DNA from: Planctomycetaceae bacterium
Lineage (GTDB): Bacteria > Planctomycetota > Planctomycetia > Planctomycetales > Planctomycetaceae
Assembly (NCBI GenBank): GCA_014762625.1
Contig: JABURQ010000174.1
Coordinates: forward strand, 1 to 64,000
Reading direction: 5' to 3'
DNA: 64,000 nucleotides
The position numbers and the translations under genes were made by a program. The stretch's first letter is position 1, and each line of letters starts with the position of its first letter. Positions 1 through 64,000 of the stretch are shown here, piece by piece. Under the pieces are notes generated by a model. The model did not search any database. It was not told the DNA's origin and saw nothing but the letters and a program-made list of their open reading frames with translations.

Positions 1-2
1 TT

Positions 3-1970
3 CCCTTAACGAATGCGGTCGCTTCCGATGTGGCCGATGTTTTGAACGCTGCGTTCCAGGCGCTGCAGCTTCCGCAAGGACAGACTAATCAACTGGGAGG
101 AGCCGGAGCCTTCAATGTGGGAGGAACGGGTGAAAGCAGTACGCAATTGCGGGAAATCAAATCGCTGGCGGTGGAGTTCCTTTCCACCGACGGACAATCG
201 GAAGAACTGATCCGCTCGGGGATTCTCGCCGACATTCGCGTGACAGCCGATCCACGCATCAACAGTCTGGTAGTGACGGCCCCCTCACGCAGCATGAAAT
301 TGATGGAAGCGTTGATTGCCCGTCTGGATCAGATTCCCTCCAGTGTTGCGGAAATCAAAGTCTTTACGCTCAGAAACAGCGACGCGACACAGGCGGTCGA
401 TCTGCTCACGTCACTCTTTGCTCAGACAGCGACTGGCGGAGGGGGAGGATTTAATAATACGAGTCAACAATCCGCTCAGGGTTTGCAGATTGCCGGAGCA
501 ACCGATGTCAGCAACACGCTCGTTTCGCTGCGATTCTCGGCAGACGTCAGAACCAACAGCGTCGTAGCGGTGGGAGGGGCTGACTCTCTGAATGTGGTCG
601 AAGCGATTCTGCTGCGACTGGATGAAGATGGTCTCAGGCAACGTCAAACAACCGTCATTAAATTGAAAAACAGCCCTGCGGCGGATGTTGCGGAAGCCGT
701 GAATCAGTTTCTTGATTCGCAGCGAGCTCTCGCCGAAGCCCAACCCGATCTGATCAGTAACGTCGAATTGTTGGAGCAGGAAATTGTGGTCGTTCCGGAA
801 GCGGTAACCAACAGTCTGCTTGTCAGTGCGACTCCTCGATACTTCAACATCATTCAGAATATGGTGGCTCGACTCGATGAGGCTCCACCGCAGGTGATCA
901 TTCAAGCGCTTCTGGTGGAAGTTACCCTCGATAACACCGACGAATTCGGCGTTGAACTCGGTCTGCAGGACTCCATTCTGTTTAACGTCGATATCGGTAA
1001 CAATCTCTTTAATAATCTGGACACGCTCGGCGGCCAGGGGCTCAGTAACTTCGGCGTCGGTCGGTCGAATAGCGATCTTGGATTTGGAGGGCTGGTTCTT
1101 TCGGCAAGTTCCGAAAATATCAGTTTGCTGATTCGAGCCCTGGCGGCACGCCGTAACGTCCAAATTCTCAGTCGTCCTCAAATCCGGACGCTCGACAATC
1201 AACAAGCTCAAATTCAGGTCGGTCAGCAGGTTCCAATTGTGAATGGCGCTAATCCTTCACAGTTCGGTGGAGCGGCCAGTCCGACCGTTATTCAAGAAGA
1301 AGTGGGTATTATTCTGTCCGTTCGGCCGCGAATCAATCCCGATGGAACCATCGTCATGGAGACGGCGGCGACGAAAAGTGCGCTCAACGGAATGGGAGTT
1401 CCCATCTATGTCAATCCAGATGGAAGCACGATTGAGTCCCCGATTATCGACATCACGACCGCCCAGGCGACCGTTTCCGTTCCCAACGGACATACGATTG
1501 TTCTGGGGGGAATGATTACTGAGTCTGACGAAACGATCGAACGGAAAGTTCCCTGGCTCGGCGATGTGCCGGTCGTCGGACGTGCATTCCGTTTCGACGC
1601 CACAAACACCAGCCGCAGCGAACTTCTGATCTTTCTGACTCCGCGTGTCATCCTGAACGATGCTGATTCGGAATTTATTAAACAGGTCGAAACGGAACGC
1701 ACGCATGTGATCGAAGAGCAGGCGGAGGAAATTCATGGGCCACTGTTCGGTGTGCCTCCCACGATGGAGGGGATGGTTCCCATGAATGGACCGGTTCCGC
1801 TTCCAGACGGCACCTTCCTTGATCCCTCGAATCCACAACCAGAGGGGACCGACCAACAACAGTCCTCCTCTGAAAAGAGCTACAGACAATCCTCGCAAAT
1901 CCAACAGGTGAGTGCGGAAGAGGTACAGGGCAAATCATCTCGCAAACGTCGTGTCTGGCCTTTCCGCTGA
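3..1970 (+). CDS. Type II secretion-type secretin (GspD family), 5' end outside the window
   Basis: This is an outer-membrane secretin, the multimeric gate through which type II secretion or type IV pilus-like machines export proteins. The reading frame is open to the left edge, so the true start lies upstream; the internal GTG at 30 is not a credible start. The visible part begins in the periplasmic N-domain repeats: NSLVVTA, NSVVAVGG and NSLLVSA are the recurring strands of NolW-type rings, with a Gly/Asn-rich insert between them. The C-terminal beta-barrel domain follows, with QILSRPQIRTLDNQQAQIQVG, then VPNGHTIVLGGM and the classic ending VPWLGDVPVVGRAF and SELLIFLTPRVI. The last ~100 residues are Pro/Gln/Ser-rich and not conserved. 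A lipoprotein and a BON-domain secreted protein follow on the same strand and may belong to the same envelope machine. The family is clear; which machine it serves is not. Confidence 0.93.
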   Translation, partial: PLTNAVASDVADVLNAAFQALQLPQGQTNQLGGAGAFNVGGTGESSTQLREIKSLAVEFLSTDGQSEELIRSGILADIRVTADPRINSLVVTAPSRSMKLMEALIARLDQIPSSVAEIKVFTLRNSDATQAVDLLTSLFAQTATGGGGGFNNTSQQSAQGLQIAGATDVSNTLVSLRFSADVRTNSVVAVGGADSLNVVEAILLRLDEDGLRQRQTTVIKLKNSPAADVAEAVNQFLDSQRALAEAQPDLISNVELLEQEIVVVPEAVTNSLLVSATPRYFNIIQNMVARLDEAPPQVIIQALLVEVTLDNTDEFGVELGLQDSILFNVDIGNNLFNNLDTLGGQGLSNFGVGRSNSDLGFGGLVLSASSENISLLIRALAARRNVQILSRPQIRTLDNQQAQIQVGQQVPIVNGANPSQFGGAASPTVIQEEVGIILSVRPRINPDGTIVMETAATKSALNGMGVPIYVNPDGSTIESPIIDITTAQATVSVPNGHTIVLGGMITESDETIERKVPWLGDVPVVGRAFRFDATNTSRSELLIFLTPRVILNDADSEFIKQVETERTHVIEEQAEEIHGPLFGVPPTMEGMVPMNGPVPLPDGTFLDPSNPQPEGTDQQQSSSEKSYRQSSQIQQVSAEEVQGKSSRKRRVWPFR

Positions 1971-2030
1971 TTGATTGTCGATATCGGCTGTTTCCGAATC
2001 CCTGTCACTCTTACCGAATTTGAAATCATC

Positions 2031-2891
2031 ATGGTGAAGTCGTTCCAAAATATCTTTGCTCTGGTCTTTCTGCTGACGGTGATGTCGGGGTGTGCCTCCT
2101 TGTCCAACATCGTCGGGGAACAAGTCAAATTTGCCAATCCGAAAAAACCGGCGGTCGAAGTGATCTGCCTGTGGGAGCCGAGTGAAGGGAAGACCCCCGA
2201 CGGAAAGCCTGCTCGCGGGTTTGAGGGGACATTGTTATTCTTCGATGCGGATCGAACCAGCCCGGTTGGCGTTCATGGGGAAGTTACCGTTTCCGTCTTC
2301 GACGATTACGGCCCTCGTGACTCCTGGAACCGGCCGATTTCAGAATTTAGGTTTACGCCGGAAGAGTGGAATCATTTCATCAGCCGCGGCACCTTCGGAA
2401 CGTCCTATCGAATCTTCATTCCGTATGAACGCAAACATCCCTATCAGGTGAAGACGTCTCTGTCGGTCAAATTCGTTCCCGCTTCGGGGGGAGCCGAGTT
2501 TCAATCCCGTATGTCGCATGTTGTGTTGCCGGGGCCATTGCGGGAAGGAATCAATACGACTTTGACGACCAATGCCGAGCTTCGCGATCGCTCGCCTGAG
2601 AACCTGCAAAAGTACGTGAGTGCGACACTCACGCCTCCAACACGGAAACCTCGTATTGATACCATTCACACCTGGAACCCGGCTCAGTCTTCGTCCGGAG
2701 ACATTCAACTCACTCGCTATCAAACCACTCACGGAACTTCGACGGGGGCTATCTCGCGGCTTTCCGAGAGTGTTTCGGGGGCCGACGCGGAGTCTTGGGG
2801 GAGTACTCCGCCGGCCCTTTCTTTTCAACCAGAAACTGACGGAACCGAACCGGTAGAACGAGTTCGGCGTCGGTTCAAACTGACACCTTGA
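2031..2891 (+). CDS. Predicted lipoprotein, function unknown
   Basis: A 286-residue protein with a lipoprotein signal peptide: hydrophobic core FALVFLLTVMSG followed by Cys21. I chose the ATG at 2031 because it places the signal peptide at the N-terminus; an upstream in-frame start at 1971 would add 20 residues that look non-coding. The body contains LFFDADRTSPVGVHGEVTVSVFDDYG, which reads like an immunoglobulin-like beta-sandwich stretch, followed by a basic, Pro-rich C-terminus. I recognise no enzyme motif. It lies 60 bp downstream of the secretin, so a role as an accessory or pilotin-like lipoprotein of that system is possible, but this is only inferred from position. Confidence 0.75.
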   Translation: MVKSFQNIFALVFLLTVMSGCASLSNIVGEQVKFANPKKPAVEVICLWEPSEGKTPDGKPARGFEGTLLFFDADRTSPVGVHGEVTVSVFDDYGPRDSWNRPISEFRFTPEEWNHFISRGTFGTSYRIFIPYERKHPYQVKTSLSVKFVPASGGAEFQSRMSHVVLPGPLREGINTTLTTNAELRDRSPENLQKYVSATLTPPTRKPRIDTIHTWNPAQSSSGDIQLTRYQTTHGTSTGAISRLSESVSGADAESWGSTPPALSFQPETDGTEPVERVRRRFKLTP

Positions 2892-3025
2892 GCTCCAAAC
2901 GGGGTGAAATCGCTACAGACCGTATAGTTTTTCACACGAATTCGCGAAAGCGGAAAAACATCTGGTCGAGGACCATCAATTGCGGGTAAACTATCAGAAA
3001 GCCCTTTGTTTTCTGGAAGTATGCC

Positions 3026-3724
3026 ATGTTGACTCGTCGCACCCAAGCTGCCTTTCGGTTATTGATCTGCCTGAACCTGCTGGCGTGTTTGCCGGGAATC
3101 GTCTGCGCTCAACAGACCGGAAGCGGAGGGGCCAGTCAAGGAGGCGGGAGTACTCAAAGTGGCGGAGGGGGGACTGACTCCGGAATTAGTCTCGACCGTC
3201 CGCAATTAACGACCGACATTACTCAGATTAGCGAACAACAGCAGACTGGTTTCGTGGGTACCACGGAACAGGACGATCTCTTTTTTGGCGCCGCGCAGGC
3301 AGGCCAGAACGCCAACAATCAAAGCAACCGAAACTTTAATACCCGCACGGCAAACCGCAACGTGAATCAGAGGCAGGTTCAGCCGATGTATCGGACGTTC
3401 GGCACAAACAACGTCCCTTATCGTTCACCTCATAAAATTGCGTTCGAGGTCCCCGAGGCCAATGGTCGCGTCGTCGATATTCGACTCTCTCAGCACGTTC
3501 GAAAACTGGCTACTCGGTTGCCGAAATTTGGCGATGTCGTCTACGAGATGACGGAACCGCGGACCGTCGTGCTGAAAGGGTTTGTTCCCACCGAACGGGA
3601 CAAGAAACTCGCGATGGTCTACGTGAAAATGGAGCCGGGCGTCGATCAGGTGATCAATCAGTTGCAGGTGGGGCAGCCGACTCCGACTCCCCCCGCTCCT
3701 CAACTGCCGAATGCGAATCGGTAG
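3026..3724 (+). CDS. Secreted BON-domain protein
   Basis: A 232-residue exported protein. It starts with a Sec signal peptide (basic MLTRR, hydrophobic core, likely cleavage after VCA before QQ). A Gly/Ser-rich linker (about residues 30-55) and an Asn/Gln-rich segment (about 90-120) follow. The C-terminal domain (about residues 140-220) has the BON pattern: VVDIRLSQHVRK, then VVYEMTEPRTVVLKGFVP and a final strand VDQVINQLQV. BON domains bind membranes or envelope polymers. The protein ends in a Pro-rich tail. Its 3' end overlaps the convergent MutS-like gene by 71 bases. It is the third gene of the secretin-lipoprotein-BON series, which suggests an envelope function. Confidence 0.8.
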   Translation: MLTRRTQAAFRLLICLNLLACLPGIVCAQQTGSGGASQGGGSTQSGGGGTDSGISLDRPQLTTDITQISEQQQTGFVGTTEQDDLFFGAAQAGQNANNQSNRNFNTRTANRNVNQRQVQPMYRTFGTNNVPYRSPHKIAFEVPEANGRVVDIRLSQHVRKLATRLPKFGDVVYEMTEPRTVVLKGFVPTERDKKLAMVYVKMEPGVDQVINQLQVGQPTPTPPAPQLPNANR

Positions 3725-5534
3725 ATATTGTTGCTTCCGAGACGACATCGAGACCGATCATCTTCATCAGTTCCAGGGCGTTGCTCTTCTTTACAACTCC
3801 CGGTCTGAGCTGGTAGTCGAACGACATTTTCCCGTCTTCGAGATGATCCTCGAAGTGGACATTGGTGGCCTGGTTGTCGAGTGACTCGACGATCCGCGTG
3901 AGGGCCAGATCGTGCGTGGTGACCAAACCGAGAGTATTTCTCGAAACCAGAGATCGCAACACCCCTTCCGCTCCCAACCGTCGATCGTGGGAGTTCGTTC
4001 CGGGAAGGATTTCGTCGATCAGATAAAATAATTCCCGCGAACCACTCGTCAGATCGACAATCTGCTTCAAACGTGTCACCACAGCGTAGAAGAGTGATTT
4101 GCCCTCTCGTAACGAATCGGAAACGCGCATCGCGGCTCCCAACTGCATCACCGAAAGTCTGAGGGATTCCGCATGCACGGAACTCCCCGCATAGGCGAGA
4201 ACGAGATTGGTGCCGACGGTTCGCAGCAACGTACTTTTCCCCGACATATTGGAACCGCTGACGAGGAGCAGTTTCTGTTGCTGGTCGAGAGAGACCGAAT
4301 TCGCGACGCAGTCCTCGCGTTCGAGAAGCGGATGGCGTAAATGTTCTCCAGAGAAGATCGGCCCTTCGGCTTCTATCTTCGGAAACACATTGTTGGGGAA
4401 TTCAAAGCGATGCCCGGCGAGCGAGAGTAACGATTCCCATTCTCCGATGGACTGCAACCAGTCATCGATGTGAGGACCGAATCGATGTTTCCAGCGAATG
4501 ATCCGGTAGGTGATGTGGAAGTGAAGTCCGAACAGGATGGCCAGCGGAATCATGAATTGATTGCGGGTGCAATTGCTGAGTAGATTCACCTGTTTGAGGA
4601 GTTGGTTTAAGCGTTGGGAGGGAGGTTTTTGTTCCACATTGAGACGTTCCTGAATCACCTGCAGGGCGCGGGACTCGTGAGGTTGCGACTCGATCAACTT
4701 CAGTACGGATACCGCAACCGGCAAGCCGTCCCGCATGTGTTCGGCGGCCATGAACTCAGCATGCAGGCTGGGGCGATAAATCAAAAGCACCAATACCTGC
4801 GTCGTTAGACTGGCGATGAAAAACGAGATCGGAACGAATCCCGAATAGGCCCCCCAGAGAAAGCTGATCGAAGCCAACGACAACACCGACACCAGCACCA
4901 TCAACCACAACGGTTTTTGATCGCTATGCTGATCCCCCCAGGTTTTCAGGCGATTTTGATCGGCTGTCTGTTTGAGTGGTGGGTGTAACACTTCCAGTTC
5001 TTCGCGAAGCATTACGCGGTCGGTTAATTCCTGAACGGCGAGTTGACGCTCGCCAATGGTCTCGCGGTCCGCGGGTTGGAGAAACCATTCGGCGAGACGA
5101 TCTTCTCCGAGTCGGGTTTGGCAGCGGGTGATCAATTCGAAGACCGAACCGGGACCGAACAAATCGAGATCGTTGGCGTACGGGTGGTCGGGATCGCGAT
5201 AACGTTCGCCGTCGTAACCGATTCCCTGCCAGCGACCCTTCAGTCGGTCGAGGGCGTGTTGATAATGAATGACGGCCCGTTTCACCAGTGCGATCCGGTC
5301 GCGAAGCTGTACGTGACCGATCACCAGCATCACAAAGATCGCCAGCGGCAGCAGAAAGACCGACTCCGGAATACCGTCGCCGACGTAAAACTGCCACAAC
5401 AGAATCAGCGATCCGAAAAAGGTGATGCCGCGAAACGTCGCGAAACGCTGATCCCAGCGTTCGAGTTTTTGGAGTCGCTGCTGTCGCTTTCGCAACTGTT
5501 CGCGGTAGATATCAGCGGGCTTCGATGCGTCCAT
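3654..5534 (-). CDS. Membrane-anchored MutS-family ATPase
   Basis: A 626-residue protein whose last third is the MutS ATPase domain: Walker A in SGSNMSGKSTLLRTVG, Walker B in LFYLIDEILPGTNSHDR, and the switch LGLVTTHDLALT. The N-terminal DNA mismatch-binding and connector domains of MutS are missing. Instead there are hydrophobic segments near residues 35-80 (FFGSLILLWQFY, FLLPLAIFVMLVIGHV) and 205-255 (PLWLMVLVSVLSLASISFLWG, FFIASLTTQVLVLLIY), flanking a helical clamp-like region. This matches the membrane-associated MutS-related proteins known from Bacteroidetes and Planctomycetes, whose role is not established; classical mismatch repair is unlikely without the recognition domain. It is divergent from moxR and converges with, and overlaps, the BON gene. 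Confidence 0.88.
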   Translation of the reverse strand: MDASKPADIYREQLRKRQQRLQKLERWDQRFATFRGITFFGSLILLWQFYVGDGIPESVFLLPLAIFVMLVIGHVQLRDRIALVKRAVIHYQHALDRLKGRWQGIGYDGERYRDPDHPYANDLDLFGPGSVFELITRCQTRLGEDRLAEWFLQPADRETIGERQLAVQELTDRVMLREELEVLHPPLKQTADQNRLKTWGDQHSDQKPLWLMVLVSVLSLASISFLWGAYSGFVPISFFIASLTTQVLVLLIYRPSLHAEFMAAEHMRDGLPVAVSVLKLIESQPHESRALQVIQERLNVEQKPPSQRLNQLLKQVNLLSNCTRNQFMIPLAILFGLHFHITYRIIRWKHRFGPHIDDWLQSIGEWESLLSLAGHRFEFPNNVFPKIEAEGPIFSGEHLRHPLLEREDCVANSVSLDQQQKLLLVSGSNMSGKSTLLRTVGTNLVLAYAGSSVHAESLRLSVMQLGAAMRVSDSLREGKSLFYAVVTRLKQIVDLTSGSRELFYLIDEILPGTNSHDRRLGAEGVLRSLVSRNTLGLVTTHDLALTRIVESLDNQATNVHFEDHLEDGKMSFDYQLRPGVVKKSNALELMKMIGLDVVSEATISTDSHSAVEERGESESAAPPATD

Positions 5535-5674
5535 GAAGGTCGTTCAAATTTCTTAAGTCAGGGATACCCAGTCTGGCAGCGGTGCAGCCACCATTCAAGG
5601 AAAGAGGGGCTCGAAAATGGGTATCCGGACTGATACGTTATTGAGACACCCTTCTTTCCGAAAGTTGCCCCATC

Positions 5675-6634
5675 ATGACTCCCGTCAACGAAGTCGCCAA
5701 ACGGATTATTTCCAATATCGAACAGGTGATTCTCGGGAAACGCCAGGAATTGATTCAAGTGCTGGTCGCGTGGTTCTCCGAGGGGCATATTCTTCTGGAG
5801 GATGTTCCCGGAGTCGCCAAAACGATGCTCGCCCGCTCGCTTGCCCAAAGTCTCGGCGGCGACTTCAAACGGGTTCAATGTACCCCCGATCTGCTCCCCG
5901 GCGACATTACCGGGTCGTCGATCTTTAACCCCAAAGACGCGGAATTCGAATTTCGACCGGGCCCGATTTTTACGCAGATTCTGCTGGCGGATGAAATTAA
6001 CCGCACCACGCCGAGAACTCAAGCCGCGCTTCTGGAGGCGATGGCCGAACGCCGCGTGAGCGTCGATGGAGTGACTTACCAGTTGGAAGCCCCGTTTCTG
6101 GTGATTGCGACGCAAAATCCGGTCGATCACGAAGGAACCTTTCCTCTTCCCGAAGCGCAACTCGACCGCTTTCTCGTGCGACTGAGTCTCGGCTACCCCG
6201 GCAAGGATGAAGAAATTCGGATGCTGGAATTGCTCCGGGAGTCGCACCCCATCGACGACCTCAAACCGGTCGTCTCACTCGAAGACGTACTCAATTGCCA
6301 GAAGCAGGTTCGTGCCGTTCACGTCGATCCGAAAGTCGCGGATTATATTGTGAACATCATTCGCGAATCCCGCGACCACGACGACGTTGCTCTGGGAGGA
6401 TCGCCCCGCGCGTCGATTGCGCTCTATCGAACGGGGCAGGCACTGGCTGCCATTCGAGGCCGCGATTTTGTGACTCCTGATGATATTAAACGCGTGGCTC
6501 CATCTGCCCTCGAACATCGGATGATCGTCAAACCGGAAAGTCGCTTGCGGAAAATTACCAGTCAACTGATTGTCCAGGAATTGCTGGAAGAAGTCTCCGT
6601 TCCCGCGATGCGACCTAGGCCTGATAATGCGTAA
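5675..6634 (+). CDS. MoxR-family AAA+ ATPase
   Basis: A 319-residue MoxR ATPase, a chaperone-like AAA+ protein that activates or inserts metal-dependent or von Willebrand domain partners. The variant Walker A is DVPGVAKT (residues 43-50), Walker B is ILLADEINR (102-110), and sensor 1 lies in VIATQNPVDHEGTFPLPEAQLDRF, which is diagnostic of the family. The C-terminal helical lid includes GGSPRASIALYRTGQALA. The start at 5675 gives the usual length. The DUF58 gene starts inside its last codons (8-base overlap), the common moxR-DUF58 operon arrangement, which implies that the two proteins act together. Confidence 0.95.
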   Translation: MTPVNEVAKRIISNIEQVILGKRQELIQVLVAWFSEGHILLEDVPGVAKTMLARSLAQSLGGDFKRVQCTPDLLPGDITGSSIFNPKDAEFEFRPGPIFTQILLADEINRTTPRTQAALLEAMAERRVSVDGVTYQLEAPFLVIATQNPVDHEGTFPLPEAQLDRFLVRLSLGYPGKDEEIRMLELLRESHPIDDLKPVVSLEDVLNCQKQVRAVHVDPKVADYIVNIIRESRDHDDVALGGSPRASIALYRTGQALAAIRGRDFVTPDDIKRVAPSALEHRMIVKPESRLRKITSQLIVQELLEEVSVPAMRPRPDNA

Positions 6635-7937
6635 ATGGTTTTTTGGATCACTTTTGCTGCTGATTGTCGGGATCGTGTTCCAATTGGGACTGCTGATGTA
6701 CGCCATGTACGTCTTCCTGGGGATTCTGCTCATCAGTCGTTATCTGGCGCGACAATGGACCGACAATCTGGTCGTCAACAGAGAATCGAGCACCAGCACC
6801 GCCGAGATCGGCGATAAAGTCGCGGTGGTCGTCACTCTCGAAAACAAAGGAAACTCGCGCATTACGTGGGTGCTGGTCGAGGATTCAGTCCCCCGCTTCG
6901 CCCTGATTTCGAAACCTCCTCGCATCAAATTACACGGCAAGCGAACACAGCTTCTCTCGATCAAAGGGCACGGACGGGAGAGCCTGTTGTATCAGCTTAC
7001 CTTTCACACGCACGGGTACTATCAGATCGGCCCCACGTTGGTGGAATCGGGAGATCTGTTCGGCTTACATCGCCACTACCGCATCGCCACCGAACCGATC
7101 TATATCCTGGTGTACCCGAAAGTGATCCCCGTCGCGGGATATGATGTGTCGTCCCGGCGACCGGTGGGAGAAATCAAACTGCAACACCGCCTGTTTGAAG
7201 ATCCGACCCGCATTTCCGGAGTGCGGGAATATCAGGCGGGAGACCCGATGAACCGCGTGCATTGGAAAGCGACTGCGCGCACGGGCGAGCTTCATTCGCG
7301 CATCTACGAATCGTCGTCTCTCGCGGGAGCCACGATCCTGCTCGATTATCACGAGCAAAGCTATCCCGCTCGGGGAGAACCGGATCGCTCCGAGCTCGCC
7401 GTCACGCTGGCGGTTTCCCTGACGAATGCGATTTGCCTCCTCGGACAGCAGGTCGGCTTGATCTCGAACGCACGAGACGCCGCCGATCGAATTCGGGAAG
7501 AGGGTTACAAACTCGAGTTTCGGACGCGAGAAGATGCCCGGAAAGATTTCGGGATGCTTCCTGAGAACACGCGCTTGCATCCGGTGAGGATCGAAACGGC
7601 CCGTGGACCGGAGCAGTTCTCACGGATTCTTGAAACCTCCGCCCGACTCGAACTTTCCGACGGCCTGACCTTTCCGCAGCTCGTGGCCGAATCACTGACT
7701 CGTTTGCCGAGAGATGCTTCGGTCGTGGCGATTCTGGGGGATGTGGATGAGGAGACGGCCATTGCGTTGGGGAATCTTCGTCGCAGCGGTTACGCGGTTT
7801 CCGCGGTGCTGATTCTGCAGGACGAACTCGATTACTCACAAAACGCGGGGTTGCTGATGGCTCAGCATATCGATGTGCGTCATGTGGAGGACGAAGCGGC
7901 TGTCGCTGATTTCTGCGCCACCCGCGTCCTCGTTTGA
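6627..7937 (+). CDS. DUF58 domain membrane protein, MoxR partner
   Basis: A 436-residue protein. The ATG at 6627 overlaps the end of moxR by 8 bases and places two close hydrophobic segments at the N-terminus (FFGSLLLLIVGIVFQLGLLM and VFLGILLIS), as expected for the family. The earlier ATG at 6570 is inside moxR. A beta-rich domain follows (ENKGNSRITWVLVEDSVP), then the DUF58 signature RISGVREYQAGDPMNRVHWKATAR (about residues 215-238) with SRIYESS after it. The remaining part has a von Willebrand A-like fold. Such proteins are cytoplasmic with a membrane anchor and cooperate with MoxR in assembling membrane or extracytoplasmic complexes. Translation is probably coupled to moxR. Confidence 0.92.
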   Translation: MRKWFFGSLLLLIVGIVFQLGLLMYAMYVFLGILLISRYLARQWTDNLVVNRESSTSTAEIGDKVAVVVTLENKGNSRITWVLVEDSVPRFALISKPPRIKLHGKRTQLLSIKGHGRESLLYQLTFHTHGYYQIGPTLVESGDLFGLHRHYRIATEPIYILVYPKVIPVAGYDVSSRRPVGEIKLQHRLFEDPTRISGVREYQAGDPMNRVHWKATARTGELHSRIYESSSLAGATILLDYHEQSYPARGEPDRSELAVTLAVSLTNAICLLGQQVGLISNARDAADRIREEGYKLEFRTREDARKDFGMLPENTRLHPVRIETARGPEQFSRILETSARLELSDGLTFPQLVAESLTRLPRDASVVAILGDVDEETAIALGNLRRSGYAVSAVLILQDELDYSQNAGLLMAQHIDVRHVEDEAAVADFCATRVLV

Positions 7938-7948
7938 TTTCCTGGGGA

Positions 7949-9667
7949 TCAACCGTTCTTCTTGGGGGAATTGTCTTTCTTTGTAGAAGTGGTCGGTTTG
8001 GGTTTCGGTTCCGAGGACGCCGGTTTCGAGACAGCGACCGCTTCTTTCTCCGTCGACGTGGGCGCTGTTTCTTCTTTCGCAGTCGGTTGTCCATTCGAGG
8101 AGGGAACGTCTTCTCCCGCCATACGAATAAAGGTTTCGGGGAGTTCGACCCCTCCGATATCCTTCATGACCTGCAGCATTGGGGGTAACGTTCGCGACAT
8201 CCCTTGCAGGAAGTTGGAAACGTTCGTCTGCTCGCCGTTTCCTCCTCCCCCTTCCCAGACGACCACTTTGTCGAATTTGATGTTGGAGATCGCTTCGGCG
8301 GACGCTTCGGCCAGGTTGTCGAGATGTTCGAGCAGCAGCATCTGGAAGGCTTCTTTCGAGCCACCGCAGGCGCTGATGATTTCCCGGAGGCCTTCCCCTT
8401 TCTTCGCGAGGATTTCATAGTTACCGCGGGCTTCCGCTTCGAGCTTGGCGTAAATCGCAGCGGCTTCCGCTTCAGCGTCCAGTTTCTTCTTGGCGGCGGC
8501 CGCTTCCGCATTCACAATCGTGCGAGCTTTCTCGGCTTTCGCGGGAGCTTCCAGTTGAGCGCGTTGTTCGGCTTCGACTTTTTCCGCTTCCGCGAGTGCC
8601 GCCTTGGCCATGGCCCGGTTCTGAGCTTCGAGCACCGAGGCTTCGGCTTCCTTTTCGCGAGTTTTGGCTCGTTCGTACGCTTCGGCTTTCTTCACCTGCA
8701 AGGTGGCTTGCGCTTCGGCGACCTCGGCATCGGCTTCCGCTTCTCCTTTGTACGCGTCGGCATTCGCATTCGAGACCGAAATTCGTTTTTCCTTATTTGC
8801 TTCAGCGACGAGCGTATCCTGTTCGAACAAGGCTTTCTGTTTTCCGTACTCTTCTTCTTTCGACAGTTCGGCCACCCGCACGGTTTTCTCTCGTTCCGCG
8901 GATCGAATACCGATCTCCTGTTCGCGCTGCGCGTTGGCGACTTCGATCATCTTATCGCGTTCGGCTGCCACCACGCGGATTTCCCCGAGTTTTTCCTGCT
9001 CAGCGACGTCGCCGCGTGCTTTCTGGACGGCTTCCGAAGCTGCTTTTTGACCGATCGCTTCGATGTATCCCGATTCATCGGTGATGTCGGTGATGTTCAC
9101 GTTGATCAGAACGAGACCGATTTTTCGCAGTTCCGGTTCGAGTGAGTTCTGAATGTTGCTCAAAAACTGTTCGCGGTCTCGGTTGATGTCTTCGATCAGC
9201 ATCGAGGCAATCACTTGCCGCAACTGACCGAAAATAATGTCTTCCGCCTGTTTCTTGACGTGCGCGTTATCGAGCCCCAACAAACGAATCGCCGCATTTT
9301 GCATCAATTCCGGTTCGGTACCGATCGCGACCGTGAAGACGGACGGCACGTTGACGCGAATGTTCTCGCTGGAAAGAGCGTCTTTCAGAGGAACTTCAAT
9401 CTGAATCGGCTCCAGAGGCAGATAGGCGTAATCCTGAATGATCGGGAGGACGAGTTTACCGCCCCCGTGAACCGTCGTGGCGGAGCGTCCCGATCCGACC
9501 TTACCGTAGATCACCAGAATTTTATTACTCGGACAACGTTTGTAACGGCTGGCGAGAAACATTCCCAAGCTGAGCAATGCGGCGCCCACCATCACGGCAA
9601 CCATGACATAGCCACCGAGCAGATCTCCCAGTCCAACCGCCAGGATGCTGACACAATTGAAATTCAT
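7949..9667 (-). CDS. Flotillin-like SPFH/band 7 protein
   Basis: A 572-residue flotillin (YuaG/FloT type), a scaffold of membrane microdomains. A hydrophobic N-terminal segment (GGYVMVAVMVGAALLSLGMF) is followed by the SPFH domain (NKILVIYGKVG through DITDESGYIEAIG, about residues 40-210) and a long Ala/Glu-rich coiled coil (about 210-430) full of EAEA-type repeats. The C-terminus is a Ser/Thr/Lys/Pro-rich tail of about 60 residues ending in PKKNG. I chose the ATG at 9667 because GAGGTGGG sits just upstream; the ATG at 9679 would add four residues and has no such site. It lies 50 bp downstream of an NfeD-like gene, the usual bacterial flotillin pairing. Confidence 0.93.
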   Translation of the reverse strand: MNFNCVSILAVGLGDLLGGYVMVAVMVGAALLSLGMFLASRYKRCPSNKILVIYGKVGSGRSATTVHGGGKLVLPIIQDYAYLPLEPIQIEVPLKDALSSENIRVNVPSVFTVAIGTEPELMQNAAIRLLGLDNAHVKKQAEDIIFGQLRQVIASMLIEDINRDREQFLSNIQNSLEPELRKIGLVLINVNITDITDESGYIEAIGQKAASEAVQKARGDVAEQEKLGEIRVVAAERDKMIEVANAQREQEIGIRSAEREKTVRVAELSKEEEYGKQKALFEQDTLVAEANKEKRISVSNANADAYKGEAEADAEVAEAQATLQVKKAEAYERAKTREKEAEASVLEAQNRAMAKAALAEAEKVEAEQRAQLEAPAKAEKARTIVNAEAAAAKKKLDAEAEAAAIYAKLEAEARGNYEILAKKGEGLREIISACGGSKEAFQMLLLEHLDNLAEASAEAISNIKFDKVVVWEGGGGNGEQTNVSNFLQGMSRTLPPMLQVMKDIGGVELPETFIRMAGEDVPSSNGQPTAKEETAPTSTEKEAVAVSKPASSEPKPKPTTSTKKDNSPKKNG

Positions 9668-9717
9668 CGCCCACCTCATTTTCGGTAAGGAATTGTTGGC
9701 TGAAACCGACTTGTGAA

Positions 9718-10395
9718 TTAAGCCGGGAGTTGTGATTTGACTTCCAGGGTATCTTCCGAAAGGACGGATGTGACCACAATGGGTGTTCCCGTCGTGAGCG
9801 GTTCCCCCTTGGTCATCGCCCGATATTCCATCGTTCGTTCCGCCACTTTCACGGTCACTTTCCCCGGCCCTTCATGGTGGCCGGGAATCGTCAGATAAAC
9901 GGTTCCAGTACAGCCGACGGCGTGTTCCATTTTGACGGTGCCGTCTGCCTGTAATTGATAAATCTTTTTGAAACTCCATCCCACCAGATACAACATGCCG
10001 ACACCGGAAAGAACGGCGAGTGCGATCGCCTTTTCCGGCGGGAGATGCTGAATCGCGGCGCGTCCCGTGAGGCCGAAGACGGCAATCGCCGCCACCAGTG
10101 AGCGAAATGTGATGATTCCTACAAACCAGCTATCCGAGTGGGTGAAGGCATCTGGTGGACGATCGAAATCGACTTCGCCGTCCTTGATCGAGACGTGATC
10201 GATTTCTTCCGGCACGTCGAGTTCCGGGTCGTCCAGATCGACATCCATTTCCGGAACGTCCAGGTCGGGAACATCGAGATCCGGTGTTTCGAAATCCAGA
10301 TCGTTCCCCCCGTCCAATCCCATCAATAACATCAGGAATTGGAGCCCGAAGATCGTTCCAGCGATCACCGCACACCAGGTAAATACCGCTTCCAT
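9718..10395 (-). CDS. nfeD: NfeD-like membrane protein with Asp-rich insert
   Basis: A 225-residue protein transcribed just before flotillin. It has an N-terminal membrane helix (FTWCAVIAGTIFGLQFLMLLMG), then an acidic insert in which the unit DLDVP or a variant recurs (about residues 30-65). Two more helices follow (IITFRSLVAAIAVFGLTG and ALAVLSGVGMLYLVGW), then a C-terminal OB-fold-like domain (VGCTGTVYLTIPG through TPIVVTSVLSEDTLEV). NfeD/YuaF proteins partner with flotillins and are thought to shape their domains. The ATG at 10395 is preferred because AAGGG lies 8 bases upstream; an ATG at 10413 is possible. The acidic repeat is unusual and could bind cations, which is only inferred. Confidence 0.85.
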   Translation of the reverse strand: MEAVFTWCAVIAGTIFGLQFLMLLMGLDGGNDLDFETPDLDVPDLDVPEMDVDLDDPELDVPEEIDHVSIKDGEVDFDRPPDAFTHSDSWFVGIITFRSLVAAIAVFGLTGRAAIQHLPPEKAIALAVLSGVGMLYLVGWSFKKIYQLQADGTVKMEHAVGCTGTVYLTIPGHHEGPGKVTVKVAERTMEYRAMTKGEPLTTGTPIVVTSVLSEDTLEVKSQLPA

Positions 10396-10559
10396 TGTCC
10401 GTACCCTTGCCATGGTCGACAGATTTCCCCTGAAACCAGCCGACAGACCTATCTCAAGCCTTCAACGATGGAAGAGCAATAAAGGTTCACTGAAAGAGAC
10501 GGAATTCGTGAGAATTTATGACAAATATGCGGAAAATAACGGAGAGACTGCAAATTGTG

Positions 10560-11573
10560 CTACAGACGCTCTTCGGCCAGACGGGTGAGTGCTACTGCAC
10601 ACGCGGATTCAGCGGCTGCGGGAGAGACGATGGAAGAGAGACTTTGGAGAGTGGCGGAGCTGAATTTTGCATGCTGCGAGAAGATTTCTTCCGCCAGAAA
10701 AGAACCGCTGCCGGAGAGAATCACCTGATCGCAATCGCCAACCATCCGGCCGCGGACCCGATCGATCGAGCCGGTGATCCGTTTTTTCTGCACGTCCTTC
10801 AGAAACAGGCAAACGTTCGTCAAATCGTCATCCGTCACCTCGTGACGATCGGCGCAGATGAGTCGGCACAACCGATCACGGGTCGCCTCGCGAGTAGCGG
10901 GGCGACCGTCGGCGGTGGATGTATCACTCGCGTCCTCGTGGGTGTCGCCCAGCCAGAGGTAAATGTCATGAGTGGTCGCGAACAGTTCCGACGAAACAAG
11001 ACAGCGATTGCGACCTACCGGAACGGTATGAGCCAGACTGCATAGAATCGTTCGGCGAGAACCGGTGTATTCCAGTTCGCCTGTTTGCAGCCGTTCGAGA
11101 TCGGTCCGCCCCAGAGGTACCGGAAAGCCGTCTTCCAGCGGAATCACATCAGTCGTGGTCGTTCCGATATCGACGAGCAATGCATTCCCTTCTGGCGTCA
11201 ATTTCCCGACCCAGGTCGCCAACGCATGCCAGTTCGCCGCTGCGACGAGAATTGGAAACTCGCGTGCAACTTCCACATCCACAAACTCTCCCGCTGTATT
11301 CCAGACGTGAATCGATCGCCCCTCCACCATCTCTTCCACGGCATCGAGGATCGCCAGAACCCCTTCCGTTTTGGAGATGTAACAGTCTGCCAGTTCTCCT
11401 GTCATCGTGACGGCGAGCGTTTTAGACGTGGGGAGTCGCGACACCAATTCGGCGAGTTTGGCGGAGAGCTGTTCGGGGTGTTGCCAAAGCGGAAACGGTT
11501 CGGAGAGACACTCCCCGTCGATGTGTGCGGCTTTCAGATTCGCGCCTCCAATGTCGAGTCCCACAATGCTCAT
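10560..11573 (-). CDS. Hydantoinase/acetate-kinase-fold protein, MfnF-like (methanofuran-type cofactor synthesis)
   Basis: A 337-residue ASKHA-fold protein. The phosphate loop motifs are IVGLDIGGANLKAAHIDG at the N-terminus and LLVDIGTTTTDVIPLEDG near residue 128, both typical of the hydantoinase/oxoprolinase-related family that includes MfnF, which joins the furan and glutamyl-tyramine parts of methanofuran. Its start codon overlaps the stop of the upstream ATP-grasp gene as ATGA, and that neighbour resembles MfnD, the tyramine-glutamate ligase of the same pathway. Planctomycetes are known to carry archaeal-type C1-transfer genes, so a role in making a methanofuran analogue is a sensible inference. 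I could not test it against other members of the large ASKHA superfamily. Confidence 0.68.
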   Translation of the reverse strand: MSIVGLDIGGANLKAAHIDGECLSEPFPLWQHPEQLSAKLAELVSRLPTSKTLAVTMTGELADCYISKTEGVLAILDAVEEMVEGRSIHVWNTAGEFVDVEVAREFPILVAAANWHALATWVGKLTPEGNALLVDIGTTTTDVIPLEDGFPVPLGRTDLERLQTGELEYTGSRRTILCSLAHTVPVGRNRCLVSSELFATTHDIYLWLGDTHEDASDTSTADGRPATREATRDRLCRLICADRHEVTDDDLTNVCLFLKDVQKKRITGSIDRVRGRMVGDCDQVILSGSGSFLAEEIFSQHAKFSSATLQSLSSIVSPAAAESACAVALTRLAEERL

Positions 11574-12607
11574 GTACGTTCTTCTCCCGGGAGAGGTAAC
11601 ACGGTTTCGGGATTCGCAGCGAACTGCACATTCCGGATGTGCGATGCATCGGGAGATAAAGGACGTTCGAGCATCGCTTCCGCAATCTGCCTTCCGAATA
11701 GCTTTCGATAGCCGATATAGGAAGTGGTTAATCGGGGATTCAGTTCGACGAGACGGAGCGTTTGGGGCTCGTTGTCCCATAACCAGTCGATACCGACATA
11801 TCCTCTCAACCCCGTCAGTTCCCGACCGAGAATCTCCCAGATTCGTTCCGCTTGCGATTCCGCAGCGTCTCGCATCGGATCCTCCCAGGGAATCCGTCCT
11901 CCCTCGTATTCCACCGAATCCGTGAATTTCAATTGCTGTTCTCCGAGCGGAAGGGTGAGCATGCGTTTTCCCGCTGATGAAAAACAGGCAGCGGAAGACA
12001 GAGCCACACCCGGCAGCAAAGGTTGGATAATCATCCGACCATCGGTATCGATGTCGTCGGGGATCGGGGGCTCATGCACAATGCGAATGCCTTCGCATCC
12101 GGCACCGTCTCTCGGTTTGAGGAGAACTGGGGGTTGATGGTGCGCTTGCCCTGTCCAGAGTTCAGTCTGCGGATGCGCGATCCCCTGGTCTTCACAAAAT
12201 TGACTCAATTTCCATTTATCGCATCCGATGTCGAGAGCTTCCCCCGAGACATTGGTGACACCCTCGGGATTAATCGTTCGCGCTGCGCGGAGAGCGTTTC
12301 GGAGAGTGTCTTGCGATTCGGGAGTGACGATCAGAATCCGGTCGGCCTGTTCACAGCACTGACGAAAGTAAGACTGTTCTTCCTGACAGGATTCTGCCAC
12401 GTAGGTTTTCAGGCGTGGCTGTCGGGGACGGCGTAACCGACTTCCCCAAACCGTGACCACCTGAAAAGCATCGAGCGCCGCGAAGTCTGCGATGACCGCT
12501 TCCGCCATCATCCGACCTTCCGCAAGCAACGAAGAGTTCTGGTGTGCCTGGCGATAGGCCCCCGCCGTCAGGGATTCGTAGATAAAGAGAGTTTGGGGAG
12601 TGGACAT
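11570..12607 (-). CDS. ATP-grasp ligase, MfnD-like
   Basis: A 345-residue protein with an ATP-grasp fold. The visible motifs are VLLKPRDGAGCEGIRIV (central lysine and glycine-rich lid), MIIQPLLPGVALSSAACF, and VGIDWLWDNEPQTLRLVELNPRLTTSYIGY, which carries the Mg-binding Glu and Asn residues. ATP-grasp enzymes join a carboxylate to an amine using ATP. The ending NPRLTTSYIGYR is the form I associate with tyramine-glutamate ligases (MfnD). The gene sits 6 bases after the ferredoxin and overlaps the MfnF-like gene by 4 bases, so the three are almost certainly one operon. The substrate is inferred from this context only. Confidence 0.72.
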   Translation of the reverse strand: MSTPQTLFIYESLTAGAYRQAHQNSSLLAEGRMMAEAVIADFAALDAFQVVTVWGSRLRRPRQPRLKTYVAESCQEEQSYFRQCCEQADRILIVTPESQDTLRNALRAARTINPEGVTNVSGEALDIGCDKWKLSQFCEDQGIAHPQTELWTGQAHHQPPVLLKPRDGAGCEGIRIVHEPPIPDDIDTDGRMIIQPLLPGVALSSAACFSSAGKRMLTLPLGEQQLKFTDSVEYEGGRIPWEDPMRDAAESQAERIWEILGRELTGLRGYVGIDWLWDNEPQTLRLVELNPRLTTSYIGYRKLFGRQIAEAMLERPLSPDASHIRNVQFAANPETVLPLPGEERT

Positions 12608-12613
12608 TGGGAA

Positions 12614-12979
12614 TCATGACCCTTGAGAATCCGAAATGTGCGGGCAGTTGGGGTTGTTGAGGCAATCATCGGCGATCACCAGATCTTCGATGATTCGATT
12701 GTTGACGAGTGTCTCTTCGACGATGCGCGGAACATCTTCCACACTGACGCCGCCGTACCAGATCCCTTGCGGATAGATCACCAGCACTGGTCCATGCTCG
12801 CACTGATCCAGGCAGCCGGCCTTATTGATGCGGACTTTCGGTTTCAACCCGGCGTTTTTTGCGGCTGCTTTCAGTTCGCTCCGGAGTCGATCGCTCCCCT
12901 CGGGATCGCAACAGCCACGACGGTGCTCGGGTGAACGTTGATTTCCGCAAACGAACACATGGTGCGTAAAGGCTGTCAT
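12614..12979 (-). CDS. Thioredoxin-like [2Fe-2S] ferredoxin
   Basis: A 121-residue protein of the thioredoxin-fold [2Fe-2S] ferredoxin family. Candidate cluster ligands are Cys11 (FVCGNQRSPEHRRGCC), Cys23 or Cys24, Cys56 and Cys60 (NKAGCLDQCEHGPVLVIYP), matching the family pattern C-x(10-12)-C...C-x3-C. The family is an electron carrier. Two further cysteines sit in the tail CLNNPNC, which is not part of the usual fold and could bind a metal or form a disulfide. It is the first gene of the operon with the ATP-grasp and MfnF-like genes, and diverges from trpF across about 80 bases. Confidence 0.88.
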   Translation of the reverse strand: MTAFTHHVFVCGNQRSPEHRRGCCDPEGSDRLRSELKAAAKNAGLKPKVRINKAGCLDQCEHGPVLVIYPQGIWYGGVSVEDVPRIVEETLVNNRIIEDLVIADDCLNNPNCPHISDSQGS

Positions 12980-13062
12980 TCCGCTTGTCTTTCACTGGAA
13001 GTTCACAAATACTGTGGGGGTCAGTTTACTCGTCTCGTATCACGTTCACCAGTCGATGCACC

Positions 13063-13770
13063 ATGTCTAATCGCGATCAACAACTTTGGGTCAAAGTCTG
13101 TGGCATCCGCGATGTGCAAACCGCCGATGTCGCCGTGAACGCCGGTGCGAATGCACTCGGACTCAATTTTTACCACAAGTCTCCTCGCTCGATTACTGTT
13201 GAGGCGGCTGCTGAAATTGTCGACTCGCTCCCCGAGCATGTCACACCGGTGGGGCTGTTCGTGAATCAGACGCCCGCCCAGATCGAACAGATCATGGAGA
13301 CCGCCGGTCTCTCAACCTTACAGCTTCACGGTGATGAAACGCCCGAGATGCTGGCGGTATTGAGCGAAAATCATCCCAATTGGAAGCTGATCTGGGCTCG
13401 ACGCGTCAGTGATGAGGAGATCTCCGATGTGGAAGACGACTTACGGGAATGCGAATCGCTCGGCGTGAAACTCTTCGCCTGTCTGCTCGATCCCAAAGTC
13501 GATGGAGCCTATGGCGGAACGGGAGAGACGCTTTCTTGGAACATGGTCGCCCGTCATTACGATCAGTCGATGAATCCGCCGCTAATACTGGCCGGCGGTC
13601 TGACTCCCGATAATGTGGCCGATGCCGTCCGTGCGGTGCGACCCTGGGGGGTGGATGTTGCGAGCGGTGTAGAAGTGGAGAGAGGGATCAAAGATGCGGA
13701 GTTGATTCGGGAGTTTCTGACAAACGCTCGCGAATCAACTCAGACACCTTCCAGCGGACCTAAACCGTAA
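13063..13770 (+). CDS. trpF: Phosphoribosylanthranilate isomerase
   Basis: A 235-residue TIM-barrel enzyme of tryptophan biosynthesis that isomerises N-(5-phosphoribosyl)anthranilate to CdRP. Diagnostic motifs are VKVCGIRDVQTAD (catalytic Cys13), GLNFYHKSPRSI, VGLFVN, LQLHGDE, LLDPKVDGAYGGTGETLSW (catalytic Asp) and ILAGGLTPDNV with GVDVASGVE at the phosphate-binding end. The ATG at 13063 is chosen because the fold starts only 8 residues later; the in-frame ATG at 12985 would add 26 unrelated residues. No other trp gene is visible nearby, so it stands outside an operon. Its last 31 bases overlap the end of the convergent M16 gene. Confidence 0.96.
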   Translation: MSNRDQQLWVKVCGIRDVQTADVAVNAGANALGLNFYHKSPRSITVEAAAEIVDSLPEHVTPVGLFVNQTPAQIEQIMETAGLSTLQLHGDETPEMLAVLSENHPNWKLIWARRVSDEEISDVEDDLRECESLGVKLFACLLDPKVDGAYGGTGETLSWNMVARHYDQSMNPPLILAGGLTPDNVADAVRAVRPWGVDVASGVEVERGIKDAELIREFLTNARESTQTPSSGPKP

Positions 13771-14966
13771 ACGGTCGTCAGTTCGAGCGGCCATTTTTCG
13801 ACGAGTGCGTGCAGGTCATCTTTCGTAATCGACTGAATGGTGTCCAAGTCCGTTTTGACGGCTCGATACTCTTCACGGTAAATCCAGTTTCCGCCGAGCG
13901 ACGCCAATCGGCCCATCGGGCGTTCCGACGCTAGGACCACGCGCGAAGAGACTTTATTTTTTGCCTGCTCCAGTTCTTCGTCGGTAATTCCTTCATCGGA
14001 CACCTGAGTGAGAATCGTCTTCAGTCGCTCGAGATTCGCGGGAGTCTCTTCCGGTTCGCCGGCGAGATAAGACAGATACGCTCCGCTGCCATCGTATTCC
14101 GCGTATCCGAAGTCCGCTGAGTCGGCGTGTCCCGGATCGATAATGTCCCAGAACATGCGGCTGTTCGTATCGTCTCCGATGATCATCGCCAAGATATCCG
14201 CCGCGTAGCGATCTGGGCTGTCGGCTTCCGGGGCGGGAATCATGATCATTACATGTTCCTGCTGAATGCTGGTGAGCGGTTGGAAATGTTGCGTCGGTTC
14301 GGGGGACGCAGGATAGACATTGCGATCACCGCCGCCACCCGGCCATTTCGCGCAGTACCGTTCGACCAGTCCTTGGATCTGCTCCCAACTGGTATTCCCA
14401 GCCACCGCGAGAATAATATTCCCGGCGCGATAACGGTCGGCGTGATAGTCACGCATCTGATCGGCGGTGAGTGCGGTAATGCTTTCGGGACTGCCGAGGA
14501 TCGACTGACCGAGCGGATGGCCGCGAAAGTGAGCCGCCATCGCCTGTTCGTACACGGTGAATCCGGGGAGATCGTCGTACATCCCGATCTCTTCGAGGAT
14601 CACCTGTTTCTCGGTATTGAAGTCCTCGACCTTCAGACTGGGTTGAATGATTCCCGCCAGCAATTCAAACGTTTGCGGGAGATATTCGGGCAGAATCGCT
14701 GCGTAATACTGCGTCACTTCCTCGCTGGTGGAGGCGTTATAGCTCGCTCCGACGTCGTCGAAACGCTGGTTGACGTCGTCGGCGGTCAGGTTGTCGAACC
14801 CCTTGAACGCCATATGCTCCAGAAAATGGCTCACCCCGGCCACCTCGGGAGATTCGTCCCGCGCGCCGGTTTTCACGAAGAAACCCAAACCGACGGAATG
14901 AACGTGCGGATTGGTTTCCGCGATGACCGTTAAACCGTTGTCGAGAACCGTACTATGGAATTTCAT
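13740..14966 (-). CDS. M16 zinc peptidase, catalytic subunit
   Basis: A 408-residue insulinase-family (M16B) peptidase. The inverted zinc motif HxxEH is present as HFLEH (His47, Glu50, His51), and the downstream acidic cluster EKQVILEEIGMYDD supplies the third ligand region. The second half is the inactive-like M16 repeat ending in KVSSRVVLASERPMGRLASLGGNW. Its start overlaps the stop of the second M16 gene as ATGA, so the two subunits are translationally coupled and presumably form a heterodimer, as in mitochondrial processing peptidase-like bacterial pairs. No signal peptide is seen, so it may act in the cytoplasm. It overlaps trpF at its 3' end. Confidence 0.93.
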   Translation of the reverse strand: MKFHSTVLDNGLTVIAETNPHVHSVGLGFFVKTGARDESPEVAGVSHFLEHMAFKGFDNLTADDVNQRFDDVGASYNASTSEEVTQYYAAILPEYLPQTFELLAGIIQPSLKVEDFNTEKQVILEEIGMYDDLPGFTVYEQAMAAHFRGHPLGQSILGSPESITALTADQMRDYHADRYRAGNIILAVAGNTSWEQIQGLVERYCAKWPGGGGDRNVYPASPEPTQHFQPLTSIQQEHVMIMIPAPEADSPDRYAADILAMIIGDDTNSRMFWDIIDPGHADSADFGYAEYDGSGAYLSYLAGEPEETPANLERLKTILTQVSDEGITDEELEQAKNKVSSRVVLASERPMGRLASLGGNWIYREEYRAVKTDLDTIQSITKDDLHALVEKWPLELTTVYGLGPLEGV

Positions 14967-16204
14967 GATTTGATCTCCAGAGCAGCGGGACCGATCGTGA
15001 GTAACGTCAGGTGCTCGGCGGGATGTTGAGAGAGGTAGTCACTTATTTTTTGTGGGGTGATGGCGTCGAGCTTGTCGTGAATTTCATCCAGCGTGACGAC
15101 CCGGTCTCGCAGGAACCAGTCGCGAGCGATGCGGCTGGCTCGTCCGGAAGAGGACTCCTGTTGCATGATGAGCGCGCTCTTGGCTCCCGCTTTGCAGCGA
15201 TTCAGTTCCTCCTCGGTGATGTTGTTTGACAAATTGTGAATGACCTCCAGCATCACGTCGAGCGTTTCCTGGGCTCGATCGACCGTGGTTCCCGCGTAAC
15301 ACAACACATGCCCCGAGTCTTTCAAGGAACCCAAAGTCGCATAAACCGCGTAACAGAGTCCCCGTTTTTCCCGGACTTCGGTGAACAGTCGGGAACTCGA
15401 TCCGCCGCTGAGAATGCTCACCGACGCCCACGCGGTGTAATAGTCGGGATCGTCGACCGACACCGAAGGGTAGGCAAGACCGATTTGAGTTTGTGTCGAT
15501 TCGAGTTCGAGGTGATCGCGATCCGGTCCGGCGGGAGCCGATTCAACCTCCGGTTCCGTTCCCTGCTCCCAGTCTCCAAATAGTCTGGAAACGGTCTCGA
15601 CGACCTGTTGGGAATCGACGTTCCCGGCGATTCCCAGAATGGTTTCTTCGGGGCGGAAGCACGATTCAAAATGGCGTTGAGCATCGTCGAGAGTGATATT
15701 GGGAAGATCGGCGAGCGAGCCGTCTGTCGGTTTCCCCCACGGTAAACCTTCGCAACGCCGCTTCAGTTCGATCATCACTTTCTGCCGCGGTTCGTCTTCA
15801 ATGGAAAGCAGCGAGTGTCTGACGCTGTTGAGAGCCGGTGAAAACTGGTCCGCTTTCAGCTGAGGACGTCTCACAATCTCCGCGAGGATTTCGAGTGACT
15901 GGGGAAGATTATCTTTGAGGGTTGCCCCAGAGAACTTGATGTGTTTCGACTGCACGCTTTCGCCACTTTGCAGCCCCAGGGAATCCTGAGCGATCGCCAG
16001 TTGACGAGAGTCATAGTCCCCCGCACCACGCGTCAGCATATCGCAGGTGACCGACGCCGTCCCGTTTTTGCCCGGCTGGTCGTAGATACTTCCGGCTGGA
16101 ACCAGCAGACAATAGGCTGCCGATTGCACGGCAGGCATGTGCTGAATCAGGATCGTCAAACCGTTGGGCAGGGTGTGAGATTCGATCGTATCGGGGGTAT
16201 TCAT
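14963..16204 (-). CDS. M16 peptidase-like non-catalytic subunit
   Basis: A 413-residue M16 family protein without the HxxEH motif: at the equivalent place it reads GTASVTCDMLTRGAG. The rest of the fold is recognisable, including SILSGGSSSRLFTEVREKRGLCYAVYA, the substrate-binding Arg-Tyr region of M16B C-terminal domains. It is therefore likely the regulatory subunit that pairs with the catalytic M16 protein encoded next. I prefer the ATG at 16204; the alternative at 16219 is a TTG and adds five residues. The gene upstream in the same direction is the PQQ-propeller protein, 79 bases away, so the three may be transcribed together. Confidence 0.9.
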   Translation of the reverse strand: MNTPDTIESHTLPNGLTILIQHMPAVQSAAYCLLVPAGSIYDQPGKNGTASVTCDMLTRGAGDYDSRQLAIAQDSLGLQSGESVQSKHIKFSGATLKDNLPQSLEILAEIVRRPQLKADQFSPALNSVRHSLLSIEDEPRQKVMIELKRRCEGLPWGKPTDGSLADLPNITLDDAQRHFESCFRPEETILGIAGNVDSQQVVETVSRLFGDWEQGTEPEVESAPAGPDRDHLELESTQTQIGLAYPSVSVDDPDYYTAWASVSILSGGSSSRLFTEVREKRGLCYAVYATLGSLKDSGHVLCYAGTTVDRAQETLDVMLEVIHNLSNNITEEELNRCKAGAKSALIMQQESSSGRASRIARDWFLRDRVVTLDEIHDKLDAITPQKISDYLSQHPAEHLTLLTIGPAALEIKS

Positions 16205-16283
16205 AGCTCGCTCGGACAACTGAGAAAACGCCAGTATCTCAGAAGCCTGCCTGCTTCACAAGGAAAGCGAGACGGGAAACCGT

Positions 16284-17594
16284 TCACTCTCCAATGCAGT
16301 AGAGTGACTGATTCGAGCGGAGGTAAATGTTTCCGTCGGCGATAGCGGGGGAGGCGTTGAAATCGCCGTCATCCCCATCGATCGAATTGACGTGCACGAT
16401 TTTGAACTCCTCGCCCGGCTTGTAGACGTACGTGTCTCCCTGACGATTGACGGCATAGAGATAGTCACCCGCCAGCACGACCGAGGCGTAAAATCCCCGA
16501 CTCCCTCCACGTCGTCCACCACCACCCGATTCATTACTCGCCAATCGTTCGCGATAGATCGTCTTTCCGGTTTTCGCATCCAGACAATACGCCTGTCCCC
16601 GGTCGCTGACCCAATACAACTTGCCTTCATACAGTAAGGGTGAAGGGACATACGTCGTTTCCCGACTCGTCCAGAGAATGTGCGTTTTCGTGACGTCCCC
16701 TTCGCCTCCCGTTTTCACCGCAACCGTGCCGCCATTGCGACCGCCGACCGCATACACGATGCCGTCTTTTTCGACGATCGTCGGCGAGACGTTCCCGTCC
16801 AGATCGCATTCAGCGTACCAGTTCAATTTTCCGGTCTTGGGGTTCAGTCCCCAGACTTCATACGGTACGGCGACGACCAGTTCATCTTCTCCGTTGACGT
16901 TTTTCACGATGCGAGGTGTGTTGAAGGTTAATTCCAGTCCGGCAGCCTGAGCTTTCCAGACTTCCTCACCGGTGACCTTGTTGAACGCTCGGATCGACTG
17001 CGATTCATCCGACGCGTTCACAATCAGCAAATCGCCGTACAGGATCGGACTCGCTCCCGATCCCCAGCGGCGACTGCTCGATTCCTGTCCCACGCTTTTT
17101 TTCCACAACTCCTTGCCATTCAGGTCGAAGGCATGGACTCCACTCTTGCCGAAGAAACAGTAGATGCGTTCGCCATCCGTCACAGGCGTTTGGGATGCGT
17201 AGCCATGTTCCGCCATAAATCCCTGATATTCGTCTTCGGGAAGCACCGCATCGACGGTCGACTTCCAGACAATCTTGCCGTCCGCGCGATTGACGGCAAC
17301 GAGATGACGTTTCAGATCCGAAACACTACCGCCTCCCCCGCGCGTTTCCCCGTAACCGCTGTAACAGGTGACGTAGACGCGATCCCCGAGAATAATGGGG
17401 CTGGAAGTTCCCGGACCGGGGAGCTTGGCGGTCCACTTCATGTTTCTGGTCTCTGACCACTCGGTGGGAACTTTCTCTTCAGAGATCACCCCATCATGAT
17501 CCGAACCGCGAAATCCGGTCCAGTCCGCCGCATGGAGAGTTGTCAGCAAGGGCAGACAGGCTGCGAACATCGTGAAAAGAGATATTTTCGGCAT
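16284..17594 (-). CDS. Exported PQQ-type beta-propeller repeat protein
   Basis: A 436-residue protein with a Sec signal peptide (MPKISLFTMFAACLPLLTTLHA, cleaved before ADW). The mature part starts WTGFRGSDHDGVISEEKVPTEW, a common start in planctomycete propeller proteins, and then carries repeated blade motifs of the type AVNRADGKIVWK, AFDLNGKELWKK, AFNKVTGEEVWKAQ, GLNPKTGKLNWYA and CLDAKTGKTIYRE. These are tryptophan-docking PQQ/PilQ-like blades. A PQQ-binding dehydrogenase active site is not evident, so it is more likely a structural or binding propeller than a quinoprotein enzyme. The ATG at 17594 is selected by the signal peptide. Confidence 0.9.
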   Translation of the reverse strand: MPKISLFTMFAACLPLLTTLHAADWTGFRGSDHDGVISEEKVPTEWSETRNMKWTAKLPGPGTSSPIILGDRVYVTCYSGYGETRGGGGSVSDLKRHLVAVNRADGKIVWKSTVDAVLPEDEYQGFMAEHGYASQTPVTDGERIYCFFGKSGVHAFDLNGKELWKKSVGQESSSRRWGSGASPILYGDLLIVNASDESQSIRAFNKVTGEEVWKAQAAGLELTFNTPRIVKNVNGEDELVVAVPYEVWGLNPKTGKLNWYAECDLDGNVSPTIVEKDGIVYAVGGRNGGTVAVKTGGEGDVTKTHILWTSRETTYVPSPLLYEGKLYWVSDRGQAYCLDAKTGKTIYRERLASNESGGGGRRGGSRGFYASVVLAGDYLYAVNRQGDTYVYKPGEEFKIVHVNSIDGDDGDFNASPAIADGNIYLRSNQSLYCIGE

Positions 17595-17755
17595 CGAAAT
17601 CACCTTGATCGGAGGGACAGGACGTATCATCATTCGGTCGAATGAACACCGTCCGAGTGCAAAAGTCTCGGAAAAACTCCTCGATCTTCGCCAGGATCTC
17701 GAACACAATAAAGAAACTGCACTCACGAATTCCATGATGTCCTCAAGGAAGAACC

Positions 17756-18514
17756 ATGCCTCGATTTCTATTCTACTCTGTGACTCTCTCTCTGATTCTG
17801 CCGATTTCTCTGTTTGCTCAGGAGCCGGAAGACGGCGTCCAAGTCGATCCTGATAATCCCGTTTATTCCTGGCATGAAAAACACGATCCCAACGGGACGG
17901 GGAAATTCTACCTGGGACGCGAAATCGCCCGGGTGATGAGCTACCACGGCGCGCCGTGGCTCGAACGTCCCGAACGGGAAAAACAGGAAAAAATTTCCCT
18001 GCTGATCGACGTGCTCGATCTCAAACCCGGCATGACAGTCATCGATCTGGGAGCCGGCTCGGGGCGGATCTCGTTCTTGATGGCTCCGAAAGTGGGACCG
18101 AAAGGTACGATTCTCGCCGTCGATATTCAGGACGAAATGCTGGCACTGATCGAAAAGAAAATCGACGCCAGCGGTATCTCCAACGTCATTCCCGTGAAAG
18201 GGAAGGTCGATACCACGGGTCTCAAACCGAATACCGCCGACCTGATCATTATGGTTGACGTCTATCACGAACTCGAATTCCCTCACGAGATGCTGGCGGA
18301 TTTTGCAAAGATACTGAAGCCGGGCGGTCGCGTGGCGTGGGTCGAGTATCGCAAGGAAGACCCGACGGTCCCGATCAAACTTGTGCATAAGATGACCGAG
18401 AAACAGGTTAAAAAAGAGGCGTCGCAGAAAGAGTTCGGCCTCAAGTTCGTGGAGACGATCGAAAAACTTCCCCAGCAACACGTCGTGATCTTTCAGAAGC
18501 CGAAGAACGAGTGA
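17756..18514 (+). CDS. Predicted exported SAM-dependent methyltransferase
   Basis: A 252-residue class I methyltransferase. Motif I is MTVIDLGAGSGRISF, motif II lies in ILAVDIQDEMLALIE, and the later strand LIIMVDVYHELEFP with LKPGGRVAWVEY completes the Rossmann-like fold. The odd point is the N-terminus: MPRFLFYSVTLSLILPISLFAQ is a strong Sec signal peptide with cleavage before EPEDG, yet SAM is not expected in the periplasm. Exported methyltransferases of this form recur in Planctomycetes and related bacteria (as I recall), and their substrate is unknown. The start is unambiguous. The gene lies upstream of the DUF559 element. Confidence 0.85.
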   Translation: MPRFLFYSVTLSLILPISLFAQEPEDGVQVDPDNPVYSWHEKHDPNGTGKFYLGREIARVMSYHGAPWLERPEREKQEKISLLIDVLDLKPGMTVIDLGAGSGRISFLMAPKVGPKGTILAVDIQDEMLALIEKKIDASGISNVIPVKGKVDTTGLKPNTADLIIMVDVYHELEFPHEMLADFAKILKPGGRVAWVEYRKEDPTVPIKLVHKMTEKQVKKEASQKEFGLKFVETIEKLPQQHVVIFQKPKNE

Positions 18515-18554
18515 GGAATAAAAACAAAGACAGAGAACGACCTATTATGTTTCT

Positions 18555-18588
18555 CCCCCTTACCAAGGGGGAGACTAAGAGGGGGTTA
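18555..18588. repeat. Left inverted repeat of the DUF559 unit
   Basis: A 34-base C-run/G-run sequence that starts CCCCCTTACCAAGGGGG, itself a small hairpin, and ends AGAGGGGGTTA. Its reverse complement matches the sequence at 18976-19009 over nearly the full length. It lies just upstream of the DUF559 start codon. Confidence 0.85.
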
Positions 18589-18597
18589 AAGCTTGAA

Positions 18598-18978
18598 ATG
18601 ACCAAAGCGTTCAATCGAAAAACTGAAAAGTCACGTCGCAGATATCTTAGAAACAATATGCCTCAAGCTGAAGTCATTTTGTGGAGTCGGTTGAAGGGGA
18701 AGCAGTTGCAGGGACAGAAGTTTAGACGACAATTCAGCGTAGGCCCTTATATCCTAGGCTTCTATTGTCCCCGTCTCAAACTGGCTATTGAACTGGATGG
18801 AGATTCCCACTTCAAAGAAGGGGCGAAATCGAGAGATAAGATTCGAGACAATTACTTGTCTGAGTACGCTATCGAGATTGTACGAATCACAAACGATGAA
18901 ATTTTCGACAATCTGGATAATGTTCTGGAGATGCTGGCTAATCAGGTTTCAAATCTATTGAACTTTGATAAATCCTAA
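18598..18978 (+). CDS. DUF559 (Vsr/endonuclease-fold) protein
   Basis: A 126-residue DUF559 protein, related to very-short-patch-repair type nucleases. Family motifs are MPQAEVILWSRLKGKQLQGQKFRRQ, VGPYILGFYCPRLKLAIELDGDSHF (the acidic metal-binding strand) and EIVRITNDEIFDNLDNVLEML. I chose the ATG at 18598 since the family begins there; a GTG at 18511 would overlap the methyltransferase stop but would read through the left inverted repeat. The TAA stop codon is the first three bases of the right inverted repeat. The gene with its two repeats looks like a self-contained unit inserted between its neighbours. Nuclease activity is known for the wider fold but not for this family. Confidence 0.85.
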   Translation: MTKAFNRKTEKSRRRYLRNNMPQAEVILWSRLKGKQLQGQKFRRQFSVGPYILGFYCPRLKLAIELDGDSHFKEGAKSRDKIRDNYLSEYAIEIVRITNDEIFDNLDNVLEMLANQVSNLLNFDKS

Positions 18979-19009
18979 CCCCCCCTGTATCCCCCCTTGG
19001 TAAGGGGGG
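18976..19009. repeat. Right inverted repeat of the DUF559 unit
   Basis: A 34-base sequence reading TAACCCCCCC through CCTTGGTAAGGGGGG. It is the reverse complement of 18555-18588 apart from a few positions in the middle. It begins on the stop codon of the DUF559 gene and can form a hairpin on its own (CCCCCCTT-GGT-AAGGGGGG). Confidence 0.85.
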
Positions 19010-19152
19010 ACTTTTTGATTCGAAGTATGATCTTCTTTCGACTTCGTGCTAGTTGAGAGTCGGCATCGCAGCAACTGAGATATCCTACCAATAGAAACCA
19101 AAAGCAGTAGAATCATTCATCTCACTCGACTGATTCAGCTCCAGCGACGCCA

Positions 19153-19956
19153 TTAATCTTCACCCTCACCAACATTCTCTTCGTCCTGTTCGCTCTTCTC
19201 GATCTTCACAGGGCCGTCGGTCGGATCGATAGGCGGCAGGATCCAGATTTCCCGGAACGGTTTCGGTTGTTCCGCGCGATACTGGTGATGGCGGATCAGT
19301 TCCAGCGTCGCCAGAAAAATCCCGACAATGCGGCTGCGTAACTTCTCGCCTGCGAAGAAGGAACTGAATTGGCAACGTCCCTCGGTGAGGACTCGTTCGG
19401 AAATCCGTTCCGCCCAGACCGCAATCGGCGTTTCGTCGTATTTGATCTTGGAATGCTGGACCACTTCCTTCGTCTCCAGTATCCGGGAGAGGGCCGAGAC
19501 CAAGTCCCACAGTTCGACCTCTTTGATCCGGTCTTTGGAAGGATCCTTCGAGATTCGCGGACGTTCGTTTGAGAGACGTGGATAACGCTCCTGCCAGGCG
19601 GAGGCGTGTTCCTCCAGCGCGAACGACGCTTCCTTGAACTTCTTGTATTCCAGTAACTGCTGAATCAGCTCCGACTGGCTGTCCGGCTCGATTTCCGGCT
19701 CTTCGATTTCTTCTTCGGGCCGCGGCAGGACCATCCGGCTTTTGATTTCCGCCAACGCGCTCGCCGTCACCAGAAAATCCGCCGCCAGATCGACGTCGAT
19801 GAACGAGAGCACCTCGATATATTTCTTGTACTGTTCGGTGATTCCCGAGATCGGCAGGTCCAGAATGTTCACTTCCTGCCGACGGACCAGATACAGCAGC
19901 AGATCCAGCGGACCGGTAAACAGATCGAGATGGACTCTATATTCGGCGGTGACCAT
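19153..19956 (-). CDS. scpA: Segregation and condensation protein A
   Basis: A 267-residue ScpA kleisin, which bridges SMC head domains and, with ScpB, forms the bacterial condensin. The N-terminal domain is typical: YRVHLDLFTGPLDLLLYLVRRQEVNILDLPI, followed by FLVTASALAEIKSRMVLP. The C-terminal winged-helix domain contains FFAGEKLRSRIVGIFLATLELIR. The ATG at 19956 has AAGGAA 6 bases upstream and starts the conserved domain at once; the longer frame to 20079 is not needed. The tail is acidic (EQDEENVGEGED). No scpB is seen in the window. Confidence 0.95.
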   Translation of the reverse strand: MVTAEYRVHLDLFTGPLDLLLYLVRRQEVNILDLPISGITEQYKKYIEVLSFIDVDLAADFLVTASALAEIKSRMVLPRPEEEIEEPEIEPDSQSELIQQLLEYKKFKEASFALEEHASAWQERYPRLSNERPRISKDPSKDRIKEVELWDLVSALSRILETKEVVQHSKIKYDETPIAVWAERISERVLTEGRCQFSSFFAGEKLRSRIVGIFLATLELIRHHQYRAEQPKPFREIWILPPIDPTDGPVKIEKSEQDEENVGEGED

Positions 19957-20112
19957 GCGATTTCCTTGGAGAACGCCGGAATAGTAGGTGACGAGGCGGT
20001 CTCGATTCAAGATGAGTTTTCCCTGCCGGGAGGCTGGAGAATGTCCCGGAAGTCGGTTATATGTAACATGATCGAACATCTTGTGACCGCGAGATCACGG
20101 AGCGAAAACTCT

Positions 20113-20523
20113 ATGTATGCATTGCTGGAAAGTCTGATTCAACTGTTCTGGGCCGTCTGGAGCGTTTTGGCCTCCATCGGTTTGCTGATTCTGCCCGTGG
20201 TACCGCTCCTCCTGTGGGTCGGCTTCTGGACGTTCGCGGTGGACTGGGTGAAGCTGCGGGGCTTCTTCATCAAAGGAGGCTGGATCGGCCTGTTGCTGCT
20301 GTCGCTGATGGCGGTTCTGGTCTGGGGCGTGGTCGCTCCTCCAGCTGACGGCGCTCATTACATCCTCGGCAAGGAACTTTCCAACTTCGTCGGCAAGACC
20401 GTTTACGTCACCGGCCTGGTCTGTATCATGCTGCTCTCCGGCTCGGTCCAGTTGGCGGGCGTGTTCGGCAAACAGGGAGCTCCCCAGCCTCCTGATTCTC
20501 TCGAAGGCGACTCCGGCCACTGA
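20113..20523 (+). CDS. Small integral membrane protein, function unknown
   Basis: A 136-residue protein with four likely membrane helices: LIQLFWAVWSVLASIGLLIL, VVPLLLWVGFWTFAVDWV, GGWIGLLLLSLMAVLVWGVV and TVYVTGLVCIMLLSGSVQLAG. The loop between helices 3 and 4 contains GAHYILGKELSNFVGKT. I take the ATG at 20113, directly before the hydrophobic part; earlier in-frame starts overlap the promoter region of scpA. It diverges from scpA. No family assignment is possible by eye. Confidence 0.7.
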   Translation: MYALLESLIQLFWAVWSVLASIGLLILPVVPLLLWVGFWTFAVDWVKLRGFFIKGGWIGLLLLSLMAVLVWGVVAPPADGAHYILGKELSNFVGKTVYVTGLVCIMLLSGSVQLAGVFGKQGAPQPPDSLEGDSGH

Positions 20524-20883
20524 TATTGTCTTTTGCAATGCCTGAACGATCTCGAATCGACTTGAGACGTTCGTCGGCATTCCCGGAGTATTTCATTTCG
20601 CTGTTCAGCAAGCTTGGGCCCTATTTCGTCGTAAGTCCTTTGATTCTGTAAGATGGGCATCTGGTAAGAGCTCATCATTGGCATCATTGAGATCTTTGAA
20701 CGAAACCCGTCAGTTTTGCCCACTTTTGTCCCTCATCTTTGACCGATTCGGTCAATTTTGTTTTTGTGTACTGTTTGGCGACGTGAGGATTCGGGAAACG
20801 GGATTCAGGAAACAGAAATTCGTGATGTGACCTCCTGACTGCGTTTGAATGAAATTTCATTGTTTCATGGCTGAACCTCGAGA

Positions 20884-20932
20884 GTTTTCAACTTGACGAT
20901 TTTGGAAGTTGTCAACTTGAAAAGTTGAAAAC
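20884..20932. repeat. Compound palindrome with alternating CAACTT/AAGTTG arms
   Basis: The outer arms GTTTTCAACTT (20884-20894) and AAGTTGAAAAC (20922-20932) are perfect reverse complements. Between them lie AAGTTG (20906-20911) and CAACTT (20913-20918), forming a perfect palindrome around one base. The strand can fold either as one long hairpin or as two tandem hairpins. Confidence 0.75.
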
Positions 20933-21063
20933 ACGAGCCGGAACCCGATGGTTGTTTCCAGTTTTGGGACCGACCGCCGCAAAATCTGAAATCGCGTCTG
21001 TCTGGGAATGACCCGTTGTGCTGCATTTACAGTCAATTGTGAAACCACAATGGTTCGTCCGTG

Positions 21064-21133
21064 GTTAGTCGTTTGTTGTCAGTTGTTGTTCACACAGCAA
21101 ACCGCAACTGACCACTGACCAATCACAACTAAC
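21064..21133. repeat. Nested imperfect inverted repeat
   Basis: GTTAGT (21064-21069) pairs with ACTAAC (21128-21133), and GTCAGTTG (21078-21085) pairs with CAACTGAC (21105-21112). The result is a long interrupted stem of unknown role in the region upstream of the convergent gene pair. Confidence 0.55.
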
Positions 21134-21311
21134 AAAAAACCAAATTGCCAAAGATCGCGATGTCTGGATCGTCGGATTCCCAAATCGGAACTCTAAAATC
21201 CAAAATCGAACAACCCCGAACGCTAACTCTGGTCGCATCGATCCTGCAAGAGCAATTGAATTGGGGATCGAAAATGTCCGTTCTCGCTTCAGATGCGATC
21301 TTCAGGGGCGG

Positions 21312-22139
21312 TCATCGGCGAATCTGGGTAAACTTCTCGACCTGTGCCGTCAGAGCCGTCTCCGTCGGCAAACGTTCCATCGAGCTGGCGCCGTAAAAAC
21401 CGTCGATCATGTTCAGTTGATCGAGCATGAATTGCGCATCCTCCGGCATCGCGATCGGTCCGCCGTGGCACAGTACGATCACCTCCTCGCGAACCGATTT
21501 GGCCGCCTCCGCGATCTCCCGGACTTTGGGAACGCAGTCTTCCAGACTGAGGGCGGTCTTGGCTCCGATCGTGCCGCTCGTCGTCAGTCCCATATGAGCG
21601 ACGATCAGATCCGCCCCCGCTTCGGTCAGCACGCGCGCTTGCTCGGCGTCGAAGGCGTACGGCGTGGTTAACAGATCGAGTTCGTGGGCCGCCCCGATCA
21701 GTTCCACTTCTTTGTTGAATCCCATGCCGGTCTCTTCGAGATTGGCCCGAAAAGTACCGTCGATCAGGCCAACCGTGGGGAAGTTCTGAATGCCGGCAAA
21801 GCCGAGTGCCTTCAGTTCATTGAGGAAATGATCCCGCATCATGAACGGGTCGGTCCCGCAGACACCCGCCAGCACCGGCGTCCGTTCGACCGCCGTGATC
21901 ACTTCGTACGCCATCTCTTTCACGATCTGGTTGGCGTTGCCGTACGGCATGAGCCCCGAGAGCGATCCGCGTCCCGCCATCCGATAGCGTCCGGAATTGT
22001 AGATGACGATCAGATCGATGCCGCCCGCTTCTTCGCACTTGGCGCTGATCCCGGTGCCGGCTCCACCGCCGATGATCGGGAGCCCCTGGGCGATTTTGTC
22101 ACGAAAACGTTTCAGAATGGAGTCTCGGGATTCAGCCAC
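21312..22139 (-). CDS. TIM-barrel phosphoenolpyruvate hydrolase family protein (Tm-1 C-terminal half)
   Basis: A 275-residue TIM-barrel protein of the PEP hydrolase/Tm-1 C-terminal family. Visible signatures are [58 protein letters not shown], and [21 protein letters not shown]; the end reads [14 protein letters not shown]. It is transcribed 25 bases after the Tm-1-like ATP-binding gene. In the plant Tm-1 resistance protein these two domains are fused in one chain in the same order, so the two bacterial proteins probably act together. The true reaction in bacteria is not established; the PEP hydrolase name is a family label. Confidence 0.88.
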
Positions 22140-22164
22140 AGTGTCTCTTTCTATCGAGCGTCGT

Positions 22165-23367
22165 TCAGGAGAGATTTAGCAGTTGATGAAATTCTGCCAC
22201 CAACGCTTGTGAAACTTCGGGATCGTTGATGTGATGCGGCAGGCGGATGATTTTCCGGGTCTCGGTTCGATCGAGTCTGGTTTCCAGTTCTGAAAACAAG
22301 GCGGCATCCGCGTCCGGATCGTAAAACGGTTGCTCCGGAGCATCCAGCATGGAAACCCCTTTCTCCGGGATCAATATCGACACGGGAGCCGTGGATTGAT
22401 TCACTTTTTCCGCGATCCAGTCGGCGATCTGACGATTCTCTTCCACCGTCGTCCTCATCAGGGTGACCTGAGCGTTATGGACGTGCAGGTTACGGTTCTG
22501 GAACTTCTCGGGAACCGTTTCCAGACCGCCGAAATTGACCATGTCCACCGCCCCCACGCTCATCACCAGCGGAATGCCTCGCTGGATGGAGATCTCAAAA
22601 CGTTTTGGTCCTGCCGGAAAGATTCCTCCGACGATCTCGTCCGCCACTTCCGTGGTCGTGATATCCAGCACGCCGTCGATCATGCCGTTGGCGACCAGTT
22701 TTTCCATTGCCCGTCCGCCGGTTCCCGTGGCGTGAAAGACGAGGCAATCAAACCCCTCGGCTTCCAGTTGCTCCCGAACCGCCGTCACGCAGGGAGTCGT
22801 CACGCCGAACATCGTCATCCCGAGCGTCGGCTGCTTCTCGCGTTCCGGTGTGTTGTGAGACACCATTCCGGCCATGGCGTGGGCGGCGTTGCCGAGAATC
22901 TTTTCGGAAACGACATTCAGCCCGGCGACATCGACCACGGAAAACATCATGGTGATATCGGAACAGTCCACATAGGGGGACGTATTGCCGCTGGCGACTG
23001 TCGAGACCATTAGCTTGGGAAGACCGATCGGCAACGCCCGCATCGCGGCGGTGATCAATGCCGTCCCGCCGCTACCCCCGATGCCGATCACGCCAGCGAC
23101 TCGATCCTGTTCGCATTCGTGGAGGAGAAAGTCACGCAACGCGTCTCCCATGGTCGTGACGGCGGTTCCCCGGTCTCCATCGTCGGGGAGTGACTGCCCC
23201 GCGAGAACTTTCTCGCGAGAGACATCGGGCGTTTCGGTCGGCGGATCGAGCGTGCCGACATCGACGGTTGTTACCGCGACGCCTGCTTTCCGTAGACAGT
23301 CTGCCACATAGCCCAGCTCGGTCCCTTTGGTGTCCATAGTGGCGATGGCGTAAACTGAGCGACTCAT
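22165..23367 (-). CDS. Tm-1-like ATP-binding domain protein (UPF0261)
   Basis: A 400-residue protein of the UPF0261/Tm-1 N-terminal family. Features include [19 protein letters not shown] at the start, the glycine-rich stretch [49 protein letters not shown], and the His-bearing segment [15 protein letters not shown]. The ATG at 23367 (MSRSVY) is preferred to the one at 23382. Plant Tm-1 uses this domain to bind viral replicase, and an ATP-binding role is known from its structure; the bacterial function is unknown. It is the first gene of a pair with the TIM-barrel protein. Confidence 0.9.
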
Positions 23368-23472
23368 TGCATGCGATCCCAACGTTGTGTGATGAAGGAA
23401 GGAACCGCATCATCACACGAACGCCGATCCACATCAACTGGTTCCAGGGAATGGAAATATCACTGTTGAGAA

Positions 23473-26400
23473 CTAACGGTTTCCGCGTTCCAAGAAGTGT
23501 TTGATCTGCGGCAGGTCGAAGTAGCCTCGCGCGACCGGATCGTGATACAGGAGATAGGTTTTCCAGGTTTCGTCGGCATCGAGGTTATAATCGGTCCAGC
23601 TTTGTTGGGCGAAACGTTTCTCTCCGGCGTCCAGAGTCATTTCGATATTGGGAAGTTCTGATTTCAACGTCAGCAGATTCTCCAGGCTTGTCAGGTCTGC
23701 GTGACCTTCCAGCTCGGCGATTCGTAACGCGAGACTCAGATAGGTCAATCGCTGATAACGCAGCCAGTTAAGTTCTACGGAGAGAATTCGGGAGGGGCGG
23801 TCGATCTGAACTGGTAGCCCTGAGATTTGTCCGGTCTGTGTCGCTTGAATCACGGGAGTCGTCGCGGCCAGTTTCCAGAACTCGTGACTTTCATCAATGG
23901 CAGAGTCCCAGGAATGGCTCATCGAGATCCATCTGTTGGACAACGTGTCGTAGATTCTGTCCAATCCAGCGACAATCTCGCCTTGAGTCTGATGAGTCCT
24001 TCCCTCAGTAAGATGTCGAGCGAGTTTGATTTCCCGCTCTTCGATCTGCTGCAGCATCAGCATCGCCCGTTCTTGTTCCATCGGCCATTTGGCGTGCAGG
24101 AGATGATCCAGATAAACCGGCCAGTCATTGACGTTGTTTCTGCCGCTGCCCCAGATTCCGAGCAGGTTGCCATCCACCGCCCATTGCTGGTGCACAGCCT
24201 CCAGGGTGAAGGCCGACTCGAGACTGCTGAATCGATTGAAGCACTCCTCGAATTCGGAAGCGGCCTGCGTGAGTGACGCGATGGTCTGGTCGGGGTGATT
24301 GACCCAGCGTACATAATCGGTTTGCAGATAGCGCCGGGTCTCATCCAGATTCATGGTCCGCAAGGTCGCGGTTTGATTCTGAGACAGATGGCAGTGGAAA
24401 TTCAACAGGGCCTGATGGGCTTTCCACGCAGCACTCAGTTGGTCCTCTTTCTCCAATGCAAGAGCTTTCAGCCGCAGCAAAGGATAGAGTTGATCCAAGC
24501 TGGAGGCCATCAGGTATTTGTGGTCGGCCCAGTCGTTGATGTCGAACAGGTTCTCGGGAGCGCAGTTTGGATGCTGTGTGTTCGTAATCAGTTTGTTCAG
24601 GACCGGTTCGTTCGCGTCCAGCCACTCTTGCTGTTCCGCCGTGATCTCCTCGTTCCCCTTCCAGAAACTGGCCCAATACTCATAGGGCTGCTGTTCCTGG
24701 GGGATGTCTGCCGGCATTTTTTCGGAGACCAACAATTCCAGTTCGCGATAGCGGTTACCGGTCTGAACTGCTTCATCCGTGGGAGTGAACGCGGCGATGA
24801 GCGACGGTTCGGGAGGTTTGACCTGCGAACTGACTGACGCCATACAGATCGCCGTCGAGGCAATGTGGACGAGACATAAACTCACAAACAAGCGCGAGAC
24901 AGTAAGCTTCCTGCGAAACGCGATCAGCAGGCCGCCGAGCACCAGCAGCGTCAGAAAGAACCCTGCGACCGAGATGGTCAACAGTCCCAACAGGGGAAGA
25001 AACGCCATTATTCCGGTATAGAACGGCTGATAGGTGATCTCATACATTCGCCACATTGTCCAACTCGCCGCGCACACAGTTAGGAATAACGTCAACACGG
25101 CGAACGTTCGCAGCCAGTCTCGCAGGCTGTTCTCTTCCTGCAGCCACCCCGATGTCCGCCAGGCGGTAAACAAAAGAAACGCCACGACCGGCAGGCCGAC
25201 TGCGATTGATAGTGGAACATCCAGCAGGAGAGTCGCATACAGATGCACGGATAACACCGTCCCGACAGCGACCGCCACCAGTAGACTGGAAATGGAGCGT
25301 TTCACGAGCAACGAGCAGATGTGTCCGATGGCGTACATGAAGCAGATCGTCGCCAGCCAAAAAGAAACCATCTGCCAGATCGAGTCCTGATACAGTTGCT
25401 GAAGCAGGTAAGGGAGCGAGTTTTCCGGAAGCGGCAGTGTATTGAACAGCTCGCGTCGTAAATTATCCAGGGGCCATTGATTCCTCACAGGATTGACCAT
25501 GGCCAGAAACGGCAGCGAAAAGATCGACGTCATCAGCACCAGCAGAGAGCCCCAAACGAGATGTTTCGAACTCCAGACCGCCAGCGGCGAGGACCCGACA
25601 TTCGACTGGAACCGGTACGTCTCTCGATATTGCTCGCCGCGACAGGTGCAAAATCCGAGGGTTAACGGCAGCAACGCATAAGCCAGAACGGCGATGGTGG
25701 TTTGCGAGAAGTGCGGGGCGGTGTAGATGCTGGTGAACGTGATCGCTAAGAAAGCGGAGAAAATCGCCAGTGCCATCCAGCGGGCATTCCGCCATTCGAG
25801 CCACAACTCGCGCCGGAACATCTTCCAGCCGGGGGAGCTTTCGATCGAATTCGCCAATGCCCGTTCCAGATTGAACCGGTCCGCCCAGATGGCAAACTGC
25901 GGTAACGCCACGATGCGATCGTTCGACAGCCAGTGGCGACCGACGACGACACTCCCGAGAAGTGCCGTTACCGTGAGGATGTCCATCATCCCCGCCATGA
26001 ACTGGATCATCGATCCGCTCAGGATAAACGCCACGGTGGCGCAGGCGATGGCGGAATAGACCCGTTTACAAAGCAGCGAAAAGAGGAGACCCCAGGCGAA
26101 CATCGAGCCGCCGTAACGGAGGAGACCAAAAAAGAGATTGAGGGCGATTTTCGAGTTCCACTCGGTTCCTCCGTAGGGCAAATAGGCCGTGAGGCTGGTG
26201 ACGGCAATGCCCGCCAGCCAGCTTGCCAACACCCAGACGATTTTTCCTCCAAACAATGATCGTTTGGAGACCGGGAGCGTCATCAGCCAGTTCACGGTTT
26301 CTTCTTCTCGCTCACCGGAAAACAGAACGCTCACACTGGCCAGGGCGTAAAAAGCGGTCAGAATCGAGCCGACGCCGATCAATGTCTCGATGGGATTCGT

Positions 26401-26532
26401 CAATCCCGGCGGCTTGTAGGCGATCGTCAGGAATTGCAGCACGATGATAATCGCGATGATCCCCAGCCAGATTGACCGCTGCGCCCGATACTCTTTCCAG
26501 AAAATATGCTTAGCTTGAGCGTAGGCGTTCAT
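23473..26532 (-). CDS. Giant ABC-2-type permease protein, copy 2
   Basis: A 1019-residue membrane protein that starts MNAYAQAKHIFWKEYRAQR, nearly identical to its upstream paralogue. Two blocks of about six membrane helices each (about residues 20-210 and 245-560) resemble two fused ABC-2 permeases; GEREEETVNWLMTLPVSK is the typical cytoplasmic loop. A large soluble segment (about residues 585-1019) follows, probably outside the membrane, rich in Trp, Gln and Glu with no known motif. Its ATG overlaps the stop of the previous gene as ATGA. It is the last gene of the GntR-ATPase-permease-permease operon, so it likely forms one side of the ABC exporter. Confidence 0.82.
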   Translation of the reverse strand: MNAYAQAKHIFWKEYRAQRSIWLGIIAIIIVLQFLTIAYKPPGLTNPIETLIGVGSILTAFYALASVSVLFSGEREEETVNWLMTLPVSKRSLFGGKIVWVLASWLAGIAVTSLTAYLPYGGTEWNSKIALNLFFGLLRYGGSMFAWGLLFSLLCKRVYSAIACATVAFILSGSMIQFMAGMMDILTVTALLGSVVVGRHWLSNDRIVALPQFAIWADRFNLERALANSIESSPGWKMFRRELWLEWRNARWMALAIFSAFLAITFTSIYTAPHFSQTTIAVLAYALLPLTLGFCTCRGEQYRETYRFQSNVGSSPLAVWSSKHLVWGSLLVLMTSIFSLPFLAMVNPVRNQWPLDNLRRELFNTLPLPENSLPYLLQQLYQDSIWQMVSFWLATICFMYAIGHICSLLVKRSISSLLVAVAVGTVLSVHLYATLLLDVPLSIAVGLPVVAFLLFTAWRTSGWLQEENSLRDWLRTFAVLTLFLTVCAASWTMWRMYEITYQPFYTGIMAFLPLLGLLTISVAGFFLTLLVLGGLLIAFRRKLTVSRLFVSLCLVHIASTAICMASVSSQVKPPEPSLIAAFTPTDEAVQTGNRYRELELLVSEKMPADIPQEQQPYEYWASFWKGNEEITAEQQEWLDANEPVLNKLITNTQHPNCAPENLFDINDWADHKYLMASSLDQLYPLLRLKALALEKEDQLSAAWKAHQALLNFHCHLSQNQTATLRTMNLDETRRYLQTDYVRWVNHPDQTIASLTQAASEFEECFNRFSSLESAFTLEAVHQQWAVDGNLLGIWGSGRNNVNDWPVYLDHLLHAKWPMEQERAMLMLQQIEEREIKLARHLTEGRTHQTQGEIVAGLDRIYDTLSNRWISMSHSWDSAIDESHEFWKLAATTPVIQATQTGQISGLPVQIDRPSRILSVELNWLRYQRLTYLSLALRIAELEGHADLTSLENLLTLKSELPNIEMTLDAGEKRFAQQSWTDYNLDADETWKTYLLYHDPVARGYFDLPQIKHFLERGNR

Positions 26533-29500
26533 GGTTGAGCCTCCGAAGATTGGGGAGTGATCGGACGAACGTTCGGTGTGAATTCCTGTCCCATGCCGAA
26601 ACCGTATTCCGGCAGGAACTCCTCAGGATGCGGTTTCTTCGGTTCAGGGGCGATCAGAGGAGTCATCGGTTTACGGTCGGGCGTGTCGCCGAGGTTGTAT
26701 TCCGGCTGCGGCCATTTACTGGCGTGAAACCAGTTGTAATCGGCTTTGTAGCTACGAATATTGGCATCGTATTGGAGGATCCCGGCGATCCAGGTCAACT
26801 GATCGGGTTCGGGCTCCACGGTATTGACGGCGACAGGGGGGAGAATCGGATCGAACAGTTCCTCCGTCCGGGTTCCCTTCAACTGGAACAAAGCTCCCGG
26901 GAAGTGCCCGGTTTCGGCGCGGTAGCTGTAGATGGCGAAGTTACTGAGGACGATGCGATAGGTTCGCCAGAAATCGAGTTCGCTCACCAGGACTTCAGTG
27001 AGATGATCGTTCGTCATCTGAGTGATGGTGGAGAACTGAGGGACTTTGACTTCAAACAAGCTGCTCTCCTGCTTACCGGGTGGTCCGGACTGATACCAGT
27101 CGAACTCCGATTTCTGTCTGGGGGGAGCGGGACGAGAGGCAGACGTGATCAGGGACATTTGCAATGAGTGTTGTCCTGATCTTGGCTGTAATACGATTTT
27201 CGGGAGAAATGGTTGGCCGAAGAGGGCGCTGTGATAGTATTGCTCGAACGTGTAAGTCATCGTGGGATTCTGAGGAGACTCTCCCGTGATTTCGGAGTGA
27301 ACTTGTTGGTTGTCGATCTGTCGGGCCAGGCTCTGCGCCAACCGAGTTTGTTCGTAAAGCATCGCTTCGATGCGTTGTTTTTCCCACGGCATGCCGGCCC
27401 CCAGATTCTCCTCCATCACCAGCGCCCATGAGGGAATCTCTTCGGTGAGTGACAAGGTCCAGACGCTTTCGCGGGTGGTGTTTTCTTCCAATGAAGGGAA
27501 CGAACGTATTTCCTCACTCAACTCACGAGCCGCTCTGGCCAGAAGCTCGGGAGTTTGTTCTTCCCTTGCCATCCACCGACAGAGATCGTGGTTGAGCATC
27601 ACACGTTCGAGCCAATCCAAGGCGGTCCAACGCACCGAAGCAAAGTTCTGTTCGGTGAAGCGACGGGCATAGCGAACGACCGCGATGTGATGTTTCCACG
27701 ATTCCTCCAGTTGCCCTTCATGTTCGAGGCGCAGCGCTTCGAGCCGGACGAGATGGAGGACTTTCATATGACGTTCGAAAAAGGAGTACGTCTGATTGAC
27801 AACGTGGCTGTCATATCCGGCGGGATGTGGAATCCCCACGAAGCCATAGTTCAGGAAATTTGAATGCAGAATTCCTGCTTCATCGGCTTCCCAGAACAAT
27901 TTCAGCGTATCGCGATTCTCTCGGTACCAGGTTTTTTGTTCTGGAGTGACCTCTGCCCACGAGTCCCAGGTGAGAGATGCAAGAACCTGACCGGTCGGGC
28001 GAACACCAGCTGGAAGTTGATCGTCGAATGGTAAGGGGGACCCGATCGCGTCCTCGGCAACGGTGTAAAGATCCTCTTTTTTATCTTCGTCGTCGAGACG
28101 ATAGATGTCGGCCACGACAAGTTCAGTGTTTTGATCCCAATGCCAGTTTTGAATGGCTTGATGCCCCTGCACGATCGCCAAGCATCCCAGATTGTGGAAA
28201 ATCAGAAATCCAATGACGACTTTTTGTGTCTGAAAGTCCCGCCGAGGAGCCAGCATCGATTTTCCCGCAGACGTGCGGAAGTGGTTGCGGAACCAGTCGC
28301 GTGTGAGTAACACCGCGGCGATGAACAACAGCCCCAGGAAACAAAGCACGCCGTACACCACAGGCAAGTTGTAAAGTCCACTGGTATCGATGGTGGTTGA
28401 CCAGGGAATTTCCATGACCCGCCAACTCTCCAGCAGCGTGATCACTGTCCAGATTCCCAATAAGCCGTACCAATAGGGACGCAGGAGATCCCGCCGTTCG
28501 CGACGGTCGGCAAGCCAGTCCTCGCCCCACAGGAAGGAGATTGAAAACAAGGCTACCGACGGCACGATCGTCAGAATGAACAACGGTACGCCGAGCGCGT
28601 AATAGAAAATGACGCACCCGCCCAGAAAGATCGACGTGAACAAGGCGAGCATCAAGCTGAGGACCGGCTGCTTGTGGCTGATGGAAAACCAATGTCCCAA
28701 CGCATAGAACAGCAGGCTGAGACAGGCCCAAAATTGAATCGCGGGAATCAGGGAACTGTTTAACCGCTCGACCATTGCAGACGGCAATAATCCCGTCGAG
28801 ATCGGAATCAGGTACAGACTGCCGGCAAAGTCCATCTGACGATGGGAATCGACCTGTTTACTGGATGTCCAGACAAAGAAGGATGCGAACAAGAGGATAA
28901 GCAAGCAGCCACTCATCCAGACGGCGTGTTTGGTCCACAGAATCCGATTGGAGTTGACACCGCGATTGCCGAGGAAGCGATAGCGATCCTGCGATTGGTC
29001 ACGACGACAGGAAGCAAAACCGGCCAGCAGTGGAATCAGACACATGTTGATAGCGAAGAAGATGAATCGATGTTCGGCACTGAATGGTCCGGGGCCGATA
29101 TGAGTGAGATTGACGAAAAAGAAAGAGAACGCGAACAGACAGGGGAGCCAGAGGTGGGCCGATTGCCATTCCTTCCAGACGAGTCGTCGCGACTGGCTGG
29201 AATAAGGGGCGTCTTCGAGGGCGATGGCCAGTGTCTTGGCGCGGGTGAGTCTCCAGCTCCAGCGCCAGGAGAAATCACTGTCCCGGAACCAGCGGCGGTT
29301 CAGTTCGAGAGGAATTAAAGCCCAGATAATACACGGGATCCAAACTAAATTATCTGCGATTCTCGGATGAGCACGCAAGAAATCTCCGGTGGCAGAGCCA
29401 CTGCGAAGAAAGGGGGCCAGAAATTCTTGAAACAGATAGATGGTTCCAAACAGCAACATGATCAGCAGAGCAATCGTCAATCCGATGGCGCTCAAGACAT

Positions 29501-29963
29501 TTTTGCTGAGTTGCGTACTAATGAGAGCTGTTGAGAAAACAAAGGCGAAGAAAAAAAACCAAGCTCGAAGGGTATCGACTGAAGAAAAATATCCGTCTTG
29601 ATCGCCGATGAATCGACTTGCTACAAAGAATATTCCCAATCCCAAAAGACTCGAGAGAAGGACCCAACTCACCTTGAGTCCGAGCACCAGCCAGGGATTC
29701 GTCGGCAGCACACGCAGCCAGCGGTCGGTCTCCTGTTCCTTCTCGGAAGCATAGAGGAGTGATGTACTGGCCAGGAGGTAAAATAGTGTTGTCAGCACTC
29801 CGCCGGTGAACAGTTCCGAATGGGAAAGGTTCATGTTGTTCGGGCGAAGGGACTGAATCAGCACCATTCCCACCAGATAGAGAGAAATCACCAGCAACCA
29901 CAGTCCGCGCTGCGTCCGGTATTCCTTCCAGAAGAGATGTTTGGCTTGCGCGTAGGCGTTCAT
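26529..29963 (-). CDS. Giant ABC-2-type permease protein, copy 1
   Basis: An 1144-residue membrane protein starting MNAYAQAKHLFWKEYRTQR. Like its downstream paralogue it has two ABC-2-like membrane blocks (about residues 20-230 and 260-590) with the loop SEKEQETDRWLRVLPTNP between the second and third helices. After these comes a soluble C-terminal region of about 530 residues containing WKHHIAVVRYARRFTEQ, matching WKAHQALLNFHCHLSQ in the paralogue. Both ends of the gene overlap its neighbours by 4 bases. The shared layout shows a tandem duplication and divergence, probably giving a heterodimeric transporter. The substrate is unknown. Confidence 0.83.
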   Translation of the reverse strand: MNAYAQAKHLFWKEYRTQRGLWLLVISLYLVGMVLIQSLRPNNMNLSHSELFTGGVLTTLFYLLASTSLLYASEKEQETDRWLRVLPTNPWLVLGLKVSWVLLSSLLGLGIFFVASRFIGDQDGYFSSVDTLRAWFFFFAFVFSTALISTQLSKNVLSAIGLTIALLIMLLFGTIYLFQEFLAPFLRSGSATGDFLRAHPRIADNLVWIPCIIWALIPLELNRRWFRDSDFSWRWSWRLTRAKTLAIALEDAPYSSQSRRLVWKEWQSAHLWLPCLFAFSFFFVNLTHIGPGPFSAEHRFIFFAINMCLIPLLAGFASCRRDQSQDRYRFLGNRGVNSNRILWTKHAVWMSGCLLILLFASFFVWTSSKQVDSHRQMDFAGSLYLIPISTGLLPSAMVERLNSSLIPAIQFWACLSLLFYALGHWFSISHKQPVLSLMLALFTSIFLGGCVIFYYALGVPLFILTIVPSVALFSISFLWGEDWLADRRERRDLLRPYWYGLLGIWTVITLLESWRVMEIPWSTTIDTSGLYNLPVVYGVLCFLGLLFIAAVLLTRDWFRNHFRTSAGKSMLAPRRDFQTQKVVIGFLIFHNLGCLAIVQGHQAIQNWHWDQNTELVVADIYRLDDEDKKEDLYTVAEDAIGSPLPFDDQLPAGVRPTGQVLASLTWDSWAEVTPEQKTWYRENRDTLKLFWEADEAGILHSNFLNYGFVGIPHPAGYDSHVVNQTYSFFERHMKVLHLVRLEALRLEHEGQLEESWKHHIAVVRYARRFTEQNFASVRWTALDWLERVMLNHDLCRWMAREEQTPELLARAARELSEEIRSFPSLEENTTRESVWTLSLTEEIPSWALVMEENLGAGMPWEKQRIEAMLYEQTRLAQSLARQIDNQQVHSEITGESPQNPTMTYTFEQYYHSALFGQPFLPKIVLQPRSGQHSLQMSLITSASRPAPPRQKSEFDWYQSGPPGKQESSLFEVKVPQFSTITQMTNDHLTEVLVSELDFWRTYRIVLSNFAIYSYRAETGHFPGALFQLKGTRTEELFDPILPPVAVNTVEPEPDQLTWIAGILQYDANIRSYKADYNWFHASKWPQPEYNLGDTPDRKPMTPLIAPEPKKPHPEEFLPEYGFGMGQEFTPNVRPITPQSSEAQP

Positions 29964-30895
29964 GCCGAGATCTCCGGTTCGGTGTGGGGAGCTTGTTCAT
30001 TCTTTTTACGGATTTCGCCCAACATATAACCGACGAAGATCTCTTCCAGTGAAGGTGTCCGCCGTTCGAGATGCACGGTCTGTGGTTGATTTTCGAGCGT
30101 CGCCATCTGCGAGGGAGTCATGTCACGTACGAGATGGACCGATTGCCGTCCGTCGTGGCGAGAGGCGATCTGTTTGTCGGCGAAGGGAAACTCGAACCGA
30201 TCCTCGGAGTCGTGCGTGATGACCAGTTCGAGGACTTCGTTCTTGAGCACTTCCAGTCGGTCGTAGGTGAGCAGTTCCGATTGTCGCATGATGGCGACCG
30301 AATCGGCGACCCGCTCCACTTCGTGAATCTGGTGACTGGCAAGCAGAACGGTCCGTCCTTCCGCCGCCACATCGACCATACTTTCCAGAAACTCCCGCCT
30401 CACGACGGCGTCCAGGCCGGACGTCGGTTCGTCGAGGATGAGGAGTTCCGGTTTGTGAGCCATGGCCAGCGCGAGCGAGACTTTCGCCTGCATCCCGCGG
30501 GAGAGATTCTTGATCTTTTCCGTCTCGGGAAGATGAAACGCTTTCACCATCTCGGCATATTCTTCGAGGTAGCCGTGCGGGTAGAACCCCGAAGCGAACC
30601 AACCGATTTCGGTGACCGTCATCCAGTCATAGAGGGCCGGCTTGTCGGGAACGTAACCGATGCGTCGCCGGATTTCCTGACTCTGCCGTCGCGAGTCCAT
30701 CCCGAGGACCGCCGATTCCCCGACATCGGGTCTCAGGAGCCCGAGCAGAATCTTGATGGTGGTCGATTTCCCGGCTCCGTTGTCTCCGAGGAGAGCGACC
30801 ACCTGTCCGGGAGTCGCTTCGAGGGACAATCCTTCGACGGCGATTTTCTTGCCGAACTTCTTGCTAATGTTGCGGAGTGAAATAACAGGTCTCAT
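29960..30895 (-). CDS. ABC transporter ATP-binding protein (ABC-2 export type)
   Basis: A 311-residue ABC ATPase. Walker A is GDNGAGKST (residues 37-45), the signature is NLSRGMQAKVSLALAMAH, and Walker B is LLILDEPTSGLDAVVRR. The H-loop reads TVLLASHQIHEVER. A C-terminal extension of about 90 residues (LVITHDSEDRFEFPF onward) is typical of YtrB-like ATPases. It is overlapped by the GntR regulator upstream and the first permease downstream (both 4-base ATGA). It powers the two giant permeases. Regulation is presumably through the GntR protein and its operator at 31321. Confidence 0.94.
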   Translation of the reverse strand: MRPVISLRNISKKFGKKIAVEGLSLEATPGQVVALLGDNGAGKSTTIKILLGLLRPDVGESAVLGMDSRRQSQEIRRRIGYVPDKPALYDWMTVTEIGWFASGFYPHGYLEEYAEMVKAFHLPETEKIKNLSRGMQAKVSLALAMAHKPELLILDEPTSGLDAVVRREFLESMVDVAAEGRTVLLASHQIHEVERVADSVAIMRQSELLTYDRLEVLKNEVLELVITHDSEDRFEFPFADKQIASRHDGRQSVHLVRDMTPSQMATLENQPQTVHLERRTPSLEEIFVGYMLGEIRKKNEQAPHTEPEISA

Positions 30896-31290
30896 GCGGT
30901 GTCTCCTTCAGACTGGGAGAGTTGTTGCAACAGATCGTTGACGTGTTGTTTGATGGCGGTCGCGGAGAGACCGCTTTGACGGGCTTCGTGCAGCACCGAT
31001 TCGAGTCGATCGCGAATGAGCGACTCCCGATCGGCCTGACAGACTGATTTGGCGTTTTCGGTGATTTCGAGGCCGGTGCCGCGAACCGTCGCCAGAACGC
31101 CGTCGTTTTGCAGATCGCGGTAAGCGCGGGCCACCGTATTGGGATTCACCGCTAGCTGTTTCGAGAGTTCGCGAACCGAAGGAACGAGTTCTCCGGAACG
31201 GAGTACACCGCGGGCGACAGCAAATTTCATTTGCCGGGCGATCTGATCGTAGATCGCGATGCCGTTATGGGCGTCGATAAGAAAGTGCAT
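30892..31290 (-). CDS. GntR-family repressor, YtrA type
   Basis: A 132-residue short GntR regulator: N-terminal winged helix IYDQIARQMKFAVARGVLRSGELVPSVRELSKQLAVNPNTVARAYRDLQNDGVLATVRGTG, then a compact dimerising C-terminal of about 55 residues. This small C-domain marks the YtrA subfamily, which typically represses an adjacent ABC exporter operon. It is the first gene of a four-gene operon with ATGA junctions throughout. A palindromic site 30 bases upstream of its start fits an autoregulatory operator. Confidence 0.93.
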   Translation of the reverse strand: MHFLIDAHNGIAIYDQIARQMKFAVARGVLRSGELVPSVRELSKQLAVNPNTVARAYRDLQNDGVLATVRGTGLEITENAKSVCQADRESLIRDRLESVLHEARQSGLSATAIKQHVNDLLQQLSQSEGDTA

Positions 31291-31320
31291 GGCCGGGAAT
31301 TCCCTTTGAATTCATCAAGT

Positions 31321-31338
31321 GTACCACCGTGATAGTAC
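31321..31338. promoter_or_regulatory. Candidate YtrA-type operator
   Basis: GTACCA, six bases, then TAGTAC: an inverted repeat with one mismatch (GTACCA against GTACTA). Its place just upstream of the GntR gene and its form agree with operators known for YtrA-type GntR proteins. It could also affect the divergent EamA gene, whose start is 136 bases away. Confidence 0.5.
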
Positions 31339-31473
31339 GGTATCTTCAGGTGACAAATTCGTCAAGAAAATTTCTGCTTTGTCGGGCCTCCCGCCGGTCA
31401 GTCGGGAGGAATGTGACGCCCTAACCGCTATGATTCATTGAACTTTGGAATTTTGAGAAAATCCTGGAAACCC

Positions 31474-32457
31474 ATGTCTGATCTGAAATCCCCCTCGCGT
31501 TCGCTGTCGTTGACGGCGATTCTCCTGGCGTCGTTGATCGCGATCTTGTGGGGGTTGAATTCGGTGGCGGTCCGTTATTCGGTCGATGAACTGCCGCCGG
31601 TTTTTGTCGCGGGACTCCGATTTCTGATCGGGGCGGTCTTTATGATCGGATGGTGTCGCTGGGAAGGGAGCCGCCTGCAGCTCCACAAAACGGACATCTT
31701 GCCGTGTGCGATCGTTGGTGTGTTATTATTCGTCCAGATTTCACTCTTCAATGCGGGAGTGGAGTGGTCGACGGCGTCCCACGGTAGTTTGTACGTCAAT
31801 ACGTTCGTCTTCTGGGTGATTGCGATCGAGCACTTCATCACTAAAGCGGATCGCCTGACTCCTCGGAAGATACTAGGTCTCTGTCTGGCGGCGGGGAGTG
31901 TGGTGCTGTTAATTGGAGCCACCGATCGTTCTCACGGTCCCCAGGTCGAGAGAGACGTGCCGACGCTACGCGGTGATTTGATTCTCTGTCTCAGTGCGTT
32001 TTTTCTGGGGGTGAAGATTGTGGCGACGAAGCTGTCGCTGAAAACCGTCTCGCCGGGAACGCTTATTTTCTGGCAATCGTTGATCGGAACGGCGTTGTTT
32101 TTTGCCTGGAGTCTGGCATTTGAAGAGATTGCCTGGCGCGAAACGACCTGGCCGACCTGGGTGAGTGTGCTCTATCAGGGAACGATCGTTGCGGGACTCT
32201 GTTTTGCGGTGCAGGCGCGGTTGATGCAGACGTATTCAGCATCGCAGATCTCGGTATTTGCGTTCATCACGCCGCTCTCGGGGGTGGCGGCGGGAGTCTG
32301 GATGCGGGACGACCGGATGTCTTCGTGGCTGTTATTGGCGGCGATCGGAATCGCCGCGGGGATCTACTTCGTCAATCGTCCAGAGGCGAAGCCATCTCAA
32401 TCCGCTGAGGAAACTTTGGGGGAAGAGAGATCGGGAACGGGGACCGAGATTGACTGA
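31474..32457 (+). CDS. EamA/DMT-family transporter
   Basis: A 327-residue drug/metabolite transporter of about ten membrane helices in two EamA repeats. The first repeat opens with LASLIAILWGLNSVAVRYSVDELPPVFVAGLRFLIGAV and the second with GDLILCLSAFFLGVKIVATKLSLKTVSPGTLIFWQSLIG; the repeats end with the typical ISVFAFITPLSGVAAGVWM. The ATG at 31474 follows GGAAA and is preferred over the TTG at 31438. The substrate cannot be read from the sequence. Its 3' end overlaps the convergent lipoprotein gene by 61 bases. Confidence 0.9.
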   Translation: MSDLKSPSRSLSLTAILLASLIAILWGLNSVAVRYSVDELPPVFVAGLRFLIGAVFMIGWCRWEGSRLQLHKTDILPCAIVGVLLFVQISLFNAGVEWSTASHGSLYVNTFVFWVIAIEHFITKADRLTPRKILGLCLAAGSVVLLIGATDRSHGPQVERDVPTLRGDLILCLSAFFLGVKIVATKLSLKTVSPGTLIFWQSLIGTALFFAWSLAFEEIAWRETTWPTWVSVLYQGTIVAGLCFAVQARLMQTYSASQISVFAFITPLSGVAAGVWMRDDRMSSWLLLAAIGIAAGIYFVNRPEAKPSQSAEETLGEERSGTGTEID

Positions 32458-34493
32458 CGGACTCGCAGATTGCGGGTATCCTGCACGAAAACGACGAGAT
32501 GCAGGTTCTTCATCTCCAGCGGCGCGTCGGGAATATTGACGCTACGCTCCGTGCGCAGTTTTTCGAGGTCAGCATTGATTGAGGCGCGAATCTCGTCCAG
32601 ATCGATCTTTCCGGCGTAGGAGAGGCTCGCTCCTTTGGGGGGCTCTCCCTGACTCGGCGTATAGACATGTCGCACGACCATTTCGTGGAACGGGACCTGG
32701 TTGGGGCCTCGATAGTGGACGATTTCTTCGGCCAGAACGACATTCAATCGCCAGCGTTCGTTGATCTCTTTCGCGTCCACATGTGCCTCAAACGAAGCGA
32801 CTCCTTCCCCTTCCGGTGTGACCTTGGCCTTGAGATCAAGAGTCGGCGGGATTTTCAATTCTTCCACGATTTCGTCGGCCAGACGGATGATCGTCGTCTC
32901 GGCGACGGATGCCGGCCCAGACGTTCCTTCAACGCTACGACCGTCAACGAAGTAGGCGGGAGTTCCACCCGCTCCATAGTAGTGGAAACGACCGACCGAG
33001 CCTTCAACCGTGAGTGGATCGGCAGCGGGGACGTGAAGGTGATATTGTAGAAAGGTGACCCGTTCGGCGGGTAATTGCTGTTTGAGCCGCGAGAATGCAA
33101 TATCGGACGCGATACAGGGAAGGCAGGCAGTGCTGGTAAACAGTTCGACCAGAACCTGTTTCTGATTATCCTCGGGAATCGTTAACTCGGGAAATTCATA
33201 GGAACTGAGAAACTCGAGATAGTTGTCTTCGATCGCCTTCGACAATTCCTCTTCGGTATGTCCGGTCTCCTCCCACAGTTCTGTGAGTTGCTGGGAAGTG
33301 GGAGTCACTTCGGCGGCGTACATCTGGAACTGATTCAAATAAAAGGAGTCGAGTCCGGGGATGCTGACGTAATCGAGATACCATTCCAGAGCCGCCTCGT
33401 CGTCTCCGACCTCTTGCAAGGCCTCGGCGGTCGCCCGCATAAAATTGAAATTGAAAAGGTTGTCTTGTCGGATTTCCTCTAATTGGTCGATGATCTCTGC
33501 GCGGTTGTCTGGCGAGGAGGCCCGCAACTCTTCTACGGTTTGAATCGTTTTGATTTCTTCTTCCATGTTATCGAGTACGAACTGGTGCTGTTCTTCCCAC
33601 ATCGGCTCGGTAAATTCTCCCTCCAGAGAGGTGCGCACCGACTCCAGATAGTCGGCGTGACGAAACACGCTCGCCATCGCGACGAGCGTGTTCAGTCGCG
33701 AATATTGTTTGAGCCGGTTTCCCCACGGCTCGAGTGTTTTGTCGATCAACTCGAAAACGACTTTAATCTGGTCCAGGTCGGCATCTCTGGGGACGACCTG
33801 ACTGGTCAGGCTGTAAATCGCGTTGATTGTTAGCGGCGATTCGGGATGTTCTTCGATGAAGGTCACCAGTTGATCCCAGTCTCCTCCCTCCTTGAGAATA
33901 TCGGTCAATTCGAAGAAACCTTCGGCAAGCGACGGTTGAGGCTCGGATTGGAGTTGTTTCGTGGGACGCACCATGCGGGCGGGGAAACAACGTCCCTCCG
34001 CGTTGAGAATGTTGCCGAAGATGATGCCCTCTTTCAGTTGACCGGCAAAAAGTTGAAACTGCCCGTCGCGTGAAAACTGAAACTGGACCGTTTGCTCGGT
34101 CACTGTGGAGGGACCGGCTTCCAGTTTACCGCCTGCTTTGGTGGGCTGGAGGATGACGACCTTCAAATTTTCCATGGAGGGGTTTTTTTGATCTCTCGCC
34201 ACCACTCCCACCATCGCCACAGGGATTTCGTTTTGTTCCTGTGTGAGGCAGAGGATCCATCCTCCCGCGACGTTTTCGGCGCTCCGGTCAAGTTCAAACT
34301 CGAAACCGTCCTGCCGTTCTTCCTGGTCGGCGAGCGATTCGGTACCAGCGGCTGCACTCGATTCAGAGTCCGGACCGTTTCCGGACGACGAGGCGTCATC
34401 CGACCCGGAGCAACCCGCCAACGCGAAACAGAGAATCAGGAACGCCGGCAGACGAAAATACGAACAGAGCATGGAATATCTCACGATGGACAT
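32397..34493 (-). CDS. Lipoprotein with thioredoxin-like domain
   Basis: A 698-residue predicted lipoprotein: hydrophobic FRLPAFLILCFALAG before Cys28, followed by a Ser/Asp/Gly linker. The middle part is helical and TPR-like (NAIYSLTSQVVPRDADLDQ, MRATAEALQEVGDDEAALEWYLDYV). A thioredoxin-like domain lies near residue 450: VELFTSTACLPCIASDIAFSRL with the CxxC at Cys457-Cys460, then GTPAYFVDGRS with the cis-Pro. A beta-rich C-terminal domain follows. This is the layout of extracytoplasmic DUF1223-like or thiol-redox proteins. The ATG at 34493 is used; ATG at 34472 is possible. The substrate is unknown. Confidence 0.82.
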   Translation of the reverse strand: MSIVRYSMLCSYFRLPAFLILCFALAGCSGSDDASSSGNGPDSESSAAAGTESLADQEERQDGFEFELDRSAENVAGGWILCLTQEQNEIPVAMVGVVARDQKNPSMENLKVVILQPTKAGGKLEAGPSTVTEQTVQFQFSRDGQFQLFAGQLKEGIIFGNILNAEGRCFPARMVRPTKQLQSEPQPSLAEGFFELTDILKEGGDWDQLVTFIEEHPESPLTINAIYSLTSQVVPRDADLDQIKVVFELIDKTLEPWGNRLKQYSRLNTLVAMASVFRHADYLESVRTSLEGEFTEPMWEEQHQFVLDNMEEEIKTIQTVEELRASSPDNRAEIIDQLEEIRQDNLFNFNFMRATAEALQEVGDDEAALEWYLDYVSIPGLDSFYLNQFQMYAAEVTPTSQQLTELWEETGHTEEELSKAIEDNYLEFLSSYEFPELTIPEDNQKQVLVELFTSTACLPCIASDIAFSRLKQQLPAERVTFLQYHLHVPAADPLTVEGSVGRFHYYGAGGTPAYFVDGRSVEGTSGPASVAETTIIRLADEIVEELKIPPTLDLKAKVTPEGEGVASFEAHVDAKEINERWRLNVVLAEEIVHYRGPNQVPFHEMVVRHVYTPSQGEPPKGASLSYAGKIDLDEIRASINADLEKLRTERSVNIPDAPLEMKNLHLVVFVQDTRNLRVRQSISVPVPDLSSPKVSSAD

Positions 34494-34720
34494 TGAAAAC
34501 GGGTGGAAAAGGTGAAAACCCCACGATAGCGACCTCATGCCGGAGACGAAACGTTGCCGGGATGAAAGTCGGGGGATCTCAACAGGATCTACGAGCGAAC
34601 TGACCGGAATCTCGAAAGAAAATGCCGAAAATCCCGGATTACAAGCAAAATGAAGCCTCAAAACGTGGTGAGATCGCTTCCGCGATTCGCCGACAGTTTT
34701 CAATTCCACGTTCCCGCTTT

Positions 34721-36019
34721 ATGATGCCTCTCATGAAACCGAAACGCTCTTCCCGCCGCCGACCCACCAGCCAGTCGGGCCTCCCTTCCCGAAACCTCGA
34801 AACGATCCCGGATCGCAACGTGGCGACAGCCGAGGTTCGGGGGAAATATCTCCCCCCCTTCATCTATCGGAAACAAATTCGCAATATCGAAGGGCATCCC
34901 GAGATGGGCGATTTGATCCGCCTGTCACTCGAAGACAAACGTTTGAACGGGTGGGGATTGTTCAATCCCAAATCCGAACGCCGGATCCGAACGCTGGTTT
35001 ATACCCCGGAATTCCCCGCCGATTTCTGGTCCCGGACACTCAAAGACGCCGTCCAGTACCGCACCCGATTTCTGAATCTCGAACAACAGACGGAAGCGTG
35101 GCGTGTGATTCACGCTGAGGCGGACGGCTTGCCGGGACTGATGGTCGATCGCTACGGAGACGTCCTGTCGGCGGAGGTCTTTATCCCCGGCATGCTGCAA
35201 CGTTGCGAACCAATCCTCCAGGAACTTCACGAGTTGTTGGGGACTCGACATCATATCATTCGCTGCGCTCCCGAGACGATGAAGCAGGAAGGGTTCAGCG
35301 TGTTGCCGCATCGGAGTGCCGATTGTCCCGACTCTCGCACAATCCGCGAGCAGGGAGTCTCTTTTCGCGTGGAGTTCGAAGAAGGGCATAAAACGGGGTT
35401 CTTTTGCGACCAGCGCGAAAACCGCGTGCGTCTGGGAGAATTCTGTCGAGGCAAACATGTGCTCGATCTCTGTTGCTACACCGGCGGATTCGCCGTTCAC
35501 GCCGCGAAAGCGGGGGCCAGATCGGTGACGGCGGTCGATCTCGACGAAATGGCCATCGGGCTCGCCCGTAAAAACGCCAATCTGAATAAGGCGAACGTGA
35601 AATTCACCCACGCGGATATCTTTTCGTGGATGAGAGACGTCGTACAGTCGGGAAAAACTTTCGACGTCATCGTCCTCGATCCGCCGAAATTGATTCACGG
35701 TCGCCATGAATTGGATGCGGGACGCAAGACGCACTTCGATATGAATCGTCTCGCCATGCAGTTGCTGGCGCCGCGGGGAACGTTCCTCACTTGCACCTGT
35801 TCGGGGCTGTTGGGGACCGACGATTTCCTCAAGCTGGTCTGTTCGGCGTCGATGCAGGCAGGAACCCCGCTCCCCGACGGTAAAGATTCCAATGCTCTCC
35901 AAAGGGCGCCGCGGTCGATGCGTGTCTTTCATCGGAGCGGAGCGGCCGCCGACCATCCCGTCGGCAGTCACGCCCCCGAAACCCGCTATCTCGATGCGAT
36001 CTGGTGCCGGTTTGATTGA
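34721..36019 (+). CDS. rlmI: RlmI-type 23S rRNA (cytosine-C5) methyltransferase
   Basis: A 432-residue class I methyltransferase of the RlmI/YccW family. An N-terminal PUA-like region (VRGKYLPPFIYRKQIRNIEGHPEMGDLIRLSLED) precedes an EEHR-like part (WRVIHAEADGLPGLMVDRYGDVLSAEVF). The SAM-binding motif is KHVLDLCCYTGGFAVHAAKAGA, with FDVIVLDPPKLIHGR and the catalytic-type CTCSGLL near the end. RlmI methylates C1962 in E. coli 23S rRNA; this member may target an equivalent base. The start is uncertain: ATGs lie at 34622, 34721, 34724 and 34733, none with a clear ribosome site. I use 34721 because the basic lead plus the PUA domain fits there. Confidence 0.86.
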   Translation: MMPLMKPKRSSRRRPTSQSGLPSRNLETIPDRNVATAEVRGKYLPPFIYRKQIRNIEGHPEMGDLIRLSLEDKRLNGWGLFNPKSERRIRTLVYTPEFPADFWSRTLKDAVQYRTRFLNLEQQTEAWRVIHAEADGLPGLMVDRYGDVLSAEVFIPGMLQRCEPILQELHELLGTRHHIIRCAPETMKQEGFSVLPHRSADCPDSRTIREQGVSFRVEFEEGHKTGFFCDQRENRVRLGEFCRGKHVLDLCCYTGGFAVHAAKAGARSVTAVDLDEMAIGLARKNANLNKANVKFTHADIFSWMRDVVQSGKTFDVIVLDPPKLIHGRHELDAGRKTHFDMNRLAMQLLAPRGTFLTCTCSGLLGTDDFLKLVCSASMQAGTPLPDGKDSNALQRAPRSMRVFHRSGAAADHPVGSHAPETRYLDAIWCRFD

Positions 36020-36119
36020 ATTCGGTTTTTTTCATTGCTAGCGTGAGTTCTCTCCAGCATTGACGTCTCAGACCGGGGCGGATTCTCGGTCCCTGCACAC
36101 AACAGGCGTGGAGGCATCA

Positions 36120-37529
36120 ATGCAGGTGGAAAATTTTGGCAGGAATGTGCGGTTTGAACCGCGCACTATTTGTATACCCGGTTCGGTCTCCGAGCTGATC
36201 GAGACCATCAACCGCGAAAAGCCGGAGCATATTCGAGTGATCGCTTCAGGGCATGCCTGGAGTCCTTTGATCGAGACAGACGATTTCCTCGTCGATTTGA
36301 AATTTCTCAATCAGGTCGAGGTGTTTGAAGAACACGGCGAAACATTGGTTCGGATCGGTGGCGGATGCCAAATAAAACATTTGATTGAGATCCTCAATCA
36401 ATCCGGTGTGACGCTCCCGTCAATTGGACTGATTACCGAGCAGCGAATTGCCGGAGCCATCTCAACAGGCACCCACGGGTCGGGAAAGCATAGCCTCTCT
36501 CATTACGTCCGATCGCTCTCAATCGTCTGTTACGAAGAGGAGTCTGAGGAAGCCGTCTTAAAGACGATTGACGCGGGGCCGGAACTGCAAGCTGCCCGGT
36601 GCTCGTTGGGGTGCCTGGGGATCATTGTCGAAGTCGTGATGCCCTGTATTCCCCAGTACCTCGTCGCTGAGGGGTGGACGGTCCATGAGAAATTCGAGGA
36701 CGCTTTTCAACGCGAAGCGATCTCGCCGTTACAACAGTTTTTCTTACTCCCCCATAGTTGGAAATATTATTGCCAGGAGCGGGTTGTTTCGCAGCGAACC
36801 TCTCGCTCGACCTTTGCCTGGCTGTACTCCATCTACTGGTGGCTATGTTTTGACCTGGGGATGCATTTAGGAATATTGTTGTCTGCACGCTGGTGTCGAT
36901 CGAAAACTCTGGTTCGATTCCTGTTTCGCCGCGTGGTTCCCATCTTCGTCCCTCGCTGGGGAGCGACGACCGATCGCAGCGATCGAATTCTGACCATGGA
37001 ACACGAGCTGTTTCGACATCTGGAACTGGAGTTGTTTGTGCTGGGGGAGAGTCTCTCTGCGGCTGCCGACTATGTAAAAAGGGTCTTGAGGTTTGCTGAT
37101 TCCGGGACGGATACGCTTACAGACGATGAGAAAAGGCAATTGGAAGAATGGGGTTTAGACGTTGCCTATCAATCGCTGAGAGAATCGTACACACACCACT
37201 ACCCCATCTGTTTCCGGAAAATCAAAGCCGATGAGACCATGATCTCGATGTCTTCCGGATCGGAGGTGACTTGGTACTCTCTCAGTCTGATCACCTATGT
37301 CGAACCGCGAGGACGGTTTTACGATCTGGCGACTTTTCTGACTCGCAGCATGGCGAGAATGTACGGAGCCCGGATTCACTGGGGAAAATGGTTTCCGAAG
37401 GAACACGTTGAGGTGATTTCGAATTATCCTCGTCTGGAGGAGTTCCGAACGGTAGCTCAGAAATATGATCCTCGAGAAGTCTTCCGAAACGAATTCATCG
37501 ATCGAGTCATATTCGACAATGAACAGTAA
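36120..37529 (+). CDS. FAD-binding lactone oxidase family protein
   Basis: A 469-residue flavoprotein of the VAO/PCMH superfamily, similar to D-arabinono- or L-gulono-1,4-lactone oxidases. The FAD domain shows IRVIASGHAWSPLIETDDFLVDL, LVRIGGGCQIKHLIEILNQSG and AGAISTGTHGSGKHSLSHYVRSL, the Gly-Thr-His-Gly loop being diagnostic. The end carries RMYGARIHWGKWFPKEHVEV with a final DPREVFRNEFID, the C-terminal mark of the ALO family. The ATG at 36120 has GAGG five bases upstream. A Trp-rich hydrophobic stretch at about residues 235-260 may contact the membrane. The actual substrate is unknown. Confidence 0.88.
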   Translation: MQVENFGRNVRFEPRTICIPGSVSELIETINREKPEHIRVIASGHAWSPLIETDDFLVDLKFLNQVEVFEEHGETLVRIGGGCQIKHLIEILNQSGVTLPSIGLITEQRIAGAISTGTHGSGKHSLSHYVRSLSIVCYEEESEEAVLKTIDAGPELQAARCSLGCLGIIVEVVMPCIPQYLVAEGWTVHEKFEDAFQREAISPLQQFFLLPHSWKYYCQERVVSQRTSRSTFAWLYSIYWWLCFDLGMHLGILLSARWCRSKTLVRFLFRRVVPIFVPRWGATTDRSDRILTMEHELFRHLELELFVLGESLSAAADYVKRVLRFADSGTDTLTDDEKRQLEEWGLDVAYQSLRESYTHHYPICFRKIKADETMISMSSGSEVTWYSLSLITYVEPRGRFYDLATFLTRSMARMYGARIHWGKWFPKEHVEVISNYPRLEEFRTVAQKYDPREVFRNEFIDRVIFDNEQ

Positions 37530-37559
37530 TGCAATCTGACGCGGATCATACGTCAGCAC

Positions 37560-39722
37560 CTATTTCTGACGTTCGCGCATCACGGCCCGAAAGACACGGT
37601 CGAATAGCTTGGCGTCTTCCTCATAATTCCCTGTATTCGTGAGATCACGCATTTTCATATGCGGTCCGGAAACGGGTGAGGATTGCGAATCGACCCGGTC
37701 CGATTGGGATGAGGCCGATTCCTCAGGTTGTTGGGCGTTATAGCGATTGAGATTCGCTGGTTGGTCCGCTTCCTCTTCAGTCGGTTTCCAGGAGATCGGG
37801 AACATCGGCTGAGCCGTCGTGGGATGCGCCTGGTCTATGCGTAGTTTTTGCCCGACCGGAGGTTGATAGGGATTCGCCTCGCTCGACGATTGTGGCACAT
37901 CCGTGGCGGCGTCGATTTCGGGAGGTTCGACTTGATCGGCCAGGGCCGAGTGACGAACCCTGCGAGCTTGTTCCTGTAGTAGTTCTCGCATCAATGGGCT
38001 GTCCATGATGGACTGCGGGATCGATTTCATCGGTTCCGGGCGAGAGGGCTCGGAAACGGATTCCAGAACATCGGACTCTTCCGCAGGCATGACGTCTTCC
38101 ACAATGGTCGCCGGAGGCTCCTCGACAACATCCACCTTCCGAGGTTCCTCCTTGGTGACGTCAGCTTCCGGTTCGACGGTTTTCTCAGGAAGAACGTTTT
38201 CGGGGGCGGCTGTCGGTTCGGCGTGGCTTGCTGCCAGTTCCTCAGGCGGAACTGTTTCCGTCTGCGGCGAGTTGGAAGAATCGATGGGTGATTCTTCGAT
38301 CGTCGCAGTCGCAGCAACCCAGGGTTGGCGGTCGTGAGACGTTTGCACCGTTTCGCTGTCTGGTTGGTCGCTGGCGACATATCGCTTTAACATTCTCGCC
38401 GACTGACGTTCGCGAATGAACCAGGCGACTCCGAACAGGGAAACGATAATCAGAAAGCTCACCAGATACGTCGTCTGCTGGGAAGAGAGCAGAGCGTTTG
38501 GTTTGTCGTTTGCAGGAATGGTCAGATCGAGCACTTCGCCGGCAGGCATCTCTGTGTCACTCGATTCCATTTCCTGGAAGGCTTGCTGGAAGGCTTGCTG
38601 GAAGGCGTCAAACTGCTCGGCGTCGTCCATTTGAGTTGTTAGTTCCGCCGGTGATTCAGAAGTCTCTTCGGACAACGTTGAAGACTCGGGTGATGAGGCG
38701 GTCTCGACTGACTGGGAGGACGACTGCGTGGGCTGTTCCCGAACGCGGGCGTTGATTTTGGGAAGTGACGCTTCGCCGACATATTCGACGGATCGGATGG
38801 GAGACTCATTCGAGGCGACTTTCCAATTCTCCGAGCCTGTCACTCGAACGGCGGGCGGCAACTCGGGGAGTCTGTCGCGGGCGATTGATTGCGGTTGAAA
38901 CGTCAGAATCGTTCCGGAAAGAATCGTGTTCGGGGCCATTTCCGCCTGAGCGGGGATGGACTTGGCATTAGGCGGCGGTGTGTTGACCAGTCCTGCCATC
39001 GCCGAAATATCCTGTTGCATCAATTCCAGCAGCCCCGCCAGCCGTGCGTTTTCCGGCTTGACTGTAAACAGCACAGGGCGATCGAGAATGTTCAGTAGAA
39101 CGATTTGGGTAGGGGCATTGAGATCGTTGAGCGAGCGACCGGAATCGTTTAGGCCCAGGTTCTGGTAATATTTGATTGGAGTTTCCGCCAGCAGGATGTC
39201 GCCGTCGGCAAACTGAAATTGAAGATCGCGTCGCGGCTCGAGCTCCTGGCGTTTCAAGCCCGCAGGGGTTTGGCGAAAGAGGTAAAATTCGCGACCGCTG
39301 TAAGAAGTCAGCCCGCCGGCGTATTCGCCGATCAGTTGTTCGAAGGACGGCAGCTCGTGGGTAAACTCAAACACGCCCGGCTTACCGACCTGTCCGATCA
39401 CGGTGATGTATTTGGACTTCTTCTCCGAGATCGCCGTCTGGACTCTGCTGTTGTCAGTTTGATCGTCGCTCTCGGTCGACGAATAAAAAGGGCTTTCGTC
39501 CTGAGCGGGCGTTTTTTGACTGGGAGCCGGGGAAGACTTCTCCGGGACAGGCGTCTGTTCGGCGGCAGCCGAGGTGTCACCTTTAGGGGATTGAATCACC
39601 GACATTTTCCCGCCACCGGAATTGCCAATCACGTTGTTCGATTGCGCGGAGAGCCGGTCAGCTCCCGACACGAGCACGAGGATCAGAGAAAACAACGATA
39701 ATCGGACGAGCGGACGCGTCAT
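37560..39722 (-). CDS. Exported membrane protein with SLBB-like domain and repeat-rich tail
   Basis: A 720-residue protein. Residues 1-27 are a signal peptide; then a Ser/Pro/Gln-rich linker. The segment KYITVIGQVGKPGVFEFTHELPSFEQLIGEYAGGLT is SLBB-like (as in polysaccharide export proteins). One membrane helix lies near residue 430 (TTYLVSFLIIVSLFGVAWFI), followed by a 260-residue Pro/Glu/Ser-rich tail on the other side. Just before the helix a 12-base tandem repeat encodes repeated FQQA units. The ATG at 39722 has AAAAGGGG upstream; the one at 39755 adds eleven residues without benefit. Bitopic architecture suggests a link between envelope and cytoplasm, but no function can be assigned. Confidence 0.75.
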   Translation of the reverse strand: MTRPLVRLSLFSLILVLVSGADRLSAQSNNVIGNSGGGKMSVIQSPKGDTSAAAEQTPVPEKSSPAPSQKTPAQDESPFYSSTESDDQTDNSRVQTAISEKKSKYITVIGQVGKPGVFEFTHELPSFEQLIGEYAGGLTSYSGREFYLFRQTPAGLKRQELEPRRDLQFQFADGDILLAETPIKYYQNLGLNDSGRSLNDLNAPTQIVLLNILDRPVLFTVKPENARLAGLLELMQQDISAMAGLVNTPPPNAKSIPAQAEMAPNTILSGTILTFQPQSIARDRLPELPPAVRVTGSENWKVASNESPIRSVEYVGEASLPKINARVREQPTQSSSQSVETASSPESSTLSEETSESPAELTTQMDDAEQFDAFQQAFQQAFQEMESSDTEMPAGEVLDLTIPANDKPNALLSSQQTTYLVSFLIIVSLFGVAWFIRERQSARMLKRYVASDQPDSETVQTSHDRQPWVAATATIEESPIDSSNSPQTETVPPEELAASHAEPTAAPENVLPEKTVEPEADVTKEEPRKVDVVEEPPATIVEDVMPAEESDVLESVSEPSRPEPMKSIPQSIMDSPLMRELLQEQARRVRHSALADQVEPPEIDAATDVPQSSSEANPYQPPVGQKLRIDQAHPTTAQPMFPISWKPTEEEADQPANLNRYNAQQPEESASSQSDRVDSQSSPVSGPHMKMRDLTNTGNYEEDAKLFDRVFRAVMRERQK
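38574..38606. repeat. 12-base tandem repeat in the coding sequence
   Basis: The unit CTGGAAGGCTTG occurs twice perfectly plus nine bases of a third copy. On the minus strand it encodes repeated FQQA in the SLBB-like protein. It is a likely site of length variation between strains, always in multiples of four residues. Confidence 0.85.
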
Positions 39723-40049
39723 CACGTGCCCCTTTTTTCGGAGGACAATTCCCACACAACCTCGGCGCGAGGTTCGCTATAATCCTTAAAATCGGCACAA
39801 TCTCACTCCGACCTGAGCCCGAATTTTGAATTCGCGGCAAAGAAACCGAAAAATACGACAGTCCTAACTCCTTGTCTGGACGGCAAATACGAGTGAGTGG
39901 ACGTCAGAGCTGAACGGGGACATAATGAGATTAGAGACCCGTGAATTCGCAGCGTGTGAGCTAGGTTACTGATCTGAAGTCGGGAACTCTCAAAATCAGA
40001 GAACAGAACTTCGGTCAAATTCAATGCATTCAAATACTGAGGACGATTT
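39723..40049. other. Divergent intergenic region upstream of the Cys-rich peptide operon
   Basis: No gene is visible. The region must hold the promoters of the SLBB-like gene (minus strand) and the Cys-rich precursor (plus strand). I found no convincing sigma-70 or ECF promoter by eye. The precursor ATG at 40050 has GAGGA 7 bases upstream. Confidence 0.55.
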
Positions 40050-40508
40050 ATGAAACGGAATGAACTCAATCGCAGAGATTTCAGTAAATGGTCGGTCGCC
40101 GCGCTCGGCGGACTGGTCGCCGGAACAACCGCCGGTTGCGGCGGAAACGCCGAAACCCCGACGGGAGGAGACGCTGGCGGCGAATCATCTGATGCGGCCG
40201 GACCTGAGACGACGGAAGTCGCCGCACATGCCTGTCGCGGATTGAATGATTGCAAAACGGCCAGCAATGAATGCCGAGGCCAGGGGACCTGTGCCACCGA
40301 GGCCTGGCACCACGATTGTGCAGGCATGAATGACTGCAAAGGGCAAGGTGGTTGTGGAGAAAATCCGCTCGCCAATACATGTGAGGGAAAAGGAAGCTGT
40401 GCTATTCCTTTGATGGATGCGGCTTGGGATAAAGCCCGCAAGAGTATGGAAGCCAAGTGGGAGGAAGCCGGCAAAGAGTTCGGTTCCGCTCCCGCCCAGG
40501 CCAGCTGA
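40050..40508 (+). CDS. Tat-exported Cys-rich peptide, likely precursor of a bufferin-like modified peptide
   Basis: A 152-residue protein. The N-terminus has a twin-arginine signal (RRDFSKW, residues 8-14), a hydrophobic stretch and a possible lipobox ending TTAGC with Cys30. A Gly/Ser/Asp linker leads into a core (residues 62-117) with nine cysteines arranged in five CxGxxxC units: CRGLNDC, CRGQGTC, CAGMNDC, CKGQGGC and CEGKGSC, two of which share Cys96. A charged helical tail (KARKSMEAKWEEAGKEF) ends it. The next genes encode a DUF692 (MNIO) enzyme and its DUF2063 partner, which modify Cys in such precursors in known RiPP systems. It could become a periplasmic or membrane-tethered copper- or iron-binding peptide; the metal and the modification are inferred. 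Confidence 0.85.
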   Translation: MKRNELNRRDFSKWSVAALGGLVAGTTAGCGGNAETPTGGDAGGESSDAAGPETTEVAAHACRGLNDCKTASNECRGQGTCATEAWHHDCAGMNDCKGQGGCGENPLANTCEGKGSCAIPLMDAAWDKARKSMEAKWEEAGKEFGSAPAQAS

Positions 40509-40541
40509 TCCTATTTTGGGAGAAGCGGTCGAATCAAACTG

Positions 40542-40576
40542 GGGACCGGGGACGTGTTGTCTCGGTCCCTTTTTTT
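40542..40576 (+). terminator. Intrinsic terminator/attenuator between precursor and modifying genes
   Basis: GGGACCG (40542-40549 region) and CGGTCCC form a strong stem with inner GAC/GTC pairs, followed by seven T at 40570-40576. It lies 34 bases after the precursor stop and 39 bases before the DUF692 start. It would give much more precursor mRNA than enzyme mRNA, with partial read-through. Confidence 0.8.
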
Positions 40577-40614
40577 GTCATTGAAATATGTCATTGTGAA
40601 CAGGAGCGTCGATC

Positions 40615-41544
40615 GTGGCTGCGGAAGCACGCTTGGGGCATCCGAATCTGGGCCTGGGGGTCGGATTACGGCATGTCCATTTCCGACACATTACGGAGAA
40701 CTGGCCCGACGTGGACTGGTTTGAGGTGATCTCCGAAAACTTTATGGACACACGGGGACGCCCGCGCGATATTCTGGACCGGGTCGCCGAACGCTATCCG
40801 GTCGTGATGCACGGCGTCTCGATGTCGATCGGAAGTACCGATCCCTTGAATCGGGACTACCTCGCGCGGCTGAAACGTCTCGCGGACGACATTCAGCCAG
40901 TCTGGATTTCCGACCATGTCTGCTGGACGGGAGTTGCCGGACGGAATTCGCACGACCTGTTACCGATCCCCTATAACGAAGAATCGTTGTCGCACGTGGT
41001 GCAGCGGATCCGCACCGTGCAGGAGATCCTCGAACGTCCGCTGGTGCTCGAGAATCCGAGCAGCTACGTCACGTTTCAGGATTCCACGATGAGCGAGTGG
41101 GAGTTCATCACGCGGATGGCGGAGGAAGCCGATTGCGGACTCCTGCTCGACGTCAATAATGTCTACGTCTCCGCTTACAACCACGATTTCGATCCCGACG
41201 TATTTCTGCAATCCCTACCCCACGAACGGATCGTGCAATTCCATCTGGCCGGGCATTTGAACTGCGGCACTCACTGCATCGACACGCATGACGGCCGCGT
41301 GATCGATGACGTCTGGGAGCTGTACCGAAAAGCGCACGAGTTAACGGGAGGCGTCTCGACATTGCTGGAATGGGACGCCAACATTCCCTCTTTCGATGAG
41401 ATGCACGCCGAAGTTCTCAAAGCGCGTCAGTTCCTCCAAGGGGGGACCTCCGGTCGTGTCCCGCAAGAGAAAGACGTCAGCGATCACGACACTTCCACCG
41501 TGCCACATCCGATTAACTATTACGTGGGGTCGGAGGCGGAATGA
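40615..41544 (+). CDS. DUF692 (MNIO) multinuclear iron oxygenase, BufB-like
   Basis: A 309-residue TIM-barrel DUF692 protein. These MNIO enzymes use two or three iron ions and oxygen to rebuild cysteine residues of precursor peptides (MbnB, TglH and the bufferin enzyme BufB). Candidate metal ligands match the family: WFEVISENF (Glu37, Glu41), VMHGVSM (His66), ISDHVCW (His101), LVLENPSSY (Glu146), [15 protein letters not shown] (Asp179, Asn181, His190), QFHLAGH (His210, His214), DTHD (Asp223, His225) and LLEWD (Glu252). The GTG start at 40615 has AGGAG 8 bases upstream. It overlaps the downstream DUF2063 gene by 4 bases. The reaction on its Cys-rich substrate is inferred. Confidence 0.94.
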
Positions 41545-42413
41545 ATCAGCATTCACCGCGCTCGCTAGAGTCGCTCCAGCAGTGGTTTCAATCGGTCATC
41601 ACGCATCCCGAAGGAGTCCCGGCGGGGATCGAATCGGCGCGCGGGCTGATTGACATCTCGACCGACGATCTGGGATCCGTGGTTCCTGATTGCGGTCAAC
41701 TCGACGCCCTCGGCAAGGTGCAGGTCTATGGCAACGCCTACTTCGCCCGCTTGATAGAATGTCTCGGGGAAGAGTTCCCCGCCGTCAAAACCGCTCTCGG
41801 CGACGAGACGTTTCAGTCCTTCGCCTTTTCGTACCTTCAGCAATGTCCCTCCATCAGTTACACCCTGGCCGACCTCGGACGCCGGTTTCCCGAGTTCCTC
41901 GAACAGACCAAACCGCACGACGCGGGGGAACTCGGCTGGGCCGACTTTCTGATCGACCTCGCCCGTCTCGAATGGCACTACAGCGAAATCTTCAACGCGG
42001 CGGGAACCGAGACGACTCCCACTCTCTCCCCCGAAAGGCTCCAGACTCTCACACCCGAGCAATTCGCTTCCTGTCGATTGCAACCCGCTCCCTGTGTGCG
42101 GCTCGACCAGTTTCGTTTCCCGGTTCACGAGTACGCGACGGCGATCCGCAAGAAACAGGAATCGCCCCCCTTTCCCCAGCCGGAGACGACTTTTCTGGTG
42201 ATGACCCGTCGTCATTACATCGTCCGGCGGGTATCGGTCAGCGAAGCGGAATATTCGGTGCTGCAAGCGATTCTGCAGTCCGGCAACGAACCGATTGGAG
42301 CGATTCTCGATCGGGCGTCCGAGCAGTGGTCAGCAGCGATGCAACGCGACCTGCAATCGTGGTTTGCCAACTGGTCCGCGGCCGGTTATTTCGTCACGGT
42401 TGAAGAGGTGTAA
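41541..42413 (+). CDS. DUF2063 (HvfC/BufC-like) partner protein
   Basis: A 290-residue protein. The N-terminal half is the DUF2063 domain that assists MNIO enzymes: [77 protein letters not shown]. The C-terminal half contains [16 protein letters not shown]-type helices and a mixed alpha/beta region. In known systems the partner recognises the leader of the precursor peptide and presents it to the enzyme. Its ATG overlaps the DUF692 stop, so the two are made in fixed ratio. It completes the three-gene set precursor-DUF692-DUF2063. Confidence 0.9.
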
Positions 42414-42659
42414 GAAACGAGCCTGCTGTGAGTTGATTGAGACAGCCTGCGGGTGCTCCAGTGTGTCGAGTTGACTCTCGGTGTTCTCGCTGTCGGTGAA
42501 CTATCTGCTCTCGGGGATCATTGAGACCTTCTTAACAAATAGATCAGTTTTTGAAAGGCAGACCCGAATCTCACCTGGCAGAGAATCTGACCTCCGTCGC
42601 CAAAGCTCCGCCTCTCGAAATTCAAGAGCGTGTGGGCCGGGTGCTTGTTTGAAAAAGTA

Positions 42660-44936
42660 TCACTGGCTTTGCAGTTGCTGGAGGTACGTGATCCGCAGAG
42701 GGGTCAAACCCGATTGAGGATCGATTTGCTGACTTTGAGTCAGTGCTTGAACGGCAACCGCATGGTCTCCAACTTCGATCGCCACACACCCCAGGTAAAA
42801 CAAAAGCTCTGATCGCAATTCCAGCGGCAGATTCCCTTGCTCGACCAGAGAGTACATCGACTTGGCGAGTTCCTCCAGTGGTTGATCCAGTGAGGAGAGA
42901 ATCACAGAGTAAAACGGTCTGTGGGTCGGATCGAGATGCTCAATCTGATCGCGAGCCGCTACGGTGTTTCCCGCTCTCAAATAAAAACGGATCAAACCCT
43001 CTTCACTCATTTCACTGTAATCAGTGCGTTCAGGTGGATTTGCCTCAAAATCTTTTTCCGTAACGAATGATGGGAAGAGTTGCTCTGCGACCGGTTCCAG
43101 TTCCAATCCTCGAAGACTCACAAGCAATCGTTCGGATTCCCGACTCGTCCAGCGTTTTTGTGCTGCCAGATTGCGAATCAACGTCAGGGCACGATATTCG
43201 TCCAGCAATGAATGCTGACCGGTGTTTCGATGCACTCGATAGGATAGCTCCAGGTAGGACCATGCCTGAATTTTTCGACTTTCGATCGACTGCTCAACCG
43301 GAAGCAAGTGGAGGGCTGCATAGGGAAGTCGAATCGAGTTCATGGCTCCCGCGATTTGCGTCGCCTCTGCTGGCGTTGAAGCGGCGATCACTTGGGGAGC
43401 AGGGGGGGGAGTCTGTGGCCCGGGCCATTCCAGGTTCAGAAATGTTCGACCGGCAGTTTGGACCTGTTGCCTGAAAGTGGGATCATCAGCATGTCCGAAA
43501 TAAGTCGCCTGTCCATCAATGCCTATCATTTTCCAATGAGGACTCAGCGAGAGGTCCCGAATCGCATCCTGTTCTGCGGTATCTGCAACGACTAACAGAG
43601 GTTTCCAGTCTTTGATTCGATGTAAGTAACCCCCGAAATTCTGGTCCGTACGAAAATATAACAACGCTCGCATCTCTTTGAGATCGCGTGTCAATGCTGC
43701 ATATTCTGCGTAGTCTTGTCCGTAAAGATCCCACCGGTTATCGATGACGGGGGGATACTGTTCCGTCGTTTGAACATCAAGCCATTCGGAACAGCGGTCA
43801 AGATCGAGCAGCAGAGCGGGGCCCTCGCTCTTCCATTCCAGAGGATCGATTCGATGTACCGCCAATGTACCTTCGAAAAGATATTGACGAACGATTGTTC
43901 CCGGCCCCGACAGTTTTAACAGGCAGACTCCAGCGATCGAAAGAGTTGCCCCGACACGCATCATTTTTACACGCTTTATGGAAATCCCCGATCTTTCCTC
44001 GATTGAAGAGGTAGTGCTTAGACAGAGCAGAGAAGCCACAACACTCAGCCAGAGATAGTATCCACAAAGCAGACCGAGCAGAGTGAACAGGAACAGACAA
44101 GTGACGACAGTCAGAGGCCTGTCGATTCCTGATATCGCGTGGTACCAACACGTCAGAAGAGTCAGCACGAGCATCATATGCTCGAGCGTCGGAACACCTG
44201 ATCCAAATACAGGGGTCAGGGAGTCCAACAACTCTGGATAGACAGGAGTCGTCACCGCGCTCCAGGGACGTAGCAGTGTTTTCCAAAGGCCGGTCGCCAT
44301 ACCTCCGGTGAAGAGCAAAAGGAAGCTGCCTACGGTTCCCAAAAAACCAGATTGCACAAACCGTCTTTGGGAGTCTCCGGTAAGCCACCATGGAATGAAG
44401 AGTATAATCCAGAACAGACATACGATACTGATTTCGAGCGTTGTGAAAACTGCGATCGCAACAATGAGTATCAACAACGGCCCCACGAATTTATCCTGTG
44501 TGTCACTTCGAGCACGCAGCAAGACATACAGAAGTGCTAGAAGAAGCAGTGCCGTCAGCATATGCCAATCTTCAAACCCGTAACTGAGAGAGATCAGTGC
44601 GATTATTGCCGTACCCGTTCCAATACGCGCCGCCAATGATTGGGCCAGAAATCCAATGCAGAGTGAACCCAGGCAAACCATCAAAGGATAAGCGATGCTT
44701 CCCCAATTCCGGGTCCACTCAATCTGAGTTGCCGGAATGTGCCAATCTCCCGGTTCGCTGAGAATTGTCTGCCCCGTCGTCGGCATCAGAATTGACCGTC
44801 CACTCGGCAAGGAAGGGTGAAAGCTGAGAATGACTAACCCGGAGAGCAAGCACCACCGAATAGGGATTTTGTATCTCTGTCGGACGTCCTCAGGCTTGCG
44901 GGAATCGACCGTAGGTCTGTGCGTGGTATGATTCAT
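42660..44936 (-). CDS. Large multi-pass membrane protein with C-terminal TPR-like domain
   Basis: A 758-residue protein. About ten membrane helices occupy residues 25-350 (for example LLLLALLYVLLRARS, FVGPLLILIVAIAVFTTLEISIVCLFWIILFIPWWL, FLFTLLGLLCGYYLWLSVVASLLCLS), giving a layout like that of GT-C glycosyltransferases or O-antigen ligases, although I see no catalytic motif. A soluble middle domain (about 370-520) and a TPR-like tail follow (LIRFYLRAGNTVAARDQIEHLDP, LLFYLGCVAIEVGDHAVAVQALTQSQQIDPQSG). It is one base downstream of the seven-heme cytochrome gene and surely cotranscribed. Function is unknown. Confidence 0.7.
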   Translation of the reverse strand: MNHTTHRPTVDSRKPEDVRQRYKIPIRWCLLSGLVILSFHPSLPSGRSILMPTTGQTILSEPGDWHIPATQIEWTRNWGSIAYPLMVCLGSLCIGFLAQSLAARIGTGTAIIALISLSYGFEDWHMLTALLLLALLYVLLRARSDTQDKFVGPLLILIVAIAVFTTLEISIVCLFWIILFIPWWLTGDSQRRFVQSGFLGTVGSFLLLFTGGMATGLWKTLLRPWSAVTTPVYPELLDSLTPVFGSGVPTLEHMMLVLTLLTCWYHAISGIDRPLTVVTCLFLFTLLGLLCGYYLWLSVVASLLCLSTTSSIEERSGISIKRVKMMRVGATLSIAGVCLLKLSGPGTIVRQYLFEGTLAVHRIDPLEWKSEGPALLLDLDRCSEWLDVQTTEQYPPVIDNRWDLYGQDYAEYAALTRDLKEMRALLYFRTDQNFGGYLHRIKDWKPLLVVADTAEQDAIRDLSLSPHWKMIGIDGQATYFGHADDPTFRQQVQTAGRTFLNLEWPGPQTPPPAPQVIAASTPAEATQIAGAMNSIRLPYAALHLLPVEQSIESRKIQAWSYLELSYRVHRNTGQHSLLDEYRALTLIRNLAAQKRWTSRESERLLVSLRGLELEPVAEQLFPSFVTEKDFEANPPERTDYSEMSEEGLIRFYLRAGNTVAARDQIEHLDPTHRPFYSVILSSLDQPLEELAKSMYSLVEQGNLPLELRSELLFYLGCVAIEVGDHAVAVQALTQSQQIDPQSGLTPLRITYLQQLQSQ

Positions 44937-44937
44937 C

Positions 44938-46035
44938 TCAATTTACAGTCTCCGACGAGAAGTCAGGCATACGAATCCAGTGATCGGTAAATTGAATGTT
45001 CTCGAAGACCTGCACTTTGGGCATATGACACTCCAAGCAGTTGTCCCGATGACCTGCCGAACACAGAACGTGATGATCCTGTTGCGGATCGTGGCATTGC
45101 ACACATTGCCAGATTCCGCTGGAGTTCTGCATGCTGAGTGGTTGATGGGGATTATGACAGGTGACACAGGTTAATTGGGGAGAATTCTTAAAGCACGGTG
45201 ATTGCACCAGTCCTACCGGTTGAAAGCGGACAATGTCGGGGTTGCCGGGAGTAATTTCCTCCGGTTTTTGATCCTCGGCGATACGATGGCATTCTCCACA
45301 TCGTTGAATCGATTCCAGCTGACTGGCAGCGGCCCAGAAACCTTCCTGGATCTCGCCTTCCGACTCGACGTGAGCTTGACGGGGGCCGTGGCAACGTTGG
45401 CAGGTCACTCCCGAATGCAGCTCCTGAAAATCTGTCCGTCCTTCGTTCTGTGGCAGGACCGTCGAGTGACAGGAGAAACAGCGTCGCGCTTTGGGAGTAT
45501 CAAACAGGGTTCCCAAGGCGGCGAAATATCCTGTTCCTTTCTGTAATGATTGGCCTGGAGTAATATCAAAATCATCCGTTTCGTGATACCAGCTCCAACG
45601 AAACTCGATAAGATCTCGCTCTCCCCAGCTGTCGGGTAAAGTTCCCACCCAGGTTCTGGCATGAGTCCCTGAACCGAAGCACCAATCCAACTCCAAGTCT
45701 CGAATGGACGAACCCACCGTGCTGGACACGACGATCTCTTGCTGATCGATGTCGATAGTCAGCGCCTCATCTTTTTCAGAGGCGACTTGGCGAAATTCTT
45801 TGAGCAGCCTCAACGACTCAGGATCGGACGCGGACTGTAGAGTCCGAGCGTGACCGGTCTGCAAGAAGAATTCAGTTTGTTCAAAGTGACAATCTGCGCA
45901 AGAATCAGAGTCTGCCCACAATCGAGCTCGACCGAGTTGAGGTTCGGGGAGGGGGTGTGGATGCTTGGCTCGTCCCAGCAAGATAATGGTGATGAGCAAA
46001 ACAGCCAGAACTACTGGTGGCCATCGTTGTCCCAT
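44938..46035 (-). CDS. Seven-heme cytochrome c
   Basis: A 365-residue protein with an N-terminal membrane anchor or uncleaved signal (PVVLAVLLITIILLG). It has seven CxxCH heme c motifs: CADCH, CFSCH, CQRCH, CGECH, CVTCH, CVQCH and CLECH. The spacing, with a long gap of about 140 residues between the first and second hemes, resembles multiheme cytochromes of the NrfA/hydroxylamine oxidoreductase-related families, in which the hemes cluster in the second half. No Cys-Lys variant heme is seen. It acts outside the cytoplasm in electron transfer. It is cotranscribed with the large membrane protein downstream. Confidence 0.92.
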   Translation of the reverse strand: MGQRWPPVVLAVLLITIILLGRAKHPHPLPEPQLGRARLWADSDSCADCHFEQTEFFLQTGHARTLQSASDPESLRLLKEFRQVASEKDEALTIDIDQQEIVVSSTVGSSIRDLELDWCFGSGTHARTWVGTLPDSWGERDLIEFRWSWYHETDDFDITPGQSLQKGTGYFAALGTLFDTPKARRCFSCHSTVLPQNEGRTDFQELHSGVTCQRCHGPRQAHVESEGEIQEGFWAAASQLESIQRCGECHRIAEDQKPEEITPGNPDIVRFQPVGLVQSPCFKNSPQLTCVTCHNPHQPLSMQNSSGIWQCVQCHDPQQDHHVLCSAGHRDNCLECHMPKVQVFENIQFTDHWIRMPDFSSETVN

Positions 46036-46073
46036 GAGCTTGACAGATCAACATGTCCAGTGAGAACAAAGAA

Positions 46074-46107
46074 TCCGCCTTGAATATTCGAAAAGATTCA
46101 AGGCGGA
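46074..46107 (-). terminator. Hairpin terminator after the small lipoprotein gene
   Basis: Perfect 12-base arms TCCGCCTTGAAT and ATTCAAGGCGGA around a 10-base loop. Reading on the minus strand, the stem is followed by TTCTTTGTT. It ends the DUF1559-lipoprotein transcript and separates it from the cytochrome gene. Confidence 0.75.
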
Positions 46108-46165
46108 ACCTATATGCAATTTTTCTTAGCCCAGTCGCTAAGAAAGCGAAAGCCAAAATGAAGAA

Positions 46166-46366
46166 TCAGTCAACTCTTTCGCCCGGTGCATTGGCTTCTC
46201 GTTCTGCGGCCATTCCTTCATCAGACAGTTCATCGACTGCTGCTTCATCTTCTTCTAAAGGTGTGTCGGGGGCACCGGCTCCTGGATCTCCACCACCACA
46301 TCCCGGTAGCACACAAAAAGAGATTATGGCTAATGGGAGAATAAAAATAGTGGTTTTGAATTTCAT
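46166..46366 (-). CDS. Small lipoprotein, acidic
   Basis: A 66-residue lipoprotein: hydrophobic TIFILPLAIISFCVLPG before Cys23, then a Gly-rich and very acidic tail (TPLEEDEAAVDELSDEGMAAERE). The ATG at 46366 has GGAG seven bases upstream. Short lipoproteins of this kind often follow DUF1559 genes in Planctomycetes (from memory, not checked). Function is unknown; it may anchor or escort the prepilin-like protein. A hairpin separates it from the DUF1559 gene. Confidence 0.8.
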   Translation of the reverse strand: MKFKTTIFILPLAIISFCVLPGCGGGDPGAGAPDTPLEEDEAAVDELSDEGMAAEREANAPGERVD

Positions 46367-46416
46367 TTGAACGCTCCAATGTTCTGTATTGGTTGTAATT
46401 AATTTGCTGAAATGAA

Positions 46417-46463
46417 GAGAGGCCGCCAAAAATGCTGTTGAACAGCACTCCTGGCAACCTCTC
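46417..46463 (-). promoter_or_regulatory. Branched hairpin between the DUF1559 and lipoprotein genes
   Basis: GAGAGG..GCCA (46417-46428) pairs with TGGC..CCTCTC (46452-46463), enclosing a second hairpin TGCTGTT-GAACAGCA (46433-46447). It lies between two genes in one direction and could act as attenuator, processing site or stabiliser of the DUF1559 mRNA. Confidence 0.5.
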
Positions 46464-46482
46464 TGAGATTAAAGAAAAAGCA

Positions 46483-47538
46483 TCATAATCCTTGAGTTTC
46501 CCCGCCACGGATTGAGCCAACGGCGATCCAGGTTCCCTGATCGATGTTTTCGCTCACAAAGGTGACCGATCCATCACACATCAGGACTTGGACGCCACCG
46601 GTATGGTAACTGGAGGCTGACTTGATATCCATGGTTGTCACGGAGGTATCCTGGTCGCAGGCGTACTGAGTATTGGGAGGCATGAGTGTGTTGAACCACG
46701 GGCCCCAGTAAACGCGTCCGGACGCCCAGAAACGGTTCCCACGATCATCTTCTCCGTTGATATGCGAAGTCAACCCTTGACCGGTTGATGCACAGGAGTT
46801 GTAGTAGGCTCGAATCTTGGCAATGTTGGCCGGATCGTTGTTGTACACACGCGAACTCTGCGTGCCAGTCGCATTATTAAGTGCCCCGGCGGTCGGAACC
46901 CGAAAGCCTACTGATGTCTGGGGAGAGTTATCCCAAAGTCCCACTTGGCATTCCGAGGCCATGATTGTGTTGGAAGTCCCATCCTTGATCGCAGAGAAGC
47001 GAATAGATGAACGAAAGGAAAACGGTCCTACCGGTGGACTTATCGACCATGTTGCGACCGGTCCAGCTGATAAAGAATAACTACTCGGGGATGAAGACGA
47101 GTGTGGGAAGGATGATGAAACCGGGTCGCTCGGGCACAGAAATGTTTGAATCACACTGTTACGAACCCAGAATTCATTGCGAGTTTGATCGCTGGCGCCA
47201 CCATCGTACCAATAACGATTAAAGTTGAGCTTTTGATAGAGAGACGCTTGATCGACAAAAGGCAAAATCATCGCCAATCCACTCCAACCTTCCCAGCACT
47301 TTCGAGTTCCGCTGTCATGAGTACAGGCTTGAGGGCTTCCTGGTAAGGAATTAAAAGTGTCATGATAATTGTGCATCGCCAATCCGATCTGCTTCAGATT
47401 GTTTTTGCAACTGCTGCGACGGGCGGCTTCGCGGGCCTGTTGAACTGCTGGCAGTAGCAGGGCGACGAGCACTGCGATGATGGCAATCACCACGAGTAAC
47501 TCGATCAGGGTAAATCCGCGCTTCAAAGTACGTCTCAT
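46483..47538 (-). CDS. DUF1559 protein with prepilin-type N-terminus
   Basis: A 351-residue member of the large planctomycete DUF1559 family. The N-terminus is a class III-like prepilin signal: [39 protein letters not shown], with cleavage between Gly and Phe and a long hydrophobic helix. Then comes the DUF1559 core ([22 protein letters not shown]) and a Cys-containing globular domain, ending [26 protein letters not shown], the family's standard C-terminus. Such proteins are thought to form pseudopilus-like or surface structures. SD-like AGAGGAGA precedes the ATG. It is the first gene of a small unit with the lipoprotein. Confidence 0.95.
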
Positions 47539-48428
47539 CTTGATCTCCTCTAATAAAAAAGTTTGAAAGTAAAGAAAAGTGTTGGTTCGATGAAAAAGGT
47601 GTCAATAATCCGACGAAAACTCCGGATAGAATTGATGTTTGATTACGAAAGATAAGATTGTTGGCCTTAACGCCAGAGTGGGCAAAGCCAGTGATCGGTT
47701 TCTTTAGATTAGCCGAATCGTGACTGATTTTGAAAGCAGAAATCAGATTTTTTTCAGAATTTGGCTATCAGCCAGTTGAACGATCACATTTGATTGGCCA
47801 GATGTGATCAAGTTTCCAGAAGTGCGGTTGGTTGGTGCTGAAGTCCTTTCGATCTATGCCAATCGTTCTCAGCGGCTGAGAATCGGTCTCCAACGATCCA
47901 CCACGCCCAAATCAGGCGCGCAGCCGCTCCCAAATCCCGCGTCATCTGCGGTCAGATTATTCTCGTAATGTCTTCAAACCGGCGTAGAGGGGGAGAGAGT
48001 TTTGTCAGCCCGTGGGCAGTTTCTCTCCGAAGTGTTTGAGAAAGCGGGTTCAGAAAACGCGCGAACAAAACTCGACGCGTGCTGCGAGGAACGTCCGCGC
48101 GGACGTTACATTTTTGTTCGAACAGTCCAATCGACACAAACCGAAAGGAGCCGACGAGTTGATTAAGAGTGCGCAAGATCCGGAAATGTGTGTCCCCGAA
48201 TCTTCAAATCTTGAAACCGGCGTTTCAGCGTTTGGCAACAAACTCGCATCAGGTAGGGCATGCTCCCACATGCCATCCCTGCCAGTTCGCGCTGGCGGCT
48301 CAAAACAGCGATCTTTGGCAATTTGATTTCGTGTTTCGTGCTTTGTGTGTTGTTCTTCGTGCCAGGCAACAAAAGACCAAGTACAAAAAACCAAGCACGA
48401 AACTCAAACACCTGCGGAAAACACATTG
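47539..48428. other. Long intergenic region with a plus-strand terminator and an inverted repeat
   Basis: No gene is supported. A plus-strand intrinsic terminator lies at 47724-47754, although no coding gene precedes it on that strand, so a small RNA could end there. Farther right, TTTCGTGCTTTG (48334-48345) and CCAAGCACGAAA (48391-48402) form an 11-of-12 inverted repeat. The remaining sequence shows no coding pattern on either strand. Confidence 0.55.
47724..47754 (+). terminator. Intrinsic terminator of a possible small RNA
   Basis: CTGATTT and AAATCAG form a seven-base stem, followed by seven T at 47748-47754. Just before it, CCAGTGATCGG could pair with a bulged CCGAATCGTGACTG, which overlaps the terminator stem, so two alternative folds are possible. 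Confidence 0.5.
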
Positions 48429-50012
48429 CTATTCGCCGACTGAGCCAGTTGTCCATTCGCCATCGATCAGGCGCCAACAGTCGTCGATCGAATTCTTGTC
48501 CTGCAGAACCGGCGGCAGGCGATGCGGACGGACGTTGTCGAAGCATTGCAGCATCGAGAATCGTTTGATTGACGCGGGGATTCCGACGGACGTAAAGACC
48601 GGATGTCCGGTCGCCGGGAACGGGCCGCCGTGATTCATGGCGGGGGAGACCGCCACGCCGGTCGGCATTTTGTCATTGAGCAAGCGGCCCACTTTCTGAC
48701 GCAACAGAGGGGCGACTTGGTCGTAGAGCGAATCGTCGTCGCCGGCGGATTGACTGTAGATGCAGCCGGTCAGGTTTCCTTCCAGCGTGCGGATCACCTG
48801 TTTCAGTTCGTCCGCCGAGTCGGCGATCACGAACAGGGAGGCGTTGCCGAACGCTTCGGTTTGCAGCTTGCCGGGGTTCATGAGGAAGTCGCGGGCCGAG
48901 ACTTTCAGCAAGGTATTCTTGACGCAGAAACCGTCGCCGTCTCCCGCTTCACCGCCGGTCAGCAGGTCGGCTCCCGCCGATTGCAGGGCGATGATCCCTT
49001 CGGTGAGACCTTTCTGCGTTCCGCCGCCGAGGAGCGTCCCGACGGGAGCGGCTTCAAACTTGCCGACGGTCGTTTCGAGGAACTGGTCGGTCGCCTCCCC
49101 CGAGAGCATCAAGACGAGCCCCGGATTGGTGCAGAACTGGCCGGTCCCCATCAGGCAACTGGTGGTAAACTCGCCCGCGATGTCGTCGCCCCGTTCCTTG
49201 AGGGCTCCGGGAAGGATACAGACCGGGTTGATGCTGGAGAGTTCCAGATAGACCGGCTTGCCGGCTTTGTCGGCGGCTTCCTTGATGACCAGTCCCGCGT
49301 GGCGTCCACCGGTATAGCCGCAACCACCCATCAGCGGATGCGAGACCATTTTCGCTCCGTCCTCGTGGCTGGTGCGATAGATCATCTGCACGAAGCCGGG
49401 AGGCATGGCGGTTGCTTCGGCGGCCTGCTGAGCGGCTTCGGCGAACAGACGCGAGGTTTCCGGATGCGAGGAGTGTCCTTTGCCGATCACCGGGTTTCCG
49501 GCGGCGACCGCGGCAGCGAAGTCGCCTCCCGAGATGCCGTTAAAGGCGAAAGGGAAATTGTTCGGTCCGAAGACGACGACCGGTCCCAGCGGTCCAAACA
49601 TCGACCGGATGCCGTTGGCGGTGTCGATAGTCGCTTCCCGCCACGATTCACTCTCGGCGGCGTCGGCGGCCTGTCGAAGCTGTCCGGTGGTGCGAGGGAG
49701 TTCGCCGTCTTTCAGTCGCGGCGAGACGGGGAGGGCGGTTTCGGCGTGAGCGGCTTTGACGAGAGCGTCGGACTTGTCCTCGATAAGATCGGCGTATTTT
49801 CGCAGGAAGTCGGCAAAGCGGCTGCCGGGCCAATTACGGACCACTTCCGCCGCTTTGGCGGACGCCTGAACTGCTTCTTCAATCTCGGACCAGGGACTGA
49901 CCGGGAATTCTTCCGGGAGCTGTTCTTTGGTGGCGGGATTGACGGCATGAAAGGTTTTGGTTCCCAGGGAGGGTTTCCATTCACCATTGATCAGGACAGG
50001 TTTGACGCTCAT
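48429..50012 (-). CDS. Aldehyde dehydrogenase, ketoglutarate-semialdehyde type
   Basis: A 527-residue aldehyde dehydrogenase. The catalytic Cys294 lies in GTGQFCTNPG, the general base Glu257 in VYLELSSINP, and Asn151-152 in VVFGPNNFPFAF. The motif ELSSINP and the pattern of the last 60 residues fit the NADP-dependent alpha-ketoglutarate semialdehyde dehydrogenase group, which oxidises semialdehydes in sugar acid or hydroxyproline breakdown. The ATG at 50012 is chosen because the domain starts within ten residues (VLINGEWKPS); the frame to 50084 is extra. No other gene of a sugar-acid pathway is near, so the substrate is not fixed by context. Confidence 0.9.
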   Translation of the reverse strand: MSVKPVLINGEWKPSLGTKTFHAVNPATKEQLPEEFPVSPWSEIEEAVQASAKAAEVVRNWPGSRFADFLRKYADLIEDKSDALVKAAHAETALPVSPRLKDGELPRTTGQLRQAADAAESESWREATIDTANGIRSMFGPLGPVVVFGPNNFPFAFNGISGGDFAAAVAAGNPVIGKGHSSHPETSRLFAEAAQQAAEATAMPPGFVQMIYRTSHEDGAKMVSHPLMGGCGYTGGRHAGLVIKEAADKAGKPVYLELSSINPVCILPGALKERGDDIAGEFTTSCLMGTGQFCTNPGLVLMLSGEATDQFLETTVGKFEAAPVGTLLGGGTQKGLTEGIIALQSAGADLLTGGEAGDGDGFCVKNTLLKVSARDFLMNPGKLQTEAFGNASLFVIADSADELKQVIRTLEGNLTGCIYSQSAGDDDSLYDQVAPLLRQKVGRLLNDKMPTGVAVSPAMNHGGPFPATGHPVFTSVGIPASIKRFSMLQCFDNVRPHRLPPVLQDKNSIDDCWRLIDGEWTTGSVGE

Positions 50013-50306
50013 GGGTGTCTCTCTGAAGCTAAGTCTCGATGAAATGATTGACTTCATGTTATCGGGATCAGAGCGGGAAACCAACGCCTGACCGACAATC
50101 GGCGAACCTCGGACTTCAGCCGGGTGTCAGTTGAACGAGGATGCGGTTCTGCCGTGAGAGGACGTTCCAAGTTGAAATCTGGCAGGAGATTGCGATCTGG
50201 AGTGAATTTTACTCACGCGGCGGAATTCGTTTTCCGATCTATTGATTTTGGAGACAATCCCGTTATATTTCAGGTGTAGGGAATATGCCCTGCATGACAG
50301 CGACAC

Positions 50307-50380
50307 GGCCCTGTAGCTCAATTGGTTAGAGTATCGGACTGTCGATCCGAGGGTTGCGGGTTCAAGTCCCGTCGGGGTCG
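50307..50380 (+). tRNA. trnD: tRNA-Asp (anticodon GTC)
   Basis: A 74-base cloverleaf: acceptor GGCCCTG pairs with CGGGGTC (two G-T pairs), the D-arm has AGCTCAATTGGTTAGAG, the anticodon loop is CTGTCGA with GTC, and the T-arm is GCGGG-TTCAAGT-CCCGT. The discriminator base is G, as expected for Asp. CCA is not encoded. Confidence 0.97.
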
Positions 50381-50387
50381 CTTCAAG

Positions 50388-50424
50388 ACACCCACTGCCA
50401 GCAATTGGCCGTGGGTGTTTTTTT
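50388..50424 (+). terminator. Intrinsic terminator of the tRNA-Asp gene
   Basis: ACACCCAC (50388-50395) pairs with GTGGGTGT (50411-50418), with an inner GCCA/TGGC stem, followed by a run of T to 50424. It starts eight bases after the tRNA. Confidence 0.9.
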
Positions 50425-50962
50425 ATTGCGATTTTTGAGGGCTTTTGCCGTTTCTCGCCGATTCCTCTCTCCGGTGCCGTGTGGGGTGCGAATGGTCAGA
50501 GATTGCCAGCGAATGCCCCGATTGGATCTGATCTGGTGCAAGCGTTCGCGATGGGGCAGCGAAATCTGATGACTGTGAGGCGAATTCACGAGGTATTTCC
50601 TTGAGAGGCATTGCTGGTAACGCTTCGATCCTCCTCGCATGTTTAGCAACGCCTTACCGGTATAGTAATTCATATTGAGGTCCAGGGTCTGATGTCACAT
50701 CACCTATTGTGCAAACGAAGTAAATGATGCTGTGATCATGCTGGTCTGCATTTCGACATCAATCGAATACCGTGTCCGTGAAAAGATTCCAGACATTCAT
50801 ACGACCTACAGTACATCCAACCTCACTGCACGGTCTGACTGGCTGCTGACAAACCGGGTGTCGTCGATCTGCATCGACAAATCATGAGAATATCCTGCTT
50901 CGATCTCTTTGTCCCATGTCCACTCACTGCGTCATTGACACTACGTTTACACTGGACACGCT
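50425..50962. other. Intergenic region downstream of tRNA-Asp
   Basis: No gene is supported. A 96-codon minus-strand open frame has no recognisable features. I looked for an integrase or an attachment-site copy of the tRNA 3' end, as often found beside tRNA genes, and saw neither. Confidence 0.55.
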
Positions 50963-53269
50963 TTAGGAATCGTTCTTAATCTCCTGGTTTTCGTCCGTTG
51001 TTGCCTTCCGCCGTTTGCGGAAATAAGCCAGCATCGGCGGCAAAAATAACAAGTCTCCCAACAGGGCCGAGGAGATGGTCAGACAACCCATGGTGGCGAA
51101 GATCCGTTGTTCGCGCATGCCGCTCATGATCACGGTCGAAAAACCGACCGTCAGAATCACAGTTGTCATGATGAGTGCAGTGCCGGTCGAGACGAAAGCG
51201 GAACGAATCGCGTCTTCGTCCGACTTATCGTCGCTCTCTTCGCGATAGCGGGTAAGAAAATGGATCGTGTCGTCCACCGCGATCCCCAGGCAGACGGTGA
51301 ATGCACAAACCATCGCCAGTTCCAGCGAATGACCGGTCGCAACGAGCCATGTCCCTGTAAATGCCAGCGGGAAAAAGTTGGGAACGAGTGCGATCAATCC
51401 GATCCGAATCGAGCGATAGGCAATGGTCAGGACGAGGAAGATCACAATCGAAGCACTGCCGAGACTGTAGGTCAAGTCGACGACAATCTGTTGCAGGTTT
51501 CGCCAACGCCAGACAGCGTCGCCTTGCAGGCTCAAATTGAATTGCGTTTGTTCCATATCGCGGTTGCGTAATGCCGTTTCGATCCTCTCAAACACGGGAC
51601 CGTACGTCGCGATTCCCAGATCGCGGACACGAAACGTGACTTTCGCCATGCGGCGTTCGGGCGTGATGAAGACGCGTTTGAGTGCGGGAGGCAAAAGCTC
51701 GGCCATCGACATGCGTTGAGCTGCGTCGGGATCACCCGGCAGAGCATCTATAAAACTTTTCAACGACACTGGATGACCGATTAACTCCTCCTTGTCGAGA
51801 ATCACATGAACGTCTCGCAGCAGATTAAGAATTTCTTCCGAATCGTTGTCGATTTTATCGGTCCAGTGGATACGAACCTCGGCGGTTTCCATACCGTTCA
51901 ACTTGTCGTCCAGATGTGCGATGGCGCGGGTCACTTCAGAATTGGTTGGCAGTGCGTTTTGGACACGTTCATCGGGTCGCAGGGTCAACGAAATCCCGAC
52001 GAGAGTCAGCGTCAAACCGATCGCGCAGAAGGTCATGGCTTTACGGCGTTGGAGGACCCAGTCGATCACCACTTCAATCCTGCCGAGGCTGCGATCCACA
52101 AGCCCTTCGCCGTGACCTTTCTCGAGTCGATTCCCCAATCGAGTCGAGCAGAGCAGGGGGATGACAAGAATGACGGCGAAAAAGGTGAGTACGACCCCAA
52201 TCACACAACTCCAACCGAACTCGCGCACCACTTCGTGATGTGCGAGCGACAGGGCTCCCAGTCCAATGGCGGTCGTCAAAGACGTCAGAAAACAGGCGAG
52301 CCCGACTTTTTGCAGCGCTTCGGCAGCCGCGGTCCGTGGGGAATCGCCGTTCGCGCGTCGGCGACGAATCTCGACCATGAGATGTACGCCGTCGGTAAAA
52401 CCGACCAGACTGATCAACACTGGCAGGACAATATCGTTGAAAGGATTCTCCTGCAGGTCGAAAAAGCAGAGAAAACCGAGGGTCCAGAAAACTCCCAGAA
52501 TCGGCGCTGCGGAAACGATCAGCACCGCCCGGAAGCCACGAAACAGGATCACGGCCATGATCAGAATCATACTGTAGCCGATGACCTGATACCGCTTTTG
52601 ATTTTCGCCGCGCGATTTTTCGAACGTGATATAGCCCGGGACACGGCCTGTCACTAAAAAAGACATGTCGACATCTTCATATTGATCGTCGACCTGTTGT
52701 GCAGTCTGGCGAATCAACTCGGTACATTGCTCGTCTGATTCGACGAATAACCAATCGAGGTGAATCAGCAGCAACAAAGTTTCCGCATCCTCCGAGAGCA
52801 GCTGTCCGCGTATGAGCGGATTCGCAAGAGCCTGTTCGCGGGCGTCTTCGAATTGTCGTGCGGAGGCGGTTCCCGTGGGAAAGATCGGATTTTGCAAACT
52901 AAACAAGTTGATCGGAGGGACTTCGTCCAGCCAGAAAATGTCTTGGACCATGGACAGCGCTTCGATCGAATCGACCACGTCCCGGATCGCCCGACTTCCT
53001 GCGGGAGTAAAGAAACTTTTGCTATCAACGATCAAGACGACATCGGCGTTATCGACTCGCAACGGAGAGACGTCCGGCGGGAGAGCGGTTGAACTGGCGG
53101 CTGACGATGTAGAACCTTGCGGACCGGAAGTCGGTTCTTCTCCACCGATGATCCACTCCGGATTGATGCGACCGACTGTAGCAATCACCGTGAATGCGAG
53201 AATGGTCAGCAAAACCCAAACGCGATGACGAGTTGTCGCCGCCAGCCAGCGATGAAACAAAGCGTTCAT
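50963..53269 (-). CDS. MMPL/RND-superfamily transporter
   Basis: A 768-residue exporter with the RND topology: helix 1 (VWVLLTILAFTVIATVG), a first extracytoplasmic loop, a six-helix block (YQVIGYSMILIMAVILFRGFRAVLIVSAAPILGVFWTL onward), a second loop, and another block ending FSTVIMSGMREQRIFATMGCLTISSALLGDLLFLPPML. The motif AFTVCLGIAVDDTIHFLTRYREE in the second block and ISLVGFTDGVHLMVEIRRRR in the first mark the proton-relay region of MMPL/HpnN-like transporters. Export of lipids, hopanoids or related compounds is typical. Its ATG overlaps the stop of the redoxin-oxygenase gene upstream (ATGA), so the two are coupled. Confidence 0.92.
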   Translation of the reverse strand: MNALFHRWLAATTRHRVWVLLTILAFTVIATVGRINPEWIIGGEEPTSGPQGSTSSAASSTALPPDVSPLRVDNADVVLIVDSKSFFTPAGSRAIRDVVDSIEALSMVQDIFWLDEVPPINLFSLQNPIFPTGTASARQFEDAREQALANPLIRGQLLSEDAETLLLLIHLDWLFVESDEQCTELIRQTAQQVDDQYEDVDMSFLVTGRVPGYITFEKSRGENQKRYQVIGYSMILIMAVILFRGFRAVLIVSAAPILGVFWTLGFLCFFDLQENPFNDIVLPVLISLVGFTDGVHLMVEIRRRRANGDSPRTAAAEALQKVGLACFLTSLTTAIGLGALSLAHHEVVREFGWSCVIGVVLTFFAVILVIPLLCSTRLGNRLEKGHGEGLVDRSLGRIEVVIDWVLQRRKAMTFCAIGLTLTLVGISLTLRPDERVQNALPTNSEVTRAIAHLDDKLNGMETAEVRIHWTDKIDNDSEEILNLLRDVHVILDKEELIGHPVSLKSFIDALPGDPDAAQRMSMAELLPPALKRVFITPERRMAKVTFRVRDLGIATYGPVFERIETALRNRDMEQTQFNLSLQGDAVWRWRNLQQIVVDLTYSLGSASIVIFLVLTIAYRSIRIGLIALVPNFFPLAFTGTWLVATGHSLELAMVCAFTVCLGIAVDDTIHFLTRYREESDDKSDEDAIRSAFVSTGTALIMTTVILTVGFSTVIMSGMREQRIFATMGCLTISSALLGDLLFLPPMLAYFRKRRKATTDENQEIKNDS

Positions 53270-55254
53270 GATCGATTGCGTCGCAGGTAGGACTGGCGAA
53301 TTTCTTCTCGCGTGACGCGACCATCCTGATCGAGGTCGAGATTTCGAAACCCAAATCGTCCGATGGCGGGAGGAAGTTCGTCTCTGAGAATCACGTCATC
53401 TCGATCCAGGTCGAATTTCTGGAAGTACCGGTCCGTATACTCATCGGCCGCCTGTTTGACGGCTGCCGTCGGTCCCGCTGGTTTTGACTCTCGAACGATG
53501 GAATCGCTCGAGGATTCGCGACGTGGTACCGCCACTTCCAAAAAGCCGATTGCCATCTCCTGGTACGTTTGATCGCCCCAGGTGACGTAGACACTCGGAT
53601 CCGGATTGGAAGGATTCCTTTCGGAATTATCAAAATGCGAGACAAACGAAATCCTGTCGACGTCATCCAGGTCGAGCGGTTCGGCAAACGCATAAACGTG
53701 CTGCCAGTTAAAATCGTATTGAGGAACGTTCAACAATGTCGTCTTGCGTTCCCCCGAGTGAGCAAACAGACGGAAACTTTTTCCTCTCAGGTGCATGTGA
53801 GGTGCAACCGCCAGGAGTTTTCCATTGGGGGGGAGATTCCTACGCGAGGCCTGGACCGGATAATTTTCTTCGTGAGGTGGGATTTCAAAGTCGTGATTGA
53901 TCGCGGCCAGCGTGAACAATTCGTGCGTCACCTCGGATTCTTCGGCAAAAGATAATCCCAGATGCGTCAAATCCTCTTCCGCTGTTCCCGTGGGGGTGTA
54001 GTGCATCTGAAAAACAAGTTTCGATCCAGCCGGGATACGTCGTGCATAGCCAGCGGGCAGAGGCAACGCTCGTTGACCGGGTACATAAGCCGTCAACCAC
54101 CCGATGCCCTGAGCCTCAGTGCCATCGGGCGGACGCACAAAGACAATACAATGGTGGACGACGGATCGATTTCCGGGCAACACCTGAGCCTCGGTAATCC
54201 AGGTCTCTTTTTCGAAGCCGGGATCGACCACATAGTACTGGTATTCTACAAACTCATCAGCGGGGACTCGAAAGGGATGTTTCCCCATGGGCAGAACCAG
54301 ATCCGGTTCGCGTTCGAGTTGCCACTGACGATCGTTACTCACCGGCTGACCGACGACCGGTGCTGGCAAGTCTTCGGGATCTCCGAACGGCATTCCTCCT
54401 GTGACCCATTCTTTGAAGACCTGTTTTTCGGCTTCCGGCATCAAACGGGCGTTGACGAATGAACCATGTTTGGGATCGGCATTCCAGGGCGGCATACGGC
54501 CGTTTTCCAGCACCTCAACCATCATGGGAGCCCAGCCGAGAACTTCGTCATACTCCGTCAAAGAGAACGGGCCGATCTCTCCCGGTTGATGACACTCGAT
54601 GCAATGTTTTTGCAACAGACGCGAGATTTCCCTGGCGTAAGTGATTTCAGTGGTGACTTCGCCATTGTCCACGCGACCGATCAGACATCCGACGCCTTCG
54701 GTTCGAGAGACGGTGACCGGCTTTCCCGCCAGCAATTCTTCCAGTGCCTGCTTGAGGTCCGCTCGGGTGGTCTGCGAACGTTTGACTCCCGGCTGATACT
54801 CATTGTCGATACGACCGTGATACTTAATCTGTAAGCGGTGATCGAGGACAAAGACTTCCGCCGTCCGCCTGGCGGAATACTGATCGGCAATCCGGTTGTC
54901 GTAATCTTTGACCAACGGGAATTCAATTCCCGTCAGCATGACGAACTCTTGCAAATCCTCGACGGAATCGTGGAGATTGCTTCCAACGCCGATGAACGTG
55001 ACTCCCTGAGAAGAAAGTTGTTCTGAGAGTTTCTGCAAGCGTGGACCATACAATCGAGCGACGGGACACTCCGCCCCGAGAAAACAGACAACTGTGTAGC
55101 GTTCCTCGTCTGTCTGTTGAACTAGAACCGGCTGGTTGTTCAACGATTTGGCCGAAAACGCCAGGGAGTATTCGTCATTCGCGAAACTTTCTGCCGGGGA
55201 CAACAAACCCGGCAATACACACCACAGAAACAGGACATGAACACGCATAATCAA
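53266..55254 (-). CDS. Exported redoxin-cytochrome c-copper oxygenase-EF-hand fusion protein
   Basis: A 662-residue exported protein with four parts. After a signal peptide (VLFLWCVLPGLLSPAESFA) comes a redoxin domain (residues about 30-180) with CFLGAECPVARLYGPRLQKL, Cys63 in the peroxidatic position. A c-type heme site follows (LLQKHCIECHQPGEIGPFSL, Cys218-His222). Next is a copper type II monooxygenase-like region with paired histidines (VVHHCIVF, His367-368; FQMHYTPTG, His418; APHMHLRG, His486 and 488), as in peptidylglycine hydroxylating enzymes. The end has two EF-hand-like loops (DLDRDDVILRDE, DLDQDGRVTREE). It is coupled to the MMPL exporter. Substrate unknown. Confidence 0.88.
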   Translation of the reverse strand: MIMRVHVLFLWCVLPGLLSPAESFANDEYSLAFSAKSLNNQPVLVQQTDEERYTVVCFLGAECPVARLYGPRLQKLSEQLSSQGVTFIGVGSNLHDSVEDLQEFVMLTGIEFPLVKDYDNRIADQYSARRTAEVFVLDHRLQIKYHGRIDNEYQPGVKRSQTTRADLKQALEELLAGKPVTVSRTEGVGCLIGRVDNGEVTTEITYAREISRLLQKHCIECHQPGEIGPFSLTEYDEVLGWAPMMVEVLENGRMPPWNADPKHGSFVNARLMPEAEKQVFKEWVTGGMPFGDPEDLPAPVVGQPVSNDRQWQLEREPDLVLPMGKHPFRVPADEFVEYQYYVVDPGFEKETWITEAQVLPGNRSVVHHCIVFVRPPDGTEAQGIGWLTAYVPGQRALPLPAGYARRIPAGSKLVFQMHYTPTGTAEEDLTHLGLSFAEESEVTHELFTLAAINHDFEIPPHEENYPVQASRRNLPPNGKLLAVAPHMHLRGKSFRLFAHSGERKTTLLNVPQYDFNWQHVYAFAEPLDLDDVDRISFVSHFDNSERNPSNPDPSVYVTWGDQTYQEMAIGFLEVAVPRRESSSDSIVRESKPAGPTAAVKQAADEYTDRYFQKFDLDRDDVILRDELPPAIGRFGFRNLDLDQDGRVTREEIRQSYLRRNRS

Positions 55255-55475
55255 TCGCTGACTCGTTTAAAGAAAAAGAGAGGTTTGACTGAATAGCCTA
55301 CCCGGCTTGAGTCTGCACAGTTTCAGTGAGATTCATCATAAGAGGATTTGGTGAACCAGCAAGGGGAAACCGCACAGGTGCATTTCATCGACGCGAGCAA
55401 GTCGTGGTACAAATCCTGAAATTTACGGAGAGGATCACGCCCGCTAAGCGGTGGGCTTCGGCGCGGAAAAGGTGA
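55255..55475. other. Gap upstream of the sulfatase remnant
   Basis: Nothing recognisable. It separates the divergent redoxin-oxygenase operon from the sulfatase remnant and must contain the promoter of the former. Confidence 0.5.
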
Positions 55476-55673
55476 AAAAGCCTCCCCGGGCCGCCTGAGA
55501 GCGACTCGCGAGACGACTGGATTCACTTGAGGGATCCCTCCGAGAAGACCGATCTGGCTGGCCAGGAAACTGATCGAGCGGCTACCATGCTGAAGCGTCT
55601 CAAGATTTGGTACAACGACACCCAACGCATCGCCACCCCTCAACCAGGCGGTTGGCCACGAAATCACCAATGA
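55476..55673 (+). pseudogene. C-terminal remnant of a sulfatase
   Basis: A 65-codon stretch opened by a stop codon and closed by TGA at 55671. It reads WIHLRDPSEKTDLAGQETD, then MLKRLKIWYNDTQRIATPQPGGW, which is the usual end of planctomycete sulfatases (dipeptide DPSE, then a helix and a Pro/Gly tail). No start codon or catalytic part is present and the upstream frame is closed, so it is what is left of a deleted gene. The intact sulfatase starts 20 bases later, suggesting loss of one member of a tandem pair. Confidence 0.72.
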
Positions 55674-55692
55674 GGACAACAGGAGTAACAAC

Positions 55693-57126
55693 ATGAGTCT
55701 CAAAATTCTGCGAATGATGATCATTGTCCTTTGGCTGTCATCCGGCGCGAGTGGAGCCTCAGAGAAACTCAATGTGTTGTTGATCACTGCCGACGACCTG
55801 GGAGTCCAACTTTCCTGCTATGGTGACCCGATTGCCCGGACGCCCCACATCGATGAACTCGCCCGGAACTCGGTCCGGTTTCAAACGGCATACGTGAGTC
55901 AGGCCTCCTGCAGTCCCTCGCGATCCACGATGTTCACAGGCTTGTACCCGCACGGTAACGGTCATTATGGACTGGCGAATGCCAACGTCGGCTTTCAGGT
56001 TCACGAAGAATTGTACGATGACTTGTTGCCCAATGTGCTTCAGCGGGCCGGCTATCGCACGGGCATCATCGGAAAATTGCACGTCAATCCGGAAAAGGAG
56101 TTCCAGTTCGATATGCGGCAAGGAAAAGGATTCGGAAGTCGGCAAGTGAAACAACAAGTGCAATATGCCCGAGAGTTTGTGAACCAACCGAGCGATCGCC
56201 CCTGGTTTCTGATGTTTAACATGTTTGATCCACACGTGGCCCGAAAACGTCTTCCAGATGGAGGGCGAGGACCACAATACTTCCCCGATCGAGTGGAAGG
56301 ATTGCCGGAATCTGTTCTGAAAGCGGACGACGTTCCTCCCTGGTCCTGGCAACAGATCGACTCACCAGCCCAGCGCACCAAGATCGCCGGCTATTATAAC
56401 TGCGTGCATCGCATCGACGCTGCGATCGGAATGCTGACTGACTTGCTGCACGAAACAAATCACTGGGCCGACACACTGATCATCTTTTTGGGAGATCACG
56501 GACCACCATTTGCGCGTGGAAAGACCAGCTGTTACGAAGCGGGACTGCGTGTCCCGTTTCTGGCTCGCTGGCCGGGGGTTTCAGAATCCCATGTTTCGAA
56601 CCGGCTCGTGGGAAGTGTCGACATCTACCCGACAATTCTCGATGCGGCGAATATCGAGATACCGGACCAATTGCATGGGCGCTCGCTCCGGCCCGTTCTG
56701 GTGCCCTCAGATTCTGTTGATTGGCGCAAGGCTTTGGTGGCGGAATTCCACTATCACGGTGCTGCACCTTTTTTCCCGCGACGCGCCATCACTGATGGGC
56801 GATTCAAGCTGATACATAACCTTCGGGCGGGGGAGTTGTTGGCTTCACCGTCCGTTGACGGTGACCGGGCTAATATTCTGGCGCAGCAACTGAGTGCCGA
56901 CCATCCGGCCCGGTTAGCCATGGAGCGCCTGCAGGATCCGCCGGAATGGGAGTTGTACGATCTCAAAAACGACCCGATCGAGTTTGACAATCTGTCGAAC
57001 GATCCTGCAATGGCCGGAGAGGCACATCGACTGAAGCAGGCGCTACGCGATTGGCAACAGCGGACGGAAGATCCCTTTACGGATGCCGAGTTTCGTGAAA
57101 AGATCGAAACGAAGTATCAAAAATAG
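55693..57126 (+). CDS. Exported formylglycine-dependent sulfatase
   Basis: A 477-residue sulfatase. After a signal peptide (MIIVLWLSSGASGA) comes the metal site NVLLITADDLG (Asp34, Asp35). The active-site motif CSPSR (Cys73-Arg77) in SQASCSPSRSTMFTG marks conversion of Cys to formylglycine. Also present are GYRTGIIGKLH, FLGDHGPPFARGK (the Asp-His metal pair) and the ending YDLKNDPIEFDNLSND. It removes sulfate esters from polysaccharides or glycans, a hallmark of marine Planctomycetes. The ATG at 55693 has AGGAG 8 bases upstream. It starts the run sulfatase-DUF1592-DUF1552-porin. Confidence 0.95.
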   Translation: MSLKILRMMIIVLWLSSGASGASEKLNVLLITADDLGVQLSCYGDPIARTPHIDELARNSVRFQTAYVSQASCSPSRSTMFTGLYPHGNGHYGLANANVGFQVHEELYDDLLPNVLQRAGYRTGIIGKLHVNPEKEFQFDMRQGKGFGSRQVKQQVQYAREFVNQPSDRPWFLMFNMFDPHVARKRLPDGGRGPQYFPDRVEGLPESVLKADDVPPWSWQQIDSPAQRTKIAGYYNCVHRIDAAIGMLTDLLHETNHWADTLIIFLGDHGPPFARGKTSCYEAGLRVPFLARWPGVSESHVSNRLVGSVDIYPTILDAANIEIPDQLHGRSLRPVLVPSDSVDWRKALVAEFHYHGAAPFFPRRAITDGRFKLIHNLRAGELLASPSVDGDRANILAQQLSADHPARLAMERLQDPPEWELYDLKNDPIEFDNLSNDPAMAGEAHRLKQALRDWQQRTEDPFTDAEFREKIETKYQK

Positions 57127-57240
57127 TACAATGATGGCTAATCGTTCAATTGCTTCCCATTTTCCAGAAATGCGACTGGCAGATGGTTCTTCACACAATC
57201 GTTGACTTCGTGAGGGAATGTTGGAGAACTAGGAAGTCGT

Positions 57241-59187
57241 GTGAGTTTTTTAATGATTGATTCAAAAAATATTCATTCCGTTGTCGTCATGCTCGTGATG
57301 GTTGTGGCGGTCTGCTTTTCAAGCCGCGGCACTTGCACGGCTCAGTCGCCCGAACGCGCGACTCTGTCTGATCGTAAAGCAGACGCCGAGAAGTTCTTTC
57401 GAGAGCGCGTGACACCGTTTATCAAAACCTATTGTATGGAGTGCCATCAAAACAGACGACCCACAGAGGCTGGCCTCAGTTTCACTCCAGCCCTGCAGAC
57501 TCCAGGGCATGCTGCCTTCAGCGAGAAGTGGGAGAAAGCGGCCGCTCGAGTGGAGGCGCACGATATGCCGCCGGACGGGTTGGACCAACCGACGGACGAA
57601 GAACGTCAGATGTTTATCGAGTGGTTGGAGAAGGTCAAGTATCTCAGCCCCAGAGATCCGGGGCCGTTTGTCATTCGTCGGTTAACCAAAACGGAATACG
57701 GAAACACCTTGCGCGATCTGTTTGGTATCGACCCGAAGATTGCTGAGACGTTACCGGACGAAGTGAGCGGCGAAGGATATCTCAATTCTCTCTCGCCCCT
57801 GCAACTCGAACAGTATCTTGCGATTACCGAAGAGGTGCTCAATCAGGTCCTGGCCTCTGATAATTCCCCGCCCACAAAACTGCAACAGCGACTGTTTGGT
57901 GAGCCACTCCCCGAGGCCGAGACTCGGCAGGCGGCCCGGAAAGTTGCCCAATCACTGACGAAAAAAGTTTACCGACGACCGGCCTCCGCTGACGAGCTGA
58001 AGGTCTTGATGGACGTGTTCGATCTGGGACAACAAAATGATCTCTCCGATCGCGCGTCTCTGCGTTTGATGCTCAAGGCGATGCTGGTGTCTCCACAGTT
58101 TCTGTTCATCACGCCGGCTGAGAAGTTCGACGATCAGGACGATTCTGAGAATAAGATTGTTCCTCTAGATGATTACCAACTCGCATCCCGGTTATCGTAC
58201 CTGTTGTGGGAAACCATGCCGGACGATGAGCTGATGGCGCTGGCTGACGCAGGAACGCTGCACGAGGTGGAGGTTCTGAAAGCTCAGGTGAAACGTATGC
58301 TGGAAGATGCTCGTTCCCGCGCTCTGTTTGATGGCTTCGGCACGCAGTGGCTCGGGCTTAGAGATCTCCACGAGAGGACATTCGATCCGGAAAAGTACCC
58401 TCAAATGACCGACGAGATGCGATCGGCGATGTACGACGAAGCCCGTCTCTTTTTTGAAAGTGTCATGCGCGAGAACCGCAGCATCGCCAGTTTTCTCGAC
58501 AGTCACTACACATTTCTCAATGAAGACCTGGCGACAATCTACGGGCTCGAGGAAACCGTTCGAGGCTCGCACATGCGAAAGGTCAAATTGTCCGATCGCA
58601 ATCGAGGTGGGCTGTTGGGGATGCCGGGAGTTCTGGCGGCCACCTCGTTTCCCAATCGCACCAGCCCCGTCAATCGCGGAGTCTGGGTACTGGAGCAGGT
58701 GCTCGGTGACCGCGTTCCCGCCGCCCCGCCCAATGTACCAGCACTGGAGAAACAGGAAGAACAGTCGATCGCCAACTTGACTCTCCGCGAACGGACCGAA
58801 CTGCACCGTTCCGATCCGGTTTGTGCCAACTGCCATCGATTGCTCGACCCGATCGGATTTGGTCTGGAAAACTTCGATGCCATCGGGCGTTGGCGTGATC
58901 GGGACGAGAACGGGAAATCGATCGACGCCTCCGGCGAGCTTCCCGATGGGAGTCGTTTTTCGAATCCCCGGGAATTGAAGGAAATGATTGCCGGGCGTCT
59001 CGATGATTTTTCCCGCAATCTGATGGAGAAACTGTTAGCCTATGCCTTATGTCGCAAGTTGGAAGGCTACGATGAGATTGTCGTCGATGAGTTGATGCAG
59101 AAACTCGCTCAGGATGACTATCGCATGCAAACTCTGGTCACACTGGTCGTTACCAGCTATCCCTTCACCCATCGACGAACTGAATAA
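57241..59187 (+). CDS. DUF1592-type planctomycete cytochrome protein (PSCyt-like)
   Basis: A 648-residue exported protein with the domain series seen in Planctomycetes: a heme c site at the N-terminus ([15 protein letters not shown]), then DUF1587 ([22 protein letters not shown]), DUF1595 ([20 protein letters not shown]), DUF1592 ([27 protein letters not shown]), DUF1588 ([35 protein letters not shown]) and DUF1585 at the end, with a second heme-like site [19 protein letters not shown]. The start is GTG at 57241 with AGGAAG upstream; ATG at 57253 is possible. It is paired with a DUF1552 protein as usual. The role is unproven; electron transfer linked to substrate degradation is one proposal. 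Confidence 0.93.
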
Positions 59188-59230
59188 CATTTGAAGAGCC
59201 AACACGGAGCATAGACGTACGGGAGCTTCC

Positions 59231-60619
59231 ATGAATCAAAACACAATCATTGATCGTCGCGCTTGTCTGAAAGGAGTGGGCGCTTCACTTGCGTTGCCTT
59301 TGCTGGAGACCATGGGCTGGGCTGAAGCGAAAGAGAACAGCCTTCTCAAACCGCCGGTCCGTATGGGATTCATGTACATGCCCCACGGCGTGATCATGGA
59401 TGAATTCTGGCCTCAGAATGCCGAGAGCTTCCTGACATCGCCACCGCCCGCGCTCGATTCGCTGCGACCGATCCTCGATCAGTGCCTGTTGATGAAGGGG
59501 ATTGCGGGAGTTCCCAACGGTCCCTACAGAGGTGCGCCTCATGCACTCGAGCTCTCGACGTGGCTCACAGCAGCGTTGCCTGATCCCGACAAACGGGACG
59601 AAATCAGCATTTCGATTTCCGCCGACCAGATTGCGGCCAACGTCCTGGGTGCCTTCACGACGTTGCCCTCGTTGGAGCTTGCCACCATGCCGCAAACGTG
59701 GAAGGAGAATCAGGCAGGGCTCAACGAGGCTTATTATTCGCACTGCAGCTTCCGATCGCCCACCCAGGCGGTCCCGGCCGAGATCAATCCGCGAAATGTG
59801 TTAAATCGCTTGTTCAACAAGGATGAAAAAGGCACCGGGCAGAAACCGAAAGGGATGAACCCGCTAGATCGGAGCATGTTGGACCTGGTCCTCGGCGGCG
59901 CACGCGATCTACGACGAACCCTCTCGCCGACCGATCAGCGAAAATTGGACGAGTATCTCGACAGTGTGCGTTCGGTGGAACGGCGGATTGCCGCCATCGA
60001 ACTTCGACAAAAAGAGGCCGCTTTGGAAAAGGCGGGTGTTCGGTCCAGCCGGCGCCACGATTCGGACTCCCCACCAATTGAGATCAAAATTCCCGAGGGA
60101 GACAAACGTAGCGAGTACATGCAGGTGATGTGCGATCTCAACATCCTGGCCTTTCAGACCGATACCACTCGCGTCTGCACCTACATCGGATCGACCCCGA
60201 ACGGCGTGTCGTATCCCGAATTGGGCTTCACGGACAAACACCATTCGACGACCCACCACAATAACCAACCGGAGAAGGTCAAAAAGGTCGCCGCGATCAC
60301 CAAATTCAATATCGATCAGTTTGCCTACATGGTCAATAAAATGGCGAACCTGCGCGAGGGTGATGGCACGCTCCTGGATAACTGCATCATGATTTGGGGG
60401 TCGGGGCTCGAAGACGGCAACAAGCACCGCCGGGAGAACCTGCCGTTCATCATCGCGGGCAAGGGGGGCGGTTCGGTCAACACGGGGCGTTTTTTACCGA
60501 ATGTGAAGGGGAACCAAGGCGATCTGCTGACGTCCTTGCTGAAGTGCGCCGGTGTCCCCACGGATCGTCCGGTCGGCATCGCTACCAAGGAAATCAAAGA
60601 GATCTACGCCGATACGTAA
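59231..60619 (+). CDS. DUF1552 family exported protein
   Basis: A 462-residue DUF1552 protein, the constant partner of DUF1592-type proteins in this phylum. The N-terminus ([25 protein letters not shown]) is a Tat-like signal. Conserved parts are [57 protein letters not shown] and near the end [34 protein letters not shown]. The fold is like that of alkaline phosphatase or sulfatase relatives, and no enzymatic activity is proven. GGGAG stands upstream of the ATG. It follows the DUF1592 gene by 43 bases, so they are one operon. Confidence 0.94.
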
Positions 60620-61047
60620 TCGCATCGGTCGGTCTGTTGCATCTCCTCGATGTGATCGATCGTGATTATGTGTTCGTAGGTCATGCCGAAAAGTAGCTTC
60701 GGAAGAAGAAGGTGGGCGAGCTCCATTTGTCCACGAATTCCCGGTCACGCTCTGCACGCCAAAGTGAGTCCTCTTACAAGCCTATGGATTCATACAACCG
60801 CTTTGACCAGAGCGTGAGCTTCTTCCCATCGGACTCCACTCCCCGCGAAAGAAATTAACCCTTCAACGAATGGGGCCACTTTCGCTGCAGGTTATTGCTG
60901 TGTGTCTAAGAGTAAATGTGCACTGTCTTTGTCTTGGCCTGAGAGGCATCCCCCTCCACATAATCGTCATAATCGTTAAATATTCCCAGTTGGGGAGACG
61001 ATGAAAGTCGTAGCAAGTCTTGTACTGATGAGTAGTGCTGGTGGGGA
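60620..61047. other. Intergenic region between the DUF1552 and porin genes
   Basis: No gene or strong structure is seen. It probably holds the promoter of the porin gene. The porin ATG has GGGGA immediately before it, too close for a good ribosome site, and TAG closes the frame four codons upstream. Confidence 0.5.
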
Positions 61048-62490
61048 ATGGTTCGGTTTCTGGTTCAATTCGGACTTTGCAGTGCGCTCTGGTGCGTTTT
61101 CCTCCTGGGGAATCTTTGCGCTCAACAGATTGCTCCCCAGACCTCAAGCCCGGCAGAATCGCCGACGCTACAGCAAATTCAGTGGCGTCTCCAGGCGCAG
61201 CAACGCGAGATCACGCAGTTACGCGAAGAACTACATAGGTCGATTGCAGCACCTCCCTTACCGACCCCCAACAATCAACAGGAAGTGCAAGGTCGCGCGA
61301 CGCTGAATGGTTCGCTGCGTAGTTCCCCCTCGCCTCTCGAGAACCCCATCATCGCTCAACTTTCAGAAGATCAATTTACCCAGGTCGGATCAAGCCAGAG
61401 CACGGGACTCAACCTGAATACCTACACTTCGTTGTTCGATGAGGGGATTGTGATCGAATCGGACGATGTGGCGCTGAAGATCGGCGGTTACGTCAAAGTC
61501 GATTTCATCAAAGATTTCAATCCCATCGCGGATGAGTTCGCTTTCAACACACGAACCATCGAGGTCAATGCCCGGGATCGCGAGAACAGCAATGTCCATG
61601 CGCGGCAGTCTCGACTGAACTTTGACACTCGCTGGAATACCGAGGCGGGGCCCGTTCGCGCCTTCATCGAGGCGGACTTTTTCGGAGCCGGGAATGCCTT
61701 TCGTTTGCGCCATGCGTATGGTGAAGTGCAAAGTTTGATCGTCGGACAAACCTGGTCCACGTTCGCCAACGTGCGAGCGTTGCCACCCACTTTGGATAAC
61801 GAGGGTTCGGCCTCGGTCATCAGTCGTCGTCAGGGGCAGATTCGCTGGACGGAAGAACTCTTGGTGCAGGAATTAACCTTCAGCCTGGCCATTGAAGATC
61901 CCCAACTCGCTCTGACGGAGAGTTTTGCCGCGCTTGATGTCAGGGGACTCAATGAATCCCCCGATCTGGTGACCAGATTTAAATATTCCGATGATGACAC
62001 CAGTTTCATGCTGGCGGCTGTTGTCCGACAACTAGGGGCCATCACTCCCTCAGGTTCCAAAATCGAGCAAGCGGCCTGGGGAACGAACTTTTCGATGTCA
62101 CACCGAGTCACCTCAAAGGATGAAGGGTACATGCAAATTGTGGTCGGTGAGGGAATCGGTTCTTACAAAGGAATTGCCGATGTCGTGACCGACGGAATTT
62201 CGCGTGCCGGACTGCTGCCCGCCCTCGGTTGGATGGTCGGTTGGAATCATCGCTGGACTGAACAATTACAATCGAATTTGACCTACTCGGAAAACGTGCT
62301 GGACAATCCCGGCTATCAACCTGGCGATGAGTTGCATCGCAATACCTATTTCGCCACGAATGTCATTTGGGCTCCCGCACAGAACTTCTTCACGGGAATC
62401 GAATACCTGTATGGAATTCGTGAGAATGTGAATGGAGACGACGCGGAAGCCCATCGTCTGCAAACCAGTTTCGGTTTTTATCTGCCGTAG
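61048..62490 (+). CDS. DcaP-like outer-membrane porin
   Basis: A 480-residue outer-membrane protein. A signal peptide (LVQFGLCSALWCVFLLGNLCA, cut before QQ) is followed by a short coiled coil (QIQWRLQAQQREITQLREELH) that probably forms the periplasmic trimer stalk. The porin barrel begins at about residue 145 (DDVALKIGGYVKVDFIKDFN) with strands such as HARQSRLNFDTRWNTEAGPVRAFIEADFFGAGNAFRLRHAYGE and LIVGQTWSTFANV, and ends FGFYLP with the aromatic last position expected for barrel insertion. DcaP porins take up dicarboxylates or anionic compounds; a role in uptake of desulfated products is only inferred from the neighbouring genes. Confidence 0.9.
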   Translation: MVRFLVQFGLCSALWCVFLLGNLCAQQIAPQTSSPAESPTLQQIQWRLQAQQREITQLREELHRSIAAPPLPTPNNQQEVQGRATLNGSLRSSPSPLENPIIAQLSEDQFTQVGSSQSTGLNLNTYTSLFDEGIVIESDDVALKIGGYVKVDFIKDFNPIADEFAFNTRTIEVNARDRENSNVHARQSRLNFDTRWNTEAGPVRAFIEADFFGAGNAFRLRHAYGEVQSLIVGQTWSTFANVRALPPTLDNEGSASVISRRQGQIRWTEELLVQELTFSLAIEDPQLALTESFAALDVRGLNESPDLVTRFKYSDDDTSFMLAAVVRQLGAITPSGSKIEQAAWGTNFSMSHRVTSKDEGYMQIVVGEGIGSYKGIADVVTDGISRAGLLPALGWMVGWNHRWTEQLQSNLTYSENVLDNPGYQPGDELHRNTYFATNVIWAPAQNFFTGIEYLYGIRENVNGDDAEAHRLQTSFGFYLP

Positions 62491-62528
62491 CAGTTCGTGG
62501 CACGTTGGACGTATCGTGATCGGGCTGA

Positions 62529-62798
62529 TCAAAATAGAATGCCAATCCCCACGTAAGAAAAGAAATTGGCCGACTGGTCATTTAAGCCCCATCCTACCCG
62601 CACACCGAGTTCGACGACTTCATAGACCTCAATGTGATAGCCGGGTGAAAGGTAGTGTTTGTCGGAATCTCCGGTGGGCGCTTCCGTAAAGATCCCAAAA
62701 TACTCCAGATGAATGTTTCCCGCGTCTCCGACCGGCATTTTCACCACGGTCGATGGCGTCCACTGCCAGGTCGATTCGCCGTCCCCGGTGAGTTGCGG
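62529..62798 (-). pseudogene. C-terminal remnant of an outer-membrane channel protein
   Basis: An open frame of about 90 codons on the minus strand, closed upstream by a stop and without a proper start. It reads TGDGESTWQWTPSTVVKMPVG, NIHLEYFGIFTEA, SPGYHIEVYEVVELGVRVGWG and ends FFSYVGIGILF. This is the typical end of barrel proteins of the phenol-degradation MetA/transporter type (PF13557-like). The preceding sequence in other frames does not restore the rest of the protein, so it is a decayed gene. Confidence 0.6.
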
Positions 62799-63442
62799 TC
62801 AGAGAACGTTCGCTGCGGGACGCCAGTTTGAATGTTGCGGAAGAGTGTGTTGGACGGAGGAAGGATTTCCCGACAGTGGCGGTGACGCTGATTTTCAGAA
62901 CCTGAGACGGAGAGACTTGGTCCGCACGATCGCACAGAAATGTCCGGTTGCGGCCACTCAATTCTCGCAGACGATGTTCCCCAACCCAACGACACAGTCG
63001 TCGCAGGCGATGACAAGCGCTGCAGGCCGGAACGCGGTCAACCCTTTGTCCACCTGGCGATTATGAATCCTGAACCCGGGAGCCTGTCAAGCAATTTGGG
63101 CATTCCTAAAAATCTGGTCGAAGACTGGAGGAGTGTCGGGGTTCGGTGATCATTACAGGAGGTGTTCGGAAAGCGGAGGCTCTCCCGGCTCGTTGAAGCT
63201 GGGGGAGAGACGCTGACCGACCAGGCTTACCAAACGGAAGATTGGTTACTTTTCTCTCACAAATGAGGTCAACTGGCTAAAAAACGACTCCTGTACTTGA
63301 TTTTGGTTCTTCCCCCCTGTCAGTATGGACGTATAGTGAATTGTATAGCTCGACGTGATTTGGTCCTCGATCACGTGGAGAAACGCTTCCTTTGCGAGCA
63401 GCATGGTTCGAATTGCCCCGACCTACCAAATAGTCGCTTCCG
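62799..63442. other. Intergenic region upstream of the FHA gene
   Basis: No intact gene. It may contain further decayed parts of the barrel gene near 62800-63060. A strong hairpin, CTCTCCC (63180-63186) with GGGGGAGAG (63201-63209), lies at its centre. The right end should hold the promoter of the FHA gene. Confidence 0.5.
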
Positions 63443-64000
63443 ATGACGGACTCCAATATCGATTCCTCAACCGACTCCTCTCTCAGCGGAATATTTAATC
63501 CCGCTGAAGACTATGATTCTGAGCACGTGTTTGGTCCCCCGGCCAAGAGTTGCTCGGCGGGAGTTGCTTTTGAGGTCCATGTCCTGAACGCTGAAGACGA
63601 CCTGATCGACACCTATCGCTTCACCGAGAGCTTCGTATTGATCGGACGTTCGCCCGATTGCGATCTCGTGTTGCCGCATCTGGATGTCAGTTATCGTCAT
63701 GCCTACATTCAGGAGATCTTCGGGCGTTTCGTCTGCGTCGATCTGGTGAGTCGAACGGGGACACACTGGCCGGAAGGGCCGCGCCCGTTTGGCTGGTTCG
63801 ATGAATCGCCCGTGAAAATCGGTCCTTACCGACTCCAGTTTTCGTGCTCTGAGGAGTCGGAAAATTACGACAGCCATTCGTCAATTTTCGCCGATCCCGA
63901 ATTTCACCCCCAGGCTTTCTTCCGGCGTCTGTCGGAGAAAAACAGTTTGCCCGATGTGAGTCTCGAATTTCTGGGACGACGAAATCAGCAAGCCTGGGCC
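63443..64000 (+). CDS. FHA-domain protein, 3' end outside the window
   Basis: The first 186 codons of a gene that runs off the right edge. The ATG at 63443 is the first start after an in-frame TAG. Residues 1-45 are Ser/Asp-rich. An FHA domain covers about residues 45-140: SFVLIGRSPDCDLVLPHLDVSYRHAYIQ, with the phosphothreonine-binding Arg-Ser and a His that follows, then FVCVDLVSRTGTHW. FHA domains read phosphothreonine made by Ser/Thr kinases, which are numerous in Planctomycetes. What follows the domain cannot be seen. No signal peptide, so it is cytoplasmic. Confidence 0.85.
   Translation, partial: MTDSNIDSSTDSSLSGIFNPAEDYDSEHVFGPPAKSCSAGVAFEVHVLNAEDDLIDTYRFTESFVLIGRSPDCDLVLPHLDVSYRHAYIQEIFGRFVCVDLVSRTGTHWPEGPRPFGWFDESPVKIGPYRLQFSCSEESENYDSHSSIFADPEFHPQAFFRRLSEKNSLPDVSLEFLGRRNQQAWA

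Follow-up and report, generated by a model that had tools for sequence, protein, structure and literature searches.

The window, by which we mean the whole 64,000-nucleotide stretch analysed here, carries three open reading frames in the order precursor, DUF692 protein, DUF2063 protein, just where the first-pass annotation had placed them. We refer to them as bufA, bufB and bufC; by the open reading frame calls all three lie on the forward strand, and their order is that of the Buf2 (BufA2) bufferins. The features of the locus are as follows.

39898..39926, + strand: putative promoter-like site upstream of bufA, TGGACG-17-CATAAT, a consensus match
40050..40508, + strand: bufA, Buf2-like RiPP precursor of 152 aa with an ATG start; open reading frame with a match to NF050166 BufA2
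40068..40088, + strand: twin-arginine motif NRRDFSK, residues 7-13 of BufA; RRxF in 86/87 rows of the window's BufB clade
40095..40136, + strand: hydrophobic stretch of the signal peptide (residues 16-29) containing AxxG at A18-G21, a candidate BufBC recognition site
40128..40139, + strand: lipobox-like TAGC, residues 27-30; 68% of 94 aligned precursors have Cys at this position
40233..40400, + strand: nine-Cys core, C62 to C117; nine Cys columns 97–100% conserved in the 94
40416..40466, + strand: conserved C-terminal segment with W126 and R130, from the alignment of 94
40541..40570, + strand: intrinsic-terminator-like hairpin of 11 pairs with a T run, in the bufA-bufB gap
40615..41544, + strand: bufB, MNIO (DUF692) maturase with a GTG start; NF050167, PF05114 and PDB relatives
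41541..42413, + strand: bufC, DUF2063 partner that shares 4 bases with the 3′ end of bufB; PF09836, with NGO1945_C just under its cut-off

The flanking genes (37560-39755 and 42660-44936) are both on the reverse strand, and neither gave a match in Pfam or NCBIfam at E values up to 0.001. The description of a self-contained set is supported by sequence. In profile searches BufB scored 366.3 bits against NF050167 (MNIO_BufB), over the cut-off of 310, and 369.5 bits against PF05114, and a sequence search of the PDB returned 3bww, 8hci and MbnB entries as relatives. BufC reached 68.8 bits with the DUF2063 model PF09836 (cut-off 27.2), which makes it a DUF2063-RRE partner (PME-type 1) of the kind found in captophorins; it scored 26.5 bits against NGO1945_C, just below the cut-off of 27, and 60.4 bits against NF050145 (HvfC), below the cut-off of 142. 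The PDB sequence search with BufC gave three matches, the best at an E value of 0.014 and none convincing as a relative, and an AlphaFold2 model of BufC built from 3 sequences was unusable (mean pLDDT 40.5). A maturase over its curated cut-off, a DUF2063 protein and the order A-B-C bear out the earlier view of a bufferin-like RiPP set. The same genome holds a second, distant MNIO gene (L002, G000:C189:42951-43739), 32% identical to BufB, beside a 249-aa open reading frame and another that by eye resembles a type II/IV secretion ATPase.

BufA begins with MKRNELNRRDFSKWSVAALGGLVAGTTAGC, which comprises the RRxF motif, a hydrophobic segment and the lipobox-like TAGC. A linker joins this signal to a core with Cys at C62, C68, C75, C81, C90, C96, C102, C111 and C117. 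In the alignment of 94 precursors with RRxF, six of these Cys columns are conserved at 100% and three at 97–99%; exactly nine core Cys occur in 75 of 93 RRxF precursors and twelve in 6. Beyond the core, W126 and R130 are kept in 90% and 91% of the 94, and a helix spanning residues 123-139 appears only in a low-confidence model (pLDDT 53–61 there), the AlphaFold2 prediction of BufA from 6 sequences being unusable overall (mean pLDDT 36.5). Against NF050166 BufA2 the precursor scored 36.6 bits (E 4e-9), below the cut-off of 60; at an E threshold of 1, 92 of 93 RRxF precursors matched the same model. Buf2 precursors have six or twelve conserved Cys and a Sec or Sec-lipoprotein signal, whereas the window's has nine and, by a sequence rule, an RRxF signal. 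Because cut-off, Cys number and signal type all depart from Buf2, the set is, on sequence grounds, a divergent variant of these bufferins and not a plain member.

Some precursors show further matches or arrangements. With PF24646 (DUF7640), 23 of 93 RRxF and 14 of 19 non-RRxF precursors gave matches under an E threshold of 1, the best of them at 7e-7. In L079 the open reading frame directly before bufB is 633 aa long from its first ATG, with a start that is ferritin-like by eye and a bufferin-type Cys core near its C-terminus. Five loci (L136, L140, L151, L158 and L070) have a second precursor between bufB and bufC, and there bufC starts 1.0–1.4 kb after bufB.

Of 392 genomes from the phylum, 82 gave BufB-family matches at an E threshold of 1e-30, 70 of these genomes with a score over the cut-off; at a threshold of 1e-70 the figure for the class was 105 of 397. 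The near relatives that bear a name, a Gimesia MAG and Blastopirellula marina, are both placed in class Planctomycetia by the NCBI taxonomy. The locus set comprised 185 loci with a BufB-like match; 14 weak matches from the phylum search and 4 from the class search fell outside it. Among the 185, L041-L049 are non-planctomycete records and L040 is titled only 'bacterium'. The core profile matched 120 loci at E below 1e-3; these became 119 on removal of L081, whose start could not be picked, and 114 distinct precursor-BufB loci once 4 duplicates and one short row were taken out. Of the 65 loci that lacked a core-profile match, 23 come from genomes with the precursor elsewhere and three (L020, L035 and L063) have fewer than 170 bases upstream of bufB; the remaining 39, nine of them L041-L049, have BufB identities of 26–64%. 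Some of those 39 carry other Cys-rich peptides (for example L023, L026, L083, L084, L091, L092 and L097), and L075, which also lacks a core-profile match, has a short RRxF peptide. The distant MNIO genes of L101-L104 and L106-L109 lie 3′ of open reading frames that are mostly membrane-protein-like, with Gly-Cys-rich C-termini, and that recall the TIGR04222 type described in the available text of PMC12452194.

Precursor and maturase travel together. A precursor profile of the Cys core (A1) matched 105 of the 397 class genomes; 102 genomes have both precursor and BufB, three have the precursor without BufB, three have BufB without the precursor and 289 have neither (Fisher p 4e-87, kinship ignored), in agreement with the expectation that the precursor is conserved with DUF692 in relatives. 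Adjacency of the three genes is common in other planctomycetes but is not universal: where a close BufB had no adjacent precursor, all 23 genomes tested carry a precursor elsewhere, two of them (G216 and G639) with a second, linked set as well. Truly missing precursors were thus rejected as an explanation of these loci. The search for distant precursors returned 26 loci, 24 with RRxF; of the other two, one is a copy interrupted by a stop codon and one is spurious, a mere fragment.

We used strict RRxF as the rule for a Tat-type signal and found it in 94 of the 114 distinct loci (93 by script, plus L146 with a corrected start); a looser Tat rule gave 101 of 119. The window's BufB clade in a quick tree (SH-aLRT 95) has 87 rows, and the sole row without RRxF, L079, is a fusion protein that lacks a signal. 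A chance RR was ruled out, since the clade is defined by BufB and not by the motif; the 100% conservation of R8, R9 and F11 in the alignment of 94 is circular, as that set was chosen by RRxF. The clade excludes 8 RRxF precursors, whose core Cys number 10 to 18, and 19 precursors without RRxF. The RRxF label changes 4 times on the BufB tree, or 3 times if the fusion L079 is left out; the 5 changes obtained with L146 counted as non-Tat compare with 19.6 in shuffles. Pseudomonadota were the only other phylum sampled (34 loci, 29 readable, 26 over the BufA2 cut-off), and in none of the 29 readable precursors did the 80 residues before the core contain RRxF.

General Tat-signal models matched about a quarter of the RRxF precursors. 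At E up to 1, TAT_signal_seq (TIGR01409) matched 23 of 93 RRxF precursors (best 6e-4) and UCR_Fe-S_N (TAT signal, PF10399) matched 26 of 93 (best 3e-4); at this threshold neither matched any of the 19 non-RRxF precursors, and the window's own BufA had no match to Tat-signal models. Over their most hydrophobic 14-mer, RRxF precursors average 1.61 (n=93) and the others 2.09 (n=19; p 3.5e-9, kinship ignored), so that RRxF precursors combine a twin-arginine motif with the mild hydrophobic segment of Tat substrates. Two of the 19, L034 and L069, carry RR then V or L, not F, and may still be Tat substrates. In the window's BufB clade, judged by the RRxF motif, a conserved Tat-type signal stands in place of a Sec signal; the first-pass annotation had called a twin-arginine signal in BufA.

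The source genome has TatC, Lgt and LspA. A search for TatC in 34 planctomycetal genomes succeeded in 33. The exception, G146, is an RRxF genome with 85% completeness; G199, also RRxF, gave only a 28-position fragment. Every one of the 19 genomes whose precursors lack RRxF has a TatC match (in G312 as two fragments), so the type of signal cannot be put down to a lost Tat machinery, and we rejected such loss as the cause of the non-RRxF lineages. In the source genome tatC and lspA are adjacent and convergent (G000:C158:52318-53979).

A lipobox-like site is present, by a loose rule, in 60 of 93 RRxF precursors. Thr at lipobox position -3 is unusual, and the window's TAGC has it. The idea that the peptide leaves the cell went too far: the site suggests that many RRxF precursors, the window's included, are membrane-anchored outside the cytoplasm, and BufA is probably exported as a lipoprotein.

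Within the signal, the AxxG motif is common to both precursor types. A18 and G21 are each conserved at 99% in the 94 aligned RRxF precursors, and the motif with L, M, I, V, F, A or T as its next residue is present in 91 of 93 RRxF precursors and in all 19 others. In the stretch of 18 residues that surrounds the hydrophobic segment it was found in 91 and 18 precursors respectively, against 40.2 and 7.0 expected from residue shuffles. AxxG is thus a candidate recognition site for BufBC, and in our reading the n-region may have switched between Sec and Tat types while AxxG was kept as what BufBC recognises. Common descent also adds to the conservation of AxxG and of its spacing from RR.

The hairpin between bufA and bufB recurs at related loci. 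Among 77 RRxF loci with a gap of 40–400 bases, 43 have a stem of at least 8 pairs followed by a T run, where dinucleotide shuffles predict 4.1; the corresponding figures for non-RRxF loci are 3 of 17 and 0.7. A looser, energy-based hairpin rule gave 41 of 77 against 16.0 expected and 2 of 17 against 1.1. A terminator at this position predicts a bufA transcript in excess of the bufBC transcript, that is, more precursor mRNA than maturase mRNA, and would be a simple means to set the ratio of the two. Upstream of bufA, consensus matches to a promoter number 2 in the region against 1.0 expected; the putative promoter-like site includes CATAATGA, kept in the two nearest relatives. Farther upstream, at 39758-39783, the palindrome AACCTC-GGCGC-GAGGTT precedes a TATAAT; most of this block recurs in the same two relatives, and it may act in transcription of the divergent neighbour or of a longer bufA mRNA.

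Several known systems resemble this one in part. Buf2 (Buf_6/12Cys, BufA2), whose copper function was described in C. vibrioides (PMC12452194, in the parts available), shares the precursor-MNIO-DUF2063 order, the C-x-G-x-N-x-C-K repeats and a BufB over the curated cut-off; the window's set differs in its Tat-type signal, its conserved C-terminal segment and its BufA2 score, and most RRxF precursors differ in their nine core Cys. The captophorins fontiphorin, oxazolin and gonophorin (MNIO-PME1; PMC13097082, available text) likewise combine an MNIO, a DUF2063 partner and a Cys-rich precursor with Cys-Lys motifs, without a Tat-type signal as here. For Cys-Lys MNIOs that text reports Asp after the catalytic Asp, whereas 87 of 94 RRxF loci (and 8 of 20 non-RRxF loci) have Ala at that position, which counts against a simple transfer of the published Cys-Lys chemistry. 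The RiPP-lipoprotein hybrids DybA and NedA pair a lipobox with MNIO modification, where BufA has a lipobox-like site and would have the modification, but are described in the accessible part of PMC12636315 with a usual lipoprotein signal. Csp1 copper storage proteins are Cys-rich copper binders with a Tat signal and possibly pre-export loading, and BufA would share the copper binding; Csp1 is a four-helix bundle and not a RiPP (PMC7558416, PMC6747150, both as available).

We think it rather likely that BufA is a copper-buffering, Buf2-like captophorin, matured in the cytoplasm, exported by Tat and, in the window, probably a lipoprotein. BufB and BufC would recognise BufA in the cytoplasm through its signal peptide, probably by AxxG, and would oxidise its core Cys, 5-thiooxazoles being the likeliest outcome. 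In published work this is the group that MNIO-PME1 enzymes form from Cys, and their products are tied to copper (PMC12452194, PMC13097082, available portions), Buf1 itself carrying thiooxazoles (PMC12452194, available text). The Tat translocase would read RRxF and export the modified peptide in place of Sec. Lgt and LspA would then anchor the window's version by Cys30 as a periplasm-facing lipoprotein, and the anchored BufA would bind excess copper in the periplasm. The bufA-bufB terminator would keep precursor mRNA above maturase mRNA.

Other readings of the same evidence were weighed. RRxF could be part of a leader read by BufC, with export by Sec as in other bufferins. Of the 91 RRxF precursors with AxxG, 89 place its A exactly 10 residues past RR, as expected of a composite recognition element, and so constant a distance would be compatible with BufC reading RR as well; preliminary data on Buf1, in the available part of PMC12452194, also assign the signal peptide to the sequence that is recognised. 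Against this, 19 related precursors, of which 15 carry 12 core Cys, have BufB and AxxG but not RRxF, so RRxF is dispensable for this kind of BufBC; together with the Tat-model matches, confined to RRxF precursors, and their milder hydrophobic part, this leaves the leader reading unlikely. We consider it similarly improbable that the peptide handles another metal or oxidative stress. MerC fusions and gold-induced operons have led to other metals being proposed for some bufferins (PMC12452194, text available), and the two flanking genes have no family match, but the characterised relatives act on copper (PMC12452194, PMC13097082, as accessible). That BufA is an unmodified, exported Cys-rich protein which stands beside an MNIO gene by happenstance would fit the genomes with only one of the two at the thresholds used; the co-occurrence in 102 genomes, even where the genes are far apart, makes this very improbable.

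The time at which copper binds is a separate matter. Tat export implies an accepted, usually folded substrate and does not imply metal: E. coli CueO travels through Tat although it reportedly cannot take up Cu while in the cytosol (PMC6747150, available part), so a Tat signal speaks for folding control and not for metal. There is accordingly close to an even chance that Tat only delays or gates export until the Cys are modified and that copper binds outside, a sub-case of our preferred explanation that draws on the same evidence. A published discussion calls for some mechanism that prevents premature export (PMC12452194, text available). For Csp1 proteins, Cu(I) binding may precede passage through Tat (PMC6747150, available part); nothing decisive speaks against unloaded export. 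A bolder proposal, differing from it only in the time of copper binding, is that in Planctomycetia the Tat translocase serves as a RiPP quality gate: BufBC would act like a Tat proofreading chaperone, holding the signal through AxxG and RRxF, modifying the Cys and releasing a folded, Cu(I)-loaded peptide, with each exported lipopeptide a sacrificial carrier that removes cytoplasmic copper. We regard this as doubtful, at perhaps a modest chance of being right.

A literature search outside supplements and subscription papers found no paper on bufferins with a Tat signal. The main text of PMC12452194 does not contain 'tat', 'twin-arginine' or 'planctomycet', and the texts of PMC13097082 and PMC12636315 do not contain 'tat' or 'twin-arginine' as words. 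If the Tat dependence of BufA is true, no earlier natural Tat-routed RiPP precursor was found in the literature searched. Bufferins are treated as Sec-exported, and the question posed in PMC12452194, in the parts available, is what holds export until the Cys have been modified. A lineage with the same enzymes and the same AxxG but a Tat-type signal is a natural experiment on this hold-back. In a paper on lanthipeptide display it was speculated that Tat prolongs contact between a RiPP precursor and its enzyme (PMC5686179, available text); planctomycetes may prolong that contact naturally, through Tat.
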